Below the pieces are notes generated by a model that made no database searches, was not told the origin of the DNA, and saw only the letters and a list, made by a program, of their open reading frames with translations. Below, piece after piece: positions 1-64,000 of a stretch of 64,000 nt of DNA. Origin of the DNA: Sphingomonas carotinifaciens (GTDB lineage Bacteria; Pseudomonadota; Alphaproteobacteria; Sphingomonadales; Sphingomonadaceae); contig NZ_WSUT01000002.1 in the NCBI RefSeq assembly GCF_009789535.1, positions 1 through 64,000 on the forward strand. The letters run 5' to 3'. Position 1 is the stretch's first letter, and the number at the start of each line of letters is the position of its first letter. A program made the position numbers and the translations under genes.

Positions 1-3000
1 CCGAGCCGATCATGTAGCCGTTCAGCGCGACATTCAGGCCCGTGCCGGCCAGCGATACCGTTTCGAACTGCTGGTCGAGCGTCAGCGACAGCGTGCCGCG
101 GCCCTCCACCGCCAGTTGCTCGAAGCCGCTGCGCTGGCCGATGCCGCTGCGGTCGCCGGCAAGCTGCACGGTGTAGAGGTCGGTGCCGGCACCGCCATCG
201 ACGACACCTGCGACGCGGCTGTTCAGCCCTTCCACGAAGCTGTCATTGCCGTCGCCCAGCGAGACCGGGCCCAGGATCGTGCCCATGTTGACGACATGGT
301 CATCGCCACCCGCCAGGGCGACCGCGCCTGCGATGGTGCCGTTGTTGAGGAGGGTTTCGGCTGCATCGCTGCCGGTGACGGTCACGGCACCGGCGCTGTT
401 CAGCGTCTGACCGGCTGCAACGGTGACAGTGCCCCCGCTGACGCCGATCGTATCGAAGCGGAAATTGCCCGAATAGGTGACGTTGCCTTCGCCGATCTGG
501 CTGAAGCGTTCGAAGTTGATGAACTGGTCGCCATTGATGGCGCCGCCACCGCTCGCATCGACGATGAAGTGGTCGTTGCCCTCGCCGCCATCGACGGTGC
601 CGACCAGCACTGCGCTGGCGCGCTGGAGGAAGGTGTCGTCGCCAAGGCCGAGGAAGACGTCACCCTCGATCCGGCCGTAATTCTCGATCCGGTCGTTGCC
701 CATGGCGAGCGCGACCGAGCCGATGATCGTGCCGGTGTTGACGATGCGGTCCTCGGTTTCACCGAAGGTCTGGATGGCGCCCGCGAGATACGGCGTGCCA
801 AGCGCCGCAGACAATTGGTCGTTCGCAGCCAGCACCGTGCCTGCCCCGCCCCGGATCGTGCCGGCATTGGTGAGGTCGAGCGTCGTGCCCCGCGCGAGGA
901 TGGCGGTGGAGATCGGGCCCGTCGCCTCGATCACGCCGCTGGCGGCGTTGGTGATCGTGGCCGTCGCGCCGTTGCCGGCGAGCAGCAATGCCGAGGCCGG
1001 ATTGGTGTAGCGGATTTCGTTCCCGCTCCACCAGTCGGTATAGCTCTGTTCGGTGCCGCCTCCATTGGCGCGGATCGTGCCGCTGTTCGCGACCGTGATC
1101 GTTGCGGCAGGCGTGGTGTCGCCATAGCTATAGGCGCTCAGGGACGCTGCCGCGGCGCCCGCTGCCCCGGCATCGATCGTGCCGCTGTTGTTCAGCGTGA
1201 TCGCGCCGATCGTCCCCTCTTCGGCGCGCAGGTTGAGCCTGAGCGCCGTGGGTGCGTCACCTGCGCTGATCGTGCCCGTATTGGTCGTGGTGATCGACAC
1301 CGTGGACCCGCCGGGAAGCGGATCGCTGCCGAACCAATAGTCTCCGGCACCCGCAAGAACGGCGCCATTGATCGTGCCGCCATTTTCGATCGTGATGGTA
1401 CCGGCACCGGATTGCGACAGCGTTACCGCATTGCCGGCAGCGAGGATCTGGCCGTTATTGACGAATGCGAGATCACCCTGGCCCGACATAGCCACGGCCG
1501 TCCGTTCGAGCGTCGCGGTACCGATCGTTCCCGTGTTCACCAGGCGGCGCATGTTGGCGGCAACGCCGCCACGAATATCGCCCTCATTGGTGAACGAGGC
1601 GAGCAGGCGGTTACGCGCGGCGTAGCTGGAGTCCGGCGTGTTGTAGAAATCCCGGCCGGCCAGCACCGCGCCTTCCACGATGGCGCGGTTGATGATGGCG
1701 CCATCGCCCGACACGTAGAGATCGGAGGTGACCGGGGCCGCAGCCGTGACGGTCGCCACGGTATCGGCGCCAAGCGCGCGAACATCCTCTGCCTCGAAAT
1801 TGATCGTGCCGGGTGCGCCGAGGGCGATCGTGCCGCTTTTGGTCAGGGCATGCACGAAGATGTCGTTGCCCTCGCCGCCATCGATCGTGCCGCTGATGCC
1901 GATGTGGCCGTCCACCGATACGAACTGGTCGCTGCCATCGCCGAAGCGGAGATCGCCGGTAACCGTACCGCCATCGGCGATATAGGTGCTGTTGAGCGAG
2001 CTGCGCCCATAAGGATTGTAGCTGAAATCGACCGTCCCGCCGATCGTGCCGGCATTGGAAAGCCAGCCGCCCGACAGCCGGATCGCCGTTCCTGCGGCGC
2101 TGGTGATGGTGCCCCCTGCCCGGTTGGTGACAGTCGCGGTGCCATAGGCGGTGAGCGCGATGGCGGGTTCGAGCGCGCTGGCGATGCGACCGGAATTGTC
2201 CACGGTCAGGCCGTAATCGCCCAGCACGGCCGATCCTGCGACGTCGATCGTGCCGCTGTTTTCGAGAGCCAGGGACGTGTACGATGCACGGATGCCGGTT
2301 GCCGCGCGGCCGCCAGCGATCTGCGTGATGGTGCCGGTATTGACGACACGCTGTGCGCCCTGCACGCCGGCTGCACCGTCGAGCGTGATCGTGCCCGCGT
2401 TGGTGACCTCCTGCCCGCCTGCGATGGCCGCGATCTGGCTGTAGCTTTGCCCCGACTGGTCACGCACGGTGATGCTGCCGGCATTGGTGAAGCGGTCGGT
2501 GCTGCCAAGCGCAACCGCGGAATAGGGATAGATCGGCGTGTTGCCGCGCGTCAGGGAAAGCGCACCGCGACTGGTGATGGTGAGCGCATTGCTGGCATAG
2601 CTTTCGCCCGGCGCGACCATCACCGAACCGACACTGATCGCCGGGGCGGACGCGGCGGTGATATCGGCGGTGACGTCGACGGTGCCCTTACCTGCCAGCG
2701 TCAGCGATTGCGTCGAGGAACCGCCGGTCAGCGTCAGGACCGCATTGTCGAACAGGTCGTATCCGACGCCGGCAAAGGAGGCTGGCGTGGCGATCGTGGC
2801 GCTGGCATCGCTGCGGACGCGGTAGCGGAGCAGCGCGCCGGTGCCCGAGACGGTGCCGTTGATCCCGGCAAATGCACCGGTGCCGGTGTTCACCAGTTCG
2901 GTCACGAGGACGCCGCCCTGGCTCAGCGTCAGATTGCCGTTGAGGACACCGCCCGACAGCGCGAAGAAGCGGTTGGCGTTGTAGCTGTCGGCGAAGCTGT

Positions 3001-4855
3001 TCGTCAGCGCAACATTGCCGTTGATCGTACCGGCATTGACGACGGTCGTGGCGAGAAGGCCGCTGGTGGCGGACTGCGGACCGATCGCGGTGGTCCCGCC
3101 GCTGATGACGCCGCCCGCGCGGTTATCGACCCCGCCATACCAGTCGAGCATCACGCCCGTGCCGGGCGAGGTGATCGTGCCCGTGTTGGTCAGGATGCTG
3201 GATACACGCGCACCGGCGACCGCGCCCTCGATCCGGCCGCTGTTCGTCCAATTGCTGCCCGATGATCCGCTCAGGATCGCGCCGATGCCTGCGGTCGAGC
3301 GGATCGTGCCGCTGTTGTCGAAGGACGAGCCGAACAGATATACGGCGGTGTCGTTCGCGGTGATCGTGCCCGTGTTGACGAAGCGCCCGACCGAGCTGGC
3401 CGATATGCCATTGCCCGCGGCGGTGATCGTGCCGCTATTTTCGAAGCGGTTGAGCGAGCCGACATTCAGCCCGTAGCTGCCCGTGGTGCCGGCCGCAGTG
3501 GTGATCGTGCCGGCATTGATGAAGGTCGGCGATCCCGACGTGCCGAACTCGCTGGCGATCGTCAGGTTGGCGAGCGTCGTGCGGTTGACGATGGTCCCCG
3601 CGCCCGCCAGGCGCAGCGCGCCCGAGGTGGTGAAGCCATCCGCCAGCGTCGCGGTGACGCCCTGGTTCGGCGCCAGGATCGATTGTTCGAACGCGGTCGG
3701 GAGCAGGATCGCCGAGCGGAGATTGGCGTCTGCGGTGAACGTCACCTGCACCGCATCCGTACCGGCGCCGCCATTGATCGTGCCGGTGATGCCGGTGACG
3801 AGCCCGGTTTCGCTGTAGCGGGCGACGAGCGTGTCGTTGCCGGCACCGAAGGTAACGTTGCCGTTGATGGTGCCTGCGGTGGAATCGACCCGGCTGCCCG
3901 AATAGAAGAAGCCCGTCGCGGGGCCGACGGCGATGCTGCCGTCGATCGTGCCGCTGTTGGTCAGACTGATGCCGTTCGTCGCGCGGATGGCAACCGGACC
4001 GGCGCTGCTGATCCGGCCATTGGCCTGATTGGTGATCGACAGGTTGGCGCCGTCGATCACGGCACCGGTACCGCGATTGACGATGCTGCCGCTGTTGGTG
4101 AGCGTATAGCTCGGGGCGTTGGCCAGCGTCGCGGCGGTGGTGTTCGCGGTGATCGTGCCGCTGTTCATGATCGCATCCGCGTACCAACCCGATGCCGTGC
4201 CCCAGTCGATCGCGCTGCGCGTGCCGCCATCGATAGTCCCGGCATTGGTCAGGCGCCCTACCCCGCCGCTGATCGCACCAATAAAGCCGCCCGCGCGGTT
4301 CGTGATGGAGGTGAAGCCGGCATAGCCCGGCGTGCTGGCCAGGAGTGCGATGCCGCTAGTGCCGGTGATCGTCCCGGCATTGTCGATCGTGGCCTCGGCC
4401 CGGCTGAAGCCGGTTGCGCCCTGCCCGATGACCACGCCGTTTGTGCCGGCGATCGTGCCGCCCGCCTGAACCGTCAGGGCTAGTTGCGAGGTTGTGTAGT
4501 TTTGCGGCGATACGTCGGTCAGCAGGCGGATACCCGCCTGAGTATTTCCGTTCACGCCGCCAGCAACCGTCACGGTGGTGTAAGAATAGTTCGTACTCGG
4601 GGTCTGGATCGCAATTGCCGGCCCGGTGCTGCCAAGGACCATCGCGGTGGATGCGACCTCGACACGCGCATTGGCAGTCGTGATGCGCAGGCCGTCAGTA
4701 TCGGTGCCGGTGCACGTCGTCGTCGTATTCGGCTGCATCGGATCTGGTGCGCATTGTGCGAAGGCCTGTCCCCCGACGACCATCGCCAACACCATCGCAC
4801 TCGTCTGCAACGCGCACACACGAACACGCCGACCCTGCGGCTTCACTCCCGACAT
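1..4855 (-). CDS. Giant autotransporter-like surface protein (5' part; continues past left edge)
   Basis: The minus-strand frame starting at ATG 4855 stays open to base 1, giving at least 1618 codons; the 3' end is outside the window. The N-terminus has an Arg-rich n-region, a hydrophobic core and an AFA-QC type signal cleavage near residue 34. The body is made of irregular beta-strand repeats of the NSGTI/NAGTI type, as in AIDA/filamentous-haemagglutinin-like passengers. Interspersed are Gly-Asp nonapeptide-like turns (FGAGNDTLV near 3840, GGEGNDIF near 1875, LGLGDDTF near 640, GGEGNDHF near 580, GDGNDSF near 250), which are RTX-like and suggest calcium-stabilised rolls. A C-terminal autotransporter barrel is expected beyond the edge but cannot be seen. 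The probable role is adhesion or biofilm at the cell surface. The long plus-strand frame opposite it is an antisense shadow in codon register. Confidence 0.85.
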   Translation of the reverse strand, partial: MSGVKPQGRRVRVCALQTSAMVLAMVVGGQAFAQCAPDPMQPNTTTTCTGTDTDGLRITTANARVEVASTAMVLGSTGPAIAIQTPSTNYSYTTVTVAGGVNGNTQAGIRLLTDVSPQNYTTSQLALTVQAGGTIAGTNGVVIGQGATGFSRAEATIDNAGTITGTSGIALLASTPGYAGFTSITNRAGGFIGAISGGVGRLTNAGTIDGGTRSAIDWGTASGWYADAIMNSGTITANTTAATLANAPSYTLTNSGSIVNRGTGAVIDGANLSITNQANGRISSAGPVAIRATNGISLTNSGTIDGSIAVGPATGFFYSGSRVDSTAGTINGNVTFGAGNDTLVARYSETGLVTGITGTINGGAGTDAVQVTFTADANLRSAILLPTAFEQSILAPNQGVTATLADGFTTSGALRLAGAGTIVNRTTLANLTIASEFGTSGSPTFINAGTITTAAGTTGSYGLNVGSLNRFENSGTITAAGNGISASSVGRFVNTGTITANDTAVYLFGSSFDNSGTIRSTAGIGAILSGSSGSNWTNSGRIEGAVAGARVSSILTNTGTITSPGTGVMLDWYGGVDNRAGGVISGGTTAIGPQSATSGLLATTVVNAGTINGNVALTNSFADSYNANRFFALSGGVLNGNLTLSQGGVLVTELVNTGTGAFAGINGTVSGTGALLRYRVRSDASATIATPASFAGVGYDLFDNAVLTLTGGSSTQSLTLAGKGTVDVTADITAASAPAISVGSVMVAPGESYASNALTITSRGALSLTRGNTPIYPYSAVALGSTDRFTNAGSITVRDQSGQSYSQIAAIAGGQEVTNAGTITLDGAAGVQGAQRVVNTGTITQIAGGRAATGIRASYTSLALENSGTIDVAGSAVLGDYGLTVDNSGRIASALEPAIALTAYGTATVTNRAGGTITSAAGTAIRLSGGWLSNAGTIGGTVDFSYNPYGRSSLNSTYIADGGTVTGDLRFGDGSDQFVSVDGHIGISGTIDGGEGNDIFVHALTKSGTIALGAPGTINFEAEDVRALGADTVATVTAAAPVTSDLYVSGDGAIINRAIVEGAVLAGRDFYNTPDSSYAARNRLLASFTNEGDIRGGVAANMRRLVNTGTIGTATLERTAVAMSGQGDLAFVNNGQILAAGNAVTLSQSGAGTITIENGGTINGAVLAGAGDYWFGSDPLPGGSTVSITTTNTGTISAGDAPTALRLNLRAEEGTIGAITLNNSGTIDAGAAGAAAASLSAYSYGDTTPAATITVANSGTIRANGGGTEQSYTDWWSGNEIRYTNPASALLLAGNGATATITNAASGVIEATGPISTAILARGTTLDLTNAGTIRGGAGTVLAANDQLSAALGTPYLAGAIQTFGETEDRIVNTGTIIGSVALAMGNDRIENYGRIEGDVFLGLGDDTFLQRASAVLVGTVDGGEGNDHFIVDASGGGAINGDQFINFERFSQIGEGNVTYSGNFRFDTIGVSGGTVTVAAGQTLNSAGAVTVTGSDAAETLLNNGTIAGAVALAGGDDHVVNMGTILGPVSLGDGNDSFVEGLNSRVAGVVDGGAGTDLYTVQLAGDRSGIGQRSGFEQLAVEGRGTLSLTLDQQFETVSLAGTGLNVALNGYMIGS

Positions 4856-4919
4856 TCTTATTTTCCCCCAATTGTGATGCAGCAGTTACAACAACACGTG
4901 CATCTCGTCCATGGCCGCT

Positions 4920-4933
4920 CAGTATATATACTG
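4920..4933. promoter_or_regulatory. 14-bp perfect palindrome upstream of the giant surface protein
   Basis: CAGTATATATACTG is self-complementary. It lies about 65 bp upstream of the start codon at 4855, between that gene and the truncated rmlA. It could be an operator or simply part of an AT-rich promoter. There is no direct evidence for a regulator. Confidence 0.3.
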
Positions 4934-4968
4934 GTGCTCGGCCGATTAACGTGTCACGTCCAGGGTAG

Positions 4969-5301
4969 TCAGAATGGCCTGGCCGTCCGTGCGAAGCGTT
5001 CGCCCGCCACACGCGCCTGATCCCGCGTGATGAAGCCTTGCGGCAGGCCTTCCGGCCGCGGCTGTTCGGCATAGGCGATCGAGAGGTCGAGTGCGGCGCC
5101 ATCGCCGAATAGCCGACGATAATGCGGCAGATAGTCGCTGCTGGAAATGATCAGGATATCGCGGATGCCGGCGAGCATCAGCACCGACAAGGGATAGTAG
5201 ATCATCGGCTTATCGTAGATGGGCAGCAACTGCTTGTTCACGACAAGGGTTGCGGGGTGGAGGCGGGTACCCGATCCGCCGGCCAGGATGATGCCTTTCA
5301 T
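4969..5301 (-). pseudogene. rmlA: Truncated glucose-1-phosphate thymidylyltransferase (rmlA remnant)
   Basis: RmlA makes dTDP-glucose from glucose-1-phosphate and dTTP. The first ~92 residues are a good match to the family: the nucleotide-binding [11 protein letters not shown] loop, [17 protein letters not shown], and [13 protein letters not shown]. After about QGFI the sequence stops resembling RmlA and ends at residue 110, whereas intact enzymes are about 290 residues. The sugar-binding and dimerisation parts are missing, so the product should be inactive. It lies 25 bp behind rmlB on the same strand, the usual rml operon neighbour. Only about 110 bp separate it from the next gene, so the 3' two thirds have been deleted. 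A working copy would have to lie elsewhere if dTDP-rhamnose is made. Confidence 0.8.
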
Positions 5302-5326
5302 GCGCCCGACGATGCCCTTGGTCGGG

Positions 5327-6397
5327 TTACGATCCGCTTAGCAGCCCGCGCCGGGTGCCTGCCTGATAGGCGGCATTGAGTGCATGCCACCAGTCGCGAT
5401 GGTCGAGATACCATTGCACCGTCGCCTCCAGCCCCGTTTCGAAACTATGCTGCGGGCTCCAGCCCAGTTCGCGGCGAATACGCGCAGGATCGATCGCATA
5501 GCGCTGATCATGGCCCGGTCGGTCGGCGACATTAACGATGCCGCTGTCATGAGGACGCCCGTCGGACCGGGGAGCCAGGCGATCGAGGATGCCGCACAGG
5601 GCGTGCACGACGTCGATGTTGCGTCGCTCCGCCTCGCCGCCGATGGCATAGCGGCGCCCTGGTTGACCGCGCTCGAGCACCTGCACGAGCGCACGAACGT
5701 GATCTTCGACGTGAAGCCAGTCACGTACCTGCAGCCCCTCGCCATAGACGGGCAGCGACTGGTTCGACAGCGCCTTGCCGATCATCAGCGGGATCAGCTT
5801 CTCGGGGAATTGCCAGGGGCCGTAGTTGTTCGAACAGTTGGTGATGAGCGTCGGCAGGCCATAGCTATGGCCCCAGGCGCTGACGAGGTGATCGGAGCCT
5901 GCTTTAGACGCCGAATAGGGCGAGCGAGGATCATAGGCTGTGTGTTCGTCGAAGCGCCCGGTATCACCGAGCGAGCCGAACACTTCGTCGGTCGAGATAT
6001 GGTGGAACCGAAACGTCGTACGGGCATCGGCGGGCAACCGGGACCAATAGGACCGGGCCGCCTTCAGCATCTCATAGGTGCCGATCAGGTTGGTTTGGAT
6101 GAAAGCGTCGGGAGCATCCAGTGAACGGTCGACATGACTTTCGGCCGCAAGATGGGAAACCCAGCTTGGCCGAAAATCGGCAAAGGCCTGTTCGACTGCG
6201 TGTCCGTCGCAGATATCGACATGCCTGAAGGCAAAGCGGGGATGATCCTTTACCTCGGCCAGCGTGGTGATCGACCCTGCATAAGTCAGGGCATCAAGAA
6301 CCATCACCTGATGTTCGCTATGGTTGATCAGGTGTCGTGCAAGCGCAGATCCGATGAAGCCCGCGCCACCTGTTATCAAGATGCGTAGTACGGTCAT
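5327..6397 (-). CDS. rmlB: dTDP-glucose 4,6-dehydratase
   Basis: This 356-residue extended SDR makes dTDP-4-keto-6-deoxyglucose, a precursor of dTDP-rhamnose and other deoxysugars used in EPS and LPS. Visible motifs are the NAD-binding TGGAGFIG near residue 10, [11 protein letters not shown] near 85, the catalytic STDEVFG (Thr-Asp-Glu) near 135, [10 protein letters not shown] (Tyr-x3-Lys) near 160, and [14 protein letters not shown] near 190. The length fits the family. It is full length and looks functional, unlike the rmlA remnant that follows it. The other rml genes (rmlC, rmlD) are not in the window. Confidence 0.93.
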
Positions 6398-6477
6398 GAA
6401 GGGGCTTTTCGCATGTCAAAGCGCCTTCTTTGCTGACCGAATGTTAAATCAACGTTCTTATTGCAAAAATGACATGT

Positions 6478-6496
6478 TGCAGGTGTGCACATAATC
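6478..6496 (+). promoter_or_regulatory. Dispersed motif site 1 (TGCAGGTGTGCA family)
   Basis: TGCAGGTGTGCACATAATC lies between the start of rmlB and the stop of the acid phosphatase. It differs by one base from site 2 (11644-11662, reverse strand) and from site 5 (15937-15955). It is probably a protein-binding site; see the finding on the motif family. Confidence 0.55.
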
Positions 6497-6537
6497 AAAC
6501 TGGAATGCGCGATCGGTCGCGGCTGGGGTGACCGTCC

Positions 6538-7764
6538 TCAATTTCCAATCCGTTCATCGGCAAGTCGCGCCGCAAGCGTCTTGACGAAGGCATCCAGCGG
6601 GCACCGCGTCTGTCGCGCTTTGGTGCAGCCTGGGATGGGTAGGTTGGTAGTGGAGACGGTGTTGGCCGATGTGCGGATCGTGGTGGGGGACTGGGTTCTG
6701 TAGGAGAGGCGGACCGAGCGGGCGTTCGTGGTGTCGTCGTACAGGCGTTCCAGCACGAGGGCGCCGGCGGGGGCGGTGTCGCCGGGCGCGTAGCCGGGGG
6801 CGGTGAGGTCGAGGCGGAGGGCGGCGGCGAGGGCGGTGACGTTGGTGTCGTGGCCGACCAGGAGGTCGAGGGAGGGGCCGGTCGGGGCGGTGAGCGAGGC
6901 GATGATGCGGCGACCCAGCGGACCGGCCTGATGCGCGGCCATGTAGAGCGGGCGCGTGAAGACGTCGAACAGCGCGGCGTGGAGGGCACCGACACGCTGG
7001 ATCGAGGCGGCATCGGCGCGGCCCCAGCCCACGTCGCGCGCCGGCATGCCTTCGGCATATTGCAGGAGCAGCACCTGCGCGATGCCAGAGGTGCGGCGGA
7101 TCGGGCCTTCGAGGTCGATACCGTGGCCGTCGCGGGACGGTTTGACCGCTGCGGCCGGGCCGGGGCTGCAGATGGGTTGTTTGCAGCCGAGGATGTGGTC
7201 GAGATCCTTCAGCGCCGCGGCGTGGCGCTGCACCAGGCGATCCATTCCGCCGGTATAGGCGTTGATCGACGCGATCGCCCGAACGGGATCGAAGCCGGTG
7301 GTGTCGGCGCGGAGCGCTTCGAACAGGGGATCGACCTCGCCGGATGCGCGGTGGCCGATGGCGAGGTCGCAGCCCGGCGCGAAGCCGTCGGCAAAGGCCT
7401 TGCCGCTGTCGATCGTGCGCGGGCTGACATTGGTCCAGATGCTGACCGCCCCGGCCGCGGGGCAGCCGCGGGCGGGCAGGAGGCCGAGCCCGGCCAGCCA
7501 GGCGCGGTCGGCCGCACCGCGGACTTCCATCGAGCGCAGCCCATGCGGCGTCATCTGTTCGGGGGCGACCGGCCATTTGGGCCAGGGTGCGGCGGCCAGC
7601 GTGCCATCGGGCACCTCGCCCCCCAGTGGCGCGCGGACCCCGTGGCGCATCACCATGACGACGCGCTCCACCCGCTCGCGCGCGGCCGCGGGGGCGGAAG
7701 GCAGGAGCGCGGAGGCGAAGGCGAGCAGCGCGATGGCCCGGCGGGCCGTGGTGCGGATCGTCAT
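6538..7764 (-). CDS. Periplasmic histidine acid phosphatase (phytase/glucose-1-phosphatase-like)
   Basis: This 408-residue protein starts at ATG 7764 behind a GGGGAGGGG ribosome site; the frame is open further upstream, but that part is antisense to nothing conserved and precedes the signal peptide. The N-terminus carries a signal sequence (ALLAFASALLPSAPAAA). The clan-2 histidine phosphatase signature MRHGVRAPL (RHGxRxP) is near residue 37, and the proton-donor HD motif is seen in GHDTNVTAL near residue 305. Cys residues suggest disulphides. Members hydrolyse phosphomonoesters such as phytate or glucose-1-phosphate in the periplasm. The gene lies 47 bp behind a TonB-dependent receptor on the same strand, so uptake of the substrate by the receptor is a reasonable inference. 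The exact substrate cannot be read from sequence. Confidence 0.88.
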   Translation of the reverse strand: MTIRTTARRAIALLAFASALLPSAPAAARERVERVVMVMRHGVRAPLGGEVPDGTLAAAPWPKWPVAPEQMTPHGLRSMEVRGAADRAWLAGLGLLPARGCPAAGAVSIWTNVSPRTIDSGKAFADGFAPGCDLAIGHRASGEVDPLFEALRADTTGFDPVRAIASINAYTGGMDRLVQRHAAALKDLDHILGCKQPICSPGPAAAVKPSRDGHGIDLEGPIRRTSGIAQVLLLQYAEGMPARDVGWGRADAASIQRVGALHAALFDVFTRPLYMAAHQAGPLGRRIIASLTAPTGPSLDLLVGHDTNVTALAAALRLDLTAPGYAPGDTAPAGALVLERLYDDTTNARSVRLSYRTQSPTTIRTSANTVSTTNLPIPGCTKARQTRCPLDAFVKTLAARLADERIGN

Positions 7765-7811
7765 GGCCCCTCCCCTCACATTGTTCGCCATTTCTACGTC
7801 GCCCCCCATTT

Positions 7812-10634
7812 TCACATCGTCATCGTAAGGCTGAACTGGAAGACGCGGCCGGTCTTCATGTACCCGCCGGCGCGATCGGGGGCGATGTAGCGCTCCCCCT
7901 CCCCCACCGTCGCCCACAGCGCGTGCTGGTCGAGCAGGTTGCGCGCCGACACGCCCAGTTCGAGATGATCGGTCGCGGCAAAGGCGAGGCCGAAGTTCAG
8001 CTCGCCCACCGGTTGCAGATAGATGTCCGGCTGGCTGTCCTGCACCGTGGTCAGGATGCGGCTGGTGCGGTTGTACCAGAGGTTCGCGCGCACCGGCCCC
8101 GCGGCATAGAACAGCTCGGCATTGTAGATGAGATCGGGCGCCTGCGGCAGGCGGCTGGTGCGGATGTCGTTTGCGGCGATCCGATAGGTCGCCTCGGTGT
8201 GCTGCCAGGTGACGTTGCCGCCAATCCCCAGCCCTTGGAGCATCGGCGAGCCCACCATGTCGCCCAGCGTGAAGCGGCCCGATGCCTCGATACCCGTCGC
8301 CTTGCCGCCGCGGCCATTGGCGGGGCGGACGAGGATAATGGTCTGCCCGCCCGCCTGCTGCGACCCTTGCGCAAAGGAACGGGTGCCGGTGGGTACCAGG
8401 ATGTTGCTCAGATCCTTGTGATAGACCGCGATCTGCGCATAGCGCCCTACCCCGCCATAATATTCGAGGCCGAGGTCGTAGCTCCACGCCTCGACCGGCT
8501 TCAGATCGGGATTGGGCTCGGTAATGGTGACCTGGGTGCCGCCATTCTCGCTGCTGCGCCGGGTCGGCCCGGCAAGCTGGTCGAACGCCGGGCGGGCATA
8601 GCTGGAGCGCACCGCGCCGCGCACCACCCAGTGTTCGTTCGGGCGCCAGGCGGCGAGCAGGCTGGGATCGAGATGGTCGTACCTGCGCCCGCCATTGACG
8701 AAGCGCGCGGTGGCGTCCTGCCCCTGCCAGAAGCGCGCCGAATAGGCGTTATCCTCGTAGCGGATACCGGGCATGATCTCGAACGTGCCTGCCTCCAGCG
8801 TGGCGGAGGCGTAGATGGCCTTGCGCGTCTCGTTGCCGTCGAGCAGCCCCTGGTTGATCGTCGCAGCCGGCACCGGCACCTGGGCGGAGAATTGCGCGGC
8901 CTGCGAATCCAGCTGGTTGCGCGACAACACCTTGATGGCGCGGGGCGGATAGTAATCGAGAAAGTCCTTGAGGACGTAGCCGAGATACTGGTTGACCGTC
9001 GGCCCCGCGAAAGGCCCCGCCTGAAGCGGCGTCTGGAAGCGGAAGCGCGTAGCGTCCGGCGCCAAGGTGCGGCCGGTGCGATCCGAATCCTCGTACAGCC
9101 CGCCCACTTCCAGCCGGCGCAGAATAGCGGTGCCGTCCCAGCCGATGCTGCCGCGCAGCGTCTTCTTGGTTTCGGTCAGATAGTCATAGCCCTGCTGGAC
9201 ATAAAGCTGGCTGGGTCGGTCGAGCGATCCGACATAGCCGACCGCGCCGGGCGACAGCACGGGGCGCGGCGATTTCGGGTCGGACAGGTCGACGGTCAGC
9301 CCCTCGCGCGCCGTGCCGGTCTGGCCCGGCGTGCCGATGTACGAGATGCCGCGGAACGCCGCCTCGATGCGGCGGGGCTGGTCGAAGCGACCATCGGCAT
9401 AGGCACCCTCCAGGGCGGCGGTAAAGCCGTTCCAATGCGCCCTGGCGCCGATCTGGGCGGAGAACAGCTCCTGCTCGATATCCTCGGTGCGGAAATAGCT
9501 GGCCGGGTTGATGCCATAGGGGGTGTAGAGGCCCTCGGCATTGTAGCTGCGATTGCCCGCCCGGTTCGGGTTGGGGTTGGTCTGCCCGGTCGTGACTTCG
9601 TTGCGTAAGGCGGTCTGGTTCATCGTGTTGGTGTTGCGATAGGTCGCGTAATTGACCCGTGCATACAGGTCGAGCGGTTCGGTGCGGACATCGAGCGCGC
9701 CGGTCGCGCCGTAACGCTTGATCGCGTTATTGTAGAAATTCCACTGCACGCCGTCCGCCGACAGCGCATCCGCATTGGCGCGCGCCGTGCCGACGCCGAA
9801 GCGCGTGGTCTTGTAGTCGTTCTGCACCGCGGTCGATTCCGCCGCGTTGGCGCGCTCCTCGTAATAACCCGCCAGATAAAGGCCGAACTGGTGGTCCGCA
9901 CCGAAGCGGCGTGCGGCGTCGAGGCCGATGGCCCCGCCCCAGCCCTGCTGTTCGCGATCGATGGCGAGATCGGCGCCTTGCGCCAGCACGCGGGCGCGGG
10001 TGAAGCTGGTGCTGAAGTCGAACGCGGTCGGGGTGCGCAGGTCGATGATGCCGGCGATCGCGTCGGCATCCTTGGCGGCGCCCGGCGTCTTGTCGACGGC
10101 AAGGCCACCGATCGCGAAGGGCGAGAACAGGTTGAGCGAGATGGCGCGCGAGCTGCCCGCGGTCTGCGGCAGGCGCAGGCCGTCCAGCGTATAGGCGTTG
10201 AAGCCGGTGTCGAAGCCGCGGATGGTGGCGAACTGCGCCTCGCCGGTCGCGCTCTGGTTGCGGCCCTGGTCGCGGGCGACCGAGACGCCGGGCAGGCGCC
10301 GGGCGAGATCGGTGACGTTGGTCTGCGAATTGATCGCGACGTCGCCGGTGGTGACGATGTCGGTCACGCCGATCGCGCTGCGCTCTTCGGACAGGGCGCT
10401 GCGGTCGCGGCGACCGTTAACGACGATGTCGCCGGTCAGCGCCTCGCTGATCGATCGGCTGGCCTCGGATTGCGGGGTGCCCTCCTCCACCGCCGGCGCC
10501 AGTGCCTGCGCGGTCGCCGCGACCGGTGCAAAGGCCAACGCGCCGACCAGCGCCGATGTGGCGCACAGCAGGTGCCGTGCAGGCGCACGAAGACGACGCT
10601 GCCGGAAATCCGGCAACGGGAGAGCAATGAACAT
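7812..10634 (-). CDS. TonB-dependent outer membrane receptor
   Basis: The protein is 940 residues from ATG 10634, chosen because GCGGGGAATC precedes it; an in-frame start lies 4 codons upstream. A long signal region ends around VAATAQA. A plug domain follows (GDIVVNGRRD, LARRLPGVSVARDQGRNQSATG, FATIRGFDTGFNAYTLDGLRLP, IIDLRTPTAFDFS). The rest is barrel, ending in a C-terminal aromatic residue pattern (GRVFQFSLTMTM). It is of the large sphingomonad receptor type related to FepA/CirA-like and oligosaccharide receptors. It should import a substrate across the outer membrane with TonB-ExbBD energy. Its operon partner is the acid phosphatase downstream, which points to a phosphorylated substrate. 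Confidence 0.92.
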   Translation of the reverse strand: MFIALPLPDFRQRRLRAPARHLLCATSALVGALAFAPVAATAQALAPAVEEGTPQSEASRSISEALTGDIVVNGRRDRSALSEERSAIGVTDIVTTGDVAINSQTNVTDLARRLPGVSVARDQGRNQSATGEAQFATIRGFDTGFNAYTLDGLRLPQTAGSSRAISLNLFSPFAIGGLAVDKTPGAAKDADAIAGIIDLRTPTAFDFSTSFTRARVLAQGADLAIDREQQGWGGAIGLDAARRFGADHQFGLYLAGYYEERANAAESTAVQNDYKTTRFGVGTARANADALSADGVQWNFYNNAIKRYGATGALDVRTEPLDLYARVNYATYRNTNTMNQTALRNEVTTGQTNPNPNRAGNRSYNAEGLYTPYGINPASYFRTEDIEQELFSAQIGARAHWNGFTAALEGAYADGRFDQPRRIEAAFRGISYIGTPGQTGTAREGLTVDLSDPKSPRPVLSPGAVGYVGSLDRPSQLYVQQGYDYLTETKKTLRGSIGWDGTAILRRLEVGGLYEDSDRTGRTLAPDATRFRFQTPLQAGPFAGPTVNQYLGYVLKDFLDYYPPRAIKVLSRNQLDSQAAQFSAQVPVPAATINQGLLDGNETRKAIYASATLEAGTFEIMPGIRYEDNAYSARFWQGQDATARFVNGGRRYDHLDPSLLAAWRPNEHWVVRGAVRSSYARPAFDQLAGPTRRSSENGGTQVTITEPNPDLKPVEAWSYDLGLEYYGGVGRYAQIAVYHKDLSNILVPTGTRSFAQGSQQAGGQTIILVRPANGRGGKATGIEASGRFTLGDMVGSPMLQGLGIGGNVTWQHTEATYRIAANDIRTSRLPQAPDLIYNAELFYAAGPVRANLWYNRTSRILTTVQDSQPDIYLQPVGELNFGLAFAATDHLELGVSARNLLDQHALWATVGEGERYIAPDRAGGYMKTGRVFQFSLTMTM

Positions 10635-10905
10635 GATTCCCCGCAATATTATGGTGTTTTGTGCGATCTTCGTCGCTGATCGGGCGACTAGGCGGGATTT
10701 AAGTAAATTTTATTACGGTAAGGAACCGTCTCGGGGTGGCATCACTGCTGATGATGCCGTGGCGGGATTGCCCCGGACCCTTTGATGATGTCGGGTTTTG
10801 GGCCGTTTATCCCGTGCCCTGCCCTGTGTCGCAGTGGCAGAGCCGGCTTGGCGGGCGCAATACTTGTCGGGCCCCCTTCCCCCAGCCCTCCTTTGGCGAT
10901 GTCGC

Positions 10906-11571
10906 TCAGAGCGCGGCGATCAACCGTTCGGCGGCATGTGCCGCGGCGCGCGCGCTGGCGGCCAGATTGGCCGTGAAATCGCCGGCGCTGGCGCCGTCCG
11001 CATCGTCGGTCGTCGCCTTGATCGCAGCCCAGGGAATGCCGAGCAACGCAGCCGTCTGCGCGACCGCGGCGGTTTCCATATCCACCAGCGTGGCGCCGAG
11101 CGCATCGCGGACGCGCGCGGCATGGACGCCGCATTCGACGAACAGGTCGCTGGTCGCGATGCGCGCATGGGGCAGGCCGAGATCGGGCAGGTCGGCCGCG
11201 CGAAACGCCTCGGCGCGGGCGGGACCGATCGGCCAGCAGCCGGCGGTATAGTGGGTCAGGCGCTCGTCACGCATCGCACCGAAATCGGCCTGCACGGCTT
11301 CGGTGATGAGGAAAGGCCCCCGCCCCACCGCACCAAGGCTGCCGGCGGTGCCGATCACCAGCAGATGCTCGGCACCGTAAGCGTGGACGAGCGTGGCGGC
11401 CGCGGTTGCCGCGGCAACCTTGCCGATGCCGGCACAGGCGAGGAACAGCGCATGGTCGGCGGTCTCGATCCGCTCGACAGGCAGAGGGGCACCGCGCAAA
11501 GTTGTACGGGGTGCGTGGGGCAGAAGCGCGGCCAGTTCTGCCCGAACCCCGCTGACGATCCCGATCCGCAT
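10906..11571 (-). CDS. mtnN: 5'-methylthioadenosine/S-adenosylhomocysteine nucleosidase-like protein
   Basis: This 221-residue member of the PNP/UDP phosphorylase family starts at ATG 11571 after GGCAGGAGC. The N-terminus MRIGIVSGVRAEL places a Glu at position 12, as in E. coli MtnN. The substrate-binding VDMETAAVAQ is near residue 163, and the catalytic Asp is in KATTDDAD near residue 186. The family hydrolyses MTA and SAH to adenine plus the ribosyl thio compound, recycling methionine and removing a methylation inhibitor. It could also be a related futalosine or nucleoside hydrolase. It is the last gene of a minus-strand group downstream of the partition cassette, separated from it by 180 bp that contain motif site 2. 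Confidence 0.8.
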   Translation of the reverse strand: MRIGIVSGVRAELAALLPHAPRTTLRGAPLPVERIETADHALFLACAGIGKVAAATAAATLVHAYGAEHLLVIGTAGSLGAVGRGPFLITEAVQADFGAMRDERLTHYTAGCWPIGPARAEAFRAADLPDLGLPHARIATSDLFVECGVHAARVRDALGATLVDMETAAVAQTAALLGIPWAAIKATTDDADGASAGDFTANLAASARAAAHAAERLIAAL

Positions 11572-11643
11572 GGTTGTTGCTCCTGCCCGCCGGCGTCTGG
11601 CGTACCATATTGCCGGGCTGTTGAACTGTTAAAAATCAAAGCT

Positions 11644-11662
11644 GATGATGTGCACACCTGCA
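11644..11662 (-). promoter_or_regulatory. Dispersed motif site 2 (TGCAGGTGTGCA family)
   Basis: On the minus strand it reads TGCAGGTGTGCACATCATC, one base different from site 1. It lies between the RHH gene and the nucleosidase, about 70 bp upstream of the nucleosidase start. Confidence 0.55.
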
Positions 11663-11751
11663 CGGCGTCAATAACGCAGTCGGTTGCCTGTGCACGACAT
11701 CACATGGGAAGGTGCAAGGCCGGCGCGTTATGGGCGGCCCCACCCGACCTG

Positions 11752-12051
11752 TCACGATCGACCGAACTGGCGCTCCGCATCATATTTGGCCACGAGGTCG
11801 GCGATCGCCTCGGCGAGCAGCTCCTGATGGCTGCGGCGCGTGCGGGCGGCGAGGACGCGAAAGGCCTCCGCGCTGGGATCGGCGGGATCGAAATAGGCAC
11901 CGAGATGATATTTGCCCGGCCGCTTGCCGCCCGTTCGTGCGGCTGCCGGCTTTTCGGCCGGGGCAGGGGAGGGGGCGGTGGCATCGTCGCTCGCCGCGGG
12001 CGGTGTTGGTGCTGGAACGGCGTGTGCCAGCAGGGATGTACGTCGTGCCAT
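11752..12051 (-). CDS. Small ribbon-helix-helix-type partition partner of ParA
   Basis: This 99-residue basic protein lies 5 bp behind parA, so the two are co-transcribed. The N-terminal ~45 residues are Ala/Pro-rich and likely disordered. The C-terminal half (KYHLGAYFDPADPSAEAFRVLAARTRRSHQELLAEAIADLVAKY) looks like a short beta strand followed by two helices, as in RHH/CopG-type DNA-binding domains. That arrangement (flexible basic N-terminus plus RHH) is typical of ParG/ParB-like centromere-binding proteins in type Ib partition cassettes. The role is to bind the centromere and the parA promoter, and to stimulate the ParA ATPase. The assignment rests on gene order and fold impression rather than on a clear motif. 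Confidence 0.7.
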   Translation of the reverse strand: MARRTSLLAHAVPAPTPPAASDDATAPSPAPAEKPAAARTGGKRPGKYHLGAYFDPADPSAEAFRVLAARTRRSHQELLAEAIADLVAKYDAERQFGRS

Positions 12052-12056
12052 GACCT

Positions 12057-12704
12057 TCAGGCTTTCACTCTTGCAGGTGTGCAGTTGTTCACTTCATCAA
12101 GCACGAACTTCAGCAGCATTGCAACTTCCTGCGCCGCCTTGCCTTTGGGCTCATGCTCGGTGACGCCCAGACCGTACGGCCAGGCGGCGCGAAAGGCGCT
12201 ACGCTCGCGCATGATGGCGGGCGCGACCTGAAGGCCGGTCGCCTCGGCCAGCGTCCGTGCATCGCTCAGCAGCGTCGTGGCGGTGGGCGGCGCCGCGTTC
12301 AACACCACCGATCCGCGCCGGCCGGTACTGGCGATCAGCTGCGCGGTGCGCTTGATCGCGTCGAGGTCGATCAGCGAGGGGCGGCAGGGGATCAGCACCA
12401 GATCGGCGCGCTGCGCCGCGGCTGCGGCCTCGGTGCCGGCTGCGGGAGGCGTGTCGATGATCGTCAGCCCGAAGCCGCTGGCTGCGGCCGCGTCGATCGC
12501 CTGATCGAGCCGGCGTGCGCTGATTGGCTCGACATGCGGCGCTTCCTCCTGGCGACGCTCGCTCCATGCTGTGGCGCTTTCCTGGGGATCGAGGTCGAAC
12601 AAGGCGGTCCGGATGCCCGATGCTTCAGCGGCAACCGCCAGGTTCACGGCCAGTGTCGACTTGCCGACACCGCCCTTTTGCGCTGCAAAAGTGATAATAT
12701 GCAC
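12057..12704 (-). CDS. parA: ParA-family partition ATPase
   Basis: This 215-residue protein begins MHIITFAAQKGGVGKST, with the deviant Walker A directly at the N-terminus and no N-terminal HTH, as in small type Ib ParA proteins. Walker A' (LFDLDPQESATAW) is near residue 37 and Walker B (LTIIDTPPA) near residue 80. It should bind DNA non-specifically with ATP and move plasmid or chromid cargo with the downstream RHH protein. Motif site 4 is directly upstream of the start codon and site 3 lies in its own 3' end, which suggests autoregulation or a built-in centromere. It could also be an orphan ParA placing another cargo. Confidence 0.9.
   Translation of the reverse strand: MHIITFAAQKGGVGKSTLAVNLAVAAEASGIRTALFDLDPQESATAWSERRQEEAPHVEPISARRLDQAIDAAAASGFGLTIIDTPPAAGTEAAAAAQRADLVLIPCRPSLIDLDAIKRTAQLIASTGRRGSVVLNAAPPTATTLLSDARTLAEATGLQVAPAIMRERSAFRAAWPYGLGVTEHEPKGKAAQEVAMLLKFVLDEVNNCTPARVKA
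12072..12090 (+). promoter_or_regulatory. Dispersed motif site 3, inside the 3' end of parA
   Basis: TGCAGGTGTGCAGTTGTTC overlaps the last codons of parA. The 12-bp core is exact; the flanking ATAATC seen in sites 1 and 5 is not kept. It is immediately upstream of the RHH gene. Confidence 0.5.
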
Positions 12705-13028
12705 GTGTGCACACCTTCATAAAATCTGCCTTGGTTTTATGAAATAAATCAGAGCGGCACAATTGCAGATCATCCACCTTTGGCGATGATAGTGCCGCGC
12801 GGGTTGCGATCGACATGGTGCCAGCAGGCGGGGCGGCCACTGCGTCGTTGCCGCAGGCCGGCATCCTTGAATGAAACGCCGCGGTAGAACGCAGCATCTT
12901 GAAAGCGGGCGGATAGCCGGGCATTTTCAAGGCTATGCGAATGCATGGCGTTCGTTGTCCTGCCAGATAAGGCGCATCAATTGATTCCACGCGTGCTATT
13001 TGCACGTCGGTCCTGATAAGGTGGCTGC
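12705..13028. other. Intergenic region upstream of parA
   Basis: About 320 bp between divergent parA and a small plus-strand gene. It holds motif site 4 at its left end and a short hairpin (CGTGC-5-GCACG) near 12998-13012. No conserved reading frame was recognised in the rest. Confidence 0.5.
12707..12719 (-). promoter_or_regulatory. Dispersed motif site 4, next to the parA start codon
   Basis: On the minus strand it reads TGAAGGTGTGCAC, one mismatch to the common core, and ends two bases before the parA start codon (12702-12704). The overlapping ACGTGTGCACAC gives further partial symmetry. Its position fits an autoregulatory operator covering the ribosome site. Confidence 0.5.
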
Positions 13029-13226
13029 ATGCTCAAAACACGGATCAAACGACAGGCTGACCAGGGTGAGCGCGCGCGCAAGCGCCTCGCCGAAATCGAA
13101 GCGTCCATCATCTCCTTGAACGACGAAGATTTGCTGGACCTTGCCGATATCTTCAAGACACAGGCGGGAACGCCGTTGGTCGAGACGGCTGCGGCCGAAA
13201 TGCAGAGGCGCAATATCCGGCTTTGA
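13029..13226 (+). CDS. Small hypothetical protein, likely helical
   Basis: A 65-codon frame with a plausible ribosome site (AAGGTGGC) 6-8 bp before the ATG. The product is strongly charged (KTRIKRQADQGERARKRLAEIEA) and alternates Leu/Ile with Glu/Lys, so it should be an alpha-helical, partly coiled-coil cytoplasmic protein. No family was recognised. It is divergent from parA. Codon use matches the neighbours, which supports it being real. Confidence 0.55.
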   Translation: MLKTRIKRQADQGERARKRLAEIEASIISLNDEDLLDLADIFKTQAGTPLVETAAAEMQRRNIRL

Positions 13227-13639
13227 CCGGACTCTCCGGCCGGTGACGACCGGGCATGATGGGCCGCCTGTAATGGAACGTCATGTAATTCCGGGTGGCT
13301 GGTCCATGCCCTCGCGTCATGCTTCCCTCCGAATGGAGAGGGCGATGGGCGATCCCGAGGCTCCCATGCTTCAGCCGAGGTCAGCCACCGGTCGAGGCCA
13401 TCACCGGCCGCGGTTCCCTTTGCCGCACCCATAGCGGTTCGATCTGCCCCAGCGCGCCATCATGGTCGTACTTACCGGATGGCGCCGACCTTCATCGTGC
13501 AGGCCATACCCGACCGATCCGCAACGGAACACGTTGGCTTATTGCCGGTAGCGGCATCCAAACCCGCCAGATGACCGCTGGACACCGGCGCGCATGATCC
13601 GTAATGTAACGTTGTAACGTAACATTACGGATCATCAGC
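13227..13639. other. Intergenic region upstream of the COG0523 operon
   Basis: About 410 bp without a convincing gene. Its right end holds the large palindrome at 13594-13635. The rest shows nothing recognised. Confidence 0.5.
13594..13635. promoter_or_regulatory. 42-bp near-perfect palindrome, probable Zur-type operator
   Basis: The outer arms ATGATCCGTAATGT and ACATTACGGATCAT are exactly complementary over 14 bp. In total 19 of 21 base pairs match. The core (TAATGTAACGTTGTAACGTA) is a GTAATGTTAC-like repeat that resembles Zur boxes. It ends 4 bp before the start codon of a COG0523 GTPase, a family usually under Zur control, so binding would block both promoter and ribosome site. The identification as a Zur site is inference. 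Confidence 0.65.
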
Positions 13640-14875
13640 ATGGCCCTTTCCTCCGGCCCTGATCGGCGCCTGCCGGTCACCGTTCTGTCCGGCTTCCTTG
13701 GTGCCGGTAAGACGACCCTGCTCAACCATATCCTCGCCAATCGCGAGGGTCGGCGGGTGGCGGTGATCGTCAACGACATGTCGGAGGTGAATATCGATGC
13801 CGACCTCGTTCGGGGAGGCGAGGCGGCACTGTCGCGCGCCGAGGAAGCACTGGTCGAGATGACGAATGGTTGTATTTGTTGTACGTTGCGGGACGATCTG
13901 CTGGCCGAGGTACGGGCGCTCGCAGAGGCGGGGCGGTTCGATTATCTGGTGATCGAGTCGACCGGGATTTCCGAGCCTTTGCCGGTGGCTACCACCTTTT
14001 CATTCCGCGACGAGGCCGGCGTTTCGCTGGGCGACGTCGCGCGGCTCGATACCATGGTGACGGTGGTCGATGCGCTCAATCTCCTCGCGGATTATTCGAG
14101 CCAGGACTTCCTTGCCGATCGCGGGGAGACGCTGGGCGAGGATGACAGGCGCAGTCTGGTCGGCCTGCTGGTCGAGCAGATCGAGTTTGCCGATGTGGTG
14201 GTGGTCAACAAGGCGTCGTCGGTATCGGCCGGGCAGCTCGCCACGGTCAAGAAACTGGTCGCCAGCCTGAACGCGGATGCGGTGATCGTGGCGGTGGACC
14301 GGGCGCAGGTCGACCTCGACCTGGTCCTCGCCACCGGGCTGTTCGACGAGGAAAAGGCGGCGCGTCACCCGCTCTGGGCCAAGGAACTGTACGGCTATGC
14401 CCATCATCAGCCCGAGAGCGAGGAATATGGCATCGAGAGCTTCGTCTACCGTGCGCGGGCGCCTTTCGATCCGGCGAAGTTCCATGGCTTCCTGACAGGC
14501 GGTGGCCTCGACCATGTGGTGCGCGCCAAGGGGCATTTCTGGCTGGCGACGCGACCCGACTGGGTAGGGGAGCTGGCGGTGGCGGGCAGCCAGACGACGA
14601 GCGCCCGCATGGGCCGCTGGTGGGCCGCGGTGCCCAAGCATCACTGGCCCGACGATGGCCAGTTCGAGACGTTCGTGGCGAAGCATTGGGACCCGGTCTG
14701 GGGCGATCGCCGGCAGGAACTGGTGTTCATCGGGATCGGCATGGACGAGGCACGTATCCGGCAGAGGCTGGATGCCTGCCTCGTCCCCGCCGCTGCGTTC
14801 ACGCCGGAGCTCTGGACGGGCTTGCGCGATCCCTTTCCCGCCTGGGGCGAGCGGCAGATGGAGGCGGCGCAATGA
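13640..14875 (+). CDS. COG0523 (CobW/ZigA-like) metallochaperone GTPase
   Basis: This 411-residue G3E-family GTPase has Walker [12 protein letters not shown] near residue 20 and the hallmark metal-binding CICC (CxCC) near residue 81. ESTGISEP is near 113 and the base-specificity NKAS near 190; a CobW C-terminal domain follows ([17 protein letters not shown]). Proteins of this type deliver or buffer zinc under zinc starvation. The palindrome directly upstream and the tail-to-head overlaps with the next two genes suggest a zinc-regulated operon. Cobalamin or nitrile hydratase genes are not nearby, so the ZigA/YciC-like branch is more likely than CobW itself. Confidence 0.9.
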
Positions 14876-15471
14876 CGGTCGCGGCGATGGAGCGGCTGGT
14901 GGCGGGCGGCGTGGATCGTGCCGCGCTCGACGGGATCGCGCGGGTCGAGACCGCGCTGGCGATCTGGTGGCGGGAGGTGCCGGAGCGTCTGCGGGACGGG
15001 TTGGCGGCACTGGACCTCAATACCATCGACGATGTGCGCATCGAGGTGGCTGCCGGCGCGCCTGTCGCCACGGCGCTGCGCGCCGCGGCCTATCGCGGCG
15101 CGGTGGTCGCGCCGCTGGCGGCGGATATCGAGGCGCTGGTGCTGCGCCATGCCGCGCTGACCGGCGAGGACCGGTTGAAGGTCCGGCTGGAGGTGATCGA
15201 GACCGACGCCTGTCGCCGCTTTCATGCCGATTACGTCTCGCTGCGGCTGCTGTGCACCTATGTCGGACCGGGCACGCAGTGGTGCTGCGTCGACCGGCCG
15301 GATGCGATCTGCGAGGTGCCGACCGGGGCGGTGGGCGTGTTCAAGGGCCGCCTGCTGCTCGACCCGCCCCCCATCCTGCATCGATCGCCCCCGATCGTCG
15401 CGACCGGCAGGCGGCGACTGGTGCTGGTGATCGATCCCGCGCCCCCATCCGACCAGCAAGGAGACCTATAA
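14872..15471 (+). CDS. DUF1826 family protein
   Basis: This 199-residue protein starts at ATG 14872, overlapping the GTPase stop by ATGA, so the two are translationally coupled; the frame is open upstream but that part lies inside the GTPase gene. It matches the DUF1826 pattern in length and in its conserved central part ([20 protein letters not shown], followed by WCCVDRP, with His, Asp and Cys that could bind metal). DUF1826 genes commonly sit beside COG0523 genes. The function is unknown; a role in zinc-sparing metabolism is inferred from the neighbourhood. Confidence 0.75.
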
Positions 15472-15908
15472 TGACAACCGTCATCGACAAATCCGTCGCC
15501 GAGGAGCGCTCGGCCGCATGGTGCCTGACCGAAGCGGGCAAGGTGTTGCTGCACTGGGCCGAGGCGGTCGGCCGGCGCGACGTCGACGAGGTGATGTCGC
15601 TTTATGCCCCCGACGCGATCCTGGTGCCGACGCTGTCCGACGAGGTGCGCGGTCGCGACAGCGACCGACGTGCCTATTTCGAGACGTTTCTCGCCAATGA
15701 AGGGATCGCGTGCGGCATTCTGGTGCAGAAGAAGCGGGTGAGCGCAAAGCTCGGCACCGTGGTCATCGGCGGTCTCTACGACTTCAACATTCCGGTGAAC
15801 GGTACCGAGACGATCGTGCCGGCACGGTTTCTTTTCACCTTTGAAGAAATTGATGGTCGCTGGCTCATCACCGGTCATCATTCCTCGAAAGCAGCCGAAG
15901 ATGTCTGA
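15471..15908 (+). CDS. NTF2-fold (SnoaL/CaMKII-association-like) protein
   Basis: This 145-residue protein starts at ATG 15471, overlapping the DUF1826 stop (TAATG), and is the third gene of the unit. The sequence has the cone-shaped alpha+beta NTF2 pattern: WAEAVGRRDVDEVMSLYAPD near residue 30, then alternating strands ending in RFLFTFEEIDGRWLITGHHS. Homologs are often labelled SgcJ/EcaC or DUF4440-like. The final GHHS has paired His residues. Enzyme or binding role is unknown; coupling to a zinc-type operon is the only clue. Confidence 0.75.
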   Translation: MTTVIDKSVAEERSAAWCLTEAGKVLLHWAEAVGRRDVDEVMSLYAPDAILVPTLSDEVRGRDSDRRAYFETFLANEGIACGILVQKKRVSAKLGTVVIGGLYDFNIPVNGTETIVPARFLFTFEEIDGRWLITGHHSSKAAEDV

Positions 15909-16305
15909 ATACCACGCGACTGCATAACTGACAAAGTGCAGGTGTGCAGATAATCACGCCAAAGGATGATGTTTTGAGATGGCCGTCCAGCCGGGATCAT
16001 CGCAGAAACGTTTTCGTGCATACGCCAAGCGTCGCTCTTCACGGCGCATAGATCACGTGACGGGCTATGGCGCCGAATGTATCTGGCGGGGGCGTGGATT
16101 GTTATGCAAGCGCCTGTTTGCAGCACGTCTCGCTTCTCCATGCCACAGAGGTGATTTTGGGGAAACGCATTCGGCAACAGGTTTTGGGAAAGCCGACCTG
16201 AGATCCGAATGCTTGGGCCTATCGGGTGGGAATGTCTTGTTGGAGGTTCCCGATCGGGAAAGCCATGCCCTTCCGATCCTACCCGGAACCGTTCATAGTC
16301 GGCGC
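15909..16305. other. Intergenic region with motif site 5
   Basis: About 400 bp. The frame of the following acetyltransferase is open back to 15979, but that extension has no conserved look and no ribosome site. The only clear element is the motif at 15937-15955. Confidence 0.4.
15937..15955 (+). promoter_or_regulatory. Dispersed motif site 5 (TGCAGGTGTGCA family)
   Basis: TGCAGGTGTGCAGATAATC matches site 1 at 18 of 19 positions. It lies 28 bp after the stop of the NTF2-fold gene. Confidence 0.55.
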
Positions 16306-16758
16306 ATGAACGAGATGATCCGGTTGGCCACCATCGATGATGCTGCGGCTGTTACGATCCTCACCTGGACAGCCTATTCAAAATGGATTCCGCTTATCGG
16401 TCGCGAGCCGCTACCGATGAAGGCGGATCATGCCGCGCATATCCGGGATCATCGCGCCGACCTCCTGTTCGTCGGTGAAGACCTAGCCGCCCTCGTTGAG
16501 ACGATCGAACGGGGCGATGACGTATCAATTGAGAACGTGGCGGTCGATCCGAGCTTTCAAAAGCGCGGCTACGGTCGAAAGATGGTCGCCCATGCCGAAC
16601 AACTGGCGCGTGAGGCCGGACTGATCAAGGTTCGTCTCTACACGAACCAGAGGTTTGAAGAGAACCTACGCCTCTACGCTTCGCTGGGATATGAGATCGA
16701 GCGAGAAGAAGCCCTCAATGGAGGTGTCGCGATACACATGGTGAAGGTGGTCGCGTAG
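16306..16758 (+). CDS. GNAT family N-acetyltransferase
   Basis: A 150-residue acetyltransferase starting at ATG 16306 (an alternative ATG lies three codons later). The acetyl-CoA loop is visible as VAVDPSFQKRGYGRKMVAHA (Q/RxxGxG/A) near residue 85, and the C-terminal LYTNQRFEENLRLYASLGYE is the usual GNAT motif B. It transfers an acetyl group to an unknown amine or small molecule in the cytoplasm. It stands alone, convergent to the SDR gene. Confidence 0.85.
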   Translation: MNEMIRLATIDDAAAVTILTWTAYSKWIPLIGREPLPMKADHAAHIRDHRADLLFVGEDLAALVETIERGDDVSIENVAVDPSFQKRGYGRKMVAHAEQLAREAGLIKVRLYTNQRFEENLRLYASLGYEIEREEALNGGVAIHMVKVVA

Positions 16759-16825
16759 CTTTCCCATTTCTCGATGCTTGTGGGAATGCCCCGGCTGTCT
16801 CGCAGGCCGCTCTCGATTGGAAAGG

Positions 16826-16853
16826 TGGTGGGCGTGATCGGCGACGCCCACCA
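16826..16853. terminator. Hairpin between convergent GNAT and SDR genes
   Basis: TGGTGGGCGT and ACGCCCACCA form a 10-bp GC-rich stem with an 8-base loop just before the SDR stop. There is no strong T tract, so bidirectional termination is only probable. Confidence 0.5.
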
Positions 16854-16859
16854 ATAAGC

Positions 16860-17639
16860 TTAACCGGGTGAAGCAGCAGACCCGGCGAGCAAGCCGCCGT
16901 CGATGTTCACCTCTGTGCCGGTAACATAGGTCGCTTCGTCCGAGGCGAGTGTTACGGCGATGGCCGCGACTTCATCAGGCATCCCGAACCGCTTGAGCGG
17001 CGTGTCCACGACGAGCGCCTGCATCTTGGCATCCCGATCGGGACCGGTGCCCAGCATCGGTTCCCAAATTGGCGTGAGGATCGCGGCCGGATGGATCGAG
17101 TTGCAGCGTATCCTCCAACCTTGCTGCGCGCAGTAAAGCGCGACCGTTTTGCTGTGGTTACGGATCGCTGCCTTGGAGGAAGCATAGGCCGCCGCGCCGG
17201 GGATACCGACAAGCCCCGAGCGCGACGATATGTTGATGATCGAACCGGTTCCCGCACCCTTCATCGCGCTGATCGCATAGCGACAGCCGAGGAACGTCCC
17301 GTCGAGATTGACGCGGTGGACCTCGCGCCAATCCGCAAGGCTGGCGTGTTCTGGATCATGCGGAGTCATGCCCGCCTCAAACCCGGTCACACCGGCATTG
17401 TTGACCACCACGTCGGCCGCCGGAACGACGCCGGCAAGCCGATACCAATGGTCTTCGTCGCGCACGTCGAGCAGTTCGAACCGACACCCGATCTCGGCCG
17501 CAGTAGCCGCCCCTGTCGTTTCGTCTATGTCAGTGACTATGACGATGGCCCCTTCGTCGTGGAAGCGGGCCGCAATGGCGCGGCCGATGCCACGCGCCGC
17601 GCCAGTGACGACGCACGTCTTGTTGTTCAATCTTTGCAT
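16860..17639 (-). CDS. SDR family NAD(P)-dependent oxidoreductase
   Basis: A 259-residue classical short-chain dehydrogenase from ATG 17639 ([19 protein letters not shown]); the frame extends upstream but the Rossmann strand begins here. Motifs are [14 protein letters not shown] near 82, ISSRSG with the catalytic Ser near 137, and YASSK (Tyr-x3-Lys) near 150. The C-terminus has the typical [16 protein letters not shown] after the second strand suggests NAD preference. The substrate is unknown; the neighbours give no pathway. Confidence 0.9.
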
Positions 17640-17866
17640 GATATTCTCGAAACCAGAGTCTAGTCGGCGGATCACTCCGCTGGCGTATGTCTTTCCGCTT
17701 TAGCGGTGACGCTGGATCATTTCGAAAACTCCCGAGAACATCGCTATCCTATGGCATCGAGCCGATGGCCGCAATTCCCGTTACCTAATCGTTGTGGGAC
17801 GCCGTTAGCCGTCCCGATCGTCGTTCTCGACTGAAAAGACTAAACAACCTTCCCGCCTGAGCAGGT

Positions 17867-18871
17867 TTAAGTTGGAATAAGATCCCGTACGCGCCAACGG
17901 TACCAAATTTCGTCCTGCACCAGATGGATTGTGTCGCCTCGTCCCACGAGGAGGGTCGTTCGTTCGGAGGCCCATGAACCTCCCGGCGGCAGCGGCATCG
18001 ACCACGTCGCGATTACGGGAGCCTGCTCGCCCGCGCCGGTGCCGGGAAGCGAGAGCAAGGCGAGCCGGTCATGTTCATACCCGCCTGCCAGCAGAGCATG
18101 ATCGCCGGCGGTTGCGATCGCGAGCGACCCTTTCAGGTCGTTGCGCCACCAACGCGTCGGCTCGCCTGGAATGAAGCGAACCAGCGGGAAATACTCCACA
18201 GCGTACATATAAGGGCAGGACCAGACACCTGCGCCGTCGACGCTCATCGCGTAAGGATCGACCACGCCATAGCCTTCCTGCGGCCAGATCGGCAGGAACA
18301 GCGGGCTGCCGCCATCGCTGAAGCAGACGACTGCGTCGCCCCCTTCTGCATTCTGCTGCCCCGGCACCCGCCAATTGTTCGACGGCACGGATTCGTCGTC
18401 ATAACCGACCCAGATGCGTTCACTGCTATCGATAGCCAGATGCTCAACGCCGTTACCCAGATGAAAACGATCGATGAGGTCGCCCGCCGGCGACAGCAAT
18501 CGAGCATGGCCTTCTCGCGAAACCCGGTTCACGATGAGCCAGCGACCGTCGGCGAACCGTTCGAACGTCGGGAGCCACGTTTCCAACGGGAAAGTCGGAC
18601 CTTGCGAGCAGGTGCCGTCCGACGCCACGATCCAGATACGTCCGCGCCCGGCAGCGACGAGTTCGGCCAGTCTGGAAGGCTGGACGATCTCCATCGACGT
18701 ATTGGGTATCGCACGCCATCGGCGATGTTCTCCGGCAAGATCCACGTCCGTCGCAAGAACGGCCAGCGACCCATCGGCAAGGACGGAACGACAAACCGGC
18801 TGCCATTCGGGTGGCAGCGTGGCGAGGTACGTAATTGACGTGGCGGTAGCATATTGATCTTGTTCGTGCAT
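17867..18871 (-). CDS. Hypothetical protein with beta-propeller-like repeats
   Basis: A 334-residue protein, no signal peptide, rich in Trp, Gly and Asp. Blade-like repeats are visible (GRGRIWIVASDG, FADGRWLIVN, SSERIWVGYDD, ATAGDHALLAGGYEH), suggesting a six- or seven-bladed propeller. No catalytic motif or family was recognised. It is followed by a gap and the SDR gene on the same strand, which may or may not be an operon. Confidence 0.65.
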   Translation of the reverse strand: MHEQDQYATATSITYLATLPPEWQPVCRSVLADGSLAVLATDVDLAGEHRRWRAIPNTSMEIVQPSRLAELVAAGRGRIWIVASDGTCSQGPTFPLETWLPTFERFADGRWLIVNRVSREGHARLLSPAGDLIDRFHLGNGVEHLAIDSSERIWVGYDDESVPSNNWRVPGQQNAEGGDAVVCFSDGGSPLFLPIWPQEGYGVVDPYAMSVDGAGVWSCPYMYAVEYFPLVRFIPGEPTRWWRNDLKGSLAIATAGDHALLAGGYEHDRLALLSLPGTGAGEQAPVIATWSMPLPPGGSWASERTTLLVGRGDTIHLVQDEIWYRWRVRDLIPT

Positions 18872-19154
18872 ATGCCAAGTATTGCTTTCATCTCATGGCT
18901 GCGGACAGAAGAATAACCAACTGAGGATTGTGACTGATCTCAATCCTGCGGTCTTCCACCTTATTGTTCGGTAGCTCGACGACTTTCCATTCAAGCGAGA
19001 GCGGGTAATTGATCGATCGCGACGAGGAGTATTACAGGCTGATATCAGCGTGCCGCTGATTGCTGTTATCCAGGCATTCCCACCCAATCGGAAACGGCAA
19101 CGCTTCGGTGATCGACCACCAATTTGGGCGCGGCTTATACCGCGCCCGCCGCGT

Positions 19155-19472
19155 TCAGGGTTGGTGGGTCAATGTGCGCTCGACGTCGGTCAGATTCTGG
19201 TTCATTCGATCGGCATCTGGCCGACCGATCGTGCCATTCACCGTTTGAAGATGACCGGCTTCCGTCCGCACTTTGCTTACGGAGAGACGCAGCTTCGCGG
19301 CCTGTTTACGGGCCAGGTGATGCTCCCTGACCGCAATATCGATACGGTCGTTCAACGTGGCTGCACGTTGCTGAAGATAGTCGCTGTTCGTTTCAACGAT
19401 GCCTTGGGCTTGAAGAGGAGTCCCGAGGCATAGCAGCGGCAACAAAATCGAAGGCGACAAGGTACGGCGCAT
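19155..19472 (-). CDS. Small secreted or periplasmic helical protein
   Basis: A 105-residue product from ATG 19472, preceded by AGGAAG. It has a clear signal peptide (MRRTLSPSILLPLLCLGTPLQAQ). The mature part is helical and charged (LQQRAATLNDRIDIAVREHHLARKQ in segments, and DADRMNQNLTDVERTLTHQ), probably coiled coil. No family was recognised. The frame upstream of the ATG is open but lacks conservation. Confidence 0.65.
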   Translation of the reverse strand: MRRTLSPSILLPLLCLGTPLQAQGIVETNSDYLQQRAATLNDRIDIAVREHHLARKQAAKLRLSVSKVRTEAGHLQTVNGTIGRPDADRMNQNLTDVERTLTHQP

Positions 19473-19889
19473 ATTCACTTCCTGTGCACGACTTCCGATC
19501 ATCGGTGGCCGGTATGTCCAATACGCCGATGCATCATGAAGGCCCGCTGAAGGATTGCCGCCGCACGATCGTTCTTGATGAATGTCGAACGACGCGCTTG
19601 ATCCCGGCGCTACTTTGCCGATCGCAATCGGGTTGCTTGCGTCTGACCCTCGACATGACGAACGATCAATATGTGGGCGACTGGGCGCTGTCCAATCCTG
19701 TTTCCCCGTCACCGCCTATGCAGTTCTTCAATCAGGGGTTAATTGATCGGCAGGCAATTATAGCCCGCACATGTTTGCCTATCTGCGATCAGAGCCGGTA
19801 GCCGCAGCGTAGAACAGACAATGGGCAGAGTTGGGTATTGATCCTCTGCACATCTGCAATATTGCAGATGTGCAGGAAGCCAGTAATGG
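19473..19889. other. Intergenic region with a 30-bp palindrome
   Basis: About 415 bp between two minus-strand genes. The palindrome at 19846-19875 lies 14 bp after the stop of the DUF4126-like gene. No gene was recognised in the rest. Confidence 0.5.
19846..19875. promoter_or_regulatory. Motif site 6: 30-bp perfect palindrome
   Basis: CTGCACATCTGCAAT is followed at once by its exact reverse complement. Each half contains TGCAGATGTGCAG, one mismatch from the dispersed core TGCAGGTGTGCA. There is no loop and no T tract on either strand, so a binding site for a dimeric or tetrameric protein fits better than a terminator. Confidence 0.6.
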
Positions 19890-20336
19890 TCAGCGTCTTG
19901 AAGCGATCGCAAGGCCGCTACCAAGTACCAGCGCATCCTCGACGAAGCCGGTTGCCGTCTGTCCATAGCGGGTCATCGCCGCGCAACGCAGGCGCCAGCC
20001 GGCATAGGAAGAGGCGAGCACGGCTGCGACCGCGATGGCGGCACCAAGCACGCGCTGGTCACGCGGTGCGAGTGCCGCCCCGGCATAGGCGGCGGTGACG
20101 CTGCGGACGGCAAGGCCGATCGGGACGATGCGATCGGGGGCGCTCTTCATCTTGTCGCCCGCCATTTCCGCGGCTGCGAATGCCGCAGTGCCGGCCGCGA
20201 TCACCGGGTTCAGAAGCAGGTTTTGGAACGGCAGATCGGCCGGAATGTCGCCGTGTCGCGTCGCGGTGGCGATCGCTGCGAGCGGCGTGATGCCGCGCTG
20301 GCCGGCGACGATGCCGATAAGGAAGGAACGGATCAT
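19890..20336 (-). CDS. DUF4126-like small membrane protein
   Basis: A 148-residue protein from ATG 20336, chosen because a perfect GGAGGT precedes it. It has several hydrophobic segments (IRSFLIGIVAGQRGITPLAA, PVIAAGTAAFAAAEMAGDKM, VLGAAIAVAAVLASSYAGW). The GQRGITPLAA start is like the GxRxxTPLAA of DUF4126 proteins. It should sit in the inner membrane; the function is unknown. Confidence 0.65.
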   Translation of the reverse strand: MIRSFLIGIVAGQRGITPLAAIATATRHGDIPADLPFQNLLLNPVIAAGTAAFAAAEMAGDKMKSAPDRIVPIGLAVRSVTAAYAGAALAPRDQRVLGAAIAVAAVLASSYAGWRLRCAAMTRYGQTATGFVEDALVLGSGLAIASRR

Positions 20337-20844
20337 GCGCTGACCTCCGAAGCAGAGATCAGGCATAATCCTTCAGGATCGATCCGTATCCCTACGTCCA
20401 TGCCTTGGCGCTGGCCGCGGCTCCGCCCAGCCACGTGCGTCAGCTGGGAGAATGGTCATTTTCGGTCATTGTATCGTTTTGCCAAGGTTTTGCCGATCAG
20501 CAAAGGTTGTAAATCTGCAATTAAAATACCGTGTAAACCGGATCTGATTTGGGGTATACTCACCGGTACGACCGGCCCGGACAATCATTTTCAGCAAGCA
20601 TTTCTCTGGCATGGTAAAAATTAGAAATGATTTCAAATCAGTAAAGTAAGTATTTAGCAACAAAGAGGACCTTTGGTTCGTGGCAGCATTTTGCTCTGTA
20701 AACTGATAGCATAAGTTGTGTTTTGTTGGTGAAATCAGCGAGTTAACCTAGCTTAACCGGGTAGTTGCTTGATTGGATGCTGGCACCCATATCAATTATC
20801 TTGATTATATAGTATACCCTGCGGCTTGAGCAGGGAGAGTGTGT
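20337..20844. other. AT-rich intergenic region upstream of the HExxH lipoprotein
   Basis: About 500 bp; from roughly 20450 to 20820 it is clearly more AT-rich than anything else in the window, with runs such as TTATATAGTATACCCT that could hold a -10 element. No gene was recognised. It may be a promoter region bound by nucleoid proteins or a scar of acquired DNA. Confidence 0.45.
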
Positions 20845-22665
20845 GTGAAGCGTCCAATTCTTCTCTTGGCGGCGACATGGTCCGTATCGCTTGGTGCCTG
20901 CGGTCAGGATGGCGCCGAACCCGCTGCCTCCACCATTCCAACAAGCGCAGCGCCCACGGTCACCGCCGCGCCGCAAGCGGTCGCAGCGCTGGGATGTCAA
21001 AGCCGATCGAGCCGCTATCCTTGGGGGCGGGGGGCCTTACGGACCTGGACTCCGCGATCCACGGTGGAGGCCGAACGCCCCGAAGCGACGCCGGGCACTG
21101 CCAGCGGCGCGCCATTTTCGGCGCGCCTCGTCCAGGCTTATGGCGAAGATTATGGAGAAGCACGTCGCACGGTCGTGCTGGAATGGGAGGATGGCTGCCG
21201 ACGCCAGTTCCGGGCGGAGTCCTTCTCCGATGCCGATCGCACGCTGATCGACCGCGAAGTCGCCGCGCGAGCGTCCGTGGCCGATCCGGCAAGCTACCGC
21301 ATCAACTATCGCCCGGGCATGACCTCGCCCGAACTGGTGCGGGACGGGAAGCTGGCGCTTCATACCACTCAGCATTTTTCCATCTGGTATGGCAAGAACA
21401 CCGCAGGCAATTTCTACCGGACGATCGCGGAGCAAGGCCGGTCGATGGAGCAGGTGGTTCGCGAAACAGGCGAGTGGATGGAAAAGCAGTGGCTGATCAA
21501 TCGCGACGTGCTGGAAGCGCCCATGCCCTTTGCCAGCGGCAGCGACCGGCAGAAGCTCGACATCTTCCTGTGCGGCACCGGCCGGCCCATCCAGGAGGGC
21601 GACGATCTGGAAGAGTGCGGGGCGAATGCCGCGGAGACAATGTCGGTTTCCGCCTGGGCCGTGCTCAAGGGCTCAAACGTGCTGGTCCACGAATTTGGCC
21701 ACATGATCCAGTTCTATACGGGCGGTTTTCGCGACAAGGACGATGCCGGGATGATCTGGGAAACGGGGGCGGAATGGAATGCCTTTACCGTCAATCCCGT
21801 CTTCAATGCGACCAGTGCCGATTATCTGAACCAGCTGGAAAACGGCTTCCTCTTCTCGGTCGCGCGCTACGGTGCAAATCCGATCATGACCTATCTGTAC
21901 GAGCGGGACGCCACCCGCGCGCTGGTGTTCGGCACCTGGCTGCGTAACCGTCGCGATGCCAGTGGCGCCACGCAGGAGGATTATCTGCCCGCCTTGGTCC
22001 GGCTGGCGCAGGAAGCGGGAACCTATCCGAACGGCCTTGCCTCGTTCGCCGACGATGCCGGCTGGTACGGCGCGCGGCTGGTGGCGATGGACTTCCTCAA
22101 CCAGCGGACGATGCTGGACCAGTTGCGTCCGACGCGCACGACAAGCTGGCTGGCGCATTTCACCACCCCGCTGGTTCCGGTCGCAGGCGGGGACGCCACG
22201 CTCTACGATCCGCCGTCGCAGCGCGCGTTGCTGCAATGGGGGACGCACATCGTTCCGCTCACCGGCGATGGCCGGCAGGTGAAGGTGACTCTGACCGGCG
22301 CCACCACCGCCAACCGTGCCGCATGGCGCTTCTCGATCGTGGCAGTCGAGCCGAACGGCACGCCCCATTATGCACCGCTGGGTACCGCCGGGGGGCAGGG
22401 GAGTGGCACGACCATGTTGACCCCGCCATCCGGCACGAAGCTTTATCTTGCGGTCACCGCCACGCCCTATGCCTATGAGACGCTCGGCTGGCAGGAAAAT
22501 GGTCAACCGGTAAAGGGCACCCGTTTCCCCTACCGCGTGAAGATCGAGGGCGCCACGCCGCGCACCGGCCCGGTCGAAGCGTGCAGTGCGGATTCCGCGC
22601 CGGGCACATGGACCACCAACTACACGCTGTCCGGCAACAAGGAGGGAGGACGGCCCTGCGCCTGA
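20845..22665 (+). CDS. Lipoprotein with HExxH metallopeptidase motif (DUF6055-like)
   Basis: A 606-residue protein from GTG 20845, preceded by GGGAG at 7 bp. The signal peptide ends in a lipobox (SLGAC), so it is a membrane-anchored lipoprotein. Near residue 280 it carries VLVHEFGHMIQFYTGG (HExxH), and about 20 residues later WETGAEW supplies a possible third zinc ligand Glu. This is a gluzincin-like arrangement. QHFSIWYGKNTAGNFY upstream resembles DUF6055-type proteins. A C-terminal beta domain follows. The likely role is extracytoplasmic proteolysis; the target is unknown. It stands alone behind an AT-rich region. Confidence 0.7.
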   Translation: MKRPILLLAATWSVSLGACGQDGAEPAASTIPTSAAPTVTAAPQAVAALGCQSRSSRYPWGRGALRTWTPRSTVEAERPEATPGTASGAPFSARLVQAYGEDYGEARRTVVLEWEDGCRRQFRAESFSDADRTLIDREVAARASVADPASYRINYRPGMTSPELVRDGKLALHTTQHFSIWYGKNTAGNFYRTIAEQGRSMEQVVRETGEWMEKQWLINRDVLEAPMPFASGSDRQKLDIFLCGTGRPIQEGDDLEECGANAAETMSVSAWAVLKGSNVLVHEFGHMIQFYTGGFRDKDDAGMIWETGAEWNAFTVNPVFNATSADYLNQLENGFLFSVARYGANPIMTYLYERDATRALVFGTWLRNRRDASGATQEDYLPALVRLAQEAGTYPNGLASFADDAGWYGARLVAMDFLNQRTMLDQLRPTRTTSWLAHFTTPLVPVAGGDATLYDPPSQRALLQWGTHIVPLTGDGRQVKVTLTGATTANRAAWRFSIVAVEPNGTPHYAPLGTAGGQGSGTTMLTPPSGTKLYLAVTATPYAYETLGWQENGQPVKGTRFPYRVKIEGATPRTGPVEACSADSAPGTWTTNYTLSGNKEGGRPCA

Positions 22666-22688
22666 GCGGGGGCGTATATGCGTTGGCG

Positions 22689-22716
22689 ACCAAGCCGCTC
22701 TCATAAGCGGCTTGGT
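22689..22716. terminator. Strong hairpin inside a larger inverted repeat
   Basis: ACCAAGCCGCT and AGCGGCTTGGT form a perfect 11-bp stem with a 6-base loop between the convergent metallopeptidase and TetR genes. An outer inverted repeat (GCGTATATG at 22672-22680 and CATATACGC at 22727-22735) encloses it. Bidirectional termination is likely. Confidence 0.65.
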
Positions 22717-22794
22717 TCGAGAGCAACATATACGCGGCCCATACTTGTGATTGGCTTCGGGCCGAATGATCGACACGCAAGGGATTGCTCCCCG

Positions 22795-23424
22795 CTATCC
22801 CAGCGTCTCCGCTCGCGCTGCCAGTTGCGTGTCGATCAAGGCCCGGAAGGACTCGGCGAGTTTCTGGCAATCGGTTTCGGGATGGACGATCCGGCGCATC
22901 ATGCTGCCGAGGCCCAGCGCCAGGACTAGATCCACCAGCACGTCCCGGTCGACGATCCCGACGCAATCGACGCCCAGGGCTTCCAGCGCCGCGTGCAGGC
23001 TGCAGCGGATACGATTGTCGACTTCCCGGTAGATGTCGGCCACGCGCGGGTTGCGCGCCGCCTCCGCCATGATCTCGGTCATCATCCGGCATTCCTCAAC
23101 CGGCTCGTCACAGGCGTAGAAGCGGTTGATCCAGTCGCGGATCGCCGGATGATCGTTGCGGGCGATCGCGGCACGGACGCAATCCTCCTGAAGCCAGGCC
23201 TCGACATCCTCGCTCGCGATCGCAGCGATGATATCCTCCTTGCTGGCAAAGTCCCGGTAGATCTGCCCGACCTTGATGCCGGAGGCGGCCGCGATCTGCG
23301 CCATGCCGGTTTGATGGAACCCGTTATCGGCAAACAGCGTTCTCGCCGTATCCAACAGGTGACGGCGACGTTCGTCCGCGCGTGGCGTGCGGCGCGAACA
23401 GCAGGGGGGAAGCGCCAGGGTCAC
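22795..23424 (-). CDS. TetR/AcrR family repressor of the RND operon
   Basis: A 209-residue regulator. GTG 23424 is preferred because GAGAGG lies 8 bp before it; a TTG at 23463 is possible. The N-terminal HTH is clear (RRHLLDTARTLFADNGFHQT, then MAQIAAASGIKVGQIYRDFASKEDI). The C-terminal ligand domain is of the efflux-regulator type. It is divergent from the RND operon, and a 22-bp palindrome lies between them, so repression of both units with release by a toxic ligand is the expected circuit. Confidence 0.9.
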   Translation of the reverse strand: MTLALPPCCSRRTPRADERRRHLLDTARTLFADNGFHQTGMAQIAAASGIKVGQIYRDFASKEDIIAAIASEDVEAWLQEDCVRAAIARNDHPAIRDWINRFYACDEPVEECRMMTEIMAEAARNPRVADIYREVDNRIRCSLHAALEALGVDCVGIVDRDVLVDLVLALGLGSMMRRIVHPETDCQKLAESFRALIDTQLAARAETLG

Positions 23425-23495
23425 GCGTGTAATCCTCTCATCTTGCTTGTTATCTCTTGCCAATGTCGGTTCGCCCCGATTACAGGGGCAAAAAA

Positions 23496-23517
23496 TGTGA
23501 GTGATCGATCACTCACA
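23496..23517. promoter_or_regulatory. 22-bp perfect palindrome, TetR operator
   Basis: TGTGAGTGATC is followed directly by its reverse complement. It sits between the TetR gene and the RND operon, 27 bp before the adaptor start. The TGAGTGATCGATCACTCA core is of the kind bound by TetR dimers. Confidence 0.75.
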
Positions 23518-23543
23518 CTTAGTGTCTCTTGCAGGCGGATTCC

Positions 23544-24764
23544 ATGAAAAACATCGTACCGGCTCTCGGTTTGGCGTTGATCCTTGCCGGATGCGGCGGG
23601 GGTGGTGAGCAACAGCAACAGCAGCCCGCCGGGCCGCCGCAGGTCGGCGTGGTCGAGGTGCGGGACGAGGCGGTGACGCTGACCACCGAATTGCCCGGCC
23701 GGACCAGCCCGTTCGAGACGTCGGACGTGCGGCCGCAGGTCAACGGCCTGATCCTTGCGCGCCTGTTCCAGGAAGGCGACTTCGTGCGCGAGGGGCAGCC
23801 ACTCTACCGGATTGATCCGGCCCCGTATCAGGCGCAGGTCGCCAATGCCCGTGCCGGCGTCGCCCGGGCGCGCGCGGCGATCGCATCGAGCGCGGCGCTG
23901 GCCCGCCGCTATGGCGAACTGGTCAAGATCAACGCGATCTCGCGCCAGGAACTGGAGAATGCGACCACCAGCGCCCAGCAGGCGCAGGCGGACGTCGCGG
24001 CCCAGCAGGCCGCCCTGCGCACCGCGCAGATCGACCTGAACCGCACCACGCTGCGTGCGCCCATTTCCGGCCGGATCGGCCGCTCGGTCTATACCACCGG
24101 TGCGCTGGTCAGCGCGTCGCAGACCGATCCGCTGACCACCATCCAGCGCCTCGATCCGATCTATGTCGACATCCAGCAGTCGAGCGCCGACCTGCTGCGC
24201 CTGCGCCAGCAGATCATGTCGGGCGAGCTCGCCCGCGGGGGCGGTGCCGCGCGCGTCCGCCTGAAGCTGGAGGATGGATCGACCTATCCGCAGGAAGGCA
24301 CGCTGAAGTTCGCCGACGTGACCGTCGATCCCGCCACCGGCAGCCAGACGATCCGCGCCGTCTTCCCGAACACGCGCGGTCTGTTGCTGCCCGGCATGTT
24401 CGTGCGTGCCGAGCTGGTCGAGGGTACGCGCGCTCATGCCCTGGTCGTGCCGCAGCGCGGCGTCACCCGTGACGAGCGGGGCCAGGCGGTCGCGCTGGTC
24501 GTGGGCGCCGATGGCAAGCTGGCCCAGCGGGTCATCACCGCACCGCGTACCGTTGGGCAGAACTGGCTGGTCACGGGCGGTCTGAAGGCCGGCGACAAGG
24601 TCGTGGTCGAGGGCGCGCAGAACCTGCAGCCCGGCACGCCGGTAAAGGCCGTGCCGTACCGCGAGAATGCGGGTCAGCAGGGCGGCCAGCCCGGCAATCA
24701 GGCGGGCGCCCAGCAGGGTGCCCAGCCGTCCGGCCAGCAAAAGGCCGGAGCACAGGGTAAGTAA
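23544..24764 (+). CDS. RND efflux periplasmic adaptor lipoprotein (AcrA/MexA type)
   Basis: A 406-residue membrane fusion protein from ATG 23544. The lipobox is LILAGC near residue 17. The order lipoyl half ([20 protein letters not shown], near 60), alpha hairpin ([20 protein letters not shown]), second lipoyl half ([13 protein letters not shown]) and beta barrel ([12 protein letters not shown]) matches AcrA/MexA. The C-terminus ends in a Gln/Gly-rich tail ([20 protein letters not shown]). It joins the inner-membrane pump to the outer-membrane channel. First gene of a three-gene operon controlled by the divergent TetR. Confidence 0.95.
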
Positions 24765-24766
24765 TC

Positions 24767-27700
24767 ATGGCCCGCTATTTCATCGACCGACCCATCTTTG
24801 CATGGGTCATCGCGCTGATCCTGATGCTCGCGGGGGGCCTGGCCATCCGCAGCCTGCCGATCGCCCAGTTCCCCTCGATCGCACCGCCCCAGGTGACGAT
24901 CAATGCCACCTATCCGGGTGCGGACGCCGAAACGCTGGAACGCACCACCACCCAGATCATCGAGCAGCAGCTGAGGGGTATCGACAACCTTCGCTATTTC
25001 TCGTCGTCCTCCTCGTCGGCGGGCACGGTCACCATCACGCTCACCTTCGAGCAGGGGACCGATCCCGACATCGCGCAGGTGCAGGTGCAGAACAAGCTGC
25101 AGGCTGCGACCTCGCTCCTGCCGCAGGAAGTGCAGCGCCAGGGAATCCAGGTGGCGAAGTCGGCCGCCAGCTTCCTGCTGGTCGTGGGTCTCTATTCCAA
25201 GGACGGATCGCATAACGGCAACGACCTGGCCGACTATGTCTTCTCGCGCATCCAGGACCCGATCAGCCGGGTGAACGGCGTCGGCGAGCTCCAGGTGTTC
25301 GGTGCGCAATATGCGATGCGCATCTGGGCCGACCCGGTCAAGCTGAACAGCTACCAGCTGACCATGGCCGACATCAGCACCGCGGTGCAGGCGCAGAACG
25401 CGCAGGTATCCGCCGGCCAGATCGGTGCGCAGCCCGCCACCAAGGAGCAGATGCTCAACGCCACCGTCTCGGTGCAGTCGCGCCTCCAGACGCCCGAGGA
25501 GTTTGCGGGCATCCGCCTGAAGACCACGCCGAACGGCGCGGTGGTGCGGCTGGGTGACGTGGCCCGCGTCGAGCTGGGCGCGGAAAATTACGGGTTCAGC
25601 CTGGAATATAACGGCAAGCCGGCATCCGGCTTCGGCGTCCGCCTGGCGCCGGGTGCCAACGCGCTCGACACCGTCGAGGCGGTGAAGGCGCAGACCGAGC
25701 AGATCGCCAAGGGCTTCCCGGCCGACGTGCAGGTCGTCTATCCGTACGACACCACGCCGTTCGTGCGCCTGTCGGTGGAGCAGGTGATCCACACGCTGGT
25801 CGAGGCGGTGATCCTGGTCTTCCTGGTGATGTTCCTCTTCCTCCAGAACTGGCGCGCCACGGTCATCCCGACGATCGCGGTGCCGGTGGTGCTGCTCGGC
25901 ACCTTTGCGGTGATGGCGGTCGCCGGTTATTCGATCAACACGCTGACCCTGTTCGGCATGGTGCTCGCCATCGGCCTGCTGGTCGACGACGCGATCGTCG
26001 TCGTCGAGAATGTCGAGCGTCTGATCCAGACCGAGGGGCTGAGCCCCAAGGAAGCGGCGCGCAAGTCGATGGACGAGATCAGCGGCGCGCTGATCGGCAT
26101 CGGCCTGGTGCTGTCCGCGGTGTTCCTGCCGATGGCGTTCTTTGGCGGGTCGACCGGCGTGATCTATCGCCAGTTCTCGATCACCATCGTGTCGGCCATG
26201 GTGCTGTCGGTCATGGTCGCATTGATCCTGACGCCGGCGCTATGCGCCACGATCCTGAAGCCGCACGACCCGACCAAGCATGAAGGCAACGGCCCGCTGG
26301 CGCGCTTCTTCCGCTGGTTCAACGACCGGTTCGACCGGGGCACGAACAAGTATGAAGGCGGTGTGAAGCGCACCGCGCGGAGCTGGAAGCGGTCGGCGGT
26401 CATCTATCTGATGATCGTGCTGGGCATGGGCTTCCTGTTCTGGCGCCTGCCCACGGGCTTCCTGCCCGAAGAGGATCAGGGCAGCGTGTTCGTGCTGGTG
26501 CAGGGGCCGGCCGGCGCCTCCACCGCGCGCACCGACAAGGCGCTGGGCGTCGTGCGCGACCACTTCCTCCAGAAGGAGGCGGCCAGCGTGCAGGGCGTGT
26601 TCACGATCAGCGGCTTCTCGTTCGCAGGGCAGGGCCAGAATGCGGGTCTCGCCTTTATCAACCTCAAGCCGTGGGAGGATCGCTCCGGCGCCGAGAACAA
26701 GGCGCAGGCGATCGCCGGGCGTGCCATGGGGCCGTTCTCGCAGTTCAAGGATGCGATGATCTTCGCCCTGGTGCCGCCCGCGGTGCAGGAACTGGGTAAC
26801 GCCACCGGCTTCGACCTCCAGCTCGTCGATACCGGCGGGATCGGGCATGAAAAGCTGGTCCAGGCGCGCAACATGATGCTGGGCATGGCGATGCAGGACC
26901 CGCGCGTCGCGCAGGTCCGCCCGCTCAGCCTGGAGGATGCGCCGCAGTTGAAGGTCGATGTCGATCAGGACCGGGCGCGTGCGCTGGGCCTGGACATCGC
27001 CACCATCAATTCGACCATCTCCACCGCCTGGGGTGGTGCCTATGTCAACGACTTCATCGACCGCGGTCGCGTGAAGCGCGTCTATCTCCAGGCGGATGCG
27101 CCGTATCGCATGTCGCCGGAAAGCCTGGGCGACTTCTATGTCCGCGGCGCCTCCAGCGCGATGGCACCGTTCACGGCCTTCTCGACGCTGGAATGGACCA
27201 AGGCGCCGGTGCAGTTGACCCGCTACAACGGTCAGCCGGCCATGCAGCTGCAAGGCGCACCTGCACCCGGGCAGAGCACGGGTGCCGCGATGGAGGCGAT
27301 GCAGGAGATCCATGGCAAGCTGCCGCCCGGCACCAGCCTGGAATGGACCGGCCTGTCGTACGAGGAGCAACTGTCCGGTGGCCAGGCGCCTGCACTTTAT
27401 GCGCTGTCGCTGCTGATCGTCTTCCTCTGCCTTGCCGCGCTCTATGAAAGCTGGTCGGTGCCGATCGCGGTGCTGCTGGTGGTGCCGCTGGGCGTGGTCG
27501 GTGCGCTGTTGGCGGCGACGCTGACCGGGCTGAACAACGACATCTACCTTCAGGTGGGCCTGATCACCACGATCGGTGTGGCGGCCAAGAACGCGATCCT
27601 GATCGTGGAGTTCGCCGAGGAGCGCGTGCGCGCTGGCATGGGCGTGTTCGAGGCGGCGGTGGAGGCGGCAAGGCTGCGTCTGCGGCCGATCCTGATGACC

Positions 27701-28006
27701 TCGCTCGCCTTCATCTTCGGCGTGCTGCCGCTGGCACTGTCGACGGGCGCGGGCGCGGGCGGCCAGAACGCGATCGGCCGGTCGGTGGTGGGCGGCATGT
27801 TCACCGCGACCGTCTTCGGTATCTTCCTGGTGCCGATGTTCTTCGTCGTCGTCAGCCGGCTGTTCGGGCACGGCAAGCATGACGACACATCCGGTGCGCA
27901 CCCGTCCGCGTCCTCCGACGTGACACCCGATGGTGGCAACCGGTCGTCAGGTGGCGGCGCAGCGCCGCAGTCATCAGGTGGCGGCGCAGCGCCGCAGGGA
28001 GCGTAA
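24767..28006 (+). CDS. RND multidrug efflux transporter, HAE1 family (AcrB/MexB type)
   Basis: A 1079-residue inner-membrane proton/drug antiporter, beginning [16 protein letters not shown]. The proton-relay Asp pair is in [16 protein letters not shown] near residue 407. Other AcrB landmarks are [25 protein letters not shown] and FIFGVLPLA. It starts 2 bp after the adaptor stop. The cytoplasmic tail is unusual: after VSRLFGHG it adds ~35 Ser/Gly-rich residues, including two copies of SSGGGAAPQ. Substrates are probably hydrophobic drugs or bile-salt-like compounds. Confidence 0.96.
27944..27997 (+). repeat. Tandem 27-bp repeat coding for the RND tail
   Basis: Two adjacent 27-bp copies, differing at one base, encode SSGGGAAPQ twice at the C-terminus of the transporter. 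It looks like a recent slippage or duplication event in a disordered tail. Confidence 0.85.
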
Positions 28007-28009
28007 AGC

Positions 28010-29566
28010 GTGAGCGTTTTGAACAAGTCCCTCCTGATCGCCGCATTGTCGGCCGGCACCATGCTGGCCGGGTGCAACTTTGCCCCCAAATATGTCCGCC
28101 CGGTCGGCGCCGTCCCCGTGACGCTGCCGCAGGGCGGCGCCTATCCGGCCGCGGCGACCGATGCCCGCGACATCACCGCGATCGGCTGGCGCGACTTCTT
28201 CCTCGACCCGCGCCTGCGCCAGGTCGTGGACATGGGGCTGGCCAATAACCGCGACCTGCGCGTGGCGGCAGCCAACGTGCTTCAGGCGAGGGCGCAGTAC
28301 CGGGTCCAGCGTTCGAACATCGTGCCGACCACGACGGTGTCGGGCACCGGCATCTACACCAACAACATCTTCGGTGCGGCAGGTGCGTCCGGGGGTGGCA
28401 CGGGTGGAACCGGTGCCGGCACGGGCGGCACGGGCACGGGTGGTGGAACCGGCACGGGCACCGGGGGCGGGGCCGGTGGAACCGGGGCCGGCGTCGGTAC
28501 CGGCCAGCAGTCCTCAAACATCGAGGCCTATGCGGTCAATGCGGGCTTTTCCAACTTCGAGCTGGATCTGTTCGGCCGGCTGCGCAACCTGAACCGCGCG
28601 GCCCAGGAGCAGGTACTCGCCTCCGAAGAGGCGCAGCGTTCGACCCGCATCAGCCTGATCGCCGAGATCGCCAGCGCATGGCTGACCATGGCGTCCGACC
28701 AAGAGCAACTGCGCCTGTCGCAGGAAACGCTGAAGACCTTCCAGCAGACCTTCGACCTGACCCAGGCGCAGTTCCGCATCGGGGTCGGCTCCGAACTGGA
28801 AGTGCGCCAGGCGGAGACGAACTACCAGTCGGCGCGCAACGACATCGCGGCGCTGCGTACCACTATCGCGCGCGACCAGAACGCGCTCAACCTGCTGGTC
28901 GGCACCACCGTGCCCGCCACGATGCTGCCGGGCGAACTGGGAGGCGAGACCTATACGCTGGATTCGCTGCCCGGCGACCTGTCGTCGCAGGCGCTGCTGC
29001 GCCGGCCGGACGTGTTGCAGGCCGAGCATCAGTTGCTCGCCGAGAACGCGAATATCGGCGCGGCGCGTGCGGCCTTCTTCCCCACCATCTCGCTGACCGC
29101 GACGCTGGGAACGATCAGCACGGCGCTGTCCGGTTTGTTCAACGGGGGCAGCTTCACCTACAATGCCAGCCCCGCGGCCGCCCTGCCGCTGTTCGACGGC
29201 GGTCGGCGTCGCGGTAATCTGGACTATGCGCGGGCGTCCGAGCAGGTGGCGGTCGCCACCTACGAAAAGACGATCCAGACCGCGTTCCGCGAGGTGGCGG
29301 ACGCGCTGGCGCAGCGCGGCACGATCGGCGAGCAGGTGTCGGCACAATCGGCGCGGGCCAATGCCGCGCGGGTCGCGGCACGCCTGTCCGACGCCCGCTT
29401 CCGCGCCGGCGTCGACTCCTTCCTCACCACCCTCGACGCACAGCGCACCGCCTATGCCGCGGAACAGACCCTCGTCGGCGCCCGCCTCACCCGCTCCAGC
29501 AACACGGTCGAACTCTACCGCGCCCTGGGCGGCGGCCTACAGGACGAAACAACACCGCCCCGCTAA
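28010..29566 (+). CDS. Outer membrane efflux channel (NodT/OprM family) with Gly/Thr-rich insert
   Basis: A 518-residue TolC-like lipoprotein from GTG 28010, 3 bp after the transporter stop. The lipobox is MLAGC near residue 22. Family landmarks are WRDFFLDPRLRQVVDMGLANNRDL and the two helix-rich repeats ending in ALGGGLQ. Residues about 122-165 are a low-complexity GTGG-type segment that ordinary OprM proteins lack; it falls between the first strand region and SNFELDLFGRLRN, where the first beta hairpin exposed at the cell surface is expected. Completes the tripartite pump. Confidence 0.94.
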   Translation: MSVLNKSLLIAALSAGTMLAGCNFAPKYVRPVGAVPVTLPQGGAYPAAATDARDITAIGWRDFFLDPRLRQVVDMGLANNRDLRVAAANVLQARAQYRVQRSNIVPTTTVSGTGIYTNNIFGAAGASGGGTGGTGAGTGGTGTGGGTGTGTGGGAGGTGAGVGTGQQSSNIEAYAVNAGFSNFELDLFGRLRNLNRAAQEQVLASEEAQRSTRISLIAEIASAWLTMASDQEQLRLSQETLKTFQQTFDLTQAQFRIGVGSELEVRQAETNYQSARNDIAALRTTIARDQNALNLLVGTTVPATMLPGELGGETYTLDSLPGDLSSQALLRRPDVLQAEHQLLAENANIGAARAAFFPTISLTATLGTISTALSGLFNGGSFTYNASPAAALPLFDGGRRRGNLDYARASEQVAVATYEKTIQTAFREVADALAQRGTIGEQVSAQSARANAARVAARLSDARFRAGVDSFLTTLDAQRTAYAAEQTLVGARLTRSSNTVELYRALGGGLQDETTPPR

Positions 29567-29572
29567 CGGCAC

Positions 29573-29600
29573 CGGCCCGGCGCATGACGGCGCCGGGCCG
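29573..29600. terminator. GC-rich hairpin between efflux operon and EPS locus
   Basis: CGGCCCGGCGC and GCGCCGGGCCG form an 11-bp stem with a 6-base loop, immediately after the channel gene and before the convergent glycosyltransferase-like gene. No T tract is present. Confidence 0.6.
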
Positions 29601-29630
29601 CTTGCGGTCCAGCGAGGAGCGTGAGGTAGT

Positions 29631-30542
29631 TTACTTGTTTCCCGACCTGGCAACGACGTCCCGGGCAAGGATGTGCCGGGCGTCCTCCGAATATTTCGGA
29701 TTCCGGAAGAATTGATGCCGGATATGGTCGAACGATCGACGCAGGGCACCTTGGCCCGGCGAGTAGAAGGGCAGCGCGAGCAAGGCGCCTGAGCGTAGCG
29801 ACACACCCATCTTGCCAACCCATCGCCCGTTTCTGGTCAGGCCGGACGACGCAACTAGGCTGGGCCAGGTCATGCCGAAGTGATCGAGCGAGGCCATGAT
29901 GTCGGACTCGTAGGTCCGTCCGACAAAACCATTCGCCTCCTTCAGCACGCCGACGGGCCGGGTGTGCCGGATGGGAATGGCATCGATGATCGCAAAGCGG
30001 CGGAACTCGGGCGGCAGGACGCTGCCCCAGATCAGATCGATGCCGCTTTCCCAACCATATTCGAAGAGCGGGGCCACGTGCTTCAGCGCGGTGCGCGAAA
30101 AGAAGGGCGCCATCATCTCGATATAATTGACGCAGCGGAACCTGAAGAACGGGTTCTGGATCGTGCCCGCATAGGTACAAAAACTGTCCCAGGTCAGGCT
30201 CGGCTGGAAGATGTTGAAGCCATATTCCTGGCCCATCGCAAACAGGCGGCTGAGATCGGTGGCATTCGTGTCGATATCGTCGTCGATCAGGGCAACGAAA
30301 TCATACTGCTCGATAAAGTCCGAATGCTGTGCAAGTGTGACCTTCCAGCCCTGGATCTTTGAGCCCGGAACATGGATGTGAAAGATACCGGGGCGGGTGT
30401 CCGGACCCGGGTCACCCGAGACGAAGGACGCCACCAGCAGATCGAAATCCCGTCCGCCGCTGGGATCGAGCCAGCGCTCATGCAGGCTGTTTGCGCCTGC
30501 CCTCGTGATGACGAGATTTCGTGATGTGGCCGGCCCTAGCAT
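29631..30542 (-). CDS. Glycosyltransferase-like protein (DUF707-like)
   Basis: A 303-residue protein from ATG 30542. The N-terminus RNLVITRAGANSLHERWL, the middle SKIQGWKVTLAQHSDFIEQYDFVALIDDDIDT (in segments) and SLTWDSFCTY resemble DUF707 proteins, which look like GT-A enzymes with a DDD metal site. No signal peptide or membrane segment. It is the first gene of the EPS locus and probably modifies or adds a sugar; donor and acceptor are unknown. A 42-codon frame ends directly before its ATG (TAAATG). Confidence 0.65.
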   Translation of the reverse strand: MLGPATSRNLVITRAGANSLHERWLDPSGGRDFDLLVASFVSGDPGPDTRPGIFHIHVPGSKIQGWKVTLAQHSDFIEQYDFVALIDDDIDTNATDLSRLFAMGQEYGFNIFQPSLTWDSFCTYAGTIQNPFFRFRCVNYIEMMAPFFSRTALKHVAPLFEYGWESGIDLIWGSVLPPEFRRFAIIDAIPIRHTRPVGVLKEANGFVGRTYESDIMASLDHFGMTWPSLVASSGLTRNGRWVGKMGVSLRSGALLALPFYSPGQGALRRSFDHIRHQFFRNPKYSEDARHILARDVVARSGNK

Positions 30543-30671
30543 TTATCGCGCATCCATAGCGTGCATGACGTCACCGTGATCGCGACGGCCACGCCATAGC
30601 CCCATCGATGTCGGTGCGGTTCCGCAAATCGGGAGCGATACCTTATCGGTAAATCCGGCAATTTTTTTCAT
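30543..30671 (-). CDS. Possible 42-codon leader ORF coupled to the DUF707-like gene
   Basis: ATG 30671 is preceded by GGAGAG at 7 bp. The frame (MKKIAGFTDKVSLPICG...) ends with TAA exactly abutting the next start codon, an arrangement typical of translational coupling. The peptide has no recognised family. It may be a leader peptide or a chance frame with a good ribosome site. Confidence 0.35.
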   Translation of the reverse strand: MKKIAGFTDKVSLPICGTAPTSMGLWRGRRDHGDVMHAMDAR

Positions 30672-30727
30672 GGCAAACTCTCCGGATCCACAGGTCGTGG
30701 TACGTCGCACCAAAATCATAACAACGC

Positions 30728-31666
30728 TTAAATCGAGGATGATCCTTCCAGCGTCTTCATATGATCGACAATAGCCGGCGATAACCAGAGCTTGCGTTCG
30801 ACATATGATTTGGCGATTTGCTTGATCTTGTAGGCCGCCTTTTTGCGAAATACCAAAGCGTCGCAATACTGCCGGATTTCCGGAAATTTACTGGCAACGT
30901 CGGCGTAGGGCTGGTGCCAGGAGCGGCCCCAGGGGGCATAGGATCCTTGCCATGGCCGGGGATTGGACATGAAGTGGACGATCGATGGCTGCGCAATATC
31001 CTCCAGGCCGTAGCCAAGGATGAAGCCGGGAAAATTCCAGCGTATCGAGGCATAATCACGACGACCCTCGGTGACGCGATTGATGATCGTCTGATCTTCG
31101 AAATGCAGCGCGCTGGTTGCGGTCTCGATCTGTGCCAGAGCTTCACGGGATATGTCCGCCCAGCTGTGCCGATTGACCCTGAAGACACCGCTGTTGACGT
31201 AATCTTCGCCAAATGGACGAATTTCGGCCTCGAACTCGTCCGGCAATCGTTTGATGCCATTCAGATAGACCATCGGATCGCGCACCGCGCAAAGATGACC
31301 GTCTCTAGGCGAGAATTCGAGCAATGGAGTAAGATCGCCGACCACTTGCGTGTCGCCATCCAGATAGAGAATTTCGGAATAATTCGGTGCCAGCATCTGA
31401 TCGAGAAAAAGACGGGCATTCATGATGTGCAAGTTGCCCAAGAACGCCGGGCTTTCCCAAATGTAGAGAATGTTGTTCTGGATGCAGACGCTCTCGATAT
31501 CGGCGCTTTCTGCACCGCGATCGGCCGTCAGGTCGAAAAGGATGACATCGCAATGCGCAGGCGACATTCTCCTGGCCTGGATGGCACTGACCAACGATTG
31601 AAAAAGATACCCCTCATTGGCGATGTAACACACGCATGTTCGTCGCGATGAAGAATTAACGGCCAC
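30728..31666 (-). CDS. Glycosyltransferase family 8-like protein
   Basis: A 312-residue GT-A enzyme. GTG 31666 is preferred (AAGGA 6 bp before it); an ATG at 31747 would add 27 residues without family similarity. EILYLDGDTQVVGDL carries the DxD metal/UDP site near residue 95, FGEDYVNSGVFRVNR is the acceptor region, and HFMSNPRPWQ near 240 supplies the His seen in GT8. GT8 members are retaining galactosyl/glucosyltransferases. A paralog lies at 38852-39880 (shared HF...P.PW.....PWG). Confidence 0.8.
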   Translation of the reverse strand: MAVNSSSRRTCVCYIANEGYLFQSLVSAIQARRMSPAHCDVILFDLTADRGAESADIESVCIQNNILYIWESPAFLGNLHIMNARLFLDQMLAPNYSEILYLDGDTQVVGDLTPLLEFSPRDGHLCAVRDPMVYLNGIKRLPDEFEAEIRPFGEDYVNSGVFRVNRHSWADISREALAQIETATSALHFEDQTIINRVTEGRRDYASIRWNFPGFILGYGLEDIAQPSIVHFMSNPRPWQGSYAPWGRSWHQPYADVASKFPEIRQYCDALVFRKKAAYKIKQIAKSYVERKLWLSPAIVDHMKTLEGSSSI

Positions 31667-32153
31667 GGAAATTCCTTTTGCATGCGTCGTGCGGCGTGGA
31701 TGCGCGTAATGGGACAAGTCGGATATCACGCATACATCGTCTTCCATGACAGAAAAACAGCGGATTCCCGTTGCTTATCGGGATGCCGCTTGTCAATTGC
31801 GCTACCATGCCGCGCGGCATGGCCTATTCGGGCCTAGATCGCGGGATTTTGCCACCGCAACCCCCTAATGTATGCCGATATGGCACAAAGTACTCAAATA
31901 TAAGCTTTTGCGTCGGGGTGGCTCTTTGTGGACATGCCGTTTAGACGGTCTCGTATCGCATGGTTTTTCCAGCGATCACAAAGATATGTTGGCCAGAAAT
32001 GCCGCCAAGGCAAAACGGCGATACGGGAGCGGAACAACACGCATCCACCAGCCCAAATGCCTCGGGACGGGTGGATGCTCACTCCTTTCGAGGTGCTGTA
32101 AGCCCATGGCAGCGATCCGACAGTGTCGGCAGATTGACATCAACAAGCCTGTT
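31667..32153. other. Intergenic region between GT8 and GH16 genes
   Basis: About 490 bp between divergent genes. The GH16 frame is open back to 31872, but nothing conserved is seen before its signal peptide. Probably holds both promoters. Confidence 0.4.
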
Positions 32154-32969
32154 ATGAGCGATCGTCGTCGCATGTCCTGGTGGCTGAGCCTTGGTGCAGG
32201 ATTGAGCCTGGGCACTACGGCTGCCTGCACCCCGCTTCCGCCCAAATGTGCAAAAACGATCAACTTGCGGGATTATCGTGTGACGTTCGATGAGGCGTTC
32301 GACACGCTGGATGTGTCTGCACATGGCCCCAATACGCGTTGGACCGCACATACGCCATGGAACGGCGATTTCGGGGAGTCCGCCTTTGTCGACCCGGGGG
32401 ACAATTTCCCATTCTCCGTCAAGGACGGCATTCTGACGATCGGGATGAAGCGCGGAGCAGACGGAAAGTGGCGCTCGGGCCTTTTATCGTCAAGCGACGC
32501 CGCAGGGCGTGGCTTCATGCAACGCACAGGCTATTTCGAGATGCGCGCCATGCTGCCCAAGGGTGACGGCGTATGGCCCGCCTTCTGGCTGGGCTCGATC
32601 GGCAAGAAGGGACAGGCCTCTCCGGAAATCGACGTGCTGGAATATTATGGCCATGATCCCGCGACCTATCTCACCACGACCCATCTGTGGACCGACGGCA
32701 AAAGCGTCGACCAGGGGCCGGAGGTGGTGCGGGTTCCGGCACAGTCACTGACCACCGCAATGCACCGGTTCGGAGTCAGCGTCGAAGCGGACGCGATCAA
32801 CGTCTTTCTGGACGGTCGGTCGGTTGCCTGTTTCCATTCAGCGCCGGCCTATCTGCAGCCGAAGATGATCCTGCTCAATCTTGCTGCCGGCGGTGGCTGG
32901 CCGATCAACAAGATGCCGGGCGATCGCGAGATGAAGGTCGATTACGTCAGGGCCTATGTAAGAAAATAG
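32154..32969 (+). CDS. GH16 family endo-beta-glycanase lipoprotein
   Basis: A 271-residue secreted enzyme from ATG 32154 with a lipobox-like signal (LGTTAACTP). The GH16 catalytic signature ExDxxE is present as EIDVLEYYG near residue 160 (nucleophile and acid/base Glu). RTGYFEMRAMLPKGDGVWPAFWL and GGGWPINKMPGD.EMKVDYVRAY are also typical. Family members cut mixed-linked or beta-1,3/1,4-glucans; ExoK-type members trim succinoglycan during export. Here it probably sets EPS chain length or turns over the polymer. Confidence 0.9.
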   Translation: MSDRRRMSWWLSLGAGLSLGTTAACTPLPPKCAKTINLRDYRVTFDEAFDTLDVSAHGPNTRWTAHTPWNGDFGESAFVDPGDNFPFSVKDGILTIGMKRGADGKWRSGLLSSSDAAGRGFMQRTGYFEMRAMLPKGDGVWPAFWLGSIGKKGQASPEIDVLEYYGHDPATYLTTTHLWTDGKSVDQGPEVVRVPAQSLTTAMHRFGVSVEADAINVFLDGRSVACFHSAPAYLQPKMILLNLAAGGGWPINKMPGDREMKVDYVRAYVRK

Positions 32970-33028
32970 ATCCGGCATCATCCGATCATCAAGGTGGATG
33001 TGCCGCGCAGTTAACAGGATGGCACTGC

Positions 33029-34123
33029 ATGAAAGTCCATGTTCATCTAGCCTATGGCTATGACCCGGCCGTGTGGGGGCGAAAGTTCGACGATGGCAGC
33101 CTGATCGGCATCAACGAGCGTGATCCCTATGGGTATCGTCACGCGGCACCGATGGTGGCTGTGATGACATCGTCGAAAGATCATGCGGAAGGCAGGCTGG
33201 GGCGTTTGATCCGGCTGGGCGCGCGCGCCATTTTGGGCTTCGATCTCGTGCACGCCTGGCGAAACCGTGCGGCGATCTGCGCCGCGGACGTCGTATGGAC
33301 GCATACGGAATCCCAGCATCTCGCTATCAGTCAGATGTTCAAGGTGAAGCGCCTGAATCAAGAGGCGCGTCCCAAGCTATTGGCGCAAAGCGTCTGGCTG
33401 ATGGATCGTTGGGACCGATTGTCCAAGGTGCGCCGCGCATATTACCGCCGGCTGCTTCGTCACGCCGATGTGCTGACTTTTCATTCGCGCGAGAATCTAA
33501 CCATGGCGCGGACGCGCCTCCCCGATGCGCAAAGCGAACACGTATTGTTCGGCATCAACGCCTCCGACAAGGTCGCTCCCGTTCGCGACGACGCCGCGGG
33601 ATCGAAGTTGATCATTGCGGTCGGCAATGACGTGCACCGCGACTGGTCGACCCTCATCAAGGCGGTTGCCAGGCATCCGGACTGGAGGCTGCGCATCGTG
33701 TCTACCACCTGTTCAAAGTCGCTGGCGGCAGGCGTGGCGAATGTCGAGATCGCCGGAGTAGGCGACAATGCCGGGCTTAGAAGTCTGTACCGGCAATCGG
33801 CGATCGCCATCGTCCCTCTGCTGCCAAACGCCCATGCCTCGGGCATCACGGCCTTGCAGGAAGCGGCGCTGAACGGGGTTGCCACCATTGCAACCGATGT
33901 CGGCGGTTTGCGTGACTATTTCGACGATACGGAAGTCACCTATGTCGAGAGCGGCAGTGTGACGGCGCTGGAGACCGCGATCGAGCGCCTGCTGGCGAAC
34001 CCGGCATTGCGCTATGATCGGGCGGTTGCGGCGCAGGCACGAATGGGGATCGAGGGCCTGAGTTCCTATGCCTTCGCCAAACGCCACGTCGAGATTTCAA
34101 GACGCGTTCTAGGCGGCCGCTAA
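33029..34123 (+). CDS. Glycosyltransferase family 4-like protein
   Basis: A 364-residue GT-B enzyme from ATG 33029; the longer open frame upstream overlaps the GH16 gene. The C-terminal Rossmann half has SKLIIAVGNDVHRDWSTLIKAV near 190 and the donor-binding region HASGITALQEAALNGVATIATDVGGLRDYF near 270 (an E-x7-E-like element). The N-terminal half holds CAADVVWTHTESQHLAIS. It should add one sugar to the lipid-linked EPS repeat. The specific sugar is unknown. Confidence 0.8.
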   Translation: MKVHVHLAYGYDPAVWGRKFDDGSLIGINERDPYGYRHAAPMVAVMTSSKDHAEGRLGRLIRLGARAILGFDLVHAWRNRAAICAADVVWTHTESQHLAISQMFKVKRLNQEARPKLLAQSVWLMDRWDRLSKVRRAYYRRLLRHADVLTFHSRENLTMARTRLPDAQSEHVLFGINASDKVAPVRDDAAGSKLIIAVGNDVHRDWSTLIKAVARHPDWRLRIVSTTCSKSLAAGVANVEIAGVGDNAGLRSLYRQSAIAIVPLLPNAHASGITALQEAALNGVATIATDVGGLRDYFDDTEVTYVESGSVTALETAIERLLANPALRYDRAVAAQARMGIEGLSSYAFAKRHVEISRRVLGGR

Positions 34124-34369
34124 ACACCTTTCGTCAAAGAAGGTTGCGCCCGGTCCACCGCAAAAAAGCGTCCCAATATGGGTGAAGCAGCTGACCAATC
34201 TTATTGCAAACATTGAATTTATGCTTCAGGGGAAATGTCAGTTTCGCGTCGCATGATAAGAAGTTGTAAAAAACTCGATCAATGCTGAAGCGATACGGCA
34301 AAACACACATCCAATCCAATTCCGTTGCGTGAAACTGCGACGCTGTTTGGCTGGAAAGGGGCTGGCATC

Positions 34370-35044
34370 ATGTACCTGACACAAGGAAGGATCGGCGAAA
34401 TCAGCATCTCCGATACCCCCAAGGACAAAAATGCCGGCGAAGCTCTTTTGCGTGTCCTGGACTTGCTTGTCGGGATCATCGCCGTGGTCGTTTTTGCGCC
34501 GTTGCTCATCGGTCTTGCGCTGGCGATCTACATCACCAGCCCGGGGCCGCTGATCTTCGCACAGCCCAGGATCGGGCGTAATGGTCGCATGTTCCGGTGC
34601 TTCAAGTTCCGGACGATGGTGGTCGACGCTACCGAACGGCTTGAGCAGCTTCTGGCGAGCGATCCGCTGGCGCGGGCGGAATGGGCACGGGATCACAAGT
34701 TGCGCAACGATCCGCGCATCACCCCGCTGGGCGCCTTCCTGCGCAAAAGCAGCCTTGATGAGCTGCCGCAGTTCTTCAACCTCATCAACGGCACGATGAG
34801 CATCGTCGGCCCCCGACCGATCGTTGCCGCGGAAGTCGTGCGCTATGGTCGTCGCTTCAACGAATATTGCAGCGTGCGCCCCGGCATCACCGGGCTTTGG
34901 CAGGTCAGCGGGCGCAGCGATACTACGTATCGGCGCCGTGTCGCACTGGATGTCGCCTATTCACGCCATCGGTCGCTGGGTCTGAACCTGAAGATCATGG
35001 CGATGACCGTGCCTGCGGTCCTGGCCGCCAAGGGCAGTCGCTGA
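34370..35044 (+). CDS. Polyprenyl-phosphate sugar-1-phosphate transferase (initiating, WcaJ/ExoY/SpsB type)
   Basis: A 224-residue protein from ATG 34370. It has one hydrophobic re-entrant segment ([20 protein letters not shown] near 40). The catalytic core contains [33 protein letters not shown] (Asp-Glu pair) and [27 protein letters not shown] completes the family pattern. It starts repeat-unit assembly by moving a sugar-1-phosphate onto undecaprenyl phosphate at the inner membrane. Its short length fits the ExoY-like class without extra N-terminal helices. Confidence 0.93.
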
Positions 35045-35050
35045 TCCTGC

Positions 35051-36211
35051 GTGGGCAGGCAGGAAGGGTTGAAGCTATTGCCGCGTGATCGTGCATCCAA
35101 GAGCGGGGGTGGGCGCCTGCTCGTCAACGGGCGTTTCCTTTATGCCCGCCCGACCGGCGTCCAGCGCGTCTCGATGGCCTTGCTGCATCAGATCGGTGCG
35201 CGCCGGCACGAACTGGAAGATGTGTTCCCGGGCGGGATACAGGTCGAGGCGCCCCCCGGCGATGCGGCATCGTCGATCGCCGGCGTGGCCATGCACAAGG
35301 CGGGACGCGTTCGCGGGCAGCTCTGGGAGCAGGTCAGCCTGCCACGACAGGCACGGCGACGTGAACAAGGCCAGGACGACCTGATCCTGTCCTTGTCGAA
35401 TGTCGGGCCGCTGGCGGCTGCGCGCGGCATCACGATGATCCACGATGCGCAGGTCTATACCGCGCCGCAATCCTATTCGAAGGCGTTCGTGCGCTGGTAT
35501 CGCTTCCTGCTTCCGCGTCTGGGACGCCGGAACGTGCAGGTGCTCACCGTGTCGCACTTCTCCAAGCAGCAACTCGTCAGCTATGGCGTAGCCTCCGAAG
35601 CGCGCATCACCGTCATACCCAATGGCTGCGATCACGTGCTCGGCTTTGCCAGCGACATGGCGACGGTCGATCGGCTGAAGCTGGCAGCGGGCCGCTATGT
35701 CGTCGCGCTGGCGACGACGCAGCCGCACAAGAATATCGCCGTGCTGCTGCGCGCCTTTGCCGATGGCGCGATGGGGGATGTGAAGCTGGTCCTGCTTGGC
35801 AAGGCGAGCGCGGCGGAGATGAAGGCGGCCTATCCCTTCATGCCCGACGACGTCCTGTTCACCGGCGCGATCAGCGATGCCGAGCTACGCGGCCTGCTGG
35901 AACAGGCGCTATGTTTTGCAATGCCGTCCACGACGGAGGGGTTTGGCCTCCCGCCGCTCGAGGCGATGATCCTGGGTACGCCGGCGATCGTCGCGCCTTG
36001 CGGTGCGCTGCCGGAGGCGTGTGGGGAGGGTGCATTATACGCAGCGCCCGACCGGCCGGACGTCTGGCAGGCGCAGATGCGTGCCTTGCGTGACGACAAC
36101 GGATTGCGCGAGGCGATGAAGGCTAAGGGGAAGGTGCAGGCGGGGCTCTTTACGTGGGAGAGGGCGGGGGACGTTCTGATCGAGACGCTGCGGCGCTGTT
36201 CGCGGCAGTAG
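35051..36211 (+). CDS. Glycosyltransferase family 4 protein
   Basis: A 386-residue GT4 enzyme from GTG 35051; the start is not fixed by a strong ribosome site, but the domain begins at GGRLLVNGRFLYARPTGVQR near residue 20. Donor-site motifs are VIPNGCDHVL, VVALATTQPHKNIAVLLRAF and PSTTEGFGLPPLEAMILGTP (E-x7-E). Begins 6 bp after the initiating transferase stop, so it is probably the second-step enzyme or close to it. Confidence 0.88.
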   Translation: MGRQEGLKLLPRDRASKSGGGRLLVNGRFLYARPTGVQRVSMALLHQIGARRHELEDVFPGGIQVEAPPGDAASSIAGVAMHKAGRVRGQLWEQVSLPRQARRREQGQDDLILSLSNVGPLAAARGITMIHDAQVYTAPQSYSKAFVRWYRFLLPRLGRRNVQVLTVSHFSKQQLVSYGVASEARITVIPNGCDHVLGFASDMATVDRLKLAAGRYVVALATTQPHKNIAVLLRAFADGAMGDVKLVLLGKASAAEMKAAYPFMPDDVLFTGAISDAELRGLLEQALCFAMPSTTEGFGLPPLEAMILGTPAIVAPCGALPEACGEGALYAAPDRPDVWQAQMRALRDDNGLREAMKAKGKVQAGLFTWERAGDVLIETLRRCSRQ

Positions 36212-36343
36212 ATGGCACAGAATGATACGCGGTAGGCGTCGATGGAGTGTCCAGACACCTAACCCTTTGATAGGCGTGTCGGGGCGGGGAATGCGTAATC
36301 GTATCAACGGTTGCATCGAATTGCAGGGAAACGGGCTGGTACG

Positions 36344-37216
36344 ATGAAGGTCGCTATTGTCATTGCAAGCGTTGGCCGGCCGCAAGAACTGGCGCGCTGG
36401 GCCGATCATTGCCGCCGCCAGACGCTGACGCCCTGCGAAATCGTCTTTTCCATCGCGTCCGATGCGGATCTGCCCGCAGGCTTCCACGACAACACCGTTA
36501 CCGTTCTGCGAGGCCCCAAGGGATCGTCGCACCAGCGCAATTCCGGGTTGAACGCGCTCACCAGCGCGCCGGATGTCGTCGCCTTCTTCGATGACGATTA
36601 CGTGCCCAGCCGACGCTGTCTGGAGGGGATCGCCCGCGTGTTCGAGGCGCATCCGGAACTGGTCGGGACTACCGGCCGGCTGCTCGCCGACGGCATTCAC
36701 AGCGCCGGCATCGACTTCGAAACCGCATCCGCGATGATCGCGCGCTTCGATGCGGAGGATGCCGCACCTAACCTCGTGCTGAACGAGACGCTGGGTACCT
36801 ATGGCTGCAACATGGCGTTCCGCTGGTCGGTGGTGAAGGACGTCCGCTTCGACGAACGGCTGCCGCTTTACGCCTGGCAGGAGGATGTCGATTTCTCGCG
36901 CCGGCTGCGCGATCACGGCGTTGTGGCACGGACCGAGGCATTTGTTGGCGTCCATCAGGGCGTCAAGGGAGGGCGTACCGCCGGCCAGAAATTCGGCTAC
37001 TCGCAGATCGCCAACCCCCTGTACCTGATCCGCAAGGGGACGATGCCGGCCCGTGACGCACTGTGGTTGATGACGCGCAACATGGCGAGCAACCACGCCA
37101 AGGCATTCAGGCCCGAACCCTGGATCGATCGCAAGGGGCGTGCCGAGGGTAATTGGCGGGCCCTGAAGGATCTGGTCACCGGCCGCCTGCAACCGGAACG
37201 CATTCTGGAGTTCTGA
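36344..37216 (+). CDS. Glycosyltransferase family 2 protein
   Basis: A 290-residue GT-A enzyme from ATG 36344. MKVAIVIASVGRPQELAR starts the nucleotide-binding fold; VVAFFDDDYVPS near residue 80 is the DxD-type metal site; the catalytic-loop ED is seen in WQEDVDFSRRLRDHG near 185. Inverting transfer of a sugar to the EPS lipid intermediate is expected. Last gene of a plus-strand group, 20 bp from a convergent flippase gene. Confidence 0.88.
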   Translation: MKVAIVIASVGRPQELARWADHCRRQTLTPCEIVFSIASDADLPAGFHDNTVTVLRGPKGSSHQRNSGLNALTSAPDVVAFFDDDYVPSRRCLEGIARVFEAHPELVGTTGRLLADGIHSAGIDFETASAMIARFDAEDAAPNLVLNETLGTYGCNMAFRWSVVKDVRFDERLPLYAWQEDVDFSRRLRDHGVVARTEAFVGVHQGVKGGRTAGQKFGYSQIANPLYLIRKGTMPARDALWLMTRNMASNHAKAFRPEPWIDRKGRAEGNWRALKDLVTGRLQPERILEF

Positions 37217-37236
37217 TGCGCCTGCCGGGCCGGATG

Positions 37237-38763
37237 CTATGCCGCCCGGTGCCTGAACAATTTGCCTCGCAACTGTGCGAAAAGCTTCATCCCCATGGTT
37301 TCCATCCCTTCCGGGCGTCCGACCAGGGCCCAGGAAAGGAGCAGGATGGCGATGTAGGTGACGCCCCCGACGATGACCGTGGCGGCGACCGCGAGGATCG
37401 ACAGCGATTGGCGCAGGGCATCCGGCAGCAGCAGGATGGCCGCCGCCATGCCGGCTGTCGCCAGGGCGATGCGCCAGGGGGCGATCAATTGCGCGATGAT
37501 GCGCAGGCCGACGAGCTTGCGGACATAGCCCATCGTCACGACCATCAGGATCGCGTTGGTCGCCACGCGGCCGATGACCGCACCCGCGACACCGAATGTC
37601 CAGATCAGGCCGATCAGCAACGGGATCTTGATCGCAACTTCGACAAGGCGCTGTCGCAGGAAGATGGAGGTGCGGTCCATCGCCATCGCCATCGGGTCGA
37701 GCGGCGATACCCAGACGACGAAGATCGGTGCGATCGCGAGCCAGCGCAGCATCGGGATCGCGGTAATCCAGTTCGGCCCCAGCACGACGGGCACGACCTG
37801 ATCCGCGATCAGGCTCAGCCCCACCATGCCCGGCGCCGCGATGGTCAGCAGCGTCAGCGATATGCGCTGATAGGCCCGCGCCATGCGTTCGCATGAGTCC
37901 TTCATCGTCACGAAGCCGGCCATCAGCGGCCGCATCGCCGGCGCCACCAGCACCTGTTCGGGCACGGACGACAGGTCGGCCGCCATCGAGAAGTGGCCCA
38001 GATCGGCCTTGCCGATAAAGCGGCCCAGGATCAGCTTGTCGGATTGCCAACTGAGGGCGCCGAGCGCCTGCGCGAGGCTGGCCCAGCCTAGAAAACCGGC
38101 AAAGCTGCGCCACCGGACAAGGCTGAGCCGTGGCCGGAAGGGCGCAAAGAAGTAGGATTGCACCATGCTGGCAACCGGCGTGACCACCGTTCCCATCGCA
38201 ATCGCCCAATAGGAATGGGTTGCGATGGCAAGGCTGGTGGCGACCGAAAAGCCGCACAGCTTGCTGACGATCTCGATCACCAGATCGCGCCGGAAATCGA
38301 TGCGCCGGGCATATTGCACCATGGCCGGACTTTGCAGACCGCGCGTGATCGGGGCGAGCGCCAGGAACAGGATCAGCGGCACCAGCCGCGAATCCGAATA
38401 GGCATAGGAAAACGGTACCGCGGCCAGCGCGATCACCAGCGCCAGCAGGCCGCCGCGCATCAACCCGATGGTGAAGGCGGTGTTGAGATGGCTGCGGCCG
38501 ACACGGTCGAGCCGCACCATCGATTGCGAGATGGGCAGTTCCGACACTGCTTCGACGATGAAGATCAACGTCATCGCCACCGAGATCAGCCCGAAATCCT
38601 GCGGCGACAGGGTACGCGCCAGGACGATCAGCGTCGTGAAGTCGATCCCCCGCGCCGCCAGGCGGGACGCCATCAACCATGCCACGCTGCCCGCCGTACG
38701 CCGGCCGACGCCAGGGCGCGGCTGCTCGGGCACCGCCTTTTCCGTTTCTGTAACTGCCGTCAT
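37237..38763 (-). CDS. Wzx-type oligosaccharide flippase (paralog 1)
   Basis: A 508-residue MOP-superfamily membrane protein with about 12-14 hydrophobic segments. VLARTLSPQDFGLISVAMTL near residue 55 is the family signature in TM1-2; IDFRRDLVIEIVSKLCGF near 150 is also typical of the WzxC/SpsS-type group. It moves undecaprenyl-linked repeat units to the periplasmic face. It ends LRGKLFRHRAA, at the point where the second paralog (41913-43877) continues into an extra domain. Confidence 0.9.
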   Translation of the reverse strand: MTAVTETEKAVPEQPRPGVGRRTAGSVAWLMASRLAARGIDFTTLIVLARTLSPQDFGLISVAMTLIFIVEAVSELPISQSMVRLDRVGRSHLNTAFTIGLMRGGLLALVIALAAVPFSYAYSDSRLVPLILFLALAPITRGLQSPAMVQYARRIDFRRDLVIEIVSKLCGFSVATSLAIATHSYWAIAMGTVVTPVASMVQSYFFAPFRPRLSLVRWRSFAGFLGWASLAQALGALSWQSDKLILGRFIGKADLGHFSMAADLSSVPEQVLVAPAMRPLMAGFVTMKDSCERMARAYQRISLTLLTIAAPGMVGLSLIADQVVPVVLGPNWITAIPMLRWLAIAPIFVVWVSPLDPMAMAMDRTSIFLRQRLVEVAIKIPLLIGLIWTFGVAGAVIGRVATNAILMVVTMGYVRKLVGLRIIAQLIAPWRIALATAGMAAAILLLPDALRQSLSILAVAATVIVGGVTYIAILLLSWALVGRPEGMETMGMKLFAQLRGKLFRHRAA

Positions 38764-38851
38764 CGCCCGCCTTATCCCGATTCCAAACGCTCATGGTCCA
38801 GCAAACCATGGCGGCCGCCCGGCGACTGCGTGGCGAACTTCAACTACCCAA

Positions 38852-39880
38852 TCAATCGAGACGTTTGAACGGTGCCCGATGCAGGAACCTGCGCAGTAGG
38901 ACGGAATGCCAGCGGCTGTCGATTGCCGCCTTCACCGATTTCAGCGTGCGTCTCGCCCGCATGGCGGGTGAGGGATCGGCATATTTTGGATCGATGTCCC
39001 GGCTGTCGGTCAGCGTCAGGTAGCGTGTGAAATAGGGGTGGGCTGCCAGAAAATCCGCATAGACCTTGCGATAGCGAGTGCCCCAAGGCCCCTTCAGGGA
39101 GTTCCACGGCTTGGCCGGACCGGTGAAATGGACGATCCTCGGGCGGACGAGATGCTGGCCGTCCGCCGCCTGGAACCATGTCGTGTAGTTGTATTCCGGG
39201 CCAAACCGTATGCGATGCTCGCCGATCGCCGCGTTGAGCGCGCTCTGGTCGTGATGCTTGCAGCATTCTGGATGGTTCGTCAGGAAACGAAGCGCCTCGC
39301 CGGTATATTCGCGCCATGCGGCACGCGATGCCAACATGATGCCGGCATTCACGTAATCGGTCGGATGCATGATGCCGAGCCGGCTGAGATAGGATGACGG
39401 GTTGGCATATTTGCCGCCATTGTTCAGCCGGTCGCAGCCGGCAAGGACCTTGCCGGGGGGGCAGTCATGCGCAACCAGGGGCGCGACCGAACCGGTGATC
39501 TGGATGTCGCCGTCCATGTAGAGGATTGTGTCGTACTGCGCCGGGATGTGTGCGTCGAGCACCAGCCGGCCCAGCGTCGAACGTGGAACATGCAGCGAGG
39601 GCAGACGGTCCGCGCTGTCCGGGATGAAGGATCTGCTGTCCAGAAACCGGAAGTTGAACCGCGATGCGCCGAGTGCGGTTCGAATCGCGGCCTGCTCGTC
39701 ATCGGGTATGTCGATCAGGTAGATAATGATGTCGGCGATCGCGACGACATCGGGCTGCGCAGCGAGTTGCGATGCGGCGATCAGGCTTTGCACCAGATAG
39801 CCCCGGTCGGTCACGAAGGTGATGACCCGGTCGATGCCCTGCCGATTGCATTCGGGCGTACCCAGGGGCAGGTTGTCCAC
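38852..39880 (-). CDS. Glycosyltransferase family 8-like protein (paralog 2)
   Basis: A 342-residue GT-A enzyme from GTG 39880, which has GCAGGAG 7 bp upstream; a TTG at 39952 is weaker. TILYMDGDIQITGSV gives the DxD site near residue 105. HPTDYVNAGIMLASR and VHFTGPAKPWNSLKGPWGT align with the first GT8 protein at 30728-31666. It lies upstream of flippase 1 on the same strand, 88 bp apart. It should add a hexose to the repeat unit. Confidence 0.82.
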   Translation of the reverse strand: MDNLPLGTPECNRQGIDRVITFVTDRGYLVQSLIAASQLAAQPDVVAIADIIIYLIDIPDDEQAAIRTALGASRFNFRFLDSRSFIPDSADRLPSLHVPRSTLGRLVLDAHIPAQYDTILYMDGDIQITGSVAPLVAHDCPPGKVLAGCDRLNNGGKYANPSSYLSRLGIMHPTDYVNAGIMLASRAAWREYTGEALRFLTNHPECCKHHDQSALNAAIGEHRIRFGPEYNYTTWFQAADGQHLVRPRIVHFTGPAKPWNSLKGPWGTRYRKVYADFLAAHPYFTRYLTLTDSRDIDPKYADPSPAMRARRTLKSVKAAIDSRWHSVLLRRFLHRAPFKRLD

Positions 39881-40252
39881 GATAAAACTCCTGCTTGGCG
39901 CAGCGGCTGAAAATACGAGAGGCCTGCATGGCGGGCGGTTACCGCGGTGCAAACGCCAGCTTTACCGATGCTTAGCCATGTTGCTTGTGATGGCGGGAGG
40001 TCAAGATTTCGTGACCTGTGTGAAAATGATACGCTGAATGTGCTTTTTCCTGCAGCACGACCTATCAAGCCACCTCCGGTCGGGATGGCGTTGCGGGGGA
40101 GGCAATGCTATTATCGAGACCTCGCAAAGGATTACGTCGGCAGATCGTTGGTGAAATCGATCCAATGCCTGTCTTTGGCCGCCGGGTGATCGGCGTGACG
40201 CCGAACACAAACGGAAATCGCGGCCGGGATCGGGCCGAACTCAGGGGCTGCA
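39881..40252. other. Divergent intergenic region between GT8 and polymerase genes
   Basis: About 370 bp that must carry the two divergent promoters. No gene and no obvious operator palindrome were seen. Confidence 0.4.
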
Positions 40253-41740
40253 ATGGTCGTTCTCGGAATTTTCTGGCTGCTGTTCTTTGCCGCGGCCATC
40301 GCGGATGTCCGGTGGACGCTGTACCTGTTCTTCAGCAGCCTCGCTTTCGGATCGCTGGCGATCCTGCCCGTCAATCTGACGGGGGGTACGACGTTCCTGC
40401 CCCTGACCGCCTGCGCAGGACTGTTGTGCATCAAGGCCTTTCTGGCATCCGGTCGGCCCCATCTGCTGGTCGACGGGCTGATCGACTATAACAAGCTGGG
40501 CCTGCTGACCGCGTTCATGGCCTTTGCATTGGCGGTCACCTACACCGCGCCCTTCCTGTTCAGCGGGGCGCCGGTCATGGGTCTGAACAACATCCGGCGC
40601 AGCGCACTGGGTTTCGGTTCGGGCAATATCACCCAGCCTTTGTACCTGCTGTCCTCCTTTGCGATCACCATATCGATCTACCAGCTGCTGTTGCAGACCG
40701 ACACGCGCCGGCTGGTCTACAAGGCGATCTTCGTCGGGGGTGTCGTGGCGATGTTCGCCGGCCTGCTCGACATGGCAACCGCCGGCACAGGTCTGCTCGC
40801 TCCGCTGCGTACCGCGACCTATGTGATCATGGACGGCGACGATGTCGGCGGCATGCGCCGGGTGATCGGCTTCAACACCGAGGCTTCGGGTTATGGCGCA
40901 TTGGTGCTTTCCTTTGCCTCGATGATCTATTTCATGAAGATCGGCCAGGCGCTGGGCGGTGTCTATGCAAAGCTGGAGATGCCGCTGGCCTTGATGCTGG
41001 TCCTGTTGACCGTGCTATCGACATCGTCCGCCGCGTTTCTCGGCCTGGCTGTGTTCGGTTTGATCGCGGTCGGCAGCAACGTGCTGGCGCTGCGGCACGG
41101 TGCGGATGAGAAGCGCGCGGTCATCGAATTGCTGTTCATCGGCGCCGCGATCCTGTGCTGCATCGCGCTGATCATCGCGACGCCCAGCCTGTTCGGCGGG
41201 TTGTTCGATCTGGTCGACAAGACCGTGCTGAACAAGACGTCGAGCAGCTCCTTCTCGGAGCGGAGCAGCTGGAACACCGTCAGCCTGGAAGGGCTGTTCG
41301 CCACGGGCGGTTATGGCGTCGGGGTGGGATCGACGCGCGCATCCTCCTGGCCGGTCGCGGTACTCAGCAGCACCGGCATCGTCGGTGCCATGCTGATGAT
41401 CCTGTTCTTCCTGCGGATTTTCACGCTTTCGCTGCGCGGTGCCAGCCATGAGATACGCCGGGTCGTCACTGGCGCGCGCTACAGCATTCTGGTGTGCATG
41501 GTGCCCGGTGCGGTCGCCGGCACGCTGGTCGATTTCGGCGCGTATAATGCCGCGCTGTTCGCGATCACGGCTGCGCTGCCCTTCCTGAGTGCCGTCGGCC
41601 AGCCTATCCGTCGCTCGCGCCGGGCCATGCATCCGGCCCCCGGTACGGTTTCGATACCAGCGCCGCCTGTGCAAGGTCAGCCCAGCCATCGCGGTCGACG
41701 CCGCACCCAGCAGCGCCGTGTGCGTCCGGTTCGTACCTGA
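40253..41740 (+). CDS. Wzy-like EPS polymerase
   Basis: A 495-residue integral membrane protein from ATG 40253, with about 11-12 hydrophobic segments. The large periplasmic loop (TPSLFGGLFDLVDKTVLNKT followed by SSSSFSERSSWN) and the final TM region fit Wzy polymerases. Sequence conservation in this family is low, so the call rests on topology and place in the locus. It would join repeat units at the periplasmic face. The C-terminal 40 residues are Arg/Pro-rich and may be cytoplasmic. Confidence 0.78.
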   Translation: MVVLGIFWLLFFAAAIADVRWTLYLFFSSLAFGSLAILPVNLTGGTTFLPLTACAGLLCIKAFLASGRPHLLVDGLIDYNKLGLLTAFMAFALAVTYTAPFLFSGAPVMGLNNIRRSALGFGSGNITQPLYLLSSFAITISIYQLLLQTDTRRLVYKAIFVGGVVAMFAGLLDMATAGTGLLAPLRTATYVIMDGDDVGGMRRVIGFNTEASGYGALVLSFASMIYFMKIGQALGGVYAKLEMPLALMLVLLTVLSTSSAAFLGLAVFGLIAVGSNVLALRHGADEKRAVIELLFIGAAILCCIALIIATPSLFGGLFDLVDKTVLNKTSSSSFSERSSWNTVSLEGLFATGGYGVGVGSTRASSWPVAVLSSTGIVGAMLMILFFLRIFTLSLRGASHEIRRVVTGARYSILVCMVPGAVAGTLVDFGAYNAALFAITAALPFLSAVGQPIRRSRRAMHPAPGTVSIPAPPVQGQPSHRGRRRTQQRRVRPVRT

Positions 41741-41777
41741 GCGGCCGTTTGTAAGCGGGCGAAATCGAACCCCTGTC

Positions 41778-41906
41778 TCAATCCCGGAAGTAATTCCGGT
41801 ACATGCGGCGCCTACGGTTCTTCGAGCGCCACTTCAGCAGCAGAAACGCCACGATCAGGACTGCGACAATCGCCGTAACGGTGAGGGTTGAATTGGTAAC
41901 GGTCAC
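41778..41906 (-). CDS. 42-residue single-span membrane protein behind the flippase-Fur fusion
   Basis: GTG 41906 is preceded by AGAGGTC. The product has one membrane span followed by a very basic tail: VTAIVAVLIVAFLLLKW, then RSKNRRRRMYRNYFRD. The start is 7 bp after the stop of the fusion gene, suggesting translational coupling. The positive-inside rule places the Arg-rich tail in the cytoplasm. No family was recognised; it could be a subunit or regulator of the flippase or polymerase. Confidence 0.6.
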   Translation of the reverse strand: MTVTNSTLTVTAIVAVLIVAFLLLKWRSKNRRRRMYRNYFRD

Positions 41907-41912
41907 GATGCG

Positions 41913-43877
41913 TCAAGACCTCTTGCGGCGTGTGATTTGGGATTGGGTGAGGATACTCTGAAACTCCGGTGGATCTGTCTGCCGATCGACGTGCACGGCC
42001 CCGATCGGCGGGCGATGCGGCCGGCAGGATGCACAATGTCCGGCAACGTCGATAAATTCCGCCGCCATCCGGAAATCTGCCGCCCGCGCCGAGCCGTGGA
42101 TCGCATTCAACGCGATAGGGCTTTCAAGGGAAAGGGATTTCTTGCAACTCAGGCAGGTGAGACGGATGGTCTCGCGATGACGGACCGCCGGTACGGGGGC
42201 AGGATGTACCGGTTGCACCAGATTGGCCTGCGTCAGGATGTCGAGGATGCGGTAAACGCTGGAGGCAGCCGGATCGGCGGTGGATTTGTTGCTGGCCGTG
42301 GCAATCGCGAACATGCGGTCGCGGGTTTCGGCGGTGCTGAGCGGCGCATCCGACCGGGGCGCGGCGCGTGGTGAAAAACGGCCGCGCAGCACCATCTTGC
42401 CCATCAGGCCCAGCAGCATCGCCTCCGCGCCATCAGGGCGGCCGCGCCCATGCCAAAGCAGCAGGGTGGTCCCCGCAAATATCAGCGCGCCCAGACCCCC
42501 GAGCAGACCGATGGCCAGGACCAGTCCGATCTTGGACAGTCCGGGCGGGGCCAGTTGCAGGGCAGGGAGAACGACCGCGGCCATGGCCATGCAGCCGATG
42601 GCGGGCCGGCCGATGGCCTTGACCTGTGCCCAGGCGCTTACCCCGGATAGGCGCCGCGCCGCATCGATGGCCAGGGCGGCCAATACCAGCGCGGCTATCC
42701 CACGCGCGGCCGCGATGCCGGGAACCAGAAACAGCCAGCCTGCCGCGATAACCAGCGGCACCTTGACGAGGAAGTCGGTCAACTGACGGTTGAAGATCAG
42801 GTTGGATCGCCGCAATGCCAGCGCCAGCGCGTTGAGCGGCGTCCACAACAGCCCCGGTATGCCCGCCAGCGCCAGCCATTGCAGCACGGGTGCGACACTG
42901 CGCCACTTGTCATCCAGTGCGAGGCTGACGAGCGGCTGTGCCAGCAACGCGGTGCCGGTCAGAACGGGGAAGCCGACCAGGGCGACTACCGACAACGTCT
43001 TCAGATAGGCTTGTTGCAGCCTCTTGGGGTCTTCCCGCACGGCAACGAGCCCGGCCGACAACGGTCCAAGGATCGGCCCGAGCAGCACCTGGCCCGGAAT
43101 GGAGGCAAGATTGTCGGCCATGGTGAAGCGACCGACGACCGCAGGGATCGCCAGCCAGCCCAGTACCAGCCGGTCGATCTGCCATGCAAAGGCGGAAAAG
43201 AGCTGCGCACCGCTCAGCCATCCCAGAAAGTTCCGGAACATGGGCCATTCCCGCAGCGAGAGCGTGGGCAGATAGGGTGCCAGAACAAAGGACAAGCCGG
43301 CCGCGATTACCGGAGAAGCGATCGTGCCGATCGCCAGTGCCCAGTAGCTGCCCGTCGCCAGCGCGACCGCGGTCGATGCTGCGAGCGAGCCAAGCTTGCC
43401 GAAAATCTCGGTGGCGACGGTGCGCCGAAAATCCAGGTCGCGGCAATATAGCGCCAGCCGGGGATTGCTGATCCCGCGAACGGCAGGCGCGATCGACAGG
43501 GCGAGCACAAGCGGCAACAGGCGCATGTCGCCATAGGCGACCGCGAACGGCCAGGCGATGGCACCGATCACGATCGCCAGTACGATGCCGCGCAGCAGGC
43601 TGAGCGTGAACGCAGTGTCCATCATCGGGCGCGTAATGTCGCGTTCGACGAGCAGCACCTGTGATACTGGCAGCTCCATGATCGCCTCGACGATGAAGAT
43701 CAGGCTCATCGCGATACCGATCAGGCCGAAATCGGCAGGCGTGAGCAACCGCGCCAGCACGATCAACGCCAGCAGGTCGATGACCCGCGACAGCAATCGC
43801 CCCCCGACCGTCAGGATCGAGGCCAGCGCCGTCCGGTGCGACGCCGTGGCCGTGCCCGTGCCCGTCGCAGCCGTCAT
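41913..43877 (-). CDS. Wzx-type flippase (paralog 2) fused to a Fur-like C-terminal domain
   Basis: A 654-residue protein from ATG 43877. Residues 1 to about 510 are a Wzx flippase closely related to the one at 37237-38763 (VLARLLTPADFGLIGIAMSL, LDFRRTVATEIFGKL). Where the paralog stops (FRHRAA), this one runs on in frame (FSPRAAPRSDAPLSTAETRD). Residues about 515-620 resemble Fur/Zur proteins: SSVYRILDILTQANLVQPV is the wing/recognition-helix region with Tyr542. CLSC (575, 578) and CASC (615, 618) match the structural zinc site with the same 40-residue spacing as E. coli Fur C93/C133. The first helices of the Fur HTH are shortened. The domain would be cytoplasmic. A natural fusion is the simplest reading; loss of a stop codon or a sequencing error is the alternative. 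Confidence 0.82.
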   Translation of the reverse strand: MTAATGTGTATASHRTALASILTVGGRLLSRVIDLLALIVLARLLTPADFGLIGIAMSLIFIVEAIMELPVSQVLLVERDITRPMMDTAFTLSLLRGIVLAIVIGAIAWPFAVAYGDMRLLPLVLALSIAPAVRGISNPRLALYCRDLDFRRTVATEIFGKLGSLAASTAVALATGSYWALAIGTIASPVIAAGLSFVLAPYLPTLSLREWPMFRNFLGWLSGAQLFSAFAWQIDRLVLGWLAIPAVVGRFTMADNLASIPGQVLLGPILGPLSAGLVAVREDPKRLQQAYLKTLSVVALVGFPVLTGTALLAQPLVSLALDDKWRSVAPVLQWLALAGIPGLLWTPLNALALALRRSNLIFNRQLTDFLVKVPLVIAAGWLFLVPGIAAARGIAALVLAALAIDAARRLSGVSAWAQVKAIGRPAIGCMAMAAVVLPALQLAPPGLSKIGLVLAIGLLGGLGALIFAGTTLLLWHGRGRPDGAEAMLLGLMGKMVLRGRFSPRAAPRSDAPLSTAETRDRMFAIATASNKSTADPAASSVYRILDILTQANLVQPVHPAPVPAVRHRETIRLTCLSCKKSLSLESPIALNAIHGSARAADFRMAAEFIDVAGHCASCRPHRPPIGAVHVDRQTDPPEFQSILTQSQITRRKRS

Positions 43878-44275
43878 GCGCTATACTGCCCCCAGCGGCG
43901 GCTATTGGCAGCTATATGACGTTGCGTTTCCGACCATCCCGGCGCACCATGCAAATCATCGGCGACAAGAAACGTGATCGTGACAGGAGAGCATCCCCGC
44001 AATGCTGGGTAACGTGCACGCGTATGCGACGCATCCACTTGCATGAACATGATCATGAAGTTGAGCGATGTTGCGTCGTCGCGCGTGATATTTCTACATA
44101 CCGTCATCATATGCCGCCAGTTTGCACGTACCTGTTCGAATGAATTCGTTAAGCGTATGAAGTAACCAAATATTGACGCTGTTTTTGTATGCCCGCCAAG
44201 CTAAGCGACGGTAGATATGTTTACGGCCCCTTTACCTTTCCTCTGCATTGCTGCCTGGAACGACTGGGGAACGAC
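43878..44275. other. Intergenic region between flippase fusion and PilZ gene
   Basis: About 400 bp upstream of two divergent genes. The PilZ frame is open back to 44189 without conserved content. No clear operator was recognised. Confidence 0.4.
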
Positions 44276-44791
44276 ATGCCAATTGCTGCGCAGATGACGA
44301 GCGACGATCGCGGTTTCGCGCGCTTTACGGTCGATCTGAACGCCACGTTGCGGGACAAGATCACGCGCCCGCATGATGTGACGATCGAGGATCTTTCACT
44401 GACCGGTTTTCGTCTGAGTGGCGCACCGGATCTGCCGGTCGGTGCCTCCATATCCATCGGCTTTGCGGGCATCGGCACGCACCAGGCGCGCATCATGCGC
44501 CGGGATGCGGACATATATGGCTGTGAGTTTATCACGCCGATCACGCAGGACATGTTGCACATGGCTTTGCACACGCCGATCGAAGCACCGATCGCCTTTC
44601 TGCCGGCGGTAGGAGCACCACGGTCCGACGGCATGCGGGCCACAGCGTCGATTGCGGAACCGCTGCAGCTTGGCGATGCGCCTGAACCTTATGTCGAGCC
44701 CTATGCCCCGCGCACCAAGCTGACGATCGCGGTGATCGCAGCCGTGGCGGCATGGGCGGCCGCGATCGGATTATACCTCTCGGTCGCATAA
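44276..44791 (+). CDS. PilZ domain protein with C-terminal membrane anchor
   Basis: A 171-residue protein from ATG 44276 (GGGGA 7 bp upstream). The PilZ core is seen as RFTVDLNATL, then DVTIEDLSLTGFRLSG (D/NxSxxG) near residue 45 and GCEFITPI near 88. The N-terminal Arg motif is weak (DDRGFARFTV), so c-di-GMP binding is plausible but not assured. A single C-terminal span (LTIAVIAAVAAWAAAIGLYL) anchors it in the inner membrane. It may couple c-di-GMP to EPS assembly. Confidence 0.75.
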   Translation: MPIAAQMTSDDRGFARFTVDLNATLRDKITRPHDVTIEDLSLTGFRLSGAPDLPVGASISIGFAGIGTHQARIMRRDADIYGCEFITPITQDMLHMALHTPIEAPIAFLPAVGAPRSDGMRATASIAEPLQLGDAPEPYVEPYAPRTKLTIAVIAAVAAWAAAIGLYLSVA

Positions 44792-44818
44792 GTCGGCGTC
44801 CCGTCGCGGCGCTACCGC

Positions 44819-45979
44819 TTAATCCGTCAGCGCCGTATTGGCGGCGACCAATGCCTCCGCCCGGCGTACTTCTGCGGCAAAGCCCTGCATGAAGCGGGCG
44901 CGGTCGAAGTTCCGGGCGTGGGCGATCGCCACGGCAGGGTCGAAGCTGGGCAACCATGCGTCAAAGCGGTCCATGGCCTCGACCAGCGAGTCCACTGTCT
45001 GTTCGTGGAAGTGGATGCCCGTCGCGCCGTCGATCACCGTTTCAGTGCCCCCCCCGCGTCCGAAGACGACCACAGGCCGCCCCGCAGCCTGCGATTCCAC
45101 CGGGATGATCCCGAAATCCTCCTCGGCAGTGAAGATGAGCGCGCGCGCCTGCGCATAAGCGGCGCGCAGTTCGTCGAAGCGCATGCGTGTCGTGAAGCGA
45201 ACGTTCGGCCCGGCACGCGCCTTCAGCGCCTCCAGCATCGGGCCATCGCCGATCACGTGCAGCTTGCGGCCGGTGCGGGTAAAGGCATCGACGGCCAGAT
45301 CGGGCCGCTTATAGGGTACGAGCTGGCTGATCCATACGCATTCGTCGGTCACCGCGTCGCTCCGCTGAAACAGATCGACCTCGACCGGCGGATAGACGAC
45401 GCTGGCTTCGCGGCCCCAGAATTTGGCGATGCGCCGGCGCACGAACTGACTGTTGGCCATGATGAGGTCGGGGCGCGATGCGCTCATCCGGTCCCACGCC
45501 CGCATCCGCGGCGCCACCATCTGCAGATACAGCTTCGCCAGCCGGCCGCTCGCTGCGCGATAGGCGTGATACTGGTCCCAGATATAGCGCATCGGCGAGT
45601 GGCAATAGGTGACGTGCACCGCGTCGGGGCGGGTGATAACCCCCTTGGTCGGCCCGGCCTCGCAACTGATGACCAGATCATAGGCGCTGAGATCCAGCGT
45701 CTCCAGCGCGCGTGGCATCAACGGCAGGTATTTCTGATATTGCGACCGGGCAAAGGGGAGTTTTGCGATCGATGTGGTGAAGATGCGGTGCCGCTTCAGC
45801 GTCTGTGACAACACCGTTTCATCGACGACATGCGTGAAGATGTCGGCATCGGGATAAAGATCGCAGATCCGCTCCAGCACGCGCTCCCCGCCGCGCATCG
45901 TCACCAACCAGTAATGGATGATGGCGACCTTGCGTGCCGGACGGCTTTCGGCTTCGCTTGGTATCGTCACAACATTCAT
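44819..45979 (-). CDS. Glycosyltransferase family 4 protein
   Basis: A 386-residue GT-B enzyme from ATG 45979 (AGGA 8-9 bp upstream); a longer frame to 46051 lacks family similarity. KVAIIHYWLVTMRGGERVLE is the acceptor-side N-terminus; YCHSPMRYIWDQYHAY is typical of mannosyltransferase-like GT4 proteins. Donor motifs are SQLVPYKRPDLAVDAF and FTAEEDFGIIPVESQAAGRP (E-x7-E). Probably a mannosyl- or related transferase of the EPS repeat. Confidence 0.87.
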   Translation of the reverse strand: MNVVTIPSEAESRPARKVAIIHYWLVTMRGGERVLERICDLYPDADIFTHVVDETVLSQTLKRHRIFTTSIAKLPFARSQYQKYLPLMPRALETLDLSAYDLVISCEAGPTKGVITRPDAVHVTYCHSPMRYIWDQYHAYRAASGRLAKLYLQMVAPRMRAWDRMSASRPDLIMANSQFVRRRIAKFWGREASVVYPPVEVDLFQRSDAVTDECVWISQLVPYKRPDLAVDAFTRTGRKLHVIGDGPMLEALKARAGPNVRFTTRMRFDELRAAYAQARALIFTAEEDFGIIPVESQAAGRPVVVFGRGGGTETVIDGATGIHFHEQTVDSLVEAMDRFDAWLPSFDPAVAIAHARNFDRARFMQGFAAEVRRAEALVAANTALTD

Positions 45980-46067
45980 GGGTGCAATCCTGTAGATCGG
46001 CCGCAACATTCCGGACCAGATCGGCCCGCAGGGCATTGCTGCCCGGCGCATATGTTTACAGCGGCTC

Positions 46068-47162
46068 TTATTGCGTCAGGGGGAGATGTGAACGCGATTT
46101 CCGACGGTTAGGGAAATAATCCTCCGATTTGGCCTTTGCCGCCGGCACTGGGTTCGTGGCGGGAGCAACTATCGGGGCGGCAGGTACGGCGGATATGGCG
46201 GGCGGTTCGGCCCGCACCATCGTTTCAGGCGTGCCGCCACCTACCCCGACGCGAGCGGCACCAGCCACGGGCTGTTCCTCCGCACGGCGTGCACCGCCCT
46301 CCGCTCCTGCCATCAGCACGCCGGTATCGTCCGGGATCGTCGGCGCCAGGATCATCGGCGGAGCAACTTCGGCCGGGGGCGTCGCAGCGCGGAAGGCCGA
46401 GTAATCGTGGAAGCGTCCAGGCAGGCGATAGAAGATATGCTGGCCGACGATGCCGGTCTTGAGCAGCGTCGGCGCCCATTTCGGAAACACATACAGCGTG
46501 TGGTAATGCGTCGCCTGTCCCGCTTCGGCGGAGGTCCAGCCGGCCAGAGCGGCCTCGGCAACCTGCACCGCGTTCTTCCATCGCACCGGATTGGGCGCGC
46601 GGGCCAAGGACCCGTCGCAGGTGAAGCTGAACTGGCACCCGGTCGGCCGATCCGACCCCTGATAGACGACGTCGCAGATCGTCTTGGGATAGCGGGGATG
46701 GCGCAACCGGTTGAGCACCACCTGTGCAACCGCGCGCTGGCCGGCGATCGGCTCACCATTGGCTTCGTAATAGACCGCGTTTGCCAGGCAGGTGGTCGAG
46801 CGCTCCAGATCCGCACCCAGCCACGCCGCGACGAAGGGCGGGGCAAGCGGATTGCTGGCGCGGCTGAGCGGCAGTGCGAGGTTGCGGGTCAACGCGTCCT
46901 GCGGCGACAATTCGAGGACTGCGCTCGGTATCAGGTCGTCGAGCGCGATGCCGTCTTCCGCCGGTTCGGTGGGCGTAACCGCAGTCTTGGGGGCCTCCAT
47001 CGGAATGACATCGAGATATTCCCGGTCGTCGTCCATGGTCAGCAATGCAACACCCAGGCCGATCAACAATGCTATCGTCAGCAGCCCCCATAGGGTTGAT
47101 CTATGGGAGTGGGAAAGCAGCACAAATTGGTCCTTGGACGTCGCGTAATCGCCGCCGTCCAT
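46068..47162 (-). CDS. SleB-type cell wall hydrolase, membrane anchored
   Basis: A 364-residue protein. A signal-anchor (LWGLLTIALLIGLGVALLTM) lies near residue 25. The Hydrolase_2 domain is clear near 120: CLANAVYYEANGEPIAGQRA with the catalytic Glu, then VVLNRLRHPRYPKTICDVVY and CQFSFTCDG. The C-terminal third is Ala/Pro-rich and basic. It should cleave peptidoglycan (glucosaminidase/lytic transglycosylase type). In an EPS locus it may open the wall for the export complex; regulation by the locus is not shown. Confidence 0.88.
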   Translation of the reverse strand: MDGGDYATSKDQFVLLSHSHRSTLWGLLTIALLIGLGVALLTMDDDREYLDVIPMEAPKTAVTPTEPAEDGIALDDLIPSAVLELSPQDALTRNLALPLSRASNPLAPPFVAAWLGADLERSTTCLANAVYYEANGEPIAGQRAVAQVVLNRLRHPRYPKTICDVVYQGSDRPTGCQFSFTCDGSLARAPNPVRWKNAVQVAEAALAGWTSAEAGQATHYHTLYVFPKWAPTLLKTGIVGQHIFYRLPGRFHDYSAFRAATPPAEVAPPMILAPTIPDDTGVLMAGAEGGARRAEEQPVAGAARVGVGGGTPETMVRAEPPAISAVPAAPIVAPATNPVPAAKAKSEDYFPNRRKSRSHLPLTQ

Positions 47163-47323
47163 AAACCCGTGGCCACCAGCCGTCCCTCTTTAAGTTATTG
47201 TCGATGCAGCCACATCGTATGTTTTCGGGACACGGCGCCAATCTGGCGTGATCTGACGCTATTGGGTATTCCATCGCGCGACGACCGGCACGCCATGGGC
47301 CGGCAGAATGTGAATGATCCGTG

Positions 47324-48763
47324 ATGCGCAGCCCCGGCACCTCTCAAGACCAAGACGCCAATGCCCAGCGGAGCGCTACCCACGACCGGGCGGGGGCCGT
47401 GCCCGACCACAAGCTCGGGCGAGATAGCGGTGAGCTGGCATGGGCGACGCCGTTGATCGCGGCGCTGCTGATGATGGAGCTGGCGTTGGGCGGGGCGAAT
47501 GACGCGGTGTCGAGCGGGGTGGCGTCCTTTGCGACCGCGCTGGTGGCGGGGTTCGTTCTGTACCGGTCGCCTGGGGAATCGCGCTTCTGGGGGCGGGCGC
47601 GGGTGCCGCTCTGCCTGTTCGGGGGGGCGCTGTTGTGGAGTGCGCTGCCCGCGGTGGTGCCCGTGTCGGTGCGGCCTGCGGCGGACCTGTTCGGGCTGGC
47701 GCTGGCGAAGGCGTTGGCAACGACGCTGTTGCTCGTCGCCGCAGCGCTGCTCGCCTATCGGTCTGGCTCGCCCTCCAGGCTGGTGCGGTGGCTCACGATC
47801 TTCGGGATCGTCTACATCCTGTATGCCGCAGTGGACGCGATCGACTGGCTGTACGATGCGGCACATGCCACGCGCTATGCCGGAACGCTGGGCAACACCA
47901 ATGCGGCCGGCATCGTCTTTGCGGTCGTCGCCCTGCTGGCGGGCGGTGTCGTCCTATCGCCGGGCGAGGAAGCCAGGGGGGGCATGGCGCTGCGCCTCGC
48001 CGCTTTGGCAGGCTGTGCCGTGGCGCTGATCCTTTGCGCGATGACCGGCAGCCGTAGCGCGGTGCTGTTGGCCGTGCTGTTCGGAGGCGTGATACTGGCG
48101 TTGCGGTTGATACGGCGCGATGGCGCGGCCCCGCCGATCGGGGCCGTCGCGATCGGCGCCGTCGCCCTGCTGGGGCTGGTGACGATCGTTGCCCTGATCA
48201 CACCGATGGCCGATCGATCAAGCTACCTTGCCGCAGATGCCGGCCTGCGCTGGGACAGCATCCGCCATTATGCCGGGGTGGCGTGGAGCAGCCCCGTCTG
48301 GGGTTACGGTCTTGGCAGTTTCTTCGAGATCAATCTCCAGACGCTGACGCCCGGCACCGCACCGATCTACTGGAATTTCGGTGCTGCGCATAACGCACCG
48401 ATCCAGTTGGTGATGGAAGCAGGGCTGCCATGCCTGGCGCTGCTGCTGATCGGTCTGGCCATCATGGCGCGGCAGGTGTTCACCGTCCGGCGCGACTGGT
48501 CGTCGGTCGCTGTCCTGTGTGCGATCGGGGCGATCGGCGGGAGCGCGATGATCGACATCGCCCTGAACGTGCCGGCGATCGCCGCGCTGTTCGCGGTGCT
48601 GGTGGGCGCGCTATGGGGTTCGGCTCTGGCCGGGCACGTTTCGCTTCGGCGCGCATCGCTTCGCCGGAGGTCAGTGGGGCGCCCGCGTCCGCAGCGCGTA
48701 GCGCACCGCCATCGGGGACCCCCCAAGGATCGCGGCCAGCCGATCGTTGAACCGACCGTCTAG
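47324..48763 (+). CDS. O-antigen ligase/Wzy_C family membrane protein
   Basis: A 479-residue protein from ATG 47324 (a GTG precedes it directly). About 10-12 hydrophobic segments. The Wzy_C core is seen as LGNTNAAGIVFAVVALL, MTGSRSAVLLAVLFGG and the loop WGYGLGSFFEINLQTLTPG, with NFGAAHNAPIQLVMEAGLP (His in the typical HN pair) near 355. It may be a second polymerase or ligate chains to a carrier. The last 30 codons overlap the convergent gene's 3' end by 93 bp. Confidence 0.83.
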   Translation: MRSPGTSQDQDANAQRSATHDRAGAVPDHKLGRDSGELAWATPLIAALLMMELALGGANDAVSSGVASFATALVAGFVLYRSPGESRFWGRARVPLCLFGGALLWSALPAVVPVSVRPAADLFGLALAKALATTLLLVAAALLAYRSGSPSRLVRWLTIFGIVYILYAAVDAIDWLYDAAHATRYAGTLGNTNAAGIVFAVVALLAGGVVLSPGEEARGGMALRLAALAGCAVALILCAMTGSRSAVLLAVLFGGVILALRLIRRDGAAPPIGAVAIGAVALLGLVTIVALITPMADRSSYLAADAGLRWDSIRHYAGVAWSSPVWGYGLGSFFEINLQTLTPGTAPIYWNFGAAHNAPIQLVMEAGLPCLALLLIGLAIMARQVFTVRRDWSSVAVLCAIGAIGGSAMIDIALNVPAIAALFAVLVGALWGSALAGHVSLRRASLRRRSVGRPRPQRVAHRHRGPPKDRGQPIVEPTV

Positions 48764-49288
48764 TCCCGCCAGCCAGACCGCTTCCTCGATCGCGGCATCG
48801 CGCGTCGCGGGGGACAGGGTCTTCCAGTAATTCGCGGCATAGGCCGTGCGCCAGAACCCTTCCGAGGTGAGAAAGGGCGCCGCGGCATAGCTGGCGGCAA
48901 AGGCGCGGGTTGCGCGCCGGCTGGGGTTTTGCCCCTCGACCAGTGCGAGCTGCGTATGGAGGAGCAACGTCGCGGCCGCCTGCGGCCGAGCCGCATCGGC
49001 GATGGCGAGCATGGCGCGGGCCTGGGCCAGCGCATTCTGCCGGGGTGCGGGTGCGGCGGCTTCGCCTGCCTTGCGCAGCCACAGCGCGGTCAGGCCGATC
49101 GCCGCCCGTGCCGGAATCGACCCCGGCGCCCAGGTGCGAGCCTCTGCCAGCATCGCGTCACGTGCCGGTGGGTCGCCATCGGCCGCCAGGGCAACCGTCG
49201 CGACCCGCCGCTCCGCCGCGATCGACAGACCCGATACGACCAGCGTGACCGCCGCAGCGGCCAGACAGGCGGTCTTCAGGACCTGCAC
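48671..49288 (-). CDS. Secreted helical-repeat protein of the EPS locus
   Basis: A 205-residue protein from GTG 49288, preceded by GGAAGG, 15 bp after the Wzc-type gene. It has a signal or anchor (ACLAAAAVTLVVSGLSIAA). The rest is Ala-rich helices of TPR-like pattern (AMLAEARTWAPGSIPARAAIG). No enzyme motif. Gene order next to the co-polymerase suggests an accessory part of the export machine. Its 3' end overlaps the opposite ligase gene. Confidence 0.7.
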   Translation of the reverse strand: MQVLKTACLAAAAVTLVVSGLSIAAERRVATVALAADGDPPARDAMLAEARTWAPGSIPARAAIGLTALWLRKAGEAAAPAPRQNALAQARAMLAIADAARPQAAATLLLHTQLALVEGQNPSRRATRAFAASYAAAPFLTSEGFWRTAYAANYWKTLSPATRDAAIEEAVWLAGLDGRFNDRLAAILGGSPMAVRYALRTRAPH

Positions 49289-49303
49289 CGCGCCTGCGCC
49301 TTC

Positions 49304-51448
49304 CTATTCGTTGTAATAGGACGAGTAGCGGGCAGAATAATACAGGCCGCCCATCGCCTCCGACCGGTGATCGACCATCGTCATCACCGCGCCCAGCACA
49401 TGACCCTGGCCATGCTCCAGCCCTGCAAGCGCAGCGTCGACCGCGGCGATCGGCGTCGCGTTCCACTTGATGACCAGCATCACCGCATCGGCCAGACCGA
49501 CCAGCGTACGCGCGTCCGCGATGCCCAGCAGCGGCGGGGTGTCGAGGATGACATAATCATAGGCGGCGCGTGCCTCGGCCAGCAGCGCTTCCATCCGGCC
49601 GCTGCCGAACAGATCGGTGGGGGTGAACAGCGACCCTTGCACCAGCAGCATGTCCAGCCCCTCGACCTCGTCGCGCACCACCGCCTTTGCCATGGTGGTA
49701 CGGCCTTCCAGCACGTCGGTGAGGCCGGTTTCCACCGTGCGGTCAAGCGCGCGCAGAACCCCGGCGCGGCGCACGTCGCAGTCGATCAGCAGGACGCGGT
49801 CCCCGCTCATCGCCATGACGCGCGCCAGCGACAGCGAACTGGTCGTCTTGCCCTCGCCGGGCAGTGTTGAGGCCAGTGCGATCACCCGCGCGGGTTCCGC
49901 CTGGTCGGTCGTCGCGATGAACGAGCGGACTGCGCGGTAAGCCTCGGCATAGACGGTCATCGGCTTGGAGACGAGCGTCCTGGCCGGGTTGGTGGTGCGC
50001 TTGCCGCGCAGCCGCGACCGGCCGGGCAGCCGCGGGATGGAGGCGACGAACGAGAGGCCGAGCAGCGTCTCGATGTCCTCCGGCTTGCGGATGGTCGAGC
50101 TCAGGCCCTCGGACAACAGCACCGCGCCCAGACCGACGACGATGCCGATCAACAGCCCCGCCGCAGCGAACGCCTTCACCTTCGGAAAGGTCGGACGTGT
50201 CGGAACCGTTGCATTTTCAACGATGCTCGCCTGCGGTGCCGATACACGCTGTGCCTGGGTCGATTGCTGCGCGGCCTGGGCCAGACGGGTGTAGGCCGTA
50301 CGTTTCGCCTCGGCATCGCGCTCCAGGCTGCCCGCCATGACGGAGGCCTGATCGTCGCGTGCCACGCCCCGCTGCAACGTATTCAACCGGCCCCGCAAGC
50401 TGTTGGCCCGCGCTTCCGCCGACAGTGCCTGGCTGCGCAGCCCGCCGACGACGCGCTGCGCCTCCTGCTTGATCTGTTCGTCGAGCGACTCGATCTGCTG
50501 GGCGATCTGCACCGACAAGGGATAGCGCGGGCCATAGCGTGCGCTCAGTTCGGCACGCCGCTTCTCCGCCTCGGTACGCTGGCGCCGGAGATCGGCGATG
50601 ACGCTGGACGACAGCACCGCCGAAATGGCGTCCGTACCGCCGGTCGCGCTCTGCCGTTCGGCCACCGACAGGGCGGACCGTGCCGCAGCGGCCTCGGACT
50701 CCGCGGTGGCGAGCTGCATCGACAGCGGCGCGATCTGCTGGTCGGTGATGGTGCCGGCCTGGCCGGTCTGGCTGATGCCGCTCTGCGCCCGATAGGCGGC
50801 CAGGCGCGCATCGGCGGCCTGTACCTCGGCACCCAGTTCGCGCAGCCGATTCTGGATCGACGTCGACTGCTTGGCCGCCGTGCCCATCAGATTGTCTGCC
50901 GTGCCAGCGACATAGGTGCTGGCATAGGTGTTGGCGATCTTGGCGGCCTTGGTAGGATCGACGGAGCGGATGCCGATATGGACGAGATAGCTCTTCTCGT
51001 CGCGGTTGATCTTGAGGCTGTCCAGTACGTTGCTGGTCGCACGCTCGATCGCGGTTCCGGCAGGACCTTCGCCGGCAAATTCCGGATCGCGGTTCAGGTC
51101 AAGCTGCGTGACGACTTGGCGCGCGGTGTTGCGCGATCCGATCACCTGCACCTCGGTATTGACCGCGGTCTGATCCGCGGGCTGTTCCGTGCCGTTGCCG
51201 AAGTCGAGCGGGGAGGCCGCGTTGGGCGTGATCCGCACCTTGGCAAAGGCGTCGTATTTGGGCGTCAGCATCAGCGCCGTGCCCAGCGCAATCGCAAAAA
51301 CCGTCAGCGCGCAGGCGACCACGATGATCCAGCGGCGCCGGATGGCATCACCCACCGACCGTAAGGTGACCGCACGTCGCCCCAGATGACGTGACTGGTC
51401 GAAGCGGCTGGCATCGTCGTGCTCGGCCTGCGGGGAATGTCTATTCAT
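49304..51448 (-). CDS. Wzc/GumC-type polysaccharide co-polymerase with tyrosine autokinase
   Basis: A 714-residue protein from ATG 51448. TM1 is IIVVACALTVFAIALGTALM near 45; a periplasmic Wzz domain and long coiled coil (residues ~190-400) follow; TM2 is FAAAGLLIGIVVGLGAVLL near 435. The cytoplasmic BY-kinase has Walker A STLPGEGKTTSS near 530, Walker A' VLLIDCDVRRAG and Walker B YVILDTPPLLG. The C-terminus is a Tyr cluster (YYSARYSSYYNE). Controls chain length through cycling phosphorylation and contacts the outer-membrane exporter. Single-chain kinase fusion, unlike split PCP/kinase pairs of some alphaproteobacteria. Confidence 0.94.
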   Translation of the reverse strand: MNRHSPQAEHDDASRFDQSRHLGRRAVTLRSVGDAIRRRWIIVVACALTVFAIALGTALMLTPKYDAFAKVRITPNAASPLDFGNGTEQPADQTAVNTEVQVIGSRNTARQVVTQLDLNRDPEFAGEGPAGTAIERATSNVLDSLKINRDEKSYLVHIGIRSVDPTKAAKIANTYASTYVAGTADNLMGTAAKQSTSIQNRLRELGAEVQAADARLAAYRAQSGISQTGQAGTITDQQIAPLSMQLATAESEAAAARSALSVAERQSATGGTDAISAVLSSSVIADLRRQRTEAEKRRAELSARYGPRYPLSVQIAQQIESLDEQIKQEAQRVVGGLRSQALSAEARANSLRGRLNTLQRGVARDDQASVMAGSLERDAEAKRTAYTRLAQAAQQSTQAQRVSAPQASIVENATVPTRPTFPKVKAFAAAGLLIGIVVGLGAVLLSEGLSSTIRKPEDIETLLGLSFVASIPRLPGRSRLRGKRTTNPARTLVSKPMTVYAEAYRAVRSFIATTDQAEPARVIALASTLPGEGKTTSSLSLARVMAMSGDRVLLIDCDVRRAGVLRALDRTVETGLTDVLEGRTTMAKAVVRDEVEGLDMLLVQGSLFTPTDLFGSGRMEALLAEARAAYDYVILDTPPLLGIADARTLVGLADAVMLVIKWNATPIAAVDAALAGLEHGQGHVLGAVMTMVDHRSEAMGGLYYSARYSSYYNE

Positions 51449-51481
51449 ACGGTCGCGAAGGTCCTTTGGGCGACGCCAGCA

Positions 51482-52780
51482 TCAACGCTGGAGAACGACG
51501 GAAAACAGCGCGCGCGTCTCGTCGAACGATTGCAGCGCGGCCGAACCCGATGTGGAGCGGTTGTCCCGGCCGACCAGCAGTCCCAGACCGACATTGCGGT
51601 TGAGCAGATACCGGCCGCCCGCGCTGTAGCGCAGGATCTTGGACTTGCCGCTGTTGTTGACGAAATCGTCCTGCTCATAGCCGATCTGTGCGTTCAACAG
51701 CACGTTGCGGTAGAGTTCGTGGTCGACGCGCAGCGCCGCGGCGGTCGCGAAGAAGCCGCTGCTCGTGCCGAAGAAGCTGTCCTGCACCGTGCGGCGCACG
51801 TTCAGGCCGATGGTGGTGAGTTGCGTCATGAAATATTCCAGACGCGCTTCGGCCGCGAGGCCCGAAATATCCTGATAGATCCGGGCATCGTAGTTACGGC
51901 TGACATAGCCGATGCCGATGCCGCCACGGATCAGCGACGACAGGTCGAAGCTGGCCCCACCGATGATGCTGAATTCCTTGGAATCGCGATTGGCGACACC
52001 GATCGACAGCGGGCGGCGATAATCGGTATCGACGAAACCGCCCTGGAGGAACACCGACGTATCGGGCGACACGGCATATTCGCCGCGGGCGGTGGTGCGG
52101 AACAGCGTCTGATCGCGATTGGCCTGGCTGATCCGTGCACCCGAAAAGGCACGCACGTCGGAAAAGCTGAACTCGTCGACCGTGACCGCCACCTGGCCAC
52201 GAATCCGCGATCCGGCAAAGGCGCTGCCGACGCTGGCGGTGGTCTGCTGGAACTGGATCGCCTCTGCGGCATCCTGCGGCGAGGCGGCAGACGAACGCGG
52301 CTCCGTGGCGCGGGCGGTGCGCAGCAGGCCGTTGAAGGTCAGCGTGCGCGTCGCATCGAGGCGGCCATTGGCATCGATCGTGTAGTTGGTCTCGTTCCGG
52401 GGCGTCTCGCTGGCGAAGCGGCGCAGCCGCGCCCCGGCGCTGAGATTGAATTCGTGCGTGGCCCAGTTGCTGTTGGCGGCGACCGACGGTGCGATGATCG
52501 CATAGGCATCGCTCTGCTTGTCATTCTCGATCTGATAGGCGTTGTCGGTGAAACCGCCGCTCAGTTCGAGGCGCGGATAGACCAGGAACGATCCGGCCCG
52601 AATCCCTTGTGCCTGATATTCCGGCCGTTCGCGCTGAAGGACGCTGACGTTCCGGCCGCGGTCATATTCGAGCGGAAGGTTGGGGAGGATCAGATTGTCC
52701 TCGATCGTTTGCGCCTGTGCTGCACCGAGGGCGAGCGGCATGGTCAACACGCCCATCAGGGCAACAAGGGGCAGCCGCAT
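51482..52780 (-). CDS. Outer membrane beta-barrel protein of the EPS locus
   Basis: A 432-residue protein. ATG 52780 is preferred (ACAGGTAA upstream and signal peptide RLPLVALMGVLTMPLALGAA); two ATGs lie 5 and 8 codons before. The mature part alternates polar and hydrophobic residues in about 18 strands (YPRLELSGGFTDNAYQ, FNLSAGARLRRFASE) and ends in a strand (FSVVLQR). It belongs to the BBP2/OmpL-like group common in EPS loci. Role in export or retention of the polymer is inferred. Confidence 0.82.
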   Translation of the reverse strand: MRLPLVALMGVLTMPLALGAAQAQTIEDNLILPNLPLEYDRGRNVSVLQRERPEYQAQGIRAGSFLVYPRLELSGGFTDNAYQIENDKQSDAYAIIAPSVAANSNWATHEFNLSAGARLRRFASETPRNETNYTIDANGRLDATRTLTFNGLLRTARATEPRSSAASPQDAAEAIQFQQTTASVGSAFAGSRIRGQVAVTVDEFSFSDVRAFSGARISQANRDQTLFRTTARGEYAVSPDTSVFLQGGFVDTDYRRPLSIGVANRDSKEFSIIGGASFDLSSLIRGGIGIGYVSRNYDARIYQDISGLAAEARLEYFMTQLTTIGLNVRRTVQDSFFGTSSGFFATAAALRVDHELYRNVLLNAQIGYEQDDFVNNSGKSKILRYSAGGRYLLNRNVGLGLLVGRDNRSTSGSAALQSFDETRALFSVVLQR

Positions 52781-52807
52781 CAAATTACCTGTCATGGAAG
52801 GCATGGA

Positions 52808-53245
52808 TCAGAAGGTCGAGTAGTTGGAGGTGCCACCACCACCGATACCCACCACCGGACCCTGCGCCAGGGTTCCTGCACTGCCCCCGGGGGCCGCAGT
52901 ACCATAGGGATCGCACCGGATCGCCCGGCTGAGTACGTCACGAAGGGCCAGCGTGATCGGCTTTGCCTGACGCGGCGTGCCCAGTGCCTGGCGGAGTGCT
53001 GCCACCACCACACGGCAGTTTTCCTCGCTCTGATCGACCGTATAGGCGATCTGCGCTTCCGCCTGTTCGCGGCCTGCCGCCGCTGGAACGCCCGCGATGG
53101 TGCGCATGATATCGGTGTACAATGCGATGACGTTCGGATCGTTCGCGGCCAGTGCCGGCAACGCAGGTGCAACCGGAATCTGCGCGGCACCGCTACCCCC
53201 GATGACGGACATCGTGGCCGCCATTCCCAGGAAAAACTTTCGCAT
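52808..53245 (-). CDS. Small secreted protein of the EPS locus
   Basis: A 145-residue protein from ATG 53245 with a signal peptide (KFFLGMAATMSVIGGSGAAQ). Two Cys (ENCRVVV, AIRCDPYG) could form a disulphide. The C-terminus is Gly/Ser-rich (GPVVGIGGGGTSNYSTF). No family was recognised. It lies between the exporter and barrel genes on the same strand (27 bp before the barrel start), so it is probably periplasmic accessory. Confidence 0.7.
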   Translation of the reverse strand: MRKFFLGMAATMSVIGGSGAAQIPVAPALPALAANDPNVIALYTDIMRTIAGVPAAAGREQAEAQIAYTVDQSEENCRVVVAALRQALGTPRQAKPITLALRDVLSRAIRCDPYGTAAPGGSAGTLAQGPVVGIGGGGTSNYSTF

Positions 53246-53416
53246 GGCTAGTCCCCTATTTAAGCAGCCCCTCCCACACATCGAACCAAACCACAATCTC
53301 AACGGGTTGTGATTTCGTCCAATTTTGGAACGGAAGAACCCCGCTCACAAAGTGCGCAAGCGACTTGAAAGTTCCCTGCTAATAGTTCCCGGAAACGCCG
53401 GCTGTAAAATAATCGA

Positions 53417-54076
53417 TCAGAACAACCGCTCGCGGATACGAATAGTATCACCGGGGCGCACCCTCAGATCCGGAGAAAGATCTACCTTTTCCTCGGTGCT
53501 TTCTCCGGCATGCTTTATGACGACGGACTTCTTGCTTGCCCGGTAGGTAAATCCTTCGGCGGTCGCCACGGCATTGAGCACAGTCAGTCCGGAAGAATAG
53601 GGATATTCACCGGGCTTGTTGACTTCACCAAGGATGTAATAGGGGCGGAACGTCAGAACATCTATGCTGACCCGCGGCTGGCGAAGATAGCCATCGGCCA
53701 GCTTTTCCTGGATGGTGGCGGCAAGACTGGTGGTATTGACGCCTGCTGCATCGACGTCGCCGATCAGGGGCAGCGACAACCGGCCATTGGCATTGACGAA
53801 AAATTCGCCGGAGAGCGACGGTTCGTCAAAGATGATGACGCGAACCTTGTCCGCCACGCCGAGCGTGTAGTCGTTACCGGCCGATACGGGCGTGGCCTGC
53901 CCCGCTTCCGCGCGCGCCACCGCTGCACGGGCAGGGCTGGCGGCGGTGGTGGTGGCAGGGTCGGCGGTGGTGGTGCCGGGCGTTGCCGTGCGCGGCGCGG
54001 TCATCTGACCGGATGCGAGCGCAGGATGTGCACTCGCCAGGCTCGTTAGTGCGACCAAGGCCATCAAGATACGCAT
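53417..54076 (-). CDS. Wza/GumB-type polysaccharide export protein
   Basis: A 219-residue protein from ATG 54076 (a TTG two codons before is less likely). Signal peptide MRILMALVALTSLASAHPALA without a lipobox Cys. A Thr/Ala linker precedes the Poly_export domain (YTLGVADKVRVIIFDEPSLSGEF, LPLIGDVDAAG), followed by one SLBB domain (YYILGEVNKPGEYPYSSG, LNAVATAEGFTYRA). Short GumB-like form lacking the C-terminal helical barrel of Wza. Forms the periplasmic/outer-membrane part of the EPS channel with the Wzc-type protein. Confidence 0.92.
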   Translation of the reverse strand: MRILMALVALTSLASAHPALASGQMTAPRTATPGTTTADPATTTAASPARAAVARAEAGQATPVSAGNDYTLGVADKVRVIIFDEPSLSGEFFVNANGRLSLPLIGDVDAAGVNTTSLAATIQEKLADGYLRQPRVSIDVLTFRPYYILGEVNKPGEYPYSSGLTVLNAVATAEGFTYRASKKSVVIKHAGESTEEKVDLSPDLRVRPGDTIRIRERLF

Positions 54077-54412
54077 ACGCAAAAGCTTCCGTTGAGTGAC
54101 GCGCCATTATTGATCGCAGCAAGCAACCAGCGCCCGACGGGGAGGCAACCGGTTTTCACAATCCAATATGATGTGATTTTTCACGTTCTTATCATCCTTG
54201 TCGAGCGGGCGGCAAGGCCAAAGCCCGCTGCTCTGTCCATCCTTGGGACAGGAACGACTTGGTAACCATTGACGCTAACCGTCGATCGGTACGCTTCGGT
54301 AACCTCCAGCCGATACGCTCGGGTAATCATGAGCGATTGCAACATCCTGGCAACAGGCGCGGCAACGCGTCGGGGACACCGATCCAGCGGAGGGCTGTTG
54401 CCCCGCCGGACC
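54077..54412. other. Intergenic region upstream of exporter and LapG-like genes
   Basis: About 335 bp between divergent genes, probably with both promoters. The plus-strand frame is open from 54269 without conserved content. Confidence 0.4.
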
Positions 54413-55006
54413 ATGCGATCGGTCGCTTTCGCGGCCGGGCTGATCGGCCTGTGGGTATTTCCCGCCACGGCGCGCGGGCCGCAGGCTTCTTTCATGGCGC
54501 TTGCGCAGGAGATTACCCCGCCCAAGGGTTTCGCCGCGATGTGCGGAGCGCAGCCCGAACTCTGCACCAATGCCGGGTCGATCCATGCCGGGGCCGGCAT
54601 CGATGACGGCATCCTCGAAAATCTGCATGTGCTGGACCGGATCAACCGCCGGACGAACCGTGTCGTGCGGCAGGAAGCGGACACCCGCACCTATGGCCGT
54701 GCCGATCTTTGGATGCCGGCGGGAGCGCATGCCAAGCCGGTCGGCGACTGCGAAGACATCGCGATCGAAAAGCGGCAGCAGCTCATCAAGGCGGGCTTCC
54801 CTGCCGATCGACTGTTCCTTGGAGTGGTGCATGCCCGGCGCCTTGGCCTGCATGTCGTGCTTGTGGCGCGCACCTCGTCCGGCGATCTGGTTCTGGACAG
54901 CCGGGCCGATGCGATCCGGTCGTGGCGCGACGTGCCCTATACCTGGATAGGCGCGCAGTCCGGGCAGGAGCCGTTGCGCTGGTTCGGGATCGACAATCTT
55001 TCCTGA
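54413..55006 (+). CDS. Periplasmic LapG-like transglutaminase-fold cysteine protease
   Basis: A 197-residue protein; ATG 54413 begins a signal peptide (RSVAFAAGLIGLWVFPATARG), though a TTG five codons before has a better ribosome site. The catalytic Cys is in VGDCEDIAIEKRQQL near 105, His in RLGLHVVLVARTS near 142, Asp in LVLDSRADAI near 157, the BTLCP/LapG triad. LapG cleaves giant adhesins at the cell surface under c-di-GMP control. No LapD is visible, so its regulation is open; the giant surface protein at 1-4855 is a possible but untested target. Confidence 0.83.
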   Translation: MRSVAFAAGLIGLWVFPATARGPQASFMALAQEITPPKGFAAMCGAQPELCTNAGSIHAGAGIDDGILENLHVLDRINRRTNRVVRQEADTRTYGRADLWMPAGAHAKPVGDCEDIAIEKRQQLIKAGFPADRLFLGVVHARRLGLHVVLVARTSSGDLVLDSRADAIRSWRDVPYTWIGAQSGQEPLRWFGIDNLS

Positions 55007-55110
55007 CCATAAATTACGGCTCATGCCGCCGTATCTGCGGCAATGCATTGTCAACGCTATCTTAAACACGTGGGCCTAATTCTGATCCAGCAATCTTTGC
55101 TGGATTATCA

Positions 55111-56949
55111 ATGCGTAACCTTCGACCGGCTTTTGGGATACTTGGCCTCCTCCTGCTTGGCGGGTGCGGCGGTGGAAGCGGCGCCGAGGAGGACGTTGCG
55201 GCAGACCCCACCGGGGTCGTCGTGGTGCCCGCACCTGCGCCCACACCGACCCCGACACCCGCGCCTGCCGCTCCGACACCGGTCGGGCCCAACACGATGG
55301 TTCTGGGCGCGGCAACGGCATTCGGGCAGCAGGCCTGGGATTTCTCGATCTTGCAAACGGCGCGTTCGATCGGCGTCATGGCAGTGCGCGACGGTGTCGC
55401 CTGGACCGAGATCGAAAAGACGCCGGGTGTGTACCAGTTCACCTCGCCCGGGTCGAAATGGATGGAAACGGTCATCAACAACGGCTTTCCCGTGACGCTG
55501 CTGTTCGACGACACCAACCCGCTTTATGATGGCGGCAAGACGCCCCATACCGATCAGGGGCGAGCGGCCTATGCCAAGTACATCGTCGCGACGCTGGATC
55601 GCTTTCCCAAGATCAAGACGATCGAGATCGGCAACGAATACAACGCTTTCAACTTCGTCAGCGGCCCTGTGCGCGACGAAGGCTATGGCGCCAGGCAGCG
55701 TTATTATTTCGAGACGCTCAAGACGGTGTACCGCGCGGTCAAGGCATCGCACCCCGACGTGAAGATCCTGGGCGGCGCGGGGATGGCCATACCGGTGGGC
55801 TATTTCAAGCCGCTGTTCGGCATGGGTGCGCTGGATTACATGGATGGCATCGTCGTGCATCCCTATACCACCGATCCGGAGCAGCTTGCCAAGCAACTGG
55901 GCGTTCTGCGCGCAGCAATGGGTGCCGCAGCCAAGCCGATCCATGTCACCGAGTTTGCGCAGGAACTCGACAGCATACCGGACACCGCCAATTATCTGGT
56001 GAAGAGTATCGCCGTCATGGCGAGCGCGGGTGTGGCGGAAGCCGATTGGTATGCGCTTCGCCAACAGGGTGGCCCGTCCAACATCTGGTACAAGAATGTC
56101 GCTCTGGCGAGTTTTGCCGGCGATCTTCTGCCCCCAGGGCAGGCGTTCAAGGTGATGTCGCAACAGGTTCTCGCCAAAGGTGCGGGACGCCGGATCGCGG
56201 TGGACGATTTCACCTACGCCTATCAGTTCGGCCAGAACGCGATGGTGGTATGGGGCGAACCGCGTTCGCTCAGCGTGAAGGTCCCGGCGCGCTTCTACAA
56301 TGCGCAAGGGCTGGAGATCGCCGCACCTGCCGCGATCGAGCAGCGTTCGCCGATCATCATCGTCAGCGATCAGCCTCTGGCTTACGGCCAGAATGTCAGT
56401 TTCGGCGATATCAGGCTGGTTGCGGACAGCTATGACCAGTTCGATTTCACCAACTCCCTGTCCGGTGAAACCCGGTTCGAGGGGCCCTGGTCCTATTTTT
56501 CCTATGCCGTGCGCCGCCAGGCCTATGACATGGCCTATACCCAAGGCGGAGGCGAGATCAGCAGTTCCGACTGGATGCCCTATATCGGCATCGACTGGCT
56601 GCGACCGTTCAACATCAACGCCAATACGGTAGGTCCGGTGGACTATAATACCGGGGGCTCACCCGACGCATACAAGGCGGTGCTGCGCTATACGTCGCCG
56701 CATGAGGGGCGCTTCGACATTCAAGCGGTCTGGGACGTCGTGGAAACGTCGGATGACGGCATAGACCTGCAGGTTCAGGTCAACGCGCAAACCGTGTTCG
56801 CAACGACGGTTGCCCGCCACTACGACATGAACCTGAAGAACCTGTCGATCAAACAGGGGGATATCGTCTCGGTCGTTGTCGGGCCGAACAAGAATGCGAT
56901 CGGAACCGACACGACGAAATACCGGATCAAGATATACCGGACCTCGTAA
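55111..56949 (+). CDS. Clan GH-A glycoside hydrolase lipoprotein
   Basis: A 612-residue protein from ATG 55111. The lipobox is LLLGGCGGG near residue 19, followed by a Pro-rich linker (PAPAPTPTPTPAPAAPTP). A TIM-barrel domain follows with IEIGNEYNAFNF (Asn-Glu acid/base) near 175 and HVTEFAQELD (nucleophile Glu) near 278, the clan GH-A pattern (GH5/GH39-like). A C-terminal beta-sandwich follows. It is surface or periplasm anchored and probably cuts the EPS or a related glycan; exact GH family unknown. Confidence 0.8.
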   Translation: MRNLRPAFGILGLLLLGGCGGGSGAEEDVAADPTGVVVVPAPAPTPTPTPAPAAPTPVGPNTMVLGAATAFGQQAWDFSILQTARSIGVMAVRDGVAWTEIEKTPGVYQFTSPGSKWMETVINNGFPVTLLFDDTNPLYDGGKTPHTDQGRAAYAKYIVATLDRFPKIKTIEIGNEYNAFNFVSGPVRDEGYGARQRYYFETLKTVYRAVKASHPDVKILGGAGMAIPVGYFKPLFGMGALDYMDGIVVHPYTTDPEQLAKQLGVLRAAMGAAAKPIHVTEFAQELDSIPDTANYLVKSIAVMASAGVAEADWYALRQQGGPSNIWYKNVALASFAGDLLPPGQAFKVMSQQVLAKGAGRRIAVDDFTYAYQFGQNAMVVWGEPRSLSVKVPARFYNAQGLEIAAPAAIEQRSPIIIVSDQPLAYGQNVSFGDIRLVADSYDQFDFTNSLSGETRFEGPWSYFSYAVRRQAYDMAYTQGGGEISSSDWMPYIGIDWLRPFNINANTVGPVDYNTGGSPDAYKAVLRYTSPHEGRFDIQAVWDVVETSDDGIDLQVQVNAQTVFATTVARHYDMNLKNLSIKQGDIVSVVVGPNKNAIGTDTTKYRIKIYRTS

Positions 56950-57389
56950 CGGCGATGATGTCCACCGGGGAGATCGCATCAAACCCGGTGGTGCCGTTCC
57001 TGCAGGTATGGCGTCAAAAAATCGTCGCGATGATGCACGCCCACAGCGCCGCCGCAATCGGCAGTGCCAGCAGCACGCCATGCGCGCCAAAGGGATGCTG
57101 TTCAGCATCAGGGTAATTGAAAATGCGCATCCTGTCCTCTCCCAGCGTTTTCGCCTTGGATGGTTAACGTACCAATTCGGGAATGGGGTTCAAGAGGCCG
57201 CCGGTAACATATTTCAGGGTTATGACGTGGGGGAGCCGCGCGAAACGCGAATGTACGGGTGGTTCCGATCCGGACGCTTTCCGGCAACTCGTGGCGACCG
57301 AAATCACACGATCGTGATTTGATGCTTGATAATGCTTAATGAAACGTAAACAGGCATTCAGGGGATGAAGCTAGGGAGAGTTTTATAAA
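56950..57389. other. Intergenic region with a possible frameshifted micro-ORF
   Basis: About 440 bp. On the minus strand (57130 down to 57014) a frame with ribosome site GAGAGGACAGG would encode a 38-residue single-span protein if a T5 run were T4; as written it stops after seven codons. Otherwise only promoter-like AT-rich sequence near 57310-57385. Confidence 0.35.
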
Positions 57390-57980
57390 ATGTCTGGTGA
57401 AGGTTGGAAGCGGACGAAATTTCGCTCTGTAGTCCTGCGTGTGCAGGGGTCGCGCTTCCTTTCTGATCGCATGCGTCGGTTCCTGTTGAATTTCATTGGC
57501 GCAAAGATCCACCCAACGGCGACGGTTCGCCACTCATGCTGGTTGGCCTCGGCGGATGTGGTCATGGGTCGAAATGCAATGCTCAACAGCTTTGCCCGCT
57601 ATGACGGTTCGGCCCGGTTGACGATTGAAGACAATGCCCGTGTCGCCTCTGGTGTCACTTTCACCACCAGTTCTCATCCTTTTGGTGATTGGAAGCGCCG
57701 TTCCTCCCCTCTGATCATCGTGGCGCCCATCACCATCAAGGAAGGATCCTGGGTGATGGCGGATGTGACGATCAACCAGGGCGTGACGATTGCCGAAGGA
57801 TGCATGATCGGCGCGAAGGCGCTGGTGGTGGAAGATACCGAGCCGCATGGCATGTATCTGAACATGGCAAGCCCAGGTGGTGCGGTACGCGCAAGGCGCT
57901 ACAAGGACTTGCCTGTCGGAAAGGTGGACGCGCACGTCGGCAGGGTGCCGGCACCGGTACAGCTTTCGGTCGTAAACTGA
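57390..57980 (+). CDS. Hexapeptide-repeat (left-handed beta helix) acyltransferase
   Basis: A 196-residue protein. Imperfect [LIV]-G-x4 repeats (FIGAKIHPTATVRHS, LTIEDNARVASGVTF, ITIKEGSWVMADVTINQGVT, IAEGCMIGAKALVV) form the beta helix; TSSHPFGDWK carries the catalytic-type His. WcaF/NodL-like enzymes acetylate sugars with acetyl-CoA. It probably O-acetylates the EPS repeat. Confidence 0.88.
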   Translation: MSGEGWKRTKFRSVVLRVQGSRFLSDRMRRFLLNFIGAKIHPTATVRHSCWLASADVVMGRNAMLNSFARYDGSARLTIEDNARVASGVTFTTSSHPFGDWKRRSSPLIIVAPITIKEGSWVMADVTINQGVTIAEGCMIGAKALVVEDTEPHGMYLNMASPGGAVRARRYKDLPVGKVDAHVGRVPAPVQLSVVN

Positions 57981-57994
57981 TCATCATGGCCGGG

Positions 57995-58016
57995 AGGATG
58001 GCGATCCCGCCATCCT
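57995..58016 (+). terminator. Hairpin after the hexapeptide acyltransferase
   Basis: AGGATGGCG and CGCCATCCT pair over 9 bp with a 4-base loop, 15 bp after the stop codon. No long T tract. Confidence 0.5.
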
Positions 58017-58063
58017 TGCGGCTCGACGATCGTCATCATGGACCATGACAGTTAGGAAGCGTC

Positions 58064-59758
58064 ATGGATATGCCTGACGCTCTGCACCGCTTGCCCGCCC
58101 GGTTGCTCTTTTCGTTGTGCGGATCGGGTCTGTGGTTGGGGACGCTGTTCTTTGCGGCTTCGTTGACGCCGAGCCTGGTGCCGCGTGGGGCGCTGCTTCA
58201 GGGGTTGTTGTCCGGCGTTGCCTTTGCACTTGGATATGGCATCGGCGTGGCGCTCAGGGCGGGGTGGCGGTTTTTGCATTTGCCGGCATGGGACGAGAGC
58301 CGGATCGGGCGGTGGGCCAAGATCGGGGCTGCTCTCGTTTGCGTCGTGATCGCCGGCTTCTTCCTGTGGCATGCATCCGCGTGGCAGAATTCCGTCCGCC
58401 TGCCGATGGGCATGGATGCGGTGGATAGCGCGCGGCCGATGCTGGTCGGGGGCGTGGCGGCATCGATCGCGGTCGTGGCGATCCTGTTGGCGCGGGTGTT
58501 CAAGGCGATGGCACGCGGCGTCACGCACCTGCTGGACCGCGTGGTGCCGCGACGGGTATCAGCGATCGCCGGGATCGTTGTGTCGCTGATGCTGTTCTGG
58601 GCGATCGGCAACGGCGTGTTGCTGCGTGCGGGGCTTCGTGCGCTCGACTCCTCCTATCGGCAGCTCGATGCGCATGTCGAGGACGGGCTGGAACAGCCCG
58701 TGGATCCCCGCAAGACCGGCAGCGATGCCTCGCTGCTGCGCTGGGCGGATCTTGGGCGCATGGGGCGTGAGGCCATCTCGGTCGGGGCGACGGGCGCGCA
58801 GATCGCGCGCTTTACCGGGCAGCCGGCAATGGAGCCGCTGCGCATCGATGTCGGCCTGCAATCCGCCGAAACGATCGAGGCCCGCGCCGTGCTGGCCCTG
58901 GCCGAGATGCAGCGGGTCGGGGCGTTCGAGCGCTCCGTGCTGGTCGTGACGACGCCGACCGGGACGGGGTGGCTGGATCCTGCAAGCCAGATGCCGCTGG
59001 AATATCTCCACCGCGGCGACGTGGCGACGGTGGCCGTGCAATATTCCTATCTGCCGAGCTGGCTGGCACTGATGGTAGAGCCGACCTACGGCGCCGACAC
59101 CGCCCGTGCGCTGTTCCGCAAGGTCTATGACCATTGGCACCGCCTGCCGCGCGACCGCCGGCCGCGCCTGTACCTGCATGGTTTGAGCCTGGGTGCGCTC
59201 AATTCGGACCTGTCGGCCGATCTGTTCGACGTGATCGGCGATCCGCACCAGGGCGCGTTGTGGAGCGGTCCTCCCTTTCAGAGCCGGACATGGTTGCAAG
59301 CGACGCGGGAGCGTGTGCCCGGATCACCCGCCTGGTTGCCGCGGTTTCGCGACGGATCGGTGATCCGCTTCACCGGACAGGGCGACGCGGTGCAACAGGC
59401 ACCGGCACCCTGGGGGCCGATGCGGATCGTCTATCTGCAATATGCCAGCGACCCGATCACCTTTTTCGAGACGCGGTCCGCGTTTCGCCCTCCCGCCTGG
59501 TTGAGCGGGCCGCGCGGGCCGGACGTATCCGCGTCGCTGCGCTGGTATCCGCTGGTGACCTTCCTGCAACTGGGACTGGACATGGCGATCGCGACGACGC
59601 CGCCGATGGGGCACGGCCATGTCTATGCCCCTGAGGATTATGTCGATGCCTGGACCGCGGTGACCCAGCCGCAGGGATGGACACCGCCTGCACTTGCCCG
59701 GCTGAAGCGGCATCTCGCGCGACGCATCGAAATGGAGGCGTTGGCGAGCTCATCATAA
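58064..59758 (+). CDS. Membrane alpha/beta-hydrolase family protein
   Basis: A 564-residue protein with four to five N-terminal spans (LWLGTLFFAASLTPSLVPRG, ALVCVVIAGFFLWHA, GIVVSLMLFWAIGNGVLL). A C-terminal alpha/beta-hydrolase domain has the nucleophile elbow YLHGLSLGALNSD (GxSxG) near 370. TPSLVPRG and DVATVAVQYSYLPSWLAL are typical of the bacterial Abhydrolase_9/DUF2319 group. An ester hydrolase in the periplasm is likely; substrate unknown. It ends the EPS region and may not belong to it. Confidence 0.8.
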   Translation: MDMPDALHRLPARLLFSLCGSGLWLGTLFFAASLTPSLVPRGALLQGLLSGVAFALGYGIGVALRAGWRFLHLPAWDESRIGRWAKIGAALVCVVIAGFFLWHASAWQNSVRLPMGMDAVDSARPMLVGGVAASIAVVAILLARVFKAMARGVTHLLDRVVPRRVSAIAGIVVSLMLFWAIGNGVLLRAGLRALDSSYRQLDAHVEDGLEQPVDPRKTGSDASLLRWADLGRMGREAISVGATGAQIARFTGQPAMEPLRIDVGLQSAETIEARAVLALAEMQRVGAFERSVLVVTTPTGTGWLDPASQMPLEYLHRGDVATVAVQYSYLPSWLALMVEPTYGADTARALFRKVYDHWHRLPRDRRPRLYLHGLSLGALNSDLSADLFDVIGDPHQGALWSGPPFQSRTWLQATRERVPGSPAWLPRFRDGSVIRFTGQGDAVQQAPAPWGPMRIVYLQYASDPITFFETRSAFRPPAWLSGPRGPDVSASLRWYPLVTFLQLGLDMAIATTPPMGHGHVYAPEDYVDAWTAVTQPQGWTPPALARLKRHLARRIEMEALASSS

Positions 59759-59926
59759 TAGACATGTGGCATGATGGAGCGGGGCATTTGCGGCTGCTTC
59801 TGGTGCGACGTGACGCGGGCTGGGCCGATGGCAGCGACTTCAACCGGTATGGCCGGTGTTTGACAGGCAGCAAAGTCTTTACTGTAATGGTATAGACGCC
59901 GCTTATGTCGCTGGACCCTTGTAAAA

Positions 59927-60439
59927 TTGATTATATTGTTCCGTGCCGTTAAAGTGCATTGTCGATTCTATGGCACGCTGCGCGGGATAAGCGTTGATGT
60001 GGAAGCATGGAGATTCTCTTCCTATGCCTTCACCGACGCGCTGCTCGCATTCCTGATATCGTGTATGTTCATTTTCGGTAGAGTGCTTTTACCGAACGAC
60101 CTTCGGGTGCCTGAAGCAGTGCGTCATGCGGCCAGGATATTCGCCGGATCATCCTTCAGCCTGTATCTGATACATTGGCCGATCATCATCGTCATGCATC
60201 ATGCCGGTCTGCGTGCCGGAGAGGATGTGTCGATGTTTCTCGCGATCCTGACCTTGCCCGTGGCAGCAGCTTTGATCGTGGCGCCCTGTATCGAAGGTGT
60301 CGCCGTGCAGAGGTTGAAACATTGCGTGGCAATGGCGGTCGAGCGAAATACCTGTCGCCGGCCGATGATCAATCAGGTCGATCGTATCGACACGGGCAAC
60401 GACCATACCTGCGACGGAGCCGTGAAGGCAGTGTCCTGA
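59927..60439 (+). pseudogene. C-terminal remnant of an acyltransferase 3 family protein
   Basis: The ~170-codon frame starts at a TTG without a ribosome site. It matches only the last two to three membrane segments of acyltransferase 3 (O-acetyltransferase) proteins (FTDALLAFLISCMFIFGRVL, FAGSSFSLYLIHWPIIIVM); intact members have about 350 or more residues with an N-terminal catalytic His. The preceding 170 bp contain no recognisable 5' part. Probably a decayed EPS acyltransferase. Confidence 0.7.
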
Positions 60440-60530
60440 CGATCGAGTCCTTCTTGTGTCGTGCAATGCTTGCGAGGATGTTCCGTCATGATGTCGACAC
60501 GGCGCCGGACAGGCGCCGCCCGCCCGCATC

Positions 60531-60867
60531 TCAATCCTTCATCAACTCGCGAATGCGTGCGGCCAACGCATCGACGGCAAATGGCTTGGTCAGGATCTGC
60601 ATACCGGGCTCTAACTGGCCGTTGCAGATGACGGCGGTTTCCGCGTAGCCGGTGATGAACAGCGTCCGCAGGTCGGGGCATACCGCGTGGCCGGCATCGG
60701 CCATCTGGCGTCCGTTGACCCCGCCGGGCAGGCCGACATCGGTGACCAGCAGATCGATCCTGGTATCGGAGCGCAGGATCCTGAGGCCGGCGACACCATC
60801 GGTCGCCTCGATCACGCTATAGCCAAGATCGCCGAGCACGTCGGTCCTCTGCCACGCTGACCAGGGA
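60531..60867 (-). pseudogene. Decayed response-regulator receiver domain
   Basis: DVLGDLGYSVIEATDGVAGL, IDLLVTDVGLPGGVNGRQ (phospho-acceptor Asp), LFITGYAE and ILTKPFAVDALAARIREL are a receiver domain of the type at the end of sphingomonad hybrid kinases. The beginning is broken: VSVAED, the acidic pocket, lies in another frame directly upstream, so about 8-10 codons were lost out of frame. No kinase part is recognised beyond. Confidence 0.7.
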
Positions 60868-61196
60868 GCGGGGCGCGGCAAGCCATTTTGGTGCACGCAC
60901 CAGCCGTGCGAGCAGCATGGCTTGTCGTCGCTTCGCCTTCGCGGCGCTGATCGGTCTGGCGGATCCACCGGCCATATCGATTGCCGGCGTCGCCAGCCGG
61001 CGGGCGGTCGGGTAGCGGACCGCCGGCGTATCTCCGTCTGGCGGAGCCGCATCTGATGCCCGGCCCCACAAGCCATGGTCCGGCCGGGCAGCCTGTCACC
61101 GATCAACCACCCAGCAACACTTCGTAACTTGACCCCTCACGACCCACGCCCCAATCGCGCTTGCGAGTAATTAGCAATATCAGGGGTTGGGGGATT
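60868..61196. other. Region upstream of the second TonB receptor
   Basis: About 330 bp. Frames cross it on the minus strand, but none shows a recognised domain. Probably remnant sequence of the decayed regulator plus the receptor promoter. Confidence 0.4.
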
Positions 61197-63404
61197 ATGA
61201 AGACGCTCGTCGTGACGGCGATCATGCTGGCCGCGTCCGGTCATGCGATGGCGGTGGCGCAGGTCGGGGCACAGGTCGGGGCACAAGGCGGACCCGTCAC
61301 CGCGCAGCGCAGTGGCGAGGACAGCGAGGCACCCGCCAGCACCGCGCAGCGCGACATCCGCGCGACCGGACCGTCCAGCCAGTCGGGTGAAATCGTCGTC
61401 ACCGCCGCAGGCTTCGAACAGAAGATCGAGAATGCACCGGCGAGCATCAGCGTCATCCGGCGTGACGAGCTGGAAACCGAGCGGTTCAACAATCTGGCCG
61501 ATGCGTTGGTGGATGTGGAAGGTGTCGATGTAGGCGGCACCGCGGGGAAAACGGGCGGGCTGAACGTGTCGATCCGCGGCATGCCAAGCGACTATACGCT
61601 GGTGCTGCTCGACGGGCGGCGCCAGAACGCGCCGGGCAACGTGACGCCCAACGGGTTCGGGGAGACGTCGACCAGCTTTCTGCCGCCCCTGTCGGCGATC
61701 GAGCGGATCGAGGTGGTGCGCGGGCCGATGTCGACGCTGTACGGATCGGACGCGATGGGCGGCGTCATCAACGTCATCACGCGTAAGGTGGGGGATCGCT
61801 GGGTCGGCACCGCGACCGCGGACGCGACGATCCAGGGCGATGGCGATTTCGGCAACACCTATTCGGGCAACGCCTTTGCACAGGGGCCGCTGGTCCGCGA
61901 CCTGATCGGCCTGTCGGTACGCGGCAGCTATCTGCGGCGCGATGCCTCCTCGCTGAACTATACCGACGTGAACGGCAATCCGGTGGAGGTGAGCGCGCGG
62001 GGGCCGAGCCCGGTCGAGGCGGACATCTACACCCTTGGCGGGCGCCTGTCGGTGACGCCGGCGTCGAACCACGACCTGTGGCTGGAATATGACCGATCGC
62101 ACCAGCGCTACGACAATGCGGACTCGCAGCTGGGCACGGGCACGGTGCAGGGCGGTTACGGCCCCGAGATGCGCTTCGTGCGCGACCAGTATAGCGCCGC
62201 GCACAATTGGCGGGCAGGCTTTGGTACGCTGGAGACGACGGTGACGCGCAACGCGACCGAGACGTTCGGCCGTACCATCCCGCCCGGCACGCCGGGCCGC
62301 ACGCCCGGTGACGAGCGTGCGCTGCGCGCGACCAACACCATCCTGGACTCCCGCCTGATTTCGGAGGTCGGGCCGGTGATCTTTACCGCAGGCGGGCAAT
62401 ATTGGTGGGCGCGGATGACCGACGGCGTCGCGCCGCGCGACTATGCCTTCGACCAGTGGGCGGGCTTTCTGGAGGCGAGCTGGAAGATCGCGGAAACGTT
62501 CACGCTGACCGCGGGCGGGCGTTATGACGAACACACCACCTTCGGCGGCAAGTTCAGCCCGCGCGGCTATGCGGTGTGGAACGCGACGCGCGGGATCACG
62601 GTGAAGGGCGGCGTGTCGCGCGGGTTCAAGACGCCGCAATTGAACCAGATCACGCCGGGCATCGTCGGTTTCGGCGGGCAGGGCACGATCCCGCAGATCG
62701 GCAGCCCGAACCTGGGACCGGAGACGACGACATCGAGCGAACTGGGCGTGTATTTCGACACGTTCACCGGCATTTCGGGCAACGTCACCGTCTTCAACAA
62801 TGATTTCGACAACAAGATCGCGGCGGGCCCCGGTATCCCCAACTGTGCGTTCCGGCTGGCGCGCGACCGGCCGGGCTGCATCGATGTCGGCAATTTCCCG
62901 AACGTCGACCTGTTCGGCCAGCAGATCAACGTCGATCAGGCTCGGACGCGCGGCATCGAGACCGCGCTGCGCTTCGTCTTCTCGCCGCGCCTCACCCTGA
63001 CCGCGAACCATACGCTGACCGACAGCGTGCAGCGATCGGGCAGCGAGCAGGGCCAGCCGCTGATCGGTACGCCCCGCCACATGTTCAACACGCAGGTGCG
63101 GTGGAAGGCGCTGGACGACCTGTCGCTATGGGCACGCGGCCAGATCCAGTCGAGCCGCTACCGGGGCGCCAACACGGCGCAGGCGGCGCTGGGGGATTTC
63201 GACGGGTTCGAGGTGTTTCATCTGGGCGCGAACTGGGCACTGGCGCAGAACATCACGCTGAACGCGGTGCTGTACAATGTCTTCGACCGCAACTTCGTGC
63301 GCTACCTGCCGTACACCGAGCGCGGCGCCACGGTGTATGCGCAGCAATATGCGAACAACCAGGAGCCGCGTCGGGTATATGTCTCGGTGAACGTCGACTT
63401 CTGA
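61197..63404 (+). CDS. TonB-dependent siderophore-type receptor
   Basis: A 735-residue protein from ATG 61197, behind GGGGTTGGGGG. Signal peptide TLVVTAIMLAASGHAMAVA. A Gln/Gly-rich stretch precedes the TonB box-like EIVVTAAGF near 64; the plug has ISVIRRDELE, VSIRGMPSDYTLVLLDGRRQ and VVRGPMSTLYGSDAMGGVIN. A 22-strand barrel follows to VYVSVNVDF. Similar to FepA/CirA/BtuB-like ferric-siderophore receptors. No iron operator (Fur box) was recognised upstream. Confidence 0.93.
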   Translation: MKTLVVTAIMLAASGHAMAVAQVGAQVGAQGGPVTAQRSGEDSEAPASTAQRDIRATGPSSQSGEIVVTAAGFEQKIENAPASISVIRRDELETERFNNLADALVDVEGVDVGGTAGKTGGLNVSIRGMPSDYTLVLLDGRRQNAPGNVTPNGFGETSTSFLPPLSAIERIEVVRGPMSTLYGSDAMGGVINVITRKVGDRWVGTATADATIQGDGDFGNTYSGNAFAQGPLVRDLIGLSVRGSYLRRDASSLNYTDVNGNPVEVSARGPSPVEADIYTLGGRLSVTPASNHDLWLEYDRSHQRYDNADSQLGTGTVQGGYGPEMRFVRDQYSAAHNWRAGFGTLETTVTRNATETFGRTIPPGTPGRTPGDERALRATNTILDSRLISEVGPVIFTAGGQYWWARMTDGVAPRDYAFDQWAGFLEASWKIAETFTLTAGGRYDEHTTFGGKFSPRGYAVWNATRGITVKGGVSRGFKTPQLNQITPGIVGFGGQGTIPQIGSPNLGPETTTSSELGVYFDTFTGISGNVTVFNNDFDNKIAAGPGIPNCAFRLARDRPGCIDVGNFPNVDLFGQQINVDQARTRGIETALRFVFSPRLTLTANHTLTDSVQRSGSEQGQPLIGTPRHMFNTQVRWKALDDLSLWARGQIQSSRYRGANTAQAALGDFDGFEVFHLGANWALAQNITLNAVLYNVFDRNFVRYLPYTERGATVYAQQYANNQEPRRVYVSVNVDF

Positions 63405-63412
63405 CCGTCTTT

Positions 63413-64000
63413 CTATCCCCGGACCCGTGACAGGACGCGGGCGGCGACGTTGCTGCGCACGGCCAGCTTGCGGCCGTAGCGCAGCGCGGTGGCCGGCGAG
63501 GTCCAGCGCAGCGCCTGGGCGATGCCGACGCCGTCCTCGCCGGCCGCGAACAGATCCTGCGTCAGCCCCACGCGCAGCGAGTGGGTGGATAGCCCGCGCA
63601 CCGCCTCCGCAATGTCGGACGCGGGCAGATCGACCAGACCGGCATCCCAGGCGGCAAGCGCGACCCGGCGATAGATCAGGCAGACGCCCTGCCGGCTGAG
63701 CGCGGTGGTACCGACGGTGTAGGTGATGCGTGCGGACTGGGCCGGCTGGCCGGCGAGTTTTTCGCGCCACTGGCGGGTGTGGCCGGGGATCGCGGCATAG
63801 GCGAGCGGTGCGGCCTCGGCGCGGGCGCGGCGCCGGTCGACGCCGACCCGCCGGAACATCGGGCCGCTCGTGATCCCGCCGGCCTGCAGCCAGAGGCCGA
63901 CGCGGCGCATGGTGTCGGCGGACAGCCACGCCCAGGCGCCCTGACCCTCCTGATCGGTCTTGGACGAGGGGATGAACAGTGTCGCGGTGCCGTCAGGCTG
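63413..64000 (-). CDS. Tyrosine recombinase/integrase (3' part; continues past right edge)
   Basis: The minus-strand frame enters from base 64000 and ends at 63413, so at least 195 codons. SSKTDQEGQG holds the catalytic Lys hairpin; LSTHSLRVGLTQDL gives HxxR, and RWTSPATALRYGRKL the Trp and the nucleophile Tyr. The N-terminal core-binding domain and first Arg are outside the window. It suggests an integrated element or domesticated integrase to the right; no attachment site was found. Confidence 0.85.
   Translation of the reverse strand, partial: QPDGTATLFIPSSKTDQEGQGAWAWLSADTMRRVGLWLQAGGITSGPMFRRVGVDRRRARAEAAPLAYAAIPGHTRQWREKLAGQPAQSARITYTVGTTALSRQGVCLIYRRVALAAWDAGLVDLPASDIAEAVRGLSTHSLRVGLTQDLFAAGEDGVGIAQALRWTSPATALRYGRKLAVRSNVAARVLSRVRG

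Follow-up and report, generated by a model that had tools for sequence, protein, structure and literature searches.

A flippase of a Sphingomonas polysaccharide locus with an in-frame C-terminal tail homologous to Zur

The matching of a lipid-linked oligosaccharide flippase to its polymerase, or its post-translational regulation, is largely an open matter. A polysaccharide locus of Sphingomonas carotinifaciens raises the question of why one of its two flippases ends in a domain resembling a Fur-family regulator, and what this domain might do there. The locus lies within the first 64,000 nucleotides of contig NZ_WSUT01000002.1, the whole stretch analyzed here and hereafter called the window. 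A first-pass annotation had described the product as a flippase with a Fur-family domain bearing a structural Cys4 motif, and we found this to be a genuine in-frame fusion. Its authors' belief that the architecture had not been described accords with our survey of the open-access literature by title or displayed abstract, in which no flippase-Zur/Fur fusion was found. Each half is a member of a known family; what is new is their combination in one protein and the proposed exaptation.

The fused gene and its occurrence

The gene at 41913-43877 (minus strand) is a single 654-residue frame with no internal stops (Table 1). Its flippase part matched PF13440 and PF01943 of Pfam, with Polysacc_synt above the curated cut-off, and a structure model gave a 14-helix MOP arrangement with the MurJ/WzxE fold. 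By domain and fold, the product is a MOP/Wzx flippase, for which flipping of a lipid-linked oligosaccharide is predicted. The domains, the MurJ/WzxE fold, and the setting in an EPS cluster are common to the MOP oligosaccharide flippases (Wzx, WzxE, MurJ, and TuaB), whereas the soluble C-terminal domain of Fur-family origin, which is under selection, is an addition. As had been pointed out, the frame continues beyond the end of its paralogue, which is 508 residues long and lacks the tail. Within the tail, SVYRILD starts at S540, and the reported cysteine motif (C575-x2-C578...C615-x2-C618, with 40 residues from the first to the third cysteine) was found. The Fur-like tail of about 105 residues proposed at first thus stands as an in-frame domain, although homology is limited to R519-C618. 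The last 36 residues differ from the ends of the homologues P0003-P0013, several of which end in a PYPKRP-like motif.

Table 1. Positions of the fused gene, its parts, and two further genes in the window
Feature	Positions	Strand	Remarks
Flippase with Zur-derived tail, whole gene	41913..43877	-	654 codons + stop
Flippase core, residues 12-481	42435..43844	-	MOP/Wzx fold, 14 predicted membrane helices
Variable linker, residues 501-518	42324..42377	-	Invariant residues 0/17 in 501-517 (12 rows)
Zur-homologous tail, residues 519-618 (R519-C618)	42024..42323	-	From profile and hhalign comparison
Former recognition helix segment, residues 536-553, PAASSVYRILDILTQANL	42219..42272	-	15/18 invariant (12 rows); dN/dS 0.084
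Dimerisation-type domain, residues 571-618	42024..42167	-	C575, C578, C615, C618 (structural zinc site)
C-terminal extension, residues 619-654	41916..42023	-	Without counterpart in P0003-P0013
Second flippase, no tail, same locus	37237..38763	-	508 aa
Divergent PilZ-domain gene	44276..44791	+	PF07238 E 1.7e-8; adjoins tailed flippase in 5/5 loci

A protein search among the 8000 candidates sharing most words with the query yielded 12 homologues of 630 to 679 residues with a query coverage of 93 to 100%. One of them (P0002) is a near copy (98%), and the remaining 11 share 65 to 69% identity and the same in-frame tail; the next 17 matches among these candidates (P0014-P0030) have 491 to 543 residues and a query coverage of 65 to 76%. 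The SVYRILD segment and the four cysteines are kept in all 13 aligned tailed proteins. The first-pass annotation had suggested looking for the fusion in other sphingomonads, and among 295 Sphingomonas genomes, 5 (counting the source genome) matched a profile of the tail at an E value of 4.5e-48 or better. The best non-carrier genome gave 1.4e-20, and the non-carrier loci inspected are stand-alone Zur. With the whole protein as the query, the other four tailed genes showed 65 to 69% identity, and the next genome (G018) has a tail-less 520-residue frame with 52% identity. In a sample of 397 genomes from 96 genera of the family, 2 matched the tail profile at 1e-25 or better, both of them Sphingomonas. 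Named carriers are S. melonis AS2.3, Sphingomonas sp. RIT328, and Sphingomonas sp. Leaf21.

We found no stand-alone version of the shortened domain among 7994 scored candidates, the 11 matches to the tail profile (122 to 181 residues) all carrying the FUR Pfam domain. Nor were other fusion partners found among 756 candidates scored with the tail region of P0004: its 8 matches are all known tailed flippases, in a search whose reach was short enough to miss P0001 and P0011-P0013.

The probability that a sequencing or assembly error joined two genes is practically negligible: its sole support is that the tail encoded in the window scores low against Pfam, whereas the junction and frame are identical in 5 genomes and in 11 further proteins, and no conserved in-frame ATG lies between the flippase end and the tail to start a separate protein. 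The stop codon or frameshift that had been considered at the junction was not seen, and the same in-frame junction in independent genomes rules out a frameshift or sequencing artefact. Initiation of a separate protein inside the gene was likewise rejected, since the 75 codons ahead of SVYR contain no suitable ATG that all 5 loci have. They have a single in-frame ATG in common, that of the Met at -53 to -58, where the flippase part ends, and the Met at -18 before SVYR occurs in the window's sequence alone.

The 11 tailed rows included in a tree of 61 flippase cores group as a single clade (100/99), and its sister clade consists of 18 rows, all tail-less. Judged by this tree, the tail was gained once. 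A six-row branch elsewhere in the tree (97/94; P0033, P0038, P0051, P0052, P0060, and P0063) comprises MOP flippases of 606 to 621 residues that bear another C-terminal extension of about 110 residues, unrelated to the Zur-derived tail. The pieces of it that were tested had no Pfam match, and a profile of 4 of the 6 rows had no PDB match; the extension looks DUF952-like. Four of these flippases (P0033, P0051, P0060, and P0063) may share contigs with the tail-less P0018, P0022, P0019, and P0026.

The polysaccharide locus

Glycosyltransferases, a Wzy_C gene, a Wzz/AAA_31 gene, and the two flippases make the locus a Wzx/Wzy-type polysaccharide cluster, which is common to the 4 further tailed loci. 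At an E value of 1e-80 or better, each of the 5 tailed genomes has two flippase matches, and the 8 other genomes with a match have one each (up to 4 candidates scored per genome). The Wzy_C domain is encoded at 47321-48763 (plus strand); the gene at 40253-41740 (plus strand) had no Pfam match and is polymerase-like only by eye, so that the locus perhaps holds two flippases and two polymerases.

The PilZ-domain gene is a candidate c-di-GMP link to the tailed flippase. Its likely start at 44276 is inferred from the starts of its relatives, the listed open reading frame starting at 44189. In G018, about 16.5 kb separates the tail-less flippase from the nearest PilZ relative, which is on the same contig. 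By eye, no conserved palindrome was found in the aligned flippase-PilZ intergenic regions of the tailed loci. A direct repeat, TTYAC-N6-TTTAC, lies at 44220-44236 (plus strand), some 40 bases upstream of the likely PilZ start, and is aligned in the 5 loci; exact matches occur once in the window and 3 times genome-wide, compared with 1 match of the reversed control pattern.

Relationship of the tail to Zur

The window's own tail matched the Pfam FUR family below threshold (11.9 and 13.0 bits; cut-off, 23.1), and the case for the Fur family therefore rests on the tails of its relatives. All 12 tails matched FUR (PF01475) at E values up to 1, with a best value of 4.7e-5. Against the PDB, the tail-family profile retrieved Zur and Fur chains (best E value, 2.4e-9), the Fur family accounting for 15 of the 18 sequences matched. 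The others were two IAP protein chains near E values of 0.4 to 1 and the TAL-effector repeat protein 4osk, second best at 3.4e-9, a match that we take as a sum over repeats, no single stretch being significant. Comparison with Zur of the genus by hhalign gave an E value of 7e-18 and a score of 107.4, against a maximum of 19.6 for 100 column-shuffled controls. Among NCBI models, PerR almost equals Zur (11/12 tails each; best E values, 1.8e-6 and 1e-6, respectively), and in a tree of the Fur family, whose bootstrap had not settled, the tail has a long stem. On these comparisons, the tail shares ancestry with the Fur-family regulator Zur; the homology extends over the recognition helix and the dimerisation domain. 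Besides, the tail (41916-42374, minus strand) matches a phage family of unknown function, phrog_13084, at an E value of 2e-6, presumably a phage-borne Fur-like protein.

The segment SVYRILDILTQANL, previously assigned to the wing-helix region of Fur, corresponds in the alignment to the DNA-recognition helix region of Zur and not to the wing; the helix is named as in the literature on Zur (PMC4219657). SVYRILD, the Cys4 spacing, and the dimerisation fold are common to the tail and to Zur of Sphingomonas and its solved relative, Xanthomonas Zur (7dh7). The tail differs in being fused to a membrane flippase and in lacking the sensory hinge, about 13 residues of the DNA-binding part, and any conserved His. 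In all 13 tails, the hinge before the first CxxC is 5 residues shorter than in Zur of the genus, where this stretch carries candidate sensory Cys/His residues. Global hhalign comparison with the same Zur placed a 13-residue gap ahead of the recognition helix, around helices 2-3, whereas a MAFFT alignment of the same rows placed the loss of about 13 residues at the N-terminus. The winged-helix domain is thus incomplete, as the first-pass annotation had recognized in a shortened N-terminal helix-turn-helix.

Folded alone, the tail recovered the dimerisation fold, with one helix before the recognition helix (pTM 0.38); the Zur rows in the alignment make this model lean towards the Zur fold. Its best structural match had a Z score of 5.9, under the value of 8 below which the tool warns of common arrangements. 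A full-length model made without Zur rows showed the same strand-strand-helix-strand order in the tail at low confidence, and its structural search returned flippase-like folds only, as the tool warns may happen. With the N-terminus assumed to be inside, the loops are positive inside (16 K+R in 116 residues versus 5 in 90), and the tail is probably cytoplasmic.

Conservation within the tail is highest in the former recognition helix. Across 12 sequences, its 15 invariant residues out of 18 compare with 257/470 in the flippase and 8/48 in the dimerisation fold. Pooled over 10 pairs from 5 loci, which are not independent, dN/dS was lower in the helix (0.084) than in the flippase (0.245), the dimerisation fold (0.418), the hinge (0.597), and the first tail helix (0.643). 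The synonymous divergence (pS) is the same in the helix (0.352) as in the flippase (0.366). The constraint thus acts on amino acids, and constraint at the DNA level was rejected as its cause. The helix most likely has a job.

Possible roles of the tail

We hold it to be moderately probable that the tail is an exapted Zur remnant that gives one of the two EPS-locus flippases a zinc-stapled module for pairing or docking. In this view, a single fusion event in a small branch of Sphingomonas would have joined a copy of a sphingomonad Zur gene to the 3' end of a gene for a Wzx-type EPS flippase. The copy would then have dropped the metal-sensing hinge and part of the DNA-binding domain, while the Cys4 site, the former recognition helix, and the dimerisation fold persisted. 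The tail, probably cytoplasmic, would as a protein-protein module pair two flippases, or use the conserved helix to dock a partner from the polysaccharide machinery, and might in this way channel the repeat unit of the tailed flippase rather than that of the second one. The apparent loss of the sensing site, together with retention of a zinc-held core and the conserved helix, makes such a module likelier than a metal sensor. The earlier guess that the domain dimerises rather than binds DNA was the better half of what had been proposed, and the conservation of the helix points past it. Several observations speak against the module: the dimerisation fold evolves fast, with few invariant residues; the strongest conservation falls on the helix that binds DNA in Zur, which fits DNA binding equally; the whole tail is more positive than whole Zur, as given below; and the model of the tail has a pTM of 0.38 and a best Z score under 8.

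It is possible, though unlikely, that a transporter has captured a transcription-factor fold whose former recognition helix now docks a cytoplasmic signalling partner, either the neighboring PilZ protein or, via the dimerisation fold, Zur itself; flipping of one of the two EPS repeat units would then be controlled directly and post-translationally by c-di-GMP or by the zinc regulator.

Rather improbable, in our judgment, is a membrane-tethered regulator whose Cys4-dimerised tail binds DNA via the recognition helix, for instance, in the flippase-PilZ intergenic region. The low dN/dS of the helix and the net positive charge of the whole tail in 13/13 proteins (+2 to +6, versus 0 to -4 in four Zur) favor it, whereas the segment around the helix runs in the opposite direction (0 to -1 over 43 residues, versus +2 to +3 over 60 residues in the four Zur). 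SVYR, invariant in 13/13, also argues for it, since by motif we take two of its residues to correspond to Tyr64 and Arg65 in E. coli Zur. The missing stretch of about 13 residues, however, should hold the equivalent of Tyr45, the other base-reading residue. Besides, the wing and hinge are shortened, and the intergenic regions showed no palindrome by eye. According to PMC4219657, which gives the roles of Tyr64 and Arg65, E. coli Zur no longer binds DNA once either of its zinc sites is lost.

We give only a small probability to a metal or redox sensor, in which the Cys4 or a new site would report zinc or oxidant to the flippase and link EPS export to metal status, as the first-pass annotation had proposed in part. 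Its Cys4 motif, a predicted zinc site, is kept in every tail, and Zn-Cys4 sites of the Fur family have reportedly been discussed as redox switches (title of PDB entry 2fe3). No His and no fifth Cys is conserved in at least 11 of the 12 rows over residues 515-619, where the H, D, E, C, K, or R residues kept at this level are D/E517, R519, D520, R543, and D546 besides the four cysteines. Given the short hinge and these absences, a sensor site of the His/Cys type is missing as far as the sequence tells, and metal sensing by the tail is not supported. In E. coli Zur, according to PMC4219657, the sensory zinc is bound by His77, Cys88, His96, and Glu111, the structural zinc is held by four cysteines, and a Cys103 mutant does not form stable dimers, so that the Cys4 site is needed for dimerisation. 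PMC6103462 describes the structural site of Zur as non-labile, and it is to this site that the tail's Cys4 motif corresponds.

It is very improbable that the tail is a passenger, a decaying Zur remnant that the end of the flippase tolerates and that has no function. The presence of the tail in so few genomes of the genus would suit this reading, as would the rapid evolution of its first helix, hinge, and dimerisation fold, but the dN/dS of the helix (for all that the pairs are not independent), its invariant residues, and the Cys4 in every row argue to the contrary.

As a selected soluble domain of single origin, carried by only one flippase of a locus that has two, the tail offers a removable handle on flippase-polymerase matching or regulation. 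It also presents a clear case of a regulator fold without its sensing part, in which the recognition helix is under stronger selection than the transporter that carries it.
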